Part shown: positions 1 to 25,183 of the stretch, in pieces
How the letters are laid out: every line of letters begins with the position of its first letter
How positions within the stretch are numbered: position 1 is the first letter of the stretch
Virus record (IMG/VR): IMGVR_UViG_3300034061_002597
Span: 1-25,183 of that record
DNA from: a virus
Length of the DNA stretch: 25,183 nucleotides
Direction: 5' to 3' (one strand)
Notes under the pieces: generated by a model
What the model saw: only the letters and a program-made list of their open reading frames with translations
Told to the model about the DNA's origin: nothing
The model's database searches: none
Made by a program: the position numbers and the translations under genes

Positions 1-831
1 GCCTTATCTACAAAACTCCTCAACCCAGGAGGGACTTATACGACGGACGGCTATGGCCTCATCACCGGGACGGCCACCTTCTCCGTCGACGCGGCGGCGT
101 CTGGGACTGCGGTCGTGGGCGGTCAGGTCCACCCAATTTACTCCGACCTCTTCGTCCATAAGTATACCCTGACCAAAGGACCGCTTAAAATCGACACTAT
201 CGTCGCGGAATACGTCGGCATCGACAGCACCACCACGACCGGCGGCAGGACCAACCCGAACGTCACGGCCTCCAACGGACTGACCTCCGAGCACATCGTC
301 ACCCACCCGAACTTCTTCGGGCCTGCAACCGGCTTCTCGACGGCCATCGCAGGCGACGGCGTGACATTCACGACGTCGACCATCAATTCAGAGGAAAAGG
401 TCGGCGGGGACTTCGGCGCTCATTTCACCAAGGGGACCGCCACCAACGCCGGGTCGTTCGTCGGCTTCAAGGATTCATCGACCGCCGCAAAGCAATATTT
501 CTACGGCAAGAACCAGTACCTCGCTCCGACGACTTCCTTCTCCGGGACCATCTACACGACGACTTCAGGTAATTGCGCGACCCTCCGTGACAGGGTCGGA
601 AAGACCAGCACGACCAACTCTTTCGGAGGCATCAAACTATTGCCCGACCACATCGGGACAAGTTTCACGGCTACCGTCAAAGGCGCGGCCCGCCCCACGA
701 TCATGCTGTCGCAGGTCAACTTTGAAGACTACTGCGTCCAAAGCTCTGGCACGCCCAAGATTTTCAAGATCAACTATGAGATAAGGTTCAACCGCGAAGG
801 CTATCCGGCGGAAGTATACGACGGCGCATGA
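1..831 (+). CDS. Phage tail/structural protein, 5' end missing
   Basis: The reading frame is open from base 1 to the stop at 829-831, so this is the C-terminal 276 residues of a longer protein. A GTG at 115 could open a shorter frame, but in-frame coding continues unbroken upstream of it, with sensible residues such as LLNPGGTYTTDGYG. The product is rich in Gly, Thr, Ser and aromatic residues, with alternating hydrophobic residues typical of beta-rich virion proteins. It has no cysteine cluster, signal peptide or enzymatic motif that I recognise. The C-terminus (about the last 60 residues) looks like a compact beta fold. Its stop overlaps the next start as ATGA, and it stands just upstream of fibre genes, so a tail or baseplate role is inferred from context. 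I do not recognise the family. Confidence 0.75.
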   Translation, partial: ALSTKLLNPGGTYTTDGYGLITGTATFSVDAAASGTAVVGGQVHPIYSDLFVHKYTLTKGPLKIDTIVAEYVGIDSTTTTGGRTNPNVTASNGLTSEHIVTHPNFFGPATGFSTAIAGDGVTFTTSTINSEEKVGGDFGAHFTKGTATNAGSFVGFKDSSTAAKQYFYGKNQYLAPTTSFSGTIYTTTSGNCATLRDRVGKTSTTNSFGGIKLLPDHIGTSFTATVKGAARPTIMLSQVNFEDYCVQSSGTPKIFKINYEIRFNREGYPAEVYDGA

Positions 832-1430
832 GCAAGGCACAACCAGGCAGCGGGTACGGCTTCACCTCCAGCGGGTACGGCTTCACCCTTAACACGGAGC
901 AGCCGTTCGCAGCATATGTAAGCACATCCACGCCGTCGCACCCTTTCAAACTAATTAACGTTGGCCTGAGGACTTCGGGTGGCTCCACTACAATCACCTA
1001 TCAAGTCCAGTCTGGGACCATCAATAACCTCGTTCCACTCATCGACGACTATCCCAGCGCAACGACAGTCCTGCTTAACCGCGTGACCGCAGGCGTGGCT
1101 AACCCTCCCACCGCCGAACTGACTTCATCAAACTACGAATCCGGCACTAAGACCTGCTACATCACTCTTCGCGCCGGGGCTAAGACCGCCTCCCCTTACA
1201 ATTACCCCGATAGCGACGTGACCAGCAACCAATACCCGGTCATCATCGGAGCAAATCAAATCTCGCTTGAAGGCGATACTTGGGGATACCTAATAATCGG
1301 CACAATCACCGTCGACAACATCACTACCCCGACGTCTTTCACCGTAAGTCAGAACATCACGGGGTCGCTTTGGGGTGACCGAATCAAGGTAAATGGCCGA
1401 ACGGCTTCATATTACTACGCCCGCATCTAA
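828..1430 (+). CDS. Hypothetical tail-region protein with N-terminal 7-residue repeat
   Basis: A 200-residue frame starts at an ATG that overlaps the previous stop (ATGA), which suggests translational coupling. Its N-terminus contains two copies of SGYGFT, made by a 19-bp direct DNA repeat with a 21-bp period. The remainder is Thr/Ser/Asn-rich and probably beta-structured, as in phage appendage proteins. No catalytic motif or transmembrane segment is visible. It lies between a virion-like protein and other tail-fibre genes, so a minor tail or fibre-associated role is likely but not shown. No known family is recognised. Confidence 0.75.
   Translation: MSKAQPGSGYGFTSSGYGFTLNTEQPFAAYVSTSTPSHPFKLINVGLRTSGGSTTITYQVQSGTINNLVPLIDDYPSATTVLLNRVTAGVANPPTAELTSSNYESGTKTCYITLRAGAKTASPYNYPDSDVTSNQYPVIIGANQISLEGDTWGYLIIGTITVDNITTPTSFTVSQNITGSLWGDRIKVNGRTASYYYARI
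848..887. repeat. 19-bp direct repeat inside a tail gene
   Basis: CAGCGGGTACGGCTTCACC occurs at 848-866 and 869-887, a 21-bp period that duplicates seven codons (SGYGFT plus one residue). The copies are identical, suggesting a recent slippage duplication. Confidence 0.85.
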
Positions 1431-1432
1431 AG

Positions 1433-1900
1433 ATGGGCTTTATCATCGGAACAGGGTCTAACTCTTCCACTTGGGGAAAGTGCCGCACGCCAGTCTTCAA
1501 TAAGCTTGAGGGGGCGGCTGGATTCTTTAGCCATAACAATGTTGCATCAGATGGGTTTGCTCCGGCTAACGGGGGTTACTTCAGGTGTGCAAATTGGAAA
1601 TACTTTGACGCTGACGAGTATGGTAATCCCAACTTTATCGGACCTTTTGCTTATGCCTTAGCCGCGGGTGGCGGCGTCGGATATACATTCCGGATCGGAG
1701 CCTTCGGGATAGACCCAAATGACACTACGCTATCGCCCAGCTTGCTTGACGATTTGGAAATCCAGCAATCTTGGGTAGGTCGTGGCGCCGTGCTAAACAC
1801 CGGGACAATCTCGATGGCCTACGCGGCGCTTGATGGGCTGGCGAATTCAGGGCAATCCGTTCCTACCGGCTCGGTCACGGTGGTCAGTCTGGACCTATAA
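1433..1900 (+). CDS. Hypothetical Gly/Ala-rich protein in the tail region
   Basis: A 155-residue frame starts 2 bases after the previous stop. The only purines before the ATG belong to the stop junction (TAAAG), so there is no real Shine-Dalgarno. The sequence is rich in Gly, Ala, Asn and aromatic residues (for example AAGGGVGYTFRIGAFGI near the middle) and has a Thr/Ser/Val-rich end, consistent with an extracellular or virion beta-fold. Base composition is lower in GC here (about 48% in 1501-1560) than in the next gene, suggesting separate ancestry. It may be a fibre tip or a fibre-associated protein. I do not recognise the family. Confidence 0.7.
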   Translation: MGFIIGTGSNSSTWGKCRTPVFNKLEGAAGFFSHNNVASDGFAPANGGYFRCANWKYFDADEYGNPNFIGPFAYALAAGGGVGYTFRIGAFGIDPNDTTLSPSLLDDLEIQQSWVGRGAVLNTGTISMAYAALDGLANSGQSVPTGSVTVVSLDL

Positions 1901-1939
1901 CCCCACCCCCCCTTCCATCCTACGCAAGAATAAGACCCG

Positions 1940-2260
1940 ATGAGCTGCCCAAACACCGTCACCATCTCGAGGGGCAATTCCTTCGCCTGCGTATTCTCGT
2001 GGACTCCCGGGGCGTCCGGCCCGGCCAACCTGCTGGCCACGACCCTCTCCTCGACCTTCGAGGACAAGCAGTTCAACCAGTACCAGATGACCGTCACCAA
2101 GGCGGGCGACGGCCTGTCCTTCACGGTGGCCTACCCTGGCTCGACGGCTGACTGGGCCATCGGCCTCGGGCGCTGGGACATCAAGTTCGTCTTCCCCGGC
2201 TCGTCCGTGACCCGTTCGGAAATCTTCCGCGTCAACGTCATCGACTCCGTCACCGTCTGA
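1940..2260 (+). CDS. Small beta-sandwich virion protein (baseplate/fibre-associated)
   Basis: This 106-residue protein begins MSCPNTVTISRGNSFACVF. The pattern (T-I-x-R-G-[ND]-[ST]-F near the N-terminus, then alternating strands and a final strand such as EIFRVNVIDSV) resembles small phage proteins found just upstream of tail fibres and often compared with the N-terminal domain of baseplate upper proteins. That resemblance is judged by eye. It is followed 4 bases later by the long fibre gene, fitting an adaptor or fibre-linked role. GC is high and codon bias is strong. No membrane segment is seen. Confidence 0.72.
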   Translation: MSCPNTVTISRGNSFACVFSWTPGASGPANLLATTLSSTFEDKQFNQYQMTVTKAGDGLSFTVAYPGSTADWAIGLGRWDIKFVFPGSSVTRSEIFRVNVIDSVTV

Positions 2261-2264
2261 TTTT

Positions 2265-4304
2265 ATGGCCTTCGGCACCATCACCAGCACCTCCAACACG
2301 TTTGGATCAGTAGACGGCACGGCCACGGGGTCAGTCCCTGGCACCCTGTCGGGTTCGGTCGGAGTCCCCGGTCCGCAGGGTCCGGCGGGGAGTCAAGGGC
2401 CGGCTGGTCCTGCGGGTCAAGGCGTGCCTGTCGGTGGTACGGCTGGTCAGTTCCTGACCAAGATTGACGGGACGAACTACAACACCGATTGGACGACCCT
2501 GAACGTCTCAGGCAAGCGTGACCTGACGGACTTAGACTTCACGAATGCTGCGGACGAGAAGCTGGAGACGTTCGGTGTGCGTATTCAGAAGACTTCAGGA
2601 ATGACTGAAGCTCTTTACAATATCGATCTCAATGCCGAACAGTTTAACCTTGAGCGAGACACCTCGTTTGCGGGAACGGTGGCAGGACAGCTTCGCCGTC
2701 TAGTCATCACCCCACTTTCGGTCGACTCGCTATTTCAAGTTTTCGATGATGTAGATGGAACAATCATCCCCGGTGCTGGGGTGGGTTTTGTTCTAGATCC
2801 AGAAGGACTCCGTTTTAAAGACGCAACGGGAGGACAGAAGGTAAACTCAATTCGGTATGACTTAAGTAGCATCATCTTCGGCAACGGCTCGACCCAGACG
2901 ATCGCCTTCCCCGGCTTCAACAACGCGGCGCTGACGGGCAACCCCACCGCCCCGACCGCCACCTTCGGCGATAACGATACCTCCATCGCCACGACGGCCT
3001 TCGTCCAGGCTGGCCTCCTCGGTGGCACGGCGAACGCCCGCAACCTTGAAGTCGAGGTCCGCAACCAGTCCGGCTCGACCATCCCTGCCGGTTCCATCGT
3101 CTACATCTCCGGGGCCACGGGTAACCTTCCGCTGATCACGCTGGCCCAGGCTAACAACGACGCGAACTCGGCCCAGACCATCGGCTTCGTCAAGACGGCC
3201 ATCACGAACAACGGCACGGGCTACGTCATCGTGCGGGGCGTCCTTGAGGCCATCAACACTTCGGCGCTGACCGAAGGCGTCCAACTCTACCTGTCACCGA
3301 CGACCGCCGGAACGTGGACGACGACCAAGCCCTCGGCTCCGAACCATCTGGTCTACGTCGGCGTGGTGATCCGTTCGCACCCTACGCAGGGGACCATCCT
3401 CGTGGCGGTCCAGAACGGCTACGAGCTGCACGAACTGCACGACGTGGCCTTGGCGTCCGAGGCCAATAACGACCTGCTGGTCTACGAACTCTCGACCGAC
3501 CTGTGGAAGAACAAGTCGGCGGCGACGCTGGGGCTGGCTGGCTTGAACAGCCCGACCTTCACGGGTACGCCCTCCCTGCCGACCGGCACGACGGCGGTCA
3601 CGCAGAGCATCAACGACAACTCGACTAAACTGGTCACCACGGCTGGCCTGCGGGACAACCTTTCGGACTGCACTTGGAGCGTCCCGCCTATCACCACTAC
3701 CACTACGGCTACCAGCGGAACAGGTGCGGCATATGTCAACGCATCGCCAGACTTCGGATACCTTACCGGACCGAACGCTAACCTTGCTGGCTTCTGTCAA
3801 AAATACTTGCTGATATTTGCCCGTAGTAATTCCGCCTACGGCTTCAATTTTACCAAGGAAATCCGTGTCGCTTGTAAGATGGCGATTAGCTGGAGCGGCA
3901 CCTCCACGGGAATTACGTATAACTTGTTTTTCCGTGTAAATAGCGGATCTGGAACAGGCTCTCTTTCTCAGATTGGCTTTGGCATTTCTATCAACATGGC
4001 GACCAAGGTGCTGTCCATCCAAGCCCACGACGGCACGACGCTGACAACCAAGGCCACATCTTGGGCCTTTCCCAGCGGCATCCGCTCGGTGGACTTTATG
4101 GTAAAGTCTGACGGCACGGGCACGGTCTACGCATATGCCGACGGCGTCCTCATCGACAGCACGACTGGTATGTCCACGGCGACAAACTCAGGGGCCGTTA
4201 CATCTGCTCTTAATGTCGTAGAAATTGTCTCCGCCGGGGGAACATCCACGGGAGGCGCGACTGGCTACGTCTGCAACCTCCGCTCCTTTGTCGCCCACGG
4301 ATAA
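2265..4304 (+). CDS. Tail fibre protein with collagen-like segment and lectin-like C-terminus
   Basis: This 679-residue protein has the layout of a receptor-binding fibre. Residues about 1-30 are Gly/Ser/Thr-rich. A short collagen-like run of G-x-y triplets (GVPGPQGPAG onward) lies at about 31-55, followed by AGQFLTKIDGTNY-type linker sequence. Two copies of the common phage fibre repeat occur: ALTGNPTAPTATFGDNDTSI at about 223, and a divergent SPTFTGTPSLPTGTT copy at about 430. Between them (about 258-395) is a beta domain with IPAGSIVYISGATG and KPSAPNHLVYVGVV. It resembles a domain I associate with environmental phage fibres. The last about 170 residues look like a jelly-roll carbohydrate-binding domain. 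DNA of about 2560-2870 and 3700-4010 is visibly lower in GC than the rest, as expected if binding modules were exchanged. Confidence 0.88.
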   Translation: MAFGTITSTSNTFGSVDGTATGSVPGTLSGSVGVPGPQGPAGSQGPAGPAGQGVPVGGTAGQFLTKIDGTNYNTDWTTLNVSGKRDLTDLDFTNAADEKLETFGVRIQKTSGMTEALYNIDLNAEQFNLERDTSFAGTVAGQLRRLVITPLSVDSLFQVFDDVDGTIIPGAGVGFVLDPEGLRFKDATGGQKVNSIRYDLSSIIFGNGSTQTIAFPGFNNAALTGNPTAPTATFGDNDTSIATTAFVQAGLLGGTANARNLEVEVRNQSGSTIPAGSIVYISGATGNLPLITLAQANNDANSAQTIGFVKTAITNNGTGYVIVRGVLEAINTSALTEGVQLYLSPTTAGTWTTTKPSAPNHLVYVGVVIRSHPTQGTILVAVQNGYELHELHDVALASEANNDLLVYELSTDLWKNKSAATLGLAGLNSPTFTGTPSLPTGTTAVTQSINDNSTKLVTTAGLRDNLSDCTWSVPPITTTTTATSGTGAAYVNASPDFGYLTGPNANLAGFCQKYLLIFARSNSAYGFNFTKEIRVACKMAISWSGTSTGITYNLFFRVNSGSGTGSLSQIGFGISINMATKVLSIQAHDGTTLTTKATSWAFPSGIRSVDFMVKSDGTGTVYAYADGVLIDSTTGMSTATNSGAVTSALNVVEIVSAGGTSTGGATGYVCNLRSFVAHG

Positions 4305-4307
4305 CCT

Positions 4308-4493
4308 ATGACTACCTACCGCATCACCTCCTGCCTCGCCATCGGCGACTACGCCCAACTGCTGGCGACAGTCTTCCCGGCGTGGAACGGAGAACCCGTC
4401 ACGGCGACCCAGTCCGAAATCACCGTCACCTTCGCCACCCCGCAGACGCCCGTCGACCTCGGCCCCCTCGTCAAGGTGGAGGTCGTGTCATAA
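4308..4493 (+). CDS. Small hypothetical protein after the fibre gene
   Basis: A 61-residue frame starts 3 bases after the fibre stop and keeps the strong third-position C/G bias of its neighbours, which supports it as a gene. The product (MTTYRITSCLAIGDY start, VKVEVVS end) has alternating hydrophobic residues consistent with a small beta protein. No membrane segment or motif is visible. Position suggests a fibre-associated or chaperone role, but there is no direct evidence. Confidence 0.6.
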   Translation: MTTYRITSCLAIGDYAQLLATVFPAWNGEPVTATQSEITVTFATPQTPVDLGPLVKVEVVS

Positions 4494-4507
4494 CCACCGC
4501 TTAACCT

Positions 4508-4642
4508 ATGATCACCGCCATCCTCGTCTCGTTCATCCTCGGCCTAGTCACGGGACTGCTCGTGATGCGTAAGCACAAGGCCAAGGCCGACTCCATCGAA
4601 GCCAAGTCGAAGACCCTCCTCGACGCCCTCAAGGGCAAGTAA
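4508..4642 (+). CDS. Tiny single-pass membrane protein
   Basis: This 44-residue frame runs from the ATG at 4508 to the TAA at 4640-4642. It starts with a hydrophobic segment of about 18 residues (MITAILVSFILGLVTGLLVM) containing GxxxG-like spacing, followed by a Lys-rich cytoplasmic-type tail (KHKAKADSIEAKSKT). The next gene begins 4 bases downstream. Location at the start of the lysis region makes a small holin, antiholin or i-spanin-like partner possible. Length and the single membrane segment cannot separate these. Confidence 0.6.
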   Translation: MITAILVSFILGLVTGLLVMRKHKAKADSIEAKSKTLLDALKGK

Positions 4643-4646
4643 GGCC

Positions 4647-5402
4647 GTGCGTCTCGCCTTGGCCGTCATCGTCCTGCTGGCCCTGACGACCGGGTGCAGT
4701 CTGCTCCGCAAGGGCGACCCTGCCCCGCTGCCGAAACAGCCCGACGCACCGACGACTCCCTCGGTCGTCCAGAACCTCGGCAAAGACCTCGACAAGACGG
4801 ACCACCGCGTCGCCTCGGCCCTCGTGGCCATCGAGCGCAACGCCGACAAGCCCAAGGTGGTCGTGGCCGAGTCCCGCCTAGCCCAATCCTATCTGCCCGC
4901 CCCGCCTGAAGGGGACGTGGCCTTCGCCATGGCCCGGGCGACCAAGGCTGGCACGCCCCAAGGGGACGTGGACTACGCCAAGCAGATGGAGTTCGGACGC
5001 AAACTCGCCACCGCCGTGACCCGTGCCTGGGAGAAGCTCGAAGCCGACCAAGCCGAAGCCAAGCGAGTCTCCGGCCTGAAGGACGCCCGCATCGTCGAGC
5101 TGACGAAGGAGGTCGACCGCGTGAAGAAGGACGCCTCCGCCCAGACTTGGACGCTCGTCGGTGCCGGCCTCGCCGTGATCGGTGCGCTGACGACCGCTTT
5201 CATGGGGCCGCGTATCGGCATCCCGCTGCTCCTGTGCGGAGCCTTCTGCGGGTCCGTCCCCTTCATCATCGACTCGCCCTGGTTCGAGTACGCGGCTGGT
5301 GCGACGCTCGTCATCTCGTGCGGCCTCGGCCTCTGGTGGCTGGCCGACAAAGTCCGGGACGCGGTCAACAAACCATCCGACGATGAGCCGCCGCAAGCCT
5401 AA
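4647..5402 (+). CDS. Lipoprotein-like membrane protein with coiled coil and three C-terminal TM segments
   Basis: This 251-residue protein starts at GTG. Residues 1-17 form a lipoprotein signal with lipobox LTTGC and Cys17 as the expected lipidated residue. Residues about 20-90 are Pro/charged. A helical, charged region at about 108-165 has coiled-coil character. Three hydrophobic segments follow at about 170-186, 191-208 and 216-233, with an acidic C-terminal tail. This combination is unusual: a lipoprotein signal predicts attachment at the outer face, while the C-terminus predicts a multi-pass inner-membrane protein. A lysis role (spanin- or holin-like) is inferred from position before the holin candidate. 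Superinfection exclusion is an alternative. The stop overlaps the next gene by 20 bases. Confidence 0.75.
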   Translation: MRLALAVIVLLALTTGCSLLRKGDPAPLPKQPDAPTTPSVVQNLGKDLDKTDHRVASALVAIERNADKPKVVVAESRLAQSYLPAPPEGDVAFAMARATKAGTPQGDVDYAKQMEFGRKLATAVTRAWEKLEADQAEAKRVSGLKDARIVELTKEVDRVKKDASAQTWTLVGAGLAVIGALTTAFMGPRIGIPLLLCGAFCGSVPFIIDSPWFEYAAGATLVISCGLGLWWLADKVRDAVNKPSDDEPPQA

Positions 5403-5670
5403 GCCCGTCAAGGTGGTCTGGCGTAAGTTAGGCCGTGAGCGTGCATGGGGTCAGGCCACGATCGGCGAAGACCTCATCGAGATTGACCCCCGCCTCGGCG
5501 CCAAGCGTCAGCTCGAAGTCTTGTGCCATGAGCAGGTCCACCTGCTTTTCCCCGGCGTGGCCGAAGCCGAAGTCGACAAGGCCGGCAAAGCCCTGGCGAA
5601 GATGCTCTGGGCTCAGGACTACCGCCGCGTCATGCTCGCCCCCAACGCCAAGCCGCCCCGCATCTCGTGA
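5383..5670 (+). CDS. Small HExxH putative zinc metalloprotein
   Basis: A 95-residue protein starts at ATG 5383 inside the end of the lipoprotein gene. The frame is open further upstream, but upstream residues look like out-of-frame translation of the preceding gene. The motif CHEQVHLLFP at residues 48-57 is an HExxH zinc-binding signature. It is followed by a helix, GVAEAEVDKAGKALAKML, whose Glu residues could supply a third ligand, as in ImmA/IrrE-like and SprT-like minimal metallopeptidases. The N-terminus is basic (RRKPKPVK). The protein is much shorter than usual peptidases. Its stop overlaps the next start as GTGA. Its place within a lysis/membrane cluster gives no clear substrate. Confidence 0.7.
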   Translation: MSRRKPKPVKVVWRKLGRERAWGQATIGEDLIEIDPRLGAKRQLEVLCHEQVHLLFPGVAEAEVDKAGKALAKMLWAQDYRRVMLAPNAKPPRIS

Positions 5671-6041
5671 GCCCTCCCCCGCCAATTGACCCGGAGTCCA
5701 TCCCGAAGGAAGTCCGCGAGGGTTTCGTCGCTGGCATCATCGGGGCGATGGCGATGACGGCACGTCTTCTCTTGTCCCAGGACAAGCAGACATGGGGGTG
5801 GGCGGCTCGTCGCGTGGCGGCCGCATCCATCACCGCCGTGCTGACGAACTACGCGGCTCAGGATTATATCACTTCAAGCAGTCTGCGGACCGCCGCCGTG
5901 GGCGCGCTTTCTTACGCATCACCCGAGGCCTTAGACGCGCTTCTACGTTGGATAAAGAACCGGGCAGACCGCGAGGTCGAGAAGCTGTCCAAGCCTAAGC
6001 CTAAGCCTAATGGCAAAGCCTCCCATAAGAAGCGCAAGTGA
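5667..6041 (+). CDS. Holin candidate
   Basis: This 124-residue protein begins at GTG in a GTGA overlap. It has hydrophobic segments at about 19-37 (GFVAGIIGAMAMTARLLLS), about 46-62 and, weaker, 73-82, plus a strongly basic C-terminal tail rich in Lys-Pro. Arg residues placed within small-residue-rich helices and the Lys-rich tail resemble LydA/holin-superfamily proteins. That assignment is by eye. It sits among other small membrane proteins downstream of the fibre genes, a usual place for lysis genes. The next gene overlaps its 3' end by 32 bases in a different frame. Confidence 0.62.
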   Translation: MSPPPPIDPESIPKEVREGFVAGIIGAMAMTARLLLSQDKQTWGWAARRVAAASITAVLTNYAAQDYITSSSLRTAAVGALSYASPEALDALLRWIKNRADREVEKLSKPKPKPNGKASHKKRK

Positions 6042-6336
6042 GGCCAACCTCACTCTGGCCGTCCTGATCATGACAATCGTCGCCGGCCTGACCGCTCTCA
6101 GCTGCGCGCTCACTTCGTCGTACGTCCTCGACCAGTTGCACAGTTCGGAGGCATTAGCCCTCATCGTGGTCGACGGGACTCATATCAAGTCCGACTCCGC
6201 CGACCTAGAACGGAACCTGTCCTGGGCGACGCTGGCCCTGAAGTCCGTCCGCGACCTTGGCTGGGCCTTGGCCGTGGGGTGCCTAGGGGTGGGGGTGGCG
6301 GTCTTCTTACGCTCCCGCCGTCAAAACGCCTCCTAG
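6010..6336 (+). CDS. Two-TM small membrane protein
   Basis: The 108-residue product has a hydrophobic segment at about 15-38 and another at about 83-100, ending in a basic RSRRQ tail. The central loop (about 40-80) is charged and would face the opposite side of the membrane. The start lies within the Lys-rich tail of the holin candidate, so the two are probably co-translated. A second holin, antiholin or spanin-like function fits the context, but no specific family is recognised. It is the last gene before a 220-bp non-coding gap. Confidence 0.65.
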   Translation: MAKPPIRSASEANLTLAVLIMTIVAGLTALSCALTSSYVLDQLHSSEALALIVVDGTHIKSDSADLERNLSWATLALKSVRDLGWALAVGCLGVGVAVFLRSRRQNAS

Positions 6337-6346
6337 GGCAAGCCAG

Positions 6347-6363
6347 AGGGGTCTATTGCCCCT
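6347..6363. terminator. Short hairpin after the lysis genes
   Basis: AGGGG at 6347-6351 pairs with CCCCT at 6359-6363 around a 7-base loop, 10 bases after the last lysis-region stop. There is no T-run, so it is at best a weak or Rho-assisted terminator. Confidence 0.3.
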
Positions 6364-6461
6364 TGACGGAGGCGACCCTAATGGCAAACTGAACTCAGTC
6401 GGGTAGGGGTACGCTCGTTCATGGCGGGCCTCGATGACCTGAGGGCGTATCATATGTAGCG

Positions 6462-6489
6462 CCCTGACCCCTTGAGTGGGGTCACAGGG
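6462..6489. terminator. Stem-loop, probable terminator or processing site
   Basis: TGACCCC at 6465-6471 pairs perfectly with GGGGTCA at 6478-6484 around a 6-base loop. The stem is extended by CCC/GGG across a 2-base bulge. No clean T-tract follows. It could end the upstream operon or protect the start of the downstream transcript. Confidence 0.45.
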
Positions 6490-6556
6490 TATTTGCGGAA
6501 AGGTGCTTGACGAATGTGGAACAGTCCGCCAAGGTCATTGACGCACCACCAAACAC

Positions 6557-6694
6557 ATGAAAGCCCTCGCTACCCTGTTCGCCATCGCCGCCATCGGCTG
6601 GCTCGCCATCGTGACCTTCTGCGGTCCCGAACTCTACCGCGTCATCAACGGCCCGGAGCCGGTGAAGTCCAAGGCCGTCCGCAGCCACCGCTAA
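6557..6694 (+). CDS. Tiny single-TM protein
   Basis: A 45-residue frame starts at ATG 6557 and stops at 6692-6694. The first 22 residues are hydrophobic (MKALATLFAIAAIGWLAIVT), with one Lys at position 2, so it is either a signal peptide or a single-pass anchor. The rest is short and basic at the end (KSKAVRSHR). Codon bias matches neighbouring genes. It is the first gene after the non-coding gap and has an A/C-rich leader without Shine-Dalgarno. Function unknown. Confidence 0.6.
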   Translation: MKALATLFAIAAIGWLAIVTFCGPELYRVINGPEPVKSKAVRSHR

Positions 6695-6713
6695 TTTCCC
6701 ACCCACACAACAC

Positions 6714-7052
6714 ATGAGCAATACCACCAAACCCAAGGCCGAACTCGTCTCCGACAAGGCTATGACCGAACTCCTCAAGCGCAAGGCCATCGACTTCCGC
6801 AAGGCCGCTAGCCTCAAGGACCGGGACGGCTGCGTCAAGGGCCTCGGCGCCTACGCCCTCTACGGCATCGACCATGTCCGCGGTCAGCTCGTCGTCCTCG
6901 CCAGCGAACCGACCGCCGGCGACTTCAACAAGTACGTCACCGCCAAGGCCAAGGCCGACGTCTGCTCCCGCTACGATCAGGTTGTCGAGTACCGGGACGC
7001 TGGTTCCCACTCCAACCCCAAGGTCACCATCCTCTGCTGGCACCTCGCCTAA
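6714..7052 (+). CDS. Hypothetical accessory protein
   Basis: This 112-residue protein has a Lys-rich N-terminal half predicted to be helical (ELLKRKAIDFRKAASLKDRD). Its second half is mixed alpha/beta with a Cys-Trp-His end (ILCWHLA). No membrane segment or catalytic motif is seen. The gene follows a TAATTTCC-type junction and an A/C-rich leader. It belongs to a run of small accessory genes; no family is recognised. Confidence 0.7.
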   Translation: MSNTTKPKAELVSDKAMTELLKRKAIDFRKAASLKDRDGCVKGLGAYALYGIDHVRGQLVVLASEPTAGDFNKYVTAKAKADVCSRYDQVVEYRDAGSHSNPKVTILCWHLA

Positions 7053-7062
7053 TCTTCCCACC

Positions 7063-7332
7063 ATGCCCAACGCACACCACCCCTACACCGAGACGCTGAC
7101 CTTCGCCGGTCGCGTCATCCCCCTCAAACGCCCGATGGCCGAGTTCGCCGCCCGACGATTGCAGGCCATCCTCCCGCAGATCGCCGCGCTCAACGCCGCC
7201 GGCAAGACGCAGGCCGATGCCGCCGCCGCCCTGGACACGACTGTCTGCACCCTGCGGACCTGGCTCGACCTGACCGGCACGACTTGGGTCAACCTCAACC
7301 GCCGCGGCCCGTACGCCAAGCGCAACAAGTAA
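7063..7332 (+). CDS. Small HTH-like protein, first of a tandem paralogous pair
   Basis: The start is placed at ATG 7063, 10 bases after the previous stop and behind TAATCTTCCCACC. An upstream in-frame start would lie inside the previous gene. The 89-residue product has TFAGRVIPL near the N-terminus, the block ILPQIAALNAA in the middle and a helix-turn-helix-like segment (KTQADAAAALDTTVCTLRTW, about residues 48-67), then a basic end. It is about half identical by eye to the next gene. A 32-nt identical tract is shared (7169-7200 and 7443-7474). A DNA-binding role is inferred from the HTH-like pattern only. Confidence 0.72.
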   Translation: MPNAHHPYTETLTFAGRVIPLKRPMAEFAARRLQAILPQIAALNAAGKTQADAAAALDTTVCTLRTWLDLTGTTWVNLNRRGPYAKRNK

Positions 7333-7336
7333 GACC

Positions 7337-7723
7337 ATGCCTGACGCCAAGTTTCAGTTCGTCTCTTCGGTGACCTTCCTCGGTCGCGTCATCCCGCTGC
7401 TAAAGCCCATCGCCGTTTTTAACGCCCGCCGGCTTGAGGCTCTCCTCCCGCAGATCGCCGCGCTCAACGCCGCCCGAATGAGCAAAGAAGCAGCCGCCAA
7501 GGTCGTGGGCGTGACCGGGCAGACTCTGGCTACGTGGATTAAAATCACCCAGACTACTTGGCTCGGCAAGGTCAAGCAGCCGAAGGACAAGGGTCGTAAC
7601 CCGGTCAAACAGCGCGCTTACGTCAAGGCCTGGAAGCAGCGCAACCGCGAGAAGTGGAACGCCACCAAGCGAGCATACTATCAACGCCGCAAGGCCCGTC
7701 TCGCCGCCCTTTCCCATGCCTGA
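7337..7723 (+). CDS. HTH-like protein with basic C-terminal tail, second paralogue
   Basis: This 128-residue protein repeats the plan of its neighbour: TFLGRVIPL, LLPQIAALNAA, then an HTH-like segment (SKEAAAKVVGVTGQTLATWI, about 50-69). It adds a tail of about 45 residues very rich in Lys, Arg, Tyr and Trp (VKAWKQRNREKWNATKRAYY), which resembles the basic N-terminal region of the HNH endonuclease at 17765. The tail could bind nucleic acid. The gene begins 4 bases after the first copy. Function as a small regulator or DNA-associated protein is inference. Confidence 0.75.
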   Translation: MPDAKFQFVSSVTFLGRVIPLLKPIAVFNARRLEALLPQIAALNAARMSKEAAAKVVGVTGQTLATWIKITQTTWLGKVKQPKDKGRNPVKQRAYVKAWKQRNREKWNATKRAYYQRRKARLAALSHA

Positions 7724-7748
7724 CCCATCCCACCGCCCATACAATCCC

Positions 7749-7985
7749 ATGACCATCATCAAACCCGACTCCCTCCCCAGCCTCTGGTGGCTCTTCCCCT
7801 GGAGCATGGCCCGTCAGCTGCACAAGAACGCCGTGGCCCTCAAGGCCCTGACCGACAAGCTCGACGCCGAGGTCAAGGCCCTCAGGTCTTCCCGTGAGCA
7901 TTGGGTCAGGAAGCACGACCGGGCCTACGAGGTCGCCATGCACAATGAGCGCGTCATCCGCGAGATGGAGGAACGCAGCCGATGA
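7749..7985 (+). CDS. Small helical protein with short hydrophobic N-terminal patch
   Basis: The 78-residue product has a Trp-rich hydrophobic patch (SLWWLFPWSM, about 11-20) followed by a long charged helix with coiled-coil character. An alternative ATG at 7716 overlaps the previous stop and would add 11 residues. I prefer 7749 because it gives the C-rich CCCATG context seen at many starts here, but this is not decisive. The patch is too short for a normal membrane span but could be a peripheral anchor. The stop overlaps the next start as ATGA. Confidence 0.65.
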   Translation: MTIIKPDSLPSLWWLFPWSMARQLHKNAVALKALTDKLDAEVKALRSSREHWVRKHDRAYEVAMHNERVIREMEERSR

Positions 7986-8266
7986 GCACCTTCAAGCACC
8001 TCGACGGCATGGTCGCCCTGCTCTCCGAAGTCTACGAAATCAATGAGCGCATCATGACCGGGGACATCTGCTCCAGCAAGACCGCCATCGCTTCGACCCG
8101 CATGAAGAAACTCCTGCACCACTACCACGAAGCCCTGCACGAAGACGGCGCCGTCAAGGTATCGCTTCAGGCTTACGCCGCCGCCGGTGGCTGGGTCGGT
8201 ATAACCTACTCCTACGAGGTCGACGGTTTCGAGGTCGCCGGATCACAAGTCCCGAGACGCGTATGA
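7982..8266 (+). CDS. Hypothetical accessory protein
   Basis: This 94-residue protein begins at ATGA overlapping the previous stop. The N-terminal two thirds look helical, with a His-rich stretch (KKLLHHYHEALHE, about 42-54). The C-terminal third looks like beta strands (GWVGITYSYEVDGFEV). No known motif is visible. It is coupled on both sides to coiled-coil genes, so co-expression is likely. The family is not recognised. Confidence 0.68.
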   Translation: MSTFKHLDGMVALLSEVYEINERIMTGDICSSKTAIASTRMKKLLHHYHEALHEDGAVKVSLQAYAAAGGWVGITYSYEVDGFEVAGSQVPRRV

Positions 8267-8535
8267 GCGACCTTGAACTGACGATGATGCGCCGCGTGGG
8301 CGAGCTGAACAAGGAGGTCGCCGCCCTCAAGGCCGAGAACGTCCGCCTCAAGACTGAGGTTGAGCATCTGATGGTCTTCTGTAATTGCACCCTTATCCCT
8401 AACAAAGAATTACAGGCACAGGTCGAACGGCTGACCAAGGCTGGGGATAACCTTGTCTATGTGGTCACCGAACACCCAGTTGCTGAACCATTCGTAAAGG
8501 CTTGGTTCGCCGCCAAGGAGGGCAAGCAGTCGTGA
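8263..8535 (+). CDS. Coiled-coil protein, first of a tandem pair
   Basis: This 90-residue protein starts at an ATGA overlap. It has a heptad-like leucine/valine pattern at about 9-35 (ELNKEVAALKAENVRLKTEV), then a short Cys-containing turn, a second helix with LTKAGDNL, and a C-terminal AWFAAKEGK. The same order of blocks occurs in the next gene, so the two are paralogues. It has no enzymatic motif. The coiled coil suggests homo- or hetero-oligomers, perhaps between the two paralogues. Function is unknown. Confidence 0.7.
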   Translation: MSDLELTMMRRVGELNKEVAALKAENVRLKTEVEHLMVFCNCTLIPNKELQAQVERLTKAGDNLVYVVTEHPVAEPFVKAWFAAKEGKQS

Positions 8536-8816
8536 GTATCTACGGAAACCACGAACATAGGGGCGAGGATGCCTTCATCAAGGCACAGTTTGAAGTCGCC
8601 CGCCTCAAGGCCGAGGTGGAGCGGCTGGACACCCTCTGCAAGCAACTGATGGCCCAGCACTCTGACATCTCCTGCGAGAACATCATGCTCCGCAAGGCCG
8701 GGGATTTGTTGGCCTTTCATTACATCTCTCTTGGCCGTAAGTTCTTCCCCAATGACCCGCTTCCGTCCAGCATCTCGGACTGGAACTCCGCCAAGGAGGG
8801 CAAGGGCCAGCCATGA
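8532..8816 (+). CDS. Coiled-coil protein, second of a tandem pair
   Basis: The start is placed at GTG 8532 in a GTGA overlap; a TTG further upstream in frame is less likely. The 94-residue product has a coiled-coil segment (FEVARLKAEVERLDTLCKQL, about 20-39), then LRKAGDLL and a C-terminal DWNSAKEGK, matching the block order of the preceding gene. Low-GC codons appear more often in its middle. The stop overlaps the endolysin start as ATGA, so it may be co-translated with the lysis enzyme. Confidence 0.7.
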   Translation: MSIYGNHEHRGEDAFIKAQFEVARLKAEVERLDTLCKQLMAQHSDISCENIMLRKAGDLLAFHYISLGRKFFPNDPLPSSISDWNSAKEGKGQP

Positions 8817-9262
8817 CCCTAAACCAACGCTTCTCGGTCGTCGCCCTGCTGCTCCTCGGGCTCAACGCCCAAGCCAAGACCGACGCCGCCTTCCTCGAGG
8901 CCGTCGCCGAGGTCGAGTCCGGCCACAACCGCAAGGCGATCGGCAAGGCTGGGGAACGTGGGATGTATCAGGTCAACAAGGCCGCTTGGGATGACGCCTC
9001 CGCCCGCCTCAAGGCCGAGGGCCATTACGCCTTCCCCTGGTCTAAGTGGCGCGACGCTACGGCGCAGGACATGGTCGCCGCTTCTCATCTCCGCTGGATC
9101 AGGGCGAACTTCCACCGCATCGGCATGACCGACCCGACCCCCGAACAACTCGCCCTTGTCTGGAACGTCGGCTGGACCGCCGCCCGTTCCCAAGGCTTCC
9201 GGGCGAACGGCTACGCTTTCCGCGTGGCTAACCTTTTCCGCTTGTCCCAGCGTGGCAAGTGA
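8813..9262 (+). CDS. Exported lytic transglycosylase-type endolysin
   Basis: The 149-residue protein starts with a Sec-type signal (MTLNQRFSVVALLLLGLNAQA, cleavage expected after Ala21) and then a compact SLT/lysozyme-like domain. Visible marks are the catalytic-type EVESGHN with Glu35, GERGMYQV at about 47-54, and the C-terminal LVWNVGWTAARSQGF. These fit the E-S-G / G-x-Y-Q pattern of goose-lysozyme-like transglycosylases that cleave peptidoglycan glycan strands in the periplasm. An export signal means it need not wait for a holin to reach the wall, as in signal-arrest-release or Sec-exported endolysins. The signal may be retained as an anchor. It is separated from the holin candidate by more than 2.5 kb. 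Confidence 0.85.
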   Translation: MTLNQRFSVVALLLLGLNAQAKTDAAFLEAVAEVESGHNRKAIGKAGERGMYQVNKAAWDDASARLKAEGHYAFPWSKWRDATAQDMVAASHLRWIRANFHRIGMTDPTPEQLALVWNVGWTAARSQGFRANGYAFRVANLFRLSQRGK

Positions 9263-9276
9263 CAAGGGTCTTGCCC

Positions 9277-9738
9277 ATGCATCTTCTTGTCGCGATCGAC
9301 CCTGGCGTGAACGGGGGCATCGTCTGGTCCCTTGAAGGCGACCCTGTCGAGTGCGCTAAGATGCCCGCCTCTGATGTCGAGGTCTGCCAACTGCTCGCTG
9401 ACTTGAGCTGCAAGGCCAAGGACGTCAGCCTCTACCTTGAGGAACCTCCGCTGTTCGCCGGCAAGAACATCCCCGGGTCCGCCATCGGTAAACTGATGTG
9501 GAACACGGGCGTCCTCTACGGCGCCGCGGTCGCCATGGGCTGGAAAATCCACCGCATCCGTCCGGCCATCTGGCAGAAGACGCACACCTGCGGGACGAAG
9601 GGCGAACTGACGACGACGCAATGGAAGAACAAGCTGAAAGCCCGGGCCGCCGAACTGTTCCCCTCGGTCGACGTCACCCTCTGGAACGCCGACGCCCTCC
9701 TCATCTTCGACTCCGCCACCCGCGGCGTCATCAACTAA
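9277..9738 (+). CDS. RuvC-like Holliday junction resolvase
   Basis: This 153-residue protein (from ATG 9277; a GTG at 9259 in a GTGA overlap is an alternative that adds 6 residues) has the RNase-H-like fold pattern of RuvC. First strand LLVAIDPGVNGG carries Asp8. LYLEEPP has Glu55/56. A central helix with SAIGKLMWNTGVLYGAAVAM follows, and the C-terminal NADALLIFDSA carries Asp139. The acidic residue three positions before the last Asp in E. coli RuvC is a Trp here, so the fourth ligand is unclear. The enzyme would resolve branched DNA before packaging. Its neighbours include an annealase, an exonuclease and an SSB-like protein. Confidence 0.82.
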   Translation: MHLLVAIDPGVNGGIVWSLEGDPVECAKMPASDVEVCQLLADLSCKAKDVSLYLEEPPLFAGKNIPGSAIGKLMWNTGVLYGAAVAMGWKIHRIRPAIWQKTHTCGTKGELTTTQWKNKLKARAAELFPSVDVTLWNADALLIFDSATRGVIN

Positions 9739-9746
9739 TCTCCCCC

Positions 9747-9968
9747 ATGAAGAAAGACTCCAAACTTCCGACCGAATACCGCATCATCGCGGACTCGTCC
9801 TACATCGTCTTACCCGATCAGAAGGTCGCCCGCCTGCTGACCCCGACCGTCCGCAACGGCGTGACCTATTACAACCTCTTCGTCCCCGGCTACACGCGGA
9901 TGTCCCTCGACGACATCGAGGCCACGCTAAAGGCCGGTGAAGTCACGAAAGCCGAACCTACCAAATAA
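9747..9968 (+). CDS. Small hypothetical protein in recombination module
   Basis: This 73-residue frame starts at ATG 9747 behind TAATCTCCCCC; an earlier in-frame start would lie inside the resolvase gene. The product has a beta-rich core (EYRIIADSSYIVL and VTYYNLFVPGY) and a short helix (SLDDIEATLKAG) near the end. No zinc ligands or HTH are evident. It sits between the resolvase and the annealase and probably belongs to the same transcript. Function is unknown. Confidence 0.68.
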   Translation: MKKDSKLPTEYRIIADSSYIVLPDQKVARLLTPTVRNGVTYYNLFVPGYTRMSLDDIEATLKAGEVTKAEPTK

Positions 9969-9974
9969 TCTCCC

Positions 9975-10439
9975 ATGAGCACCAAACCCACGCCCACCTC
10001 CGCCACCGCCTCCCTCGTCCAAGCGCTCGCCGCCCTGGACAACGTGAAGGCCAACAAAATCAACCCGGCCTTCAAAGCCAAGTACGTCTCCCTCGACGCG
10101 CTGCTCGACGCCATCAAGCCGGTCTTGCTCGACCACGACCTCGCTCTGATCCAGACGCTGGTCAGTCAGGAGGGCAAGGTCGGCGTCTCGACAGCCTTCC
10201 TGCACAGCTCTGGCGAACGCTTCGAGTTCGGCACCCTGCTCGTCAAGGCCGAGGGTCTGACCGCCCAGCAGATCGGCGGGGCCATCACCTACATCCGCCG
10301 TCAGTCCATCCAAACCGCCTGTGGTATCTCGGTCGACCTTGACGATGACGGCGCCGTGGCCTCAGCCGGCTTCCGCGCTACGGCCTCCGCACCTTCCGCC
10401 CCTGCCTTCTCCCCCACCCCTCGCCCCCTGACCAAATGA
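9975..10439 (+). CDS. erf: Erf-family single-strand annealing protein
   Basis: This 154-residue protein matches the Erf pattern: an N-terminal helix (LVQALAALDNVKANKINPAFKAKYVSLDAL, written here as positions about 14-43), then LLDHDLALIQTL at about 51-62 and strands around FLHSSGERFEF. The diagnostic block at about 99-123 reads GGAITYIRRQSIQTACGI then DLDDDGA. The Ala/Pro/Ser-rich C-terminus is a flexible tail. Erf proteins anneal complementary single strands in phage recombination and can circularise terminally redundant genomes. It is slightly shorter than P22 Erf. It lies near a RecE-like nuclease, its expected partner. The stop overlaps the next gene as ATGA. Confidence 0.88.
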   Translation: MSTKPTPTSATASLVQALAALDNVKANKINPAFKAKYVSLDALLDAIKPVLLDHDLALIQTLVSQEGKVGVSTAFLHSSGERFEFGTLLVKAEGLTAQQIGGAITYIRRQSIQTACGISVDLDDDGAVASAGFRATASAPSAPAFSPTPRPLTK

Positions 10440-10690
10440 GCCAAGACCCCTACGACCCCATCAACGCCGCCATGCGGCACCTGCACAACCAGAACCTCCT
10501 CGCCGCCGAAGAGGCCAAGCGGAAGGCTCAGGACGAGCAGATGCAGGCCATGCGTTACGCCGGCAACGAACTCGCCCGCGTCCTCGATGACATCATGCAG
10601 TCTGAGCTCTGCCAGTTCGACGCCATCTCGAAGGCTTGCTGCATCGCCACCATCGCCAAGTGGAACCGCGCCAAGACCGGGCAACTCTGA
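10436..10690 (+). CDS. Small helical hypothetical protein
   Basis: The 84-residue protein starts at an ATGA overlap with the annealase. It is helical and charged (AAEEAKRKAQDEQMQAMRY at about 23-41), with a second helix carrying two adjacent Cys residues (SKACCIATIAKW). No known motif. Tight overlap on both sides suggests co-translation with the recombination genes. Confidence 0.65.
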   Translation: MSQDPYDPINAAMRHLHNQNLLAAEEAKRKAQDEQMQAMRYAGNELARVLDDIMQSELCQFDAISKACCIATIAKWNRAKTGQL

Positions 10691-10932
10691 TGCCCGCTGA
10701 CGTACCCAAGGGCATCGAGAAGATCGCGGCCACCGTCCCGAAGCAGTACGCCCTGCTGCTCTTCCTGGACGGCTTCCCGTACGTCGAGTTCACGGCCCGC
10801 AAGGCCGCCGACTTCCTGACCGACCTCAACGCCTGGAAGCGCAAGACCTACCCGTCCTTCGCCCGATCACAGGTCCGCTTCTTTACGCTTGCCCCTAACG
10901 GCGAGATAAAGGAACTTACCTTCGCCCGATGA
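10690..10932 (+). CDS. Small hypothetical alpha/beta protein
   Basis: The start is placed at ATG 10690 in a TGATG overlap with the previous stop. The 80-residue product has a central strand-helix unit (YALLLFLDGFPYVEFTARKA) and a C-terminal strand pair (VRFFTLAPNGEIKELTFAR). It looks like a compact alpha/beta domain but no family is recognised. The stop overlaps the next start as ATGA. Confidence 0.65.
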   Translation: MPADVPKGIEKIAATVPKQYALLLFLDGFPYVEFTARKAADFLTDLNAWKRKTYPSFARSQVRFFTLAPNGEIKELTFAR

Positions 10933-11282
10933 CCAACCGCGAAAACATCAAGCGCCTCGTGGAGAACATCACGGGCTCGCTTGCGACCGTCCAGCACATC
11001 GCCGGACGCTACGAGCAGCACGATGCCGACATCATCACGCTCTCCGACCTGAACCGTTCGGCCATCACCGAACTGCAGGTCTTCTCCGAGTCCATCGAAC
11101 TCGCCGACGAAGCCGCCGCCGTCAAGCCCCTCCATGACCGGGTCCATGTCCTGGTCGTCCAGCTGCGCGTCCTGCGGAACACCCTCGAACAGATGGAGAA
11201 CGCCGCCGAGAAGGCCATCGAGGACGTGCGCCGTATCTCCGCCTCCGTCGAAGAAGCCAGCCCCGAAGATGACAGCCTGTGA
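10929..11282 (+). CDS. Coiled-coil hypothetical protein
   Basis: This 117-residue protein is almost entirely helical with repeating hydrophobic positions (for example VHVLVVQLRVLRNTLEQMEN at about 72-91) and an acidic C-terminal tail. No membrane segment or catalytic motif. The 3' end overlaps the cysteine-cluster gene by 14 bases. It may be an oligomeric accessory factor of the recombination module; this is inferred from context only. Confidence 0.68.
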   Translation: MTNRENIKRLVENITGSLATVQHIAGRYEQHDADIITLSDLNRSAITELQVFSESIELADEAAAVKPLHDRVHVLVVQLRVLRNTLEQMENAAEKAIEDVRRISASVEEASPEDDSL

Positions 11283-11565
11283 ACTCTGCAAAGGGGCCTG
11301 CTGTGAAAGCATCCTCCTGCCCATCGACGCCAGCCCGACCACGACTGAGTTTTATTCCGCCCGTGGGTCGGTCTTCCAGATCGTCGGACGCACCTACGCC
11401 GAACTGCCTTCCCGTTGCCCGCACCTGTCCGGCTCCGGCAAGTGCAAGACCTATGCCAGCCGCCCGGTCGCCTGCTCCCGCTTCGCCGTGGGCTCGACCA
11501 TGTGCCTGACCGCCATCGAACGCCGACGCCCCGATCAGGCCGACGCCATCAAGGCGCTGCTCTGA
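11269..11565 (+). CDS. YkgJ-like cysteine-cluster metal-binding protein
   Basis: The start is placed at ATG 11269, overlapping the previous gene. The 98-residue product has the YkgJ/UPF0153 signature: CELCKGACC at residues 4-12, Cys50 in RCPHL, Cys59 in GKCKTY, RPVAC with Cys69, and Cys79. The eight cysteines fit a bound zinc or iron-sulfur site. The biochemical role of this family is not well established. It stands directly upstream of the RecE-like nuclease and could be a metal or cluster cofactor protein for a neighbour, but that is inference. Confidence 0.8.
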   Translation: MTACELCKGACCESILLPIDASPTTTEFYSARGSVFQIVGRTYAELPSRCPHLSGSGKCKTYASRPVACSRFAVGSTMCLTAIERRRPDQADAIKALL

Positions 11566-11593
11566 CCTTTCCCACCAACACCAATAACATACC

Positions 11594-12400
11594 ATGCCAG
11601 ACCTCATCACCGAACGCGTCGTCTACGACTCCATCGTGGCCCTCAACCAAAGCGGAGCCAAGGAACTCCTCAAGTCCCCGGCCCATTACCAGGCTTACCT
11701 CGCCCGCACCCGCGAGGAGTCCAAGGCCCTGCGAGTCGGCACCGCCGTCCACAAGCTGGCCCTCGAAGGGCTCGACGCGTACAACGCCACGCACGCCATC
11801 GCCCCCGAAGTCGACAAGCGCACGAAGGAAGGCAAGGCCGAGTGGGCCGAGTTCGTCACCGCCAACGAAGGCAAGGCCATCCTGACCGCTGAAGAGGGTA
11901 TGCTTGTCGACGCCGTGGCCAACTCCGCCGCCGTCTGCATGAAGAACAACGGCATCGTCCTCTCGAAGACCGAAGTCATGTTCACCGCGTTCATCGGTGA
12001 CACGTTGTGCAAATGTGCCATCGACGGCATCTCCGACGACGGGTATATCTACGACTTGAAAACGTGTGAAGACGCCAGCCCTCGCGGATTTTTGGCTGCC
12101 TGCCGTAAGTATAATTACGCCCTGCAAAATTACTTTTATAGGCACGCCGTCGAGTCCGCCTATAAGTGCCGCGTCCTCGGCTTCCGCTTCATCGCCGTCG
12201 AGAAGGAGCCGCCCTACGCCCACGCCGTCTATGAGCTGGGGCCGGAACTGATGACCAACGCCGCCTTCGACTTCGAGCGTGCGCTGACCCTCTACAAGGA
12301 CTGCACCACCTCGGGCAACTGGCCCGGTTACCAGACCGAGATCACCACCATCGACATCGCCGCCAAGCCCAGCGCCGCGACCAACATCAACTTCGCATAA
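11594..12400 (+). CDS. RecE-like PD-(D/E)XK exonuclease
   Basis: The 268-residue protein fits the C-terminal domain of exodeoxyribonuclease VIII. Visible blocks are SGAKELLKSPAHYQ at about 20-33, RVGTAVHKLALEG at about 47-59, KRTKEGK at about 75-81, Glu127 in KTEVMF, Asp144 in CAIDGIS, YDLKTCEDAS with Asp154 and Lys156, and YNYALQNYFY at about 173-182. These are the GxxxH, D-x(n)-(D/E)xK and QxxxY elements of the family. It would resect double-stranded ends to give single strands for the annealase at 9975. DNA around 12040-12150, which encodes the catalytic motif, uses more A/T-ending codons than its flanks. Confidence 0.85.
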   Translation: MPDLITERVVYDSIVALNQSGAKELLKSPAHYQAYLARTREESKALRVGTAVHKLALEGLDAYNATHAIAPEVDKRTKEGKAEWAEFVTANEGKAILTAEEGMLVDAVANSAAVCMKNNGIVLSKTEVMFTAFIGDTLCKCAIDGISDDGYIYDLKTCEDASPRGFLAACRKYNYALQNYFYRHAVESAYKCRVLGFRFIAVEKEPPYAHAVYELGPELMTNAAFDFERALTLYKDCTTSGNWPGYQTEITTIDIAAKPSAATNINFA

Positions 12401-12401
12401 C

Positions 12402-12869
12402 ATGGAACCCAACAACGAAAAGACCCCGCTCACCACGATTACCCAGAGCGGTACGTATAAACTGAAACTCATCCGCCCCAAGGGGACCGACAAGGTCAAG
12501 GTCTGGGAGGACGGCACGGCCTCCTGCAGCTTGTTCTTCCTTGATGACAAGGGCTTCTGCCTGTGGAAAAACTTCGGCACCGGATACGGCAAGGCGCTTG
12601 CGATGTTAGTCGGTAAGTACTCAAGTAATTTCGCAAAGGAGATCAGGCTCGATGCCACTCCGGCCGAGTATTTGGAGTATATCAGCCCCGCTTGCGGCCA
12701 GACGTGCCTCATTGGCGTGGAAGTCTCTCACGCGAAAGACAAAGCAGGGAACCTGAAGTACGATAAGGACGGGAATCCGAAGTGGGCTTACCGCTTCACC
12801 TACCCGAAGGGCTCCCAGAAGCCGACCGCCCCCGAAGAGCCACTGCCCCCCGAAGGCGTACCCTTCTAA
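12402..12869 (+). CDS. SSB-like single-stranded DNA-binding protein
   Basis: The 155-residue protein begins 1 base after the nuclease stop. Its N-terminal 100 residues look like a beta-rich fold (GTYKLKLIRPKGTDKVKVWE, then ASCSLFFLDDKGFCLW), compatible with an OB fold. Its C-terminus is Pro/acidic and ends PPEGVPF, close to the acidic ...D-x-P-F tip by which SSBs bind partner proteins. Position between an exonuclease and a nucleotide kinase supports a replication/recombination role. The assignment rests on the tail and context, not on overall similarity. GC drops at about 12600-12780. Confidence 0.65.
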   Translation: MEPNNEKTPLTTITQSGTYKLKLIRPKGTDKVKVWEDGTASCSLFFLDDKGFCLWKNFGTGYGKALAMLVGKYSSNFAKEIRLDATPAEYLEYISPACGQTCLIGVEVSHAKDKAGNLKYDKDGNPKWAYRFTYPKGSQKPTAPEEPLPPEGVPF

Positions 12870-12873
12870 GCCC

Positions 12874-13470
12874 GTGACTGACGAAGCACCCACGCCGATG
12901 GCCGCCCCGACCCTCGTGCTGATTTCGGGGTTCGCCAGGGCCGGGAAGGACACTCTCGCCTCCGGGCTTCTTGAGTGGTCCACCCGCCCCGCCGAGCACA
13001 TCAATCTGGCAGACTCGCTCAAAGAAGCGTCCAATCATTTTCTCGATTATCTCGGCTTAGACGGTTCGTTTTTTAACGAGCAGTTTAAATGCGATAATCG
13101 GGACGCCTTGGTAAACTTCGGCAAGTTCGCACGGCGCCTAGATCGGGACGTCTTCGCCCGCCACTTCGCCAACTGGTGCCCGGTCATGAAGCACCACGAC
13201 CAACCCTCCCCCGAGACGGTGGTCTGCTCCGACTGGCGCTACATCAACGAGCTGCGGGTCTGTCAGGACATCCTCTGGGAAAGGGGCTGGAAGGTCCGCA
13301 CCGTCTATGTCGCCACCGCCGGCATCGGCCCCGCCAACGATGAGGAACTGGACAGCATCGCCGAGATACGGGCCGCCCATTCCTTCGACCAGGAATACAT
13401 CTTCAAGCCGAACGCCCGTCAGCAGATCATGTCCGAAGGACGCATCCTCGCCAAGTCATGGAGGCTCTGA
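12874..13470 (+). CDS. P-loop kinase, dNMP-kinase-like
   Basis: The 198-residue protein starts at GTG 12874; an ATG at 12898 just before the first strand is an alternative. Walker A is GFARAGKDT at residues 19-27, with the Lys-Asp-Thr ending found in phage deoxynucleoside monophosphate kinases and adenylate-kinase relatives. LADSLKEASNHFL at about 51-63 resembles the substrate-binding helix, and VVCSDWRYINEL at about 116-127 carries the usual D-x-R region. It probably phosphorylates dNMPs to raise the nucleotide supply for phage replication; specificity cannot be read. Its end overlaps the next gene by 13 bases. Confidence 0.72.
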   Translation: MTDEAPTPMAAPTLVLISGFARAGKDTLASGLLEWSTRPAEHINLADSLKEASNHFLDYLGLDGSFFNEQFKCDNRDALVNFGKFARRLDRDVFARHFANWCPVMKHHDQPSPETVVCSDWRYINELRVCQDILWERGWKVRTVYVATAGIGPANDEELDSIAEIRAAHSFDQEYIFKPNARQQIMSEGRILAKSWRL

Positions 13471-13772
13471 CCCCCGAGACGCTGGCGTGGGCCCGCAAGG
13501 TCGGCCTGTCCCCTGAGCGCGTGGCCTTCCTGCTCGCCTGCCCCAAGTACACCATCTGCCACGGCCAGCGTAAGTCCGAACGCAACGTGAAGGACAACCC
13601 GAACCATCACCTGCAGCGCCTCGGTGACTGCTACTGGTTCCGGCTACGTCGTCGCGGCACGGACATCGTCGAGAACATCGGCGGTGACCTGACCACGGCC
13701 CGCAAGCGCCGTGACGAGATGCTGGCGGCCTTCGACGCCGGCAAGCCCATCCCTTACCTCAACGCCCGATGA
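13458..13772 (+). CDS. Small putative DNA-binding protein, paralogue of next gene
   Basis: This 104-residue protein has an N-terminal helical part (TPETLAWARKVGLSPERVAF) that could be an HTH. A C-terminal domain follows with LGDCYWFRLRRRG at about 54-66 and ARKRRDEML at about 80-88. The order (strand with Y-x-F-R, then strands, then a helix with A-x(3)-RDE) resembles AP2-like or integrase arm DNA-binding domains. The neighbour at 13769 shows the same C-terminal plan. The stop overlaps it as ATGA. The role is unknown; a DNA-binding accessory is plausible. Confidence 0.68.
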   Translation: MEALTPETLAWARKVGLSPERVAFLLACPKYTICHGQRKSERNVKDNPNHHLQRLGDCYWFRLRRRGTDIVENIGGDLTTARKRRDEMLAAFDAGKPIPYLNAR

Positions 13773-14077
13773 GCACCCGAGCGCCAAAAGGCAAAGCCAT
13801 AGACGCGGCCCTGTATCAGTTAAGGCATGGCTCTAGCACAAGAATGGCCGCAATCATGTTCGGGGTTCGTATTTCAAGCGTGGCACCAGCCGCAAGAAGG
13901 CTAGGAGGAAGCATCATGTCTGTCAGGCAGAACAGGCGCATCTTCAAGAACAAGGGCTGTTACTGCTTTCGTTACAGGACGGCGACTTTGAACGTTTACC
14001 GCAGGCTCTCCCCGGACATCCACAAAGCCCGCATCATGCGTGACAAAATCGAGCAAGAGCTCGGCCTTTCCAAATGA
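13769..14077 (+). CDS. Small putative DNA-binding protein with HTH
   Basis: This 102-residue protein has an HTH-like segment (SSTRMAAIMFGVRISSVAPA, about 22-41) and a C-terminal domain (NKGCYCFRYRTATLN at about 60-74, then KARIMRDKIEQEL) that parallels the previous gene. Codon use is less GC-biased than in its neighbour. It overlaps both neighbours as ATGA. It may act as a regulator or DNA-binding partner; no family is confidently recognised. Confidence 0.68.
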   Translation: MSTRAPKGKAIDAALYQLRHGSSTRMAAIMFGVRISSVAPAARRLGGSIMSVRQNRRIFKNKGCYCFRYRTATLNVYRRLSPDIHKARIMRDKIEQELGLSK

Positions 14078-14844
14078 GCATCATCCGCTGGGTAGCCGCT
14101 GGAGACAACCACGGCCAATTGGTCTGCGAAGAAACGCAGGACGCGCTGGCTTCTTTCATCGGCCGCTGGAAACCCCAGCTACGCATTCATACCGGCGACT
14201 GCTTCGATTTCGGCGCCTGGAGACGCGGGGCAACCCCTGACGAGCAGGAGGAAGGCATCACCGACGACCTAAAGCACGGGAATTACTTTCTGCGCAAGGT
14301 GCTCAAGCCGACTATCTTCATGCAGGGTAACCACGACATCCGCGCCGAGGAGCAAGTCCTGTCCCGCAACGGCGACCGCCGCGACAACGCCATGCGGGCC
14401 GTGCAGTCATACACCGACACCTTGGCTGAGATCGGTTGCAAGGAGTTTCATCGATACTCGGTCAAGGGTAAGGACTCCGAAGGGGTCAACCGCTTCCGCG
14501 TCGGGAAACTCACCGGCACGCACGGCTTCAAGGCTGGCGTGGCCGCAACCCGCGAGACCGCCCGGACCCTAGGACGCCCAGGGGATGTCGTGATCCATGG
14601 ACACACCCACGACTTCTCCCTCTGCACGATTGAGCATCTTGAGGCCGCCATCGTGGGAGTCTCCGCCATGTGCTGTATGGACATCAACAAAGCCGACTAT
14701 GCGCTGCGAAGGCTAGCCACGACGAAGTGGTGCAACGGGTGGCTCCATGGGGTCATCGACGAGAAGACCGGCGACTGCAAGGTCTGGACGGCTCACCGAT
14801 TTCAAGGCAAGTTCATCTGCTCGACGGCTTACGACCTGATCTGA
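14074..14844 (+). CDS. Calcineurin-like metallophosphoesterase
   Basis: The 256-residue protein shows the metal-binding motifs of the family in order: GDNHG at 10-14, GDCFDF at 41-46, GNHD at 85-88, a GTHG at 148-151, and GHTHD at 176-180. These ligands bind two metal ions and hydrolyse phosphoester bonds. The family includes nucleases, nucleotidases and protein phosphatases, so the substrate cannot be assigned. Phage homologues often sit in replication regions, as here, just upstream of the helicase. A DNA- or nucleotide-processing role is inferred from context. The stop overlaps the next start as TGATG. Confidence 0.87.
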   Translation: MSIIRWVAAGDNHGQLVCEETQDALASFIGRWKPQLRIHTGDCFDFGAWRRGATPDEQEEGITDDLKHGNYFLRKVLKPTIFMQGNHDIRAEEQVLSRNGDRRDNAMRAVQSYTDTLAEIGCKEFHRYSVKGKDSEGVNRFRVGKLTGTHGFKAGVAATRETARTLGRPGDVVIHGHTHDFSLCTIEHLEAAIVGVSAMCCMDINKADYALRRLATTKWCNGWLHGVIDEKTGDCKVWTAHRFQGKFICSTAYDLI

Positions 14845-15305
14845 TGAAGCCTAAGGAGTACGCCGCCCTGCTGATGCGCACCCAGCCAACCGCCCAGCCT
14901 AACTTTCCTGACGACGTCCCTGATGGCTGGGTCAAGACCATCGAGGTCGTGCGTCTCCTAGGTTATAACACCCGGGCAGGCATAGCCCTGCCTCTGGCCC
15001 GCATCGTCAAGGCCGGCTACGCTGAACGGAAGACCATTTGCCGAGGTCGGTTCGTTTATCGCCTGTCGCCCAGGTTCAAGACCTGGCCCGCCGCCAAGGC
15101 CGCAGCTGAAGCCCTTGAGAAGTTCAAAGCCCCCAAGGGATGGGTCACCCTCTCCGAGTACGCCCGCAAGCACCGGCGCACCGTCCGCGGCATCCAGTAC
15201 CGCATCGACGGCACCTCCATCCCTGTCCGCATCCTCCGCAATCCGCGGAGCGTCCCTTACTACCGCCAGTCCGACCTAGACCGCGTCCTACGCAAAGCAT
15301 CTTGA
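14844..15305 (+). CDS. Putative DNA-binding protein with C-terminal HTH
   Basis: The start is placed at ATG 14844 in a TGATG overlap. The 153-residue product has an N-terminal winged-helix-like part (TIEVVRLLGYNTRAGIALPL, about 32-51). A second block follows, GWVTLSEYARKHRRTVRGIQ at about 98-117 ending in YYRQSDLDRVLRK, which resembles excisionase/MerR-type helix-turn-helix proteins. The overall charge is strongly basic. It lies directly upstream of the helicase, so replication initiation or regulation is possible. Neither is shown. Confidence 0.68.
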   Translation: MKPKEYAALLMRTQPTAQPNFPDDVPDGWVKTIEVVRLLGYNTRAGIALPLARIVKAGYAERKTICRGRFVYRLSPRFKTWPAAKAAAEALEKFKAPKGWVTLSEYARKHRRTVRGIQYRIDGTSIPVRILRNPRSVPYYRQSDLDRVLRKAS

Positions 15306-15347
15306 CCACGGGCACCCACGCCCCCAAACCCCAACCCTCTCTTCCAC

Positions 15348-16646
15348 ATGATCCCGCCGAATAACGTCGCAGCGGAACGCCACCTCCTCGGCGTCCTGCT
15401 ACGCGAAGCCCTCCCCCTTCCACCTGAACTGAAGCCATCCGACTTCTTCGAGCCCGTCCACGTTGACATTTATTCGGCCGCCCTGTCCCTAAGCGACGCC
15501 GGCATCCGGGCAGACGAGCATACCGTAAGCCAGAAGCTGCGCGAGATGAAGTCTAAGGTGGAGGCCGCAACCGTCTCGCTCCTAGTCAGTGACTCAGGCT
15601 TCGGCGAGTATCGACCAGAGCACGTCGACCTGATCACAAGCGCCGCCCTGCTACGTCAGGCAGCAGTCGCCGTTGCGAACGCCACCGACCCAGACACCCT
15701 CCTTGAACATTATGCCCGCTTATCCGAAGAGCGCAAGGGGCGTAAGGTCAAGGTCGGGCCTGCCCGCATGGACTTCGACGCCCTTATGTCTTTTAAGCGC
15801 AAGGAAGACCCGACTTGCGTCCTTGGTTCTAACCGATGGCTCTGCAAGGGTGGCTCCATGCTCATCGTCGGCCAGTCCGGCACGGGCAAGTCGTCCCTGA
15901 TGATGCAGGCCGCCGTGCTTTGGTGCATGGGCCGTGACTTCTTCGGCATCAAGCCTACTAAGCCTCTTCGTGCTGTAGTGCTTCAGGCCGAGAACGACGC
16001 GGGCGACATCTCCGAAGCATTGCAGGATGTAATTGCCGGGGCATACCTAGACAGCGACGAGAAGGCCACCCTACGCGATCACCTCGCCATCTTCCGTGAC
16101 ACCGTTTCCACAGGAACGACCTTTACCGCCGCCCTTCGTCAGCTCATCATCGACCAACGCGCCGACATCGTCTTCATCGACCCGTTGCTTTCCTTTGCGG
16201 GCATCGACGTCTCCGATCAGGAGCAGGCGTCCAAGTTCCTGCGCCATGACCTTGCGCCCATCCTCCTCGAGACAGGCGCCGTCCTCGTGGCCATGCACCA
16301 CACCGGGAAGCCCAAGGCCGCCTCCGACAAGGAAGGCCACACGGTCGCCGACCTAGCCTACGCGGGCCTCGGCTCCTCCGAGTTCACCAACTGGTTCCGC
16401 GAGGTCGCCGTCCTCTTCCGCTGCCAGGGCGAAGAGCCGATCTACAAGTTCGGCCTGACCAAGCGCCGCGGCCGTGCCGGTCTCAAGGACTCAAACGGTC
16501 AGTTCAAGCCCGAGATTAACATTCGCCATTCGGCCGACAAAGAGGTCATCCGATGGGAATATGCCCATACCCCAGCCGAGGTGTCCCAGCAGGATGCCGT
16601 TTCCAGCCCCGCCAAGGGGTCTTCTGGTCAGTCTAGCCCCTATTGA
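15348..16646 (+). CDS. Replicative helicase with DnaB-N-like domain and RecA-like ATPase
   Basis: The 432-residue protein begins with PPNNVAAERHLLGVLLRE, typical of the DnaB N-terminal domain, through about residue 110. After a linker comes a RecA-fold ATPase: GGSMLIVGQSGTGKSSLMMQ with Walker A at 175-182, VLQAENDAGD at about 211-220, Walker B ADIVFIDPL with Asp278, and LVAMHHTGKPK. The core resembles RepA/AAA_25-type helicases more than classical DnaB. It probably unwinds DNA at the phage origin, with a loading function in the N-terminal part. It is followed by a non-coding region with repeats, a candidate origin. The last codons overlap a hairpin. Confidence 0.85.
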   Translation: MIPPNNVAAERHLLGVLLREALPLPPELKPSDFFEPVHVDIYSAALSLSDAGIRADEHTVSQKLREMKSKVEAATVSLLVSDSGFGEYRPEHVDLITSAALLRQAAVAVANATDPDTLLEHYARLSEERKGRKVKVGPARMDFDALMSFKRKEDPTCVLGSNRWLCKGGSMLIVGQSGTGKSSLMMQAAVLWCMGRDFFGIKPTKPLRAVVLQAENDAGDISEALQDVIAGAYLDSDEKATLRDHLAIFRDTVSTGTTFTAALRQLIIDQRADIVFIDPLLSFAGIDVSDQEQASKFLRHDLAPILLETGAVLVAMHHTGKPKAASDKEGHTVADLAYAGLGSSEFTNWFREVAVLFRCQGEEPIYKFGLTKRRGRAGLKDSNGQFKPEINIRHSADKEVIRWEYAHTPAEVSQQDAVSSPAKGSSGQSSPY

Positions 16647-16657
16647 GGGGTAAGACC
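16618..16657. terminator. Nested stem-loop at the end of the helicase gene
   Basis: An inner stem CCCCT (16637-16641) / AGGGG (16646-16650) has a 4-base loop that contains part of the stop codon. An outer GGTCTT (16618-16623) / AAGACC (16652-16657) brackets it. A further AGGGG at 16615-16619 could pair with the same CCCCT instead. No T-run follows, so a classical intrinsic terminator is doubtful. Confidence 0.4.
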
Positions 16658-16725
16658 GCCCTAAACAATCAAAACGCCTTACAAGCCAAGCCAGACCCAT
16701 GAACCCACCCACCCGACCAGACAAG

Positions 16726-16756
16726 TTGCAAGACAACTCGCAAGACAACATAGTAT
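16726..16756 (+). promoter_or_regulatory. Weak sigma70-like promoter candidate
   Basis: TTGCAA at 16726-16731 and TAGTAT at 16751-16756 are separated by 19 bp, slightly long for a sigma70 promoter. The -10-like box overlaps the left arm of the palindrome that follows, which would suit repression. The host sigma factors are unknown, so this is tentative. Confidence 0.25.
16728..16749. repeat. Tandem direct repeat GCAAGACAAC
   Basis: GCAAGACAAC occurs at 16728-16737 and again at 16740-16749, a 12-bp period. The first copy is preceded by GTT, so GTTG...CAAC also forms a small inverted repeat. Iteron-like repeats of this kind beside a helicase gene can be initiator binding sites, but two copies are few for an origin. 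Confidence 0.6.
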
Positions 16757-16787
16757 CAGTAGGGAATATACATTCCCTACATGATAC
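16753..16787. promoter_or_regulatory. 35-bp near-perfect palindrome, candidate operator or origin element
   Basis: The arms are GTATCA (16753-16758) and TAGGGAAT (16760-16767), mirrored by ATTCCCTA (16772-16779) and TGATAC (16782-16787), with a 4-bp ATAC centre and 1- or 2-bp interruptions. All 14 paired positions match. Its size and symmetry fit a dimer- or tetramer-binding operator in front of the packaging/late gene run, or part of an origin. As RNA it would also form a strong hairpin, but no T-tract follows closely. Confidence 0.6.
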
Positions 16788-16856
16788 ACGCAGATGCCTT
16801 TGCGTCGCTTACGCTCGCTCGGCCCTGCGGTTTTTTCTGCAAGCAATTTGACCACC

Positions 16857-17219
16857 ATGAGCAATCCAAGCAGACCGAGAAAACGTAAGTTGACCGAGGC
16901 ACGGAGGAGGCACCTGATCGCGGAGAAGCAGAAGTTCGCCGAGAAATGGCTGACCGATAAGCCAGGTATGCTCAGGCGCTGCGCAGCTGGAGGCGAGGCC
17001 ACCGCAGACAAGGCTAAGGACAGAAGGCAAACGCTTGTGGATTGGCTATCCACTATGCCTCCTCGCATGACTAAGGCTCACCTAATCAAGGAGTTTCAGG
17101 CACGCATGGTCGCTAACAGAAACGTCAAGGCTCGTTCCCTCGTCGAGAAGATGAGGCTCTACGGAAAGATTAAGTACGACGAAGCCACCGGCCTTTGGAT
17201 TAACATGACCAAGGCATAA
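16857..17219 (+). CDS. Basic hypothetical protein
   Basis: The start is placed at ATG 16857; an upstream ATG at 16794 would add 21 residues of atypical sequence over the regulatory region. The 120-residue product is very basic (RPRKRKLTEARRRHLIAEKQ at about 6-25) and mostly helical, with MTKAHLIKEFQARMV and VEKMRLYGKIKYDEATGLW near the C-terminus. The latter resembles a winged-helix-like end. A DNA-binding role, perhaps at the adjacent palindrome, is suggested by charge and position only. Codon use is less GC-biased than the replication genes. Confidence 0.68.
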   Translation: MSNPSRPRKRKLTEARRRHLIAEKQKFAEKWLTDKPGMLRRCAAGGEATADKAKDRRQTLVDWLSTMPPRMTKAHLIKEFQARMVANRNVKARSLVEKMRLYGKIKYDEATGLWINMTKA

Positions 17220-17264
17220 CCTTTGCCACTTGCCCGCTGAGTAATATCCTTTCCACTAAACCTA

Positions 17265-17768
17265 GTGACCAAGGCAAGCATCAATGACCTCAGCGCTCCC
17301 GGCAAGGAGGCTAAGTCGTTTGACGCGTGGTTCTTCTCACAGCCTAAGAAACTCCAGGAGAAGATGAGGGAGAACGGCGTGCTGCCCTACCGCGAGATGT
17401 CGCAGTCTCGGCACGTCTTCCAAGTGGACGCCAATCATCCGGCATGGTCGACGCGTGACGGGGACAACCTGCGTAAGGAGAGAGAGGCGTTCATCAGTAG
17501 AGACCATGTCGGCGTCATGCTCAAAGGGTTCATCGATGCGCTGGCCGCGACCGACAGCTTCCCCTTCCGTCGTCACGTCGAGACGGTACGCTGGGCGTTG
17601 TCATTGCCCGGATGCCTGGACTCCCGCACGATCGGGAGGATGTACGGACGCTCCCACTTCTGGCTGCGTAGTCGGGCCAAGGAAATCCAACGCGCCGTGA
17701 ACTCTGACGCGTGCGGAATGTTTCCTCATGTGAATGCCAGACGCGACAAACATAAGCCTTTAAAATGA
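17265..17768 (+). CDS. Hypothetical protein upstream of HNH gene
   Basis: The 167-residue frame starts at GTG 17265, 45 bases after the previous stop. Features are a helical N-terminus (SFDAWFFSQPKKLQEKM), a central region with FPFRRHVETVRWALSLPG, and a C-terminal HTH-like segment (SRTIGRMYGRSHFWLRSRAK, about 120-139), which suggests nucleic acid binding. No enzymatic motif is seen. The stop overlaps the HNH start as ATGA, so the two are likely produced together, and a packaging or DNA-cleavage accessory role is possible. Confidence 0.68.
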   Translation: MTKASINDLSAPGKEAKSFDAWFFSQPKKLQEKMRENGVLPYREMSQSRHVFQVDANHPAWSTRDGDNLRKEREAFISRDHVGVMLKGFIDALAATDSFPFRRHVETVRWALSLPGCLDSRTIGRMYGRSHFWLRSRAKEIQRAVNSDACGMFPHVNARRDKHKPLK

Positions 17769-18367
17769 AACAAAGAGTATCTCCAGATAAGCGCTCTAAA
17801 GGGCTTCAATACTATCACGACAACGCTGATAAGTTACGTCCATTGGCCGCTGCTAGGGCCAAGGCTTACTACCACAAGAATAAGGCTAAGAAGCTAGGGC
17901 AAAACGCTTCATGGAGAGATAGGAACAAGGAAGCCCATGAATCTATGAAGAAAGCATGGAACAAGCGCCGTTTCTTTTACAACAAAGCCATGTTGCTTAA
18001 GGCGCAAAAGCGAGGCGCAGTCTGCTTCGAGACGACTCAGCAACTGGCCCGAGGCTTGATGTTCCAGTGGATTAAGCAGCGCGGTCGATGTGCCCTTACT
18101 GGCATCAAGCTAGATCGTACTGCCAACGCTGACCACATCCTGCCAGCGTGTAAGGGTGGAACGGACAACAGTAATAACTTTCAATGGCTGACGCCGGAGG
18201 CCAATCACTTCAAAGGATCGCTTACTGTGGAGGAATTGGCACATATGTGCCGCCTAGTGCTGGGAAACCTTGAAAAAAGGAATCTCTTTGACCCCCGCCC
18301 CCTTCACGCGTGGCCCGACACCACGGAGGTTTTTCGTGGGGTCACCGTGCGAAAACAGGCCGTTTAA
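17765..18367 (+). CDS. HNH endonuclease adjacent to the terminase genes
   Basis: The 200-residue protein has a basic N-terminal part (about 1-85) made of KAYYHKNKAKKLG- and KKAWNKRRFFYNK-like blocks. An HNH nuclease domain follows: RGRCALTGIKLD at about 106-117, ADHILPACKGGTDNSNNFQW at about 122-141 with Asp123-His124 and Asn138, and PEANHFKGSL with His148. A second CxxC pair is absent. HNH proteins encoded beside terminases are needed for packaging in several phages (HK97 gp74 type), but free-standing homing HNH genes look similar. Its lower GC and different codon use leave a recent insertion possible. Confidence 0.83.
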   Translation: MKQRVSPDKRSKGLQYYHDNADKLRPLAAARAKAYYHKNKAKKLGQNASWRDRNKEAHESMKKAWNKRRFFYNKAMLLKAQKRGAVCFETTQQLARGLMFQWIKQRGRCALTGIKLDRTANADHILPACKGGTDNSNNFQWLTPEANHFKGSLTVEELAHMCRLVLGNLEKRNLFDPRPLHAWPDTTEVFRGVTVRKQAV

Positions 18368-18373
18368 CAAACC

Positions 18374-18928
18374 ATGGCTCTAACCAACTCAGAACTGGGT
18401 TTGGCGCTCGGCGTCACGGCGCAACGCATCTCGGTCCTTCGACGCGAAGGTATGCCGACGGACTCCATCGACGCGGCTCGGGCGTGGCGGGAAGCCCGGG
18501 CGAACGTGCAACGTGCCGCGGCACCGAAGGCCGCACCGGCGCAGCTCGACGACGGCTCCTTGGCTGACACGATCGGCGAACATCGGACCTTGGTCAGTCG
18601 GGCCCGCGGAGTCTGGCAGGCCGCGATGGAAGGGGGCGACCCGAACCAGGGGAAGTACCAGTCGAGTTATAACGCCTCGCTCAAAACGCTGGTGGCCCTC
18701 GAGGAAGAGCAGGAGCGTCGCCTCATCCTCACGAAGGACTTCATCTCGGCGAAGGAAGCGACCGAAGCCATGCGCGACATGACCGCCGGCATCGTCAACC
18801 GACTCGACAAACTCGCCCTCGATGTGGCAGAAGGATGTAACCCCGAAAACCCGGCGAAGGCGGTGAAAGTTCTCGAGGCTTGGGTGCGCCGCGTGAAGGC
18901 AGATTTATCTACCCATGACGAAGCGTAA
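18374..18928 (+). CDS. Terminase small subunit
   Basis: The 184-residue protein begins with an HTH-like segment (NSELGLALGVTAQRISVLRR, about 5-24), as in DNA-recognition domains of terminase small subunits. A charged helical middle follows (about 60-140), then a C-terminal helix (AKAVKVLEAWVRRVKADLST) likely for oligomerisation or binding of the large subunit. Position directly before a GpA-type large subunit is the main support. It should bind the packaging start site and load the large subunit. Its end overlaps a tiny basic gene by 14 bases. Confidence 0.78.
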   Translation: MALTNSELGLALGVTAQRISVLRREGMPTDSIDAARAWREARANVQRAAAPKAAPAQLDDGSLADTIGEHRTLVSRARGVWQAAMEGGDPNQGKYQSSYNASLKTLVALEEEQERRLILTKDFISAKEATEAMRDMTAGIVNRLDKLALDVAEGCNPENPAKAVKVLEAWVRRVKADLSTHDEA

Positions 18929-19052
18929 GCCCAAGTCACGCCGTAAGCCGATGCCGAAGCCTTCGCGTCCGTTCAAGCGCAAGCCGAAGAAGTGGTCGGA
19001 GTTGTCTGACGAGCTGTATCGTCTGCTCAAGGAGGCAGGGCTGTATGAATAA
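18915..19052 (+). CDS. Tiny basic protein between the terminase genes
   Basis: This 45-residue frame from ATG 18915 to TAA 19050-19052 overlaps both the small-subunit stop and the large-subunit start. The first 27 residues are almost only Lys, Arg, Pro and Ser (KRKPKSRRKPMPKPSRPFKR). The rest is a short amphipathic helix (WSELSDELYRLLKEAGLYE). Such a basic tail could bind DNA, and the helix could dock on the terminase. It may instead be a translational coupler carrying the AAGGAGG site for the large subunit. Confidence 0.6.
   Translation: MTKRKPKSRRKPMPKPSRPFKRKPKKWSELSDELYRLLKEAGLYE
19029..19035 (+). promoter_or_regulatory. Strong Shine-Dalgarno for the terminase large subunit
   Basis: AAGGAGG ends 9 bases before the ATG at 19045. 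It is the only perfect consensus ribosome-binding site I found at a gene start in this window, where most starts have none. Confidence 0.7.
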
Positions 19053-20844
19053 GTCCGACCTGCTCCGCATCGGTCGGGATGTCCTGCGTCCGTCAGACTC
19101 GGGTGACGTCGTCGAGTGGCTGGAGTCCAACGTGCTCGCCATCCCCGACTCACCGATGCCCGGGCCGTTCAGGTCCGAAAGAACTCCGTGGGTCGCCGAA
19201 GCCCTACGCATCGCCGCCGATCCCGAGACGAAACTCCTCACCGTCCTCGCCAGCATCCAATCGGGCAAATCCCTCTTCGCCCGCCTGCTGACCTGCCACA
19301 TCATCGCCAACGCTCCCGGCCCGACGATGGTCCTTCAGGCCACGGACCCCGAGGCCAAGGACTTCGCCCTGCGCTACCTTCGCCCGGTCTGGAACAACTG
19401 CCCGCCCGTGAAGGCGCGTCTTTCGGGCGACGACCTCGACAGGTCCACGACCGCCGACTTCGACCGCATGACGCTTTACTGCCGCGGCATCTGGAACGAG
19501 GCCAACCTTCAGCGCCTATCGCTTCGATATACAATTGCAGACGAGTGCTGGATGGCACCGCCCGGACACTTGGCCGAACTGAGCGCGCGCGTGACGGCGT
19601 TCGGCTGGATGGGCAAACGCATCTTCTTATCCCAGGGCGGACGGGCTGGGCAGGAGTTCCATCAGCTGCACGAGACGACCGACCAACGTGACTGGAATAT
19701 GCGTTGCCCGAAGTGCGACCACCTTCAGCCGTGGGTCTGGGAGCAGATCAGATTCCCCGAGGACGCCAAGTCGACCGGCACATGGGACTTGCACAAGGTC
19801 AGCGTGGGCACGACCTACGAGTGCGCTGCCTGTCGGACGCATCTGCCCGACACGAACGCTTCCCGCCTAGAGGCCAACGCCAGGGGAACCTTTGTCGCCA
19901 CATCAGTAGCCGCCAACTCCGGGCATATCGGCCTGCATTGGAACAGCCTTGCGACGATGAGCTGGGGCGAGCTGGGCGTGCTGATGCTCAAGGCCAAGGA
20001 AGCCAACGACCAATACGGCGACGAAGAGCCGCGGCGCATCTTCAAGCAGAAGCGGCTGGCCATGCCCTGGAGCGAAGAGGGCGGCGAGATGGTGGCGCTG
20101 GCCGAGGCCGCCAACTACAAGATGTCCGACCCTTGGGACGCCGAAGCGGCCATCACCCCGAAGGCCCGCGTGGTCGACCAGAAGGACGCCGTGCCCGGGA
20201 GCATCCCTTTCCGCACGGCAGGCGTGGACGTTCAGCAGAAAGGTGGACAGCACTTTTGGGTCACCATTCGCCGATGGGCAAAGACAGGCCACAGCCGTCT
20301 GATGGCTTTCGCCAGAAAAGAGACATGGAATGACGTTCAAGAGTTTATCAAGGCCAATGGGGTCCATGATGCCCTCGTACTCGTGGACTCAGGAGACAAC
20401 ACGGTTGAAACGTACCGCGAGACGGCAAAGCGTAACTGGAAAACCGCTAAGGGCTCAGGCAACGAGGACTTTGCCGTAACGGACAAGTCAGGCAACACGA
20501 CCCGCCGCTTCTACTCTGAGAAACAATACATAGTTGTTCCTGGATTAAATGGGAAGCGTGCGACCCTCATCGTTCATTCAGTGACATCTGGCAAGGATTT
20601 GCTCCACGGCCTCCGGGCTAGAAAGGTGTGGTCATATGCCATTGATGCCTCACCCGATTACGTCGAGCAGCTTAACTCCGAAGTTCGCGTCAAGGACCGA
20701 CGGACAGGTAAGCCAATGTGGATACTCCCGCAGGGTAAGCGCGACAATCACAGCCTTGACTGCGAAATCCTCGCCCTTCTGGCCGCGGTCCGCTGGGGCA
20801 TCGCTGGGCGGGAAACCGCCGAAACCAACTTGACGGCTGAATGA
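19045..20844 (+). CDS. Terminase large subunit, GpA family
   Basis: The 599-residue protein is of normal length for the lambda GpA family. The ATPase part has LASIQSGKSLFAR at about 68-80 (Walker A-like SIQSGKS) and YTIADECWM at about 162-170 with the Asp166-Glu167 pair. A zinc-binding insertion has Cys221-x2-Cys224 and Cys260-x2-Cys263. The nuclease part starts at FRTAGVDVQQKGG with Asp395, continues with LVLVDSGDN (Asp448), and ends in HSLDCEILALLAAV near 575-588, typical of the RNase-H-like nuclease. It powers DNA translocation into heads and cuts the concatemer. DNA at about 20230-20720 is AT-richer (25/60 GC at 20521-20580) than the first two thirds. Confidence 0.93.
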   Translation: MNKSDLLRIGRDVLRPSDSGDVVEWLESNVLAIPDSPMPGPFRSERTPWVAEALRIAADPETKLLTVLASIQSGKSLFARLLTCHIIANAPGPTMVLQATDPEAKDFALRYLRPVWNNCPPVKARLSGDDLDRSTTADFDRMTLYCRGIWNEANLQRLSLRYTIADECWMAPPGHLAELSARVTAFGWMGKRIFLSQGGRAGQEFHQLHETTDQRDWNMRCPKCDHLQPWVWEQIRFPEDAKSTGTWDLHKVSVGTTYECAACRTHLPDTNASRLEANARGTFVATSVAANSGHIGLHWNSLATMSWGELGVLMLKAKEANDQYGDEEPRRIFKQKRLAMPWSEEGGEMVALAEAANYKMSDPWDAEAAITPKARVVDQKDAVPGSIPFRTAGVDVQQKGGQHFWVTIRRWAKTGHSRLMAFARKETWNDVQEFIKANGVHDALVLVDSGDNTVETYRETAKRNWKTAKGSGNEDFAVTDKSGNTTRRFYSEKQYIVVPGLNGKRATLIVHSVTSGKDLLHGLRARKVWSYAIDASPDYVEQLNSEVRVKDRRTGKPMWILPQGKRDNHSLDCEILALLAAVRWGIAGRETAETNLTAE

Positions 20845-20869
20845 CCCTTGGCAACCTATCTTCAAGGGT
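20844..20869. terminator. Stem-loop after the large terminase gene
   Basis: ACCCTTG (20844-20850) pairs perfectly with CAAGGGT (20863-20869) around a 12-base loop, starting at the last base of the stop codon. The same right arm plus ACG could instead pair with CGTACCC at 20920-20926. There is no T-run. Confidence 0.35.
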
Positions 20870-20957
20870 ACGGCGTTTAGTGTTGTGGGTGGAAGAGACT
20901 CATGGCGTGGGCTGGGCGTCGTACCCCCCTTTCGCCTTCCATTGCAGGCATATCTAA
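20845..20957. other. Short non-coding gap before the gpW-like gene
   Basis: The 113 bp hold two overlapping inverted repeats (20844-20869 and 20866-20926) and no supported gene. A frame crosses the region on the plus strand, but its codons are unlike the neighbours. Confidence 0.5.
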
Positions 20958-21212
20958 ATGGCCTCTGGACTCTTTATCGGACTTACGGAGTGCGAACTCC
21001 TCGACATCAAAGCCAAGGCGGTCGCCATGATCACCGAGGGAAAGACTCTCATGAGTTACAGCGACAGCGGTTCGAGTGCCAGCCGCCAGATGGTTCTACC
21101 CGCCAAAGAAATGTTGAGCGAGGCCCTGTTCGCCCTCAGCCGCCTAGACCCTGCCACCTACGGCGTCCGTCGCACGATCATCTCGACCGACTGGCAGAAC
21201 CGTCAGGACTAA
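20958..21212 (+). CDS. gpW-like head-tail joining protein
   Basis: The 84-residue protein lies exactly between the large terminase and the portal, where lambda has gpW. It shows the same plan: an N-terminal helix (ECELLDIKAKAVAMITEGKT), a short strand pair with SYSDSGSSASRQM, then a helix (AKEMLSEALFALSRLDP). gpW plugs the portal after packaging and helps tail attachment. Similarity is by eye. The C-terminal TIISTDWQNRQD is a tail with no clear motif. Confidence 0.75.
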   Translation: MASGLFIGLTECELLDIKAKAVAMITEGKTLMSYSDSGSSASRQMVLPAKEMLSEALFALSRLDPATYGVRRTIISTDWQNRQD

Positions 21213-21218
21213 CTTTCC

Positions 21219-22760
21219 ATGGCCACCCGCAAGAAGATTCCGACCGTCAGCCTGCGTCCCTCCAAGACGCCCAAGGCCATGCCAGCCGCCGCCCCGCAGC
21301 CGCAAGCCTCCTACGGCGATTGGCAGAGCATCGGCGTGACGCGTGCCCGCCGTGCGGCCTACGGCGCCGAGCCTCGTGACCTTCGCCGTGACCTGACCCC
21401 TTACGACCGCCTGACGATGGTCCGCAAGTGCCGCTGGGCGGAACGCAATTCCGGCCTGTTCAAGCAAATCCTCGCCGACATCTGCCTCTATACCGTGGGC
21501 GACGGCATCAAGCCCCAGAGCCACGCGTCGACCCCTGAGATGCAGGAACGATACGAGGCGTACTTCGCCGAGAAGGCCAAGCGCATCGACATCACGAACC
21601 GCTTTAGTTTCTATCAGGCTCAGTCCATCCTTCTCCGCGGCATGATCCGCGACGGTGATTCCTTCGCCGCCAAGGTGCGTAACGGCGCCGGGGAGGCCAA
21701 ACTCCAGCTGATGGAAGCCCACCGCGTCGGCGACCCTCTCGAAGGCAAGGTGCCCGAGGGTATGCACGACGGCATCCAATTCGGTCCGTTCGGCGAATAC
21801 ATCGCCGTCAACATCTACCGTTCCGACGGCTCGTCCCGCCAGATCCTCGCCCAGTCGATGATGATGGTCGTGGACCAGGAGTACGCATCCGGCGCCCGTG
21901 GCGTACCCCTGCTTCAACATTCGGTCAACACTATCCAGGATGAAATGGAACTCCTAGCGCTGGAGAAACAGGCGTGTAAGGACAACGGTGACGTAAATCG
22001 TGTAATCACAAAGGCAGGTGGCGTTCTTGACTCTGACATGGCCGGAGAACTGGGCAACACCAGTGGCTCTTCGTACTCCAACCTCGCCAACACGATGGGC
22101 GGAAAATTGATTGTTCTTGAACCTGGTGAGAGCATGACGTCCTTCCAGAGCAACCGCCCCAACGCCACCTTCACCGGCTTCCTCGCGGCGCTGGAACGCG
22201 ACATCTCCCAGGGCGTCCTGCCTTACGAGTTCGTCGGCGACTCCTCCAAGCTGGGCGGCGCCACCGTCCGCCTGATCACCGCCAAGGCTGGCCGCGTCTT
22301 CTCCAAGTATCAGTCCATCATCATCGAGAACTTCTGCGTCCCGACGTGGGGTTACATCATCGGCCAAGGCATCGCCGCCGGCGAAATCCCTGACGACCCG
22401 GATTGGAACCGCGTATCCTGGACCACTCCGAAGTCTGTCACCGTCGACGCTGGCCGTGAAGCCGCGAACGACCGGGCTGACGTAGAGATGGGCCTGCTCT
22501 CCATGTCCGAACTCTACGCCCAGCGCGGCCTAGACTTCCGCACCGAGATGGACAAGCGGGCTTCCGACATGGTCCACATCAAGGACTTGGCCGCCAAGTA
22601 CGGCATCCCGTTCGAACTGCTGTTCCGTCCGTCCAACACCCCGGTCGGCACGATCAGCGGGGACGTCGAGGAAGGCCCGGAAGCCCCGCAGGCTGAACCC
22701 GCAGAGGACGACATCGATGATGACGACTCCGACGTGACCCCCGACCAACCCGCTTCCTAA
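21219..22760 (+). CDS. Portal protein, lambda type
   Basis: The 513-residue protein follows terminase and gpW as expected. Marks of the lambda portal family are YDRLTMVRKCRWAERNSGLF at about 65-84, IRDGDSFAAKVRN at about 144-156, VVDQEYASGARGVPLLQHSV at about 212-231, and LEPGESMTSFQSNRPNATF at about 301-319. FLAALERDISQGVLPYEFV follows at about 322-340, then KLGGATVRL. Twelve copies should form the ring at one capsid vertex through which DNA passes. The C-terminal 40 residues are very acidic. DNA at about 21935-22140 is less GC-biased than either side. Confidence 0.92.
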   Translation: MATRKKIPTVSLRPSKTPKAMPAAAPQPQASYGDWQSIGVTRARRAAYGAEPRDLRRDLTPYDRLTMVRKCRWAERNSGLFKQILADICLYTVGDGIKPQSHASTPEMQERYEAYFAEKAKRIDITNRFSFYQAQSILLRGMIRDGDSFAAKVRNGAGEAKLQLMEAHRVGDPLEGKVPEGMHDGIQFGPFGEYIAVNIYRSDGSSRQILAQSMMMVVDQEYASGARGVPLLQHSVNTIQDEMELLALEKQACKDNGDVNRVITKAGGVLDSDMAGELGNTSGSSYSNLANTMGGKLIVLEPGESMTSFQSNRPNATFTGFLAALERDISQGVLPYEFVGDSSKLGGATVRLITAKAGRVFSKYQSIIIENFCVPTWGYIIGQGIAAGEIPDDPDWNRVSWTTPKSVTVDAGREAANDRADVEMGLLSMSELYAQRGLDFRTEMDKRASDMVHIKDLAAKYGIPFELLFRPSNTPVGTISGDVEEGPEAPQAEPAEDDIDDDDSDVTPDQPAS

Positions 22761-22767
22761 TTTCATT

Positions 22768-23553
22768 ATGCGTTTCCTCACCAACGGACTGTCGGGCCGC
22801 GAGCCCCTCCTCATCGACCCGACCAAGGCGAAAGACCACGCTGTCCTCGCCGAGAAGTTCGGCTTCACCGATATGCTCGCCCAGCTCTTCGGCGTGGCCC
22901 CTAAGCCCTACGTCGTCGACGGCATCGGCATCATCCCGGTCGTCGGTGTGATTGGCAAGGGACTCTCGCCCCTCGAAAAGATGATGGGCGCCGTGGATGT
23001 GAACGAAGTCTCCGAAGCCCTCGACGCGTTCGCCGCCAACCCCGAGGTCGAGAAGGTCGCCCTGCAAATCTCTTCCCCTGGCGGCACGGTCACCGGCGTC
23101 GAAGAGCTCGCCAACAAGGTCCGCAACTTCGGCAAGCCTACCCTCGCTTACACGGACTCCGAGATGGCGTCCGCCGCCTATTGGATTGGTTCCGCTGCCG
23201 ACCGCGTAGTCGCCAGCCCGTCCAGCACCGTCGGAAGCATCGGCGTCTACATGGCCATCCCTGACTACTCCGAAGCCGCCAAGATGGCTGGTATCAAAAT
23301 GGTCGTCATCAAGTCCGGCAAGTTCAAGGGCGCCGGCATCGAAGGCACGTCCCTTGACGAAGGCCAACTCGGCAACCTTCAGGCCGGGGTCGACACGATC
23401 CACGCCGAGTTCAAGGAAGCCGTGAACATGAAGCGCAAGATGGTTAAGGCCGAAGCCATGGAAGGCCAGGTCTTCTCCGGCAAGCAGGCCGCCGCCCAGG
23501 GATTGGTCACGGGTCTGGCTGACTCCTTCAACGACGCCCTGCGTTCGTTCTAA
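22768..23553 (+). CDS. S49-family head maturation protease (SppA-like)
   Basis: The 261-residue protein matches S49 peptidases related to lambda gpC. IIPVVGVIGKG lies at about 55-65. ALQISSPGGTVTGVEELA at about 98-115 is the oxyanion region. DSEMASAAYWIGSAAD at about 130-145 carries Ser135, and STVGSIGVYMAIPD follows at about 153-166. SGKFKGAG at 183-190 carries Lys187, 52 residues after Ser135, the same spacing as the Ser-Lys dyad of Bacillus SppA. It should cleave scaffold and coat precursors during head maturation. It is shorter than gpC, and the scaffold appears as a separate gene downstream. Confidence 0.88.
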   Translation: MRFLTNGLSGREPLLIDPTKAKDHAVLAEKFGFTDMLAQLFGVAPKPYVVDGIGIIPVVGVIGKGLSPLEKMMGAVDVNEVSEALDAFAANPEVEKVALQISSPGGTVTGVEELANKVRNFGKPTLAYTDSEMASAAYWIGSAADRVVASPSSTVGSIGVYMAIPDYSEAAKMAGIKMVVIKSGKFKGAGIEGTSLDEGQLGNLQAGVDTIHAEFKEAVNMKRKMVKAEAMEGQVFSGKQAAAQGLVTGLADSFNDALRSF

Positions 23554-23575
23554 TTCCATAAACAGCATATTCAAG

Positions 23576-24016
23576 ATGACCATCGAAGAGCAACTCCTCG
23601 CCGCCACCGCCGCCGTCTCTGGCCTCACCGCCGAACGCGACGACCTCCGCACGACTGTGGAAAAGATGACGGTCGGCGTCTCTGCCGAACTCGAAAGCCT
23701 CAAGGTCGAAGCCGCGTCCAAGGACGCCAAGCTCGCCGAGCTGACCGCCGCCCTCGAAGTGGCCGTCAAGGAGTCCGAGTCCTTCAAGGCCCTCGTCGAG
23801 CAGCACGAGGCCACCAAGGTCAGCGCCTCCAAGGAAGCCGCCAAGATCGTGGCCTCCGTCGGCGTGTCCCCGGTCGAACTCAGCCCCGCGGATGGCAAGC
23901 CCACCGCCGAGGCCGTCGACCACCTCGCGACCTTCATGTCCCTCCCTGTCGGCAGCAAAGAGCGTAACGCTTACTTCGCCGAACACCGCAACGCCATCAT
24001 CAAGGCGTGCATCTAA
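23576..24016 (+). CDS. Putative capsid scaffolding protein
   Basis: The 146-residue protein sits between protease and coat protein, where scaffolds are found. Residues about 1-95 form a long charged helix with heptad-like spacing (LTAERDDLRTTVEKM, ELESLKVEAASKDAKLAEL). The C-terminal third is a small globular region ending KERNAYFAEHRNAIIKACI. Scaffolds guide procapsid assembly and are removed by the protease. The assignment is from position and coiled coil; a head decoration or fibre role is less likely. Confidence 0.7.
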   Translation: MTIEEQLLAATAAVSGLTAERDDLRTTVEKMTVGVSAELESLKVEAASKDAKLAELTAALEVAVKESESFKALVEQHEATKVSASKEAAKIVASVGVSPVELSPADGKPTAEAVDHLATFMSLPVGSKERNAYFAEHRNAIIKACI

Positions 24017-24050
24017 TTTCCCCCTAACCTCAATCTCCTAAAACACACAT

Positions 24051-24920
24051 ATGGCTAACTCCATTGCTAACGCTCCGGCTATCCTCGCGGAAGCCGTCAT
24101 CGCTTCCCTCAAGGGCAAGCTCCCGTCCCTCCGTGCCTTCTCCAGCGTCTTCACCGCCGCTGAGTCGGGTGCCGGAGCCACCGTCCAAGTTCCGCTAATC
24201 GGCGTCTCCACCGCAACGGAGTTCGGTTCCGGCGGATACCTGACCCAGGACGACGCGACGATCACCGCCGCCAACGTCACCCTGAAGCACTTCAAGGTCT
24301 CGTCCCGCTTCTCGCCCCTTAACGTCAAGTCGTACGGCGCGCAGTTCCTCTCGAACGCCTTCGTCCCGACGGCCTCCAACGCCCTCGCTGAAAAGTGCCT
24401 CGCTGAAATCGGCGCCCTCATCCTGAACGCCAACTACGCTTCCTCGGTGAACACCGGCGCGGCCCTCACCTACGCTGAAGTCGTCACCGCCAAGGGCGTG
24501 CTCGACGCCGCCAAGGCCGCTGAACCCCGCGCGTTCATCCTGAACCCGACCTACGCTAACGGCCTCCTCGGCGACGCGACCATCATCGGCAACTCCGTCC
24601 TCGGCGCCGGCATCCTGACCTCCGGCCAGATCGGTACCCTCGCTGGTGCCGCCGTCTACCAGTGGAACAGCCTCCCGACGAACAGCGAAGACCTCGCTGG
24701 CTTCGCCTGCGGCGCTGACGCTATCGCTGTGGCCTCGGCCCTCCCGATGTCGGAAATCCCTGGCTTCGAAGTCGCCAACGCTGTCGACGCGGACACCGGC
24801 CTCGGCGTCCAGATCCTCATGGGTCAGGAACAGTCCGGCTTCTACAACGTCACCGCCACGCTGCTCTTCGGTGCCGCTGTCGGTCGCGCGACCTCCCTGC
24901 ACCGCCTCAAGACCGCCTAA
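24051..24920 (+). CDS. Major capsid protein
   Basis: The 289-residue protein follows protease and scaffold and precedes a strong terminator, the usual setting of a highly expressed coat gene. It is Ala/Gly-rich, with an N-terminal helical arm (ILAEAVIASLKGKLPSLRAF), a central VQVPLIGVSTATEF strand, helices around ALAEKCLAEIGALILN, AFILNPTYANGLLGD at about 161-175, and a C-terminal beta region (GVQILMGQEQSGFYNVTATL). This order fits the HK97 coat fold. Third codon positions are very strongly C-biased, as expected for high expression. A long C/A-rich leader lacks a Shine-Dalgarno. Confidence 0.85.
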   Translation: MANSIANAPAILAEAVIASLKGKLPSLRAFSSVFTAAESGAGATVQVPLIGVSTATEFGSGGYLTQDDATITAANVTLKHFKVSSRFSPLNVKSYGAQFLSNAFVPTASNALAEKCLAEIGALILNANYASSVNTGAALTYAEVVTAKGVLDAAKAAEPRAFILNPTYANGLLGDATIIGNSVLGAGILTSGQIGTLAGAAVYQWNSLPTNSEDLAGFACGADAIAVASALPMSEIPGFEVANAVDADTGLGVQILMGQEQSGFYNVTATLLFGAAVGRATSLHRLKTA

Positions 24921-24942
24921 TAGCGGTCCAAGGTTCAAACGA

Positions 24943-24968
24943 GGCTCCCAGCAATGGGGGCCTTTTTT
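24943..24968 (+). terminator. Rho-independent terminator after the coat gene
   Basis: GGCTCCC (24943-24949), loop AGCAAT, GGGGGCC (24956-24962) with one T-G wobble, followed directly by six T residues (24963-24968). It is the only complete intrinsic terminator found, and it would end or attenuate the packaging/head transcript just past the coat gene. Confidence 0.9.
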
Positions 24969-24998
24969 GTGCCCTAATCCAATCCGGGCAAGTATAGG

Positions 24999-25183
24999 AT
25001 GAGCCTCTACGGAACCGAGTTTCTTAATGACGCCAAAGAGATGGTCGCGGACTTTGGCGTGGCCGGGTCGGCCAACTCCGGGGCCATCACCTTCTCCTGC
25101 CTCATCTCCGACCCCGCGGTCTCGACCGTGCTCGAAGCAGGGGGGTATATGGAACGGACCCAGTACTCGGTCAGGCTCCCCGC
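24999..25183 (+). CDS. Head-tail protein, 3' end missing
   Basis: The frame opens at ATG 24999 and is still open at the window end, giving 61 complete codons. The visible part (MSLYGTEFLNDAKEMVADFG, then GAITFSCLISDPAVSTVLEA and MERTQYSVRLP) has an N-terminal helix and then strands. It resembles small head-tail joining proteins (gpFII-like) in position after the coat gene, but the family cannot be fixed from the fragment. It lies 30 bp after the terminator. Confidence 0.65.
   Translation, partial: MSLYGTEFLNDAKEMVADFGVAGSANSGAITFSCLISDPAVSTVLEAGGYMERTQYSVRLP

Follow-up and report, generated by a model that had tools for sequence, protein, structure and literature searches.

We analysed a 25,183-nt stretch of viral DNA (IMG/VR record IMGVR_UViG_3300034061_002597; hereafter the window), in which the recognised genes lie on the plus strand throughout. 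Two small adjacent genes, here called P1 and P2, follow a 220-nt non-coding stretch and two further small genes, with a holin-like gene upstream. The position occupied by P2, bounded on the left by P1 and on the right by gene C, is referred to below as the slot. The features on which the analysis turns are as follows.

6337..6556, no strand assigned: upstream non-coding stretch of 220 nt in which the block GGAAAGGTGCTTGACGAATG is conserved; putative promoter region for the transcription unit that includes P1
6714..7052, plus strand: gene of 112 aa upstream of P1; not constant, with 20 nucleotide matches among 85 relatives
7063..7332, plus strand: P1, an 89-aa HTH-like protein, the resident gene to the left of the slot
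7169..7200, plus strand: 32-nt tract in P1, identical to the tract in P2 and encoding LPQIAALNAA
7243..7275, plus strand: P1 residues 61-71, predicted recognition helix
7337..7723, plus strand: P2, a 128-aa P1 paralogue with an HTH-like domain (1-76) and a basic helical tail (~82-128); the slot occupant
7443..7474, plus strand: 32-nt tract in P2, identical to the tract in P1
7568..7720, plus strand: P2 tail, residues 78-128, K/R-rich, homologous to stand-alone basic slot proteins
7716..7723, plus strand: junction ATGCCTGA, where the start of gene C overlaps the P2 stop; right-hand end of the slot
7716..7985, plus strand: gene C (MPDPSHRPY..WWLFPW), which is conserved and bounds the slot on the right
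7982..8266, plus strand: gene D, next to gene C

Downstream lie genes for a Holliday junction resolvase, an Erf-like annealing protein, an exonuclease VIII-like protein, a nucleotide kinase, a metallophosphoesterase and a helicase-like protein, together with the terminase small subunit, portal and capsid genes and a large terminase recognised by tblastn to phage records. The window also contains other repeated elements. Adjacent coiled-coil-like genes at 8263-8535 and 8502-8816 share repeated DNA (8314/8592 and 8503/8781), suggesting further duplicated small genes, and two adjacent small proteins at 13458-14077 share a CYxFRxR...ARxxRD motif (E 3e-4 for that pair) and may be another pair of paralogues. 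A perfect inverted repeat with 9-nt arms and a 4-nt spacer occupies non-coding DNA after the helicase gene (16759-16780); it was not found in 207 loci, many of which probably do not cover this region.

The large terminase gives an indication of the host. A second scan, with the terminase as query, yielded three contigs from metagenome-assembled genomes (MAGs): the window's gene matched genes on Opitutales and Opitutae contigs at 85% and 81% (best segments) and a gene of a Verrucomicrobiota MAG at 59%. On the Opitutae contig, a P1-like gene (E 5e-11) is followed directly by C-like and D-like genes, recognised by eye; these lie on the minus strand, outside the reach of our plus-strand-only profile scan. 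A convincing P1 match was absent from the other two MAGs, and the 41 stretches returned by a genome scan with the P1 profile included no relative. These matches point to Opitutales as the host, with the reservation that MAG contigs can be wrongly binned.

P1 and P2 belong to an abundant HTH family

A preliminary description of this locus, made from the sequence alone, proposed that the two genes are HTH-like paralogues of no recognised family. Both open reading frames were recovered, and their products are identical at 40 of 76 aligned residues (53%; E 8e-27), with a local alignment score of 199, where the highest among 1000 shuffles was 50. The blocks said to be common to the two proteins are present in each: TFAGRVIPL/TFLGRVIPL, LPQIAALNAA and TLRTW/TLATW.

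The AF2 model of P1 (mean pLDDT 77.8) consists of a hairpin (residues 8-26) and helices at 27-45, 50-56 and 61-71, that is, a three-helix core with a turn, with block pLDDT values of 84-87 over most of the helices. In the P2 model the same elements recur with low confidence (block pLDDT 36-71 in the HTH part), and the tail adds two helices, at 89-102 and 104-127, with block pLDDT 78-94. In P1, residues 39-69 align to the HTH core of Pfam profiles at E 0.003-0.09. Scores against HTH_23/HTH_28 remained under the family cut-offs, at 18.2 (cut-off 25) and 16.8 (24.6) for P1 and 13.1 (24.6) for P2, and P1 differs from those families in its added N-terminal predicted hairpin and a conserved RGPY motif. 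A third protein also links the pair to HTH_23. This double-HTH protein (~144 aa), itself one of the slot occupants described below, exceeds the HTH_23 cut-off and aligns by profile with both P1 and P2 (92% probability for P1). Its 29 loci (L101-L129) all carry genes C and D, and P1 lies nearby in 28, the remaining locus (L114) being cut at the contig end; in five (L125-L129) the double-HTH gene precedes P1 instead of following it. The sub-cut-off profile matches, the P1 model and this alignment together uphold the HTH assignment, and the model supports a predicted hairpin-plus-HTH fold for P1.

No closer named relative emerged. Neither protein matched Pfam or NCBIfam above cut-off; P1 had no tblastn match among 50,697 phage records; among isolated phages nothing matched the double-HTH protein, and P2 found matches at E about 1 and no better; and blastn of window positions 6600-8300 returned no isolated phage. 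Structural matches in the PDB were weak (best Foldseek E 1.4), and in the PDB and BFVD lists no named regulator family stood well above the others, an absence that carries no weight as proof. The best-ranked PDB fold was E. coli Fis (51 residues, 2.1 A, Z 5.7, 18% identity), for which there was no sequence match and which at so low a Z may reflect just a common arrangement. Among predicted structures in BFVD, the fold closest to P1 (TM 0.63, 27% identity, E 1.3e-3) came from uncharacterised Caudovirales proteins of uncultured phages (A0A6J5LYK6 and others), and the top hit has no assigned function. Other PDB, PHROG and NCBIfam hits to P1 and P2 were weak and were set aside. P1 and P2 thus represent a real and abundant HTH family that is unnamed in the libraries we searched, and a literature search limited to broad terms found no description of the locus.

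The slot between P1 and gene C is exchanged with precise boundaries

We assembled 93 loci from relatives, comprising 13 from a scan with P2 and the best 80 of 125 from a scan with P1, a choice that biases the sample towards close relatives. Removing 8 duplicates and adding the window left 86 contigs, in all of which P1 flanks the slot by construction. A separate profile survey confirmed 194 relatives, and the best 80 of these were mostly the same contigs. Six states of the slot were distinguished. P2 occupies it in 22 contigs, a stand-alone basic repeat protein resembling the P2 tail in 19, the double-HTH protein in 11, a C5 methyltransferase (DCM) in 6 and a methylase-like protein in one, and it is empty in 27. 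Types were set by text patterns, with four unclassified contigs placed by eye (L059 and L076 as basic, L065 and L066 as double-HTH); L021, which has a 138-aa ORF in addition to P2, was assigned to P2, and five contigs that stop short of gene C (two with P2, three with DCM) stayed in their respective groups. In two of the DCM contigs (L019, L093), 185 nt separate P1 from the methyltransferase gene. Since 64 of the 86 contigs lack P2, it is dispensable, and since the remaining 22, the window included, carry P1 and P2 together, the pair is unlikely to have arisen as an artefact of assembly.

The next junction, by contrast, is fixed: in each of the 74 contigs where the ORF after gene C could be read (72 recognised by pattern, 2 by eye), that ORF is gene D. 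The gene preceding C overlaps it by 8 nt in 64 of the 81 contigs with C seen and by 1 nt in 16, the usual junction being ATGCCTGA or GTGCCTGA, with a few TAA variants.

Within the slot, contents vary even where P1 is the same. One and the same P1 protein sequence was found with P2 (4 contigs), the basic protein (2) and the methyltransferase (1), and three further P1 sequences each occur with two kinds of occupant. At the DNA level, P1 is identical to codon 84 in L073, whose slot is empty, and L077, whose slot holds P2; likewise the P1 DNA of the window is 99% identical to that of L017, whose slot holds a basic protein. A P1 tree (85 DNA rows) requires 25 occupant changes, against a minimum of 5 and a shuffled mean of 46.6; it came from a short search and many of its branches are weakly supported. 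The evidence for exchange does not depend on this tree, because identical or near-identical P1s have different neighbours. The breakpoints are sharp, with alignments ending at the P1 stop and restarting at the gene C start: L077 and L087 agree at 99.3% through P1, fail to align across the slot, where P2 merely cross-matches P1, and agree at 94% from the start of C.

P2 is therefore a single-gene cassette, a mosaic module inserted between genes that are contiguous in close relatives. A classical moron brings its own promoter and terminator. P2 does not fit that description, as it begins 4 nt after the P1 stop and overlaps gene C by 8 nt, leaving no room for either; a simple scan found no promoter-like site near it. 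The arrangement resembles the mosaicism of mycobacteriophages, for which PMC3029335 describes single genes as modules exchanged at or near gene boundaries, possibly through short conserved boundary sequences. It differs from that mosaicism in being confined to one position with a small set of occupants, dominated by DNA-binding and DNA-modifying genes.

A conserved position with variable content also recalls the defence hotspots of P2-like phages and P4 satellites (PMC9122126). Might the slot serve anti-restriction or host takeover, its occupants protecting phage DNA or interfering with the host's DNA-binding machinery? The six C5 methyltransferases and the methylase-like protein among the 86 slots, the place of the slot, which follows the lysis genes and lies close to where a putative transcription unit begins, and the fast turnover expected of an arms race would all fit. 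Set against this, neither P1 nor P2 matched a PADLOC model at E 0.01, the scanned occupants matched methyltransferase models only, besides weak double-HTH matches, no known anti-restriction protein was recognised among the occupants, and 27 slots are empty. Methyltransferases are the sole overlap with those hotspots. We regard this as the main rival reading of the slot and as an unlikely one.

The tail of P2 ties two of the occupants together. As first described, P2 alone has gained a basic tail: residues 78-128 (51 aa) contain 18 K+R and 2 D+E. A profile of the stand-alone basic slot proteins gives this tail 32.2 bits, a score reached by none of 1000 shuffles (maximum 11.4). The tail also retains invariant residues. 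The tail had been likened to the HNH protein at 17765. That likeness exists in weak form (31% over 32 aa, E 0.001 as a single comparison), and the N-terminus of the HNH protein reaches 14.6 bits against the same profile (shuffle maximum 14.1); the closer kin of the tail is the stand-alone slot gene. On this sequence evidence, some phages carry one basic domain as a separate protein next to P1, and others carry it joined to a P1-like HTH. Because it is seen both as a neighbour of P1 and fused in P2, the arrangement hints that HTH and basic arm work jointly, and the two may cooperate on DNA.

The weak resemblance to an HNH protein also bears on where the basic domain came from. The tail and the basic slot proteins could be left over from, or related to, homing enzymes of the HNH/endonuclease VII kind, and the slot could be a former homing site, given that the basic slot proteins match the phage HNH/endonuclease VII families phrog_7091 and phrog_1035 over their basic repeats. 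Those repeats are where the similarity lies, and an HNH domain itself was detected by Pfam in none of the 8 slot ORFs scanned; P2 (searched to E 10) and three basic slot proteins (E 1) likewise lack any HNH match. The basic ORFs are moreover open and similar across 19 contigs, and invariant residues persist in the P2 tail, so that we consider a homing origin improbable.

The identical tract and the relation between the two genes

The preliminary description had also reported an identical DNA tract in the two genes and read it as a sign either of recent duplication or of gene conversion. The tract is real: 32 nt is the longest exact run between P1 and P2, and its 30-nt core, with 2 copies in the window, was reproduced in none of 100 dinucleotide shuffles, even allowing 3 mismatches. 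Neither explanation was supported by comparison with relatives. P1 and P2 are separate lines, each present in many contigs, and tracts from the same genome are no closer (mean 4.86 differences in 30 nt, n=21) than tracts from different genomes (4.12, n=1849). The window is alone among the 21 same-genome pairs in having identical tracts. Its P1 tract is shared by 40 of the 85 P1s that hold the tract whole, while P2 tracts mostly use other alanine codons than the P1 tract.

Adjacency, 53% protein identity and the tract itself could still be taken as signs of a recent tandem duplication, or of copies homogenised by gene conversion, serving as a regulator pair. Over codons 36-46 the P2 of the window does resemble P1 (97%) more than it resembles two related P2s (91% and 94%). 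Over the ten codons of the tract, two related P2 copies differ from it by 2 and 3 nt. Against this reading, the P2 of L003 differs within the tract from that of the window at two silent sites and nothing else, 20 of the 21 same-genome pairs are not identical, and the near-identical P1 of L017 stands beside a basic protein. We rejected gene conversion as unnecessary, with a private event possible for the window alone, and on these comparisons the tract is explained by a conserved peptide and common codons. Constraint on the tract at the DNA or RNA level was also discarded. Silent-site variation in P1 codons 36-46 was lower without reaching significance (P 0.05 with the tract specified, 0.29 with any segment allowed), the P2 tract gave P 0.47, and the RNA folded worse than shuffles (z 1.64).

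Nor do the two proteins appear to have evolved together. The 22 contigs supplied 17 distinct pairs (L003 was left out, its P1 being cut), across which P1 and P2 distances were uncorrelated (Mantel r 0.13, P 0.08), and remained so without three divergent P1s (r 0.12, P 0.20). Those three (L008, L011, L015) share 48-55% identity with the main type in the pairs compared, and the P2s beside them are up to 97% identical to P2s of main-type phages. Uncorrelated distances, and P2s so alike beside P1s so different, make a specific or obligate P1-P2 pair unlikely. The duplication reading is in our view most improbable and largely refuted, and cassette exchange takes its place.

Recognition helix, upstream region and proposed function

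Among 47 distinct P1 proteins compared over 84 positions (four contigs with cut or divergent P1s being left out), residue 66 was the most variable, followed by 5, near the N-terminus, then 58 and 62. Three of the four most variable residues (58, 62 and 66) therefore fall at the turn and the predicted recognition helix, where a few combinations are used: DCQ, ETH, DCT, GGS, ECM, GCK and ECQ. Such a pattern would be expected if DNA specificity were diversifying, though it falls short of proof.

The stretch at 6337-6556, the putative promoter region, keeps its ends in relatives, including the block GGAAAGGTGCTTGACGAATG, and has a highly variable, hairpin-rich middle. In the window this stretch has a better predicted fold than its shuffles (z -3.0), an alignment of relatives gave no common structure, and Rfam and tRNA searches returned nothing. 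In the ETH class the upstream block mostly reads AATTC or AAATC, and in the other classes GGAAC; none was found in 11 of the 86 contigs. We considered the block as a P1 operator and rejected it, as it differs mostly by clade and the GGAAC block also precedes the ETH-class P1 of one contig, taken to be L029 because that contig stands apart from the main ETH clade. No convincing P1 operator was found.

As an inference from sequence and model, P1 and P2 are likely to be DNA-binding regulators. A basic helical arm would suit RNA equally well, and the proteins might bind RNA or other proteins and not DNA at all; the HTH profile matches, the P1 model and the concentration of variability at the predicted recognition helix speak against this, and we judge it quite improbable. 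The explanation we favour, and hold to be probable with considerable room for doubt, is that P1 is an HTH regulator binding specific sites and P2 an exchangeable accessory cassette joining an HTH to a basic arm. P1, encoded early in a putative transcription unit directly after the lysis region, would bind specific DNA sites and regulate phage genes. P2, its diverged paralogue with a basic two-helix arm, is a one-gene cassette lodged between the P1 stop and the gene C start, which related phages exchange, probably through recombination within the genes on either side and possibly by the phage's own Erf and exonuclease, for which the window carries Erf-like and exonuclease VIII-like genes. Once present, P2 would provide accessory DNA binding, its HTH supplying site preference and its arm an extra, non-specific grip.

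A broader proposal, which we offer with low confidence, is that the locus is an exchangeable DNA-specificity module of abundant uncultured Opitutales phages, used in competition between phages or in evading host restriction. A resident HTH protein, its recognition helix diversifying by class, would have as its neighbour a slot whose DNA-targeting partners are exchanged, these being a fusion of HTH and basic arm, a basic arm on its own, a double HTH or a cytosine methyltransferase. What began as an odd pair of genes becomes a natural comparison set of phages with similar P1s and different genes at a single position. Should the occupants act on DNA, this set would show which small DNA-binding or DNA-modifying genes benefit uncultured phages, and the recognition-helix classes of P1 would constitute a testable specificity code.

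Follow-up and report, generated by a model that had tools for sequence, protein, structure and literature searches.

The window analysed here, a 25,183-base virus record of IMG/VR taken at its full length, carries at positions 16721-16829 a compact non-coding element in which two and a half direct repeats of 12 bp precede two hairpins (HP1 and HP2). The element lies in a gene-free gap of 210 bp (16647-16856) if the next gene starts at the ATG at 16857; an upstream ATG in the same frame, at 16794, is an alternative start. Immediately 5' of the gap is a gene for a DnaB-like replicative helicase, recognized by Pfam (AAA_25, 5.3e-22; DnaB-N, 1.5e-10) and by PHROGs (DnaB-like helicase, 2e-11). Immediately 3' is the gene for a small basic protein, followed by an ORF (17265-17768), an HNH endonuclease gene, TerS, TerL, portal and head protease. 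An initial annotation of this DNA had placed the site between helicase and packaging genes, which is correct, with helicase on one side and HNH, TerS and TerL on the other. Besides the helicase, our scan, which covered part of the ORFs, detected genes for an Erf-like annealing protein, exonuclease VIII, a dNMP kinase and a metallophosphoesterase; no primase or polymerase was found among the scanned genes. Coordinates of the features are collected in Table 1.

Table 1. Features at and around the element (window coordinates).
Feature	Position	Strand	Basis or remark
DnaB-like replicative helicase gene (DnaB N-terminal domain + AAA_25)	15348-16646	+	Pfam, PHROG
12-bp repeat unit 1, ACAAGTTGCAAG	16721-16732	+	Period 12 kept in 13 of 16 clade representatives
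12-bp repeat unit 2, ACAACTCGCAAG	16733-16744	+	
12-bp repeat, partial unit 3, ACAACAT	16745-16751	+	
HP1: 6 bp, unpaired A at 16781, 9 bp, loop ATAC	16753-16787	+	Energy folds, inverted-repeat search, both-side changes
HP2: CGCAG/CTGCG base, GCC/GGC, GCG/CGC, apical GC-TTAC-GC	16789-16829	+	Energy folds, covariance model R2
T-run after HP2	16831-16836	+	Present in the window's clade alone; shortened in L017
Small basic protein, predicted winged helix; candidate repeat binder	16857-17219	+	AlphaFold2 model; homologue beside element in relatives

The window's other gene-free spot, at 6337-6560, looks like the early control region; it is 88-95% identical in three relatives (G001, G003, G005) over 200-400 bp and holds a strictly kept block, GGAAAGGTGCTTGACGAAT.

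The sequence GCAAGACAAC has exactly two copies in the 25,183-bp window (16728-16737 and 16740-16749), where 0.06 would be expected by chance; two repeats at a 12-bp period, as originally described, are thus borne out. Across relatives the repeat letters vary by clade (ACAACTTGCAAG, TCAACTTCCAAC, CTCAAGGTCCGA, GTATATTTCCAG and others) while the spacing does not: the strongest self-match was at lag 12 in 13 of the 16 representatives, some of which are closely related to one another, and the pooled self-match was 0.63 at lag 12, against at most 0.31 at all other lags tested. No 12-bp repeats were evident in clade F, G006 or L181. Elsewhere in four genomes the repeats have few or no copies, depending on the mismatches allowed. 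Repeats that change together with their period kept would be expected of binding sites co-evolving with a protein.

By our search HP1 is the best inverted repeat of the window, with 15 paired bases per side, whereas 20 dinucleotide-shuffled copies yielded at most 13 pairs; the palindrome described earlier is therefore real, although it had been credited with 14 pairs. HP2, which that description had missed, starts a single base 3' of HP1. DNA and RNA energy parameters predict the same two hairpins (z about -5). The length of the hairpin loops varies between 3 and 14 nt, and there are asymmetric internal loops. Clades D and E have, in addition, an outer stem that encloses both hairpins, making a three-way junction.

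Seven contigs (L048, L080, L066, L077, L026, L022, L036) stop at the hairpin element, 94-195 bp past the helicase stop codon and all within about 100 bp of one another. Such stops outnumber those in neighbouring stretches, and they possibly reflect assembly breaks at the hairpins or strain variation.

Relatives were collected from IMG/VR as overlapping sets of loci, using as queries the helicase (80 loci), the small basic protein (21), its clade-B homologue (60), three more small-protein homologues (6, 20 and 12) and a more distant helicase (16). The order helicase, 12-bp repeats, HP1, HP2, winged-helix gene was found in nearly all loci extending this far, several contigs ending too early for the order to be judged. 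Repeats and palindrome are thus kept in nearly all syntenic relatives with their letters changed, which is the outcome of the conservation check that the initial annotation had proposed. In nearly all relatives compared within the window's clade the gap is more conserved than the genes flanking it; L093, for example, is 65% identical in the helicase gene, 90% in the gap and 76% in the winged-helix gene. An exception in this clade is L017 (83, 72 and 62%, respectively), in which the conserved block begins near the first repeat. For clade B, where L052 served as the reference, most relatives compared share 87-97% identity in the element, and in the more distant of them the identity of the winged-helix gene drops to 67-77%; L038 is an exception, with 68%, and in the nearest relatives all values are alike.

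The stems covary. HP1 offers a simple example, in which AAT..ATT is replaced by AGT..ACT in relatives. In clade B, both-side changes were found in 7 of 21 stem pairs, amounting to 16 cells of the alignment, where shuffles gave 3.0 and slid controls none. In a wider, model-aligned set spanning several clades, 13 of the 21 pairs have both-side changes, in 46 cells (shuffles 10.6; 0 of 500 reach 46), and a single cell has a one-sided change; this wider alignment was fitted to the structure, so its counts lean towards it. Covariance models extended the comparison: R1, built from clade B, matches clade C at the same place (E 4e-7 to 1.5e-3), and R2 matches L175/L176 (E 0.002) and L177/L179 (E 0.003), neither pair having been used in its building. 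R2 was also built without the window's clade, and it matches the window's element at the right place and on the right strand with 18.6 bits (E 0.2 in 236 kb, or 6e-4 if just 700 bp are searched). By these comparative measures the structure is shown to be conserved while its sequence changes; the tie between the window's own clade and the others draws on anatomy and synteny, together with a model score that is marginal. We see here a non-coding element evolving under strong structural constraint in a widespread group of uncultured aquatic phages. Rfam had no match to it, neither at gathering score nor at E up to 5.

Loops of such varied length and asymmetric internal loops suggest that the hairpins most likely act as single strands, and the question is then whether that strand is DNA or RNA. 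Natural structured RNAs have about a tenth of their pairs as G-U. Here the G-U share of predicted pairs is 1.5% on the + strand and 4.5% on the - strand, where shuffles of the same letters give about 13%; had a + strand RNA been under selection, G-U would be expected to be tolerated more on the + than on the - strand. This near absence favours DNA without deciding the matter. RNA is possible because clade D has three one-sided G-U cells and because the apical loop is frequently of the form C(UNAC)G, a GNRA-like RNA tetraloop of a kind also found in phage boxB RNA.

We therefore weighed a structured RNA spanning the early-to-late boundary, either an antiterminator acting in cis on RNA polymerase, like HK022 put, or a leader bound by the winged-helix protein and controlling that protein's own gene and the late genes. 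Two bulged stem-loops one base apart, with asymmetric internal loops and the three-way junctions of clades D and E, would suit such an RNA, as would the position of the element close 5' of the next gene's start codon. The scarcity of G-U pairs, with the + strand below the - strand, speaks against it, as do the lack of an Rfam match and the absence of boxA at the element, and the 12-bp repeats would have no clear role. The boxA result is that such sites occur at chance level, with none at the element even with up to one mismatch, so that the layout of lambda nut is not found here. On balance we think an RNA somewhat unlikely, while giving it serious weight.

Sequestration of a ribosome-binding site by the hairpins is probably not the function, most genes of this phage being without a Shine-Dalgarno sequence. 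The start codons in the window are mostly preceded by an A/C-rich leader instead. A C-rich tract for Rho loading was likewise set aside, as the tract does not stand out: 850 of 25,105 windows match or surpass its excess of C over G.

Our preferred reading is that the element serves the phage as its origin of replication, or as the core of it to which the initiator binds, an interpretation to which we assign a little less than an even chance. First, the repeats are clade-specific, hold a constant 12-bp period and have few or no copies elsewhere in four genomes. Second, the stems covary with almost no G-U, and the gap exceeds its flanking genes in conservation in most close relatives. Third, the element is flanked by the DnaB-like helicase gene and the predicted winged-helix gene. 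In the sequence of events that we envisage, the winged-helix protein encoded just 3' would bind the 12-bp repeats as double-stranded DNA; the adjacent DNA would then open, and the exposed single strand may fold into HP1 and HP2, as DNA energy parameters predict; and the hairpins would mark the site at which the DnaB-like helicase, encoded immediately 5', assembles with the host primase. The host enzyme is invoked because no phage primase was seen among the genes scanned.

The candidate initiator was described at the outset as very basic and as a possible binder of the site. The first point holds, and the second gains support from the fact that a predicted winged helix adjoins the element throughout. 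The assignment of this fold is a prediction, made from an AlphaFold2 model (mean pLDDT 88, pTM 0.64) and our reading of its secondary structure. Fold searches returned weak, generic winged-helix matches and uncharacterised phage proteins, and no convincing family was found in Pfam, PHROGs or PDB sequences.

Base composition does not point to an origin at this place. GC skew and GC3 skew are negative through the genome with no sign change at the element, so the skew check that had been suggested does not locate an origin here, and DnaA boxes are at chance level, with none at the element. Over the stretch from the element to TerS, GC skew does drop to about zero. For GC3 skew, the genes that separate the element from TerL (window 16857-19000) have values near zero, compared with about -0.3 elsewhere.

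The initial annotation had offered an origin and a late-gene switch as a pair. The origin stays the best reading of the two. A late-gene switch keeps some probability, but in the form of a dimer-type operator it is unlikely, given loops of 3 to 14 nt, asymmetric internal loops and no visible promoter. A weak -35/-10 pair reported over the left arm of the palindrome falls short of the threshold of our scan, and the region has no more promoter-like sites than chance would give; a sigma-70 promoter over the palindrome is thus not supported. More generally, the element could be a double-stranded operator and late-promoter region in which the winged-helix protein, bound to the 12-bp repeats, controls its own operon, the hairpins being a side product. 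Although the winged-helix gene does sit beside the repeats and the boundary between early and late genes is an apt position, double-stranded binding would leave covarying stems with asymmetric internal loops unexplained, and the promoter-like sites are no more frequent than chance. We regard an operator of this kind as improbable.

A possible objection is that the hairpins simply close the early operon as an intrinsic terminator, formed by HP2 and the six T that follow it in the window; both hairpins are indeed stable. The T-run is, however, absent from every other clade and shorter in L017, and a terminator scan did not call this site. Its restriction to one clade leads us to reject termination as the general function, and we find it quite improbable that the window's element is a terminator.

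A palindrome with direct repeats 5' of terminase genes is also a cos-like layout, which raises the idea of a packaging site. In four full-length relatives (28.9-29.6 kb) the 11 bases TGGCCCGACAC stand at both the start and the end of the sequence, which reveals the genome ends and an overhang of 11 nt, and many further contigs also end at this motif. The sole copy of TGGCCCGACAC in the window is at 18311-18321, about 1.5 kb from the element. The genome ends thus lie at that motif, and we reject the element as cos, a role whose probability we consider negligible.

If the element is an origin, it would provide a replication start and an initiator candidate for a phage group that has no isolates; if it is an RNA, it would represent a novel mode of transcriptional or translational control in phages. 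Isolated phages in the collection had no DNA-level match to the window and no match to the helicase protein, and a search for the host with the helicase against GTDB genomes found nothing. Among the isolates listed, Verrucomicrobia phage P8625 gives the TerL match with the best E-value, which hints weakly at a verrucomicrobial host. The parts, namely iterons, hairpins, helicase and winged helix, are of known kinds, and it is their combination that appears new. Whether this amounts to a new class we rather doubt; if so, it would be a class of origin uniting 12-bp iterons for a winged-helix initiator with a hairpin pair as one unit, used with a DnaB-like helicase and no phage primase, or, for an RNA, a class of two-hairpin antiterminators or leaders.

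Several known systems invite comparison. Iteron origins occur in phages and plasmids, as with lambda O and RSF1010. The element resembles them in having several short direct repeats of constant period at one place, next to the gene of a DNA-binding protein of winged-helix type and with a helicase gene nearby; it differs in having two to three 12-bp units, no primase gene found and an initiator that is a candidate. In the Verrucomicrobia phage P8625 (L154), a cluster of TATCGGC repeats at 32785-32894 and 1-22, possibly an origin and not annotated as such in the record, likewise lies directly 3' of the last primase/helicase gene and is followed by a small gene, but the repeat is another one, its spacing is irregular and no winged-helix homologue was found.

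HK022 put RNA, which brings about antitermination with no dedicated protein, consists of two adjacent bulged stem-loops of about 70-80 nt, downstream of early promoters (PMC9378689). Our element likewise has two adjacent bulged stem-loops, together about 70 nt, a likeness of layout (PMC9378689). Where put is found in two copies downstream of early promoters, however, the window has one significant copy, located after the replication genes at the early-late boundary, with 12-bp repeats beside it and stems almost free of G-U (PMC9378689).

The origin of pRN1 is one stem-loop of roughly 100 nt, and the replication protein is a primase/SF3 helicase (PMC4234260). There, as here, a stem-loop lies no more than about 100-160 bp 3' of the replicative helicase gene, its structure kept while its sequence varies (PMC4234260). 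The element departs from pRN1 in its two hairpins, its 12-bp repeats and its helicase, which in place of a primase/SF3 protein is DnaB-like, with DnaB-N and AAA_25 domains (PMC4234260).
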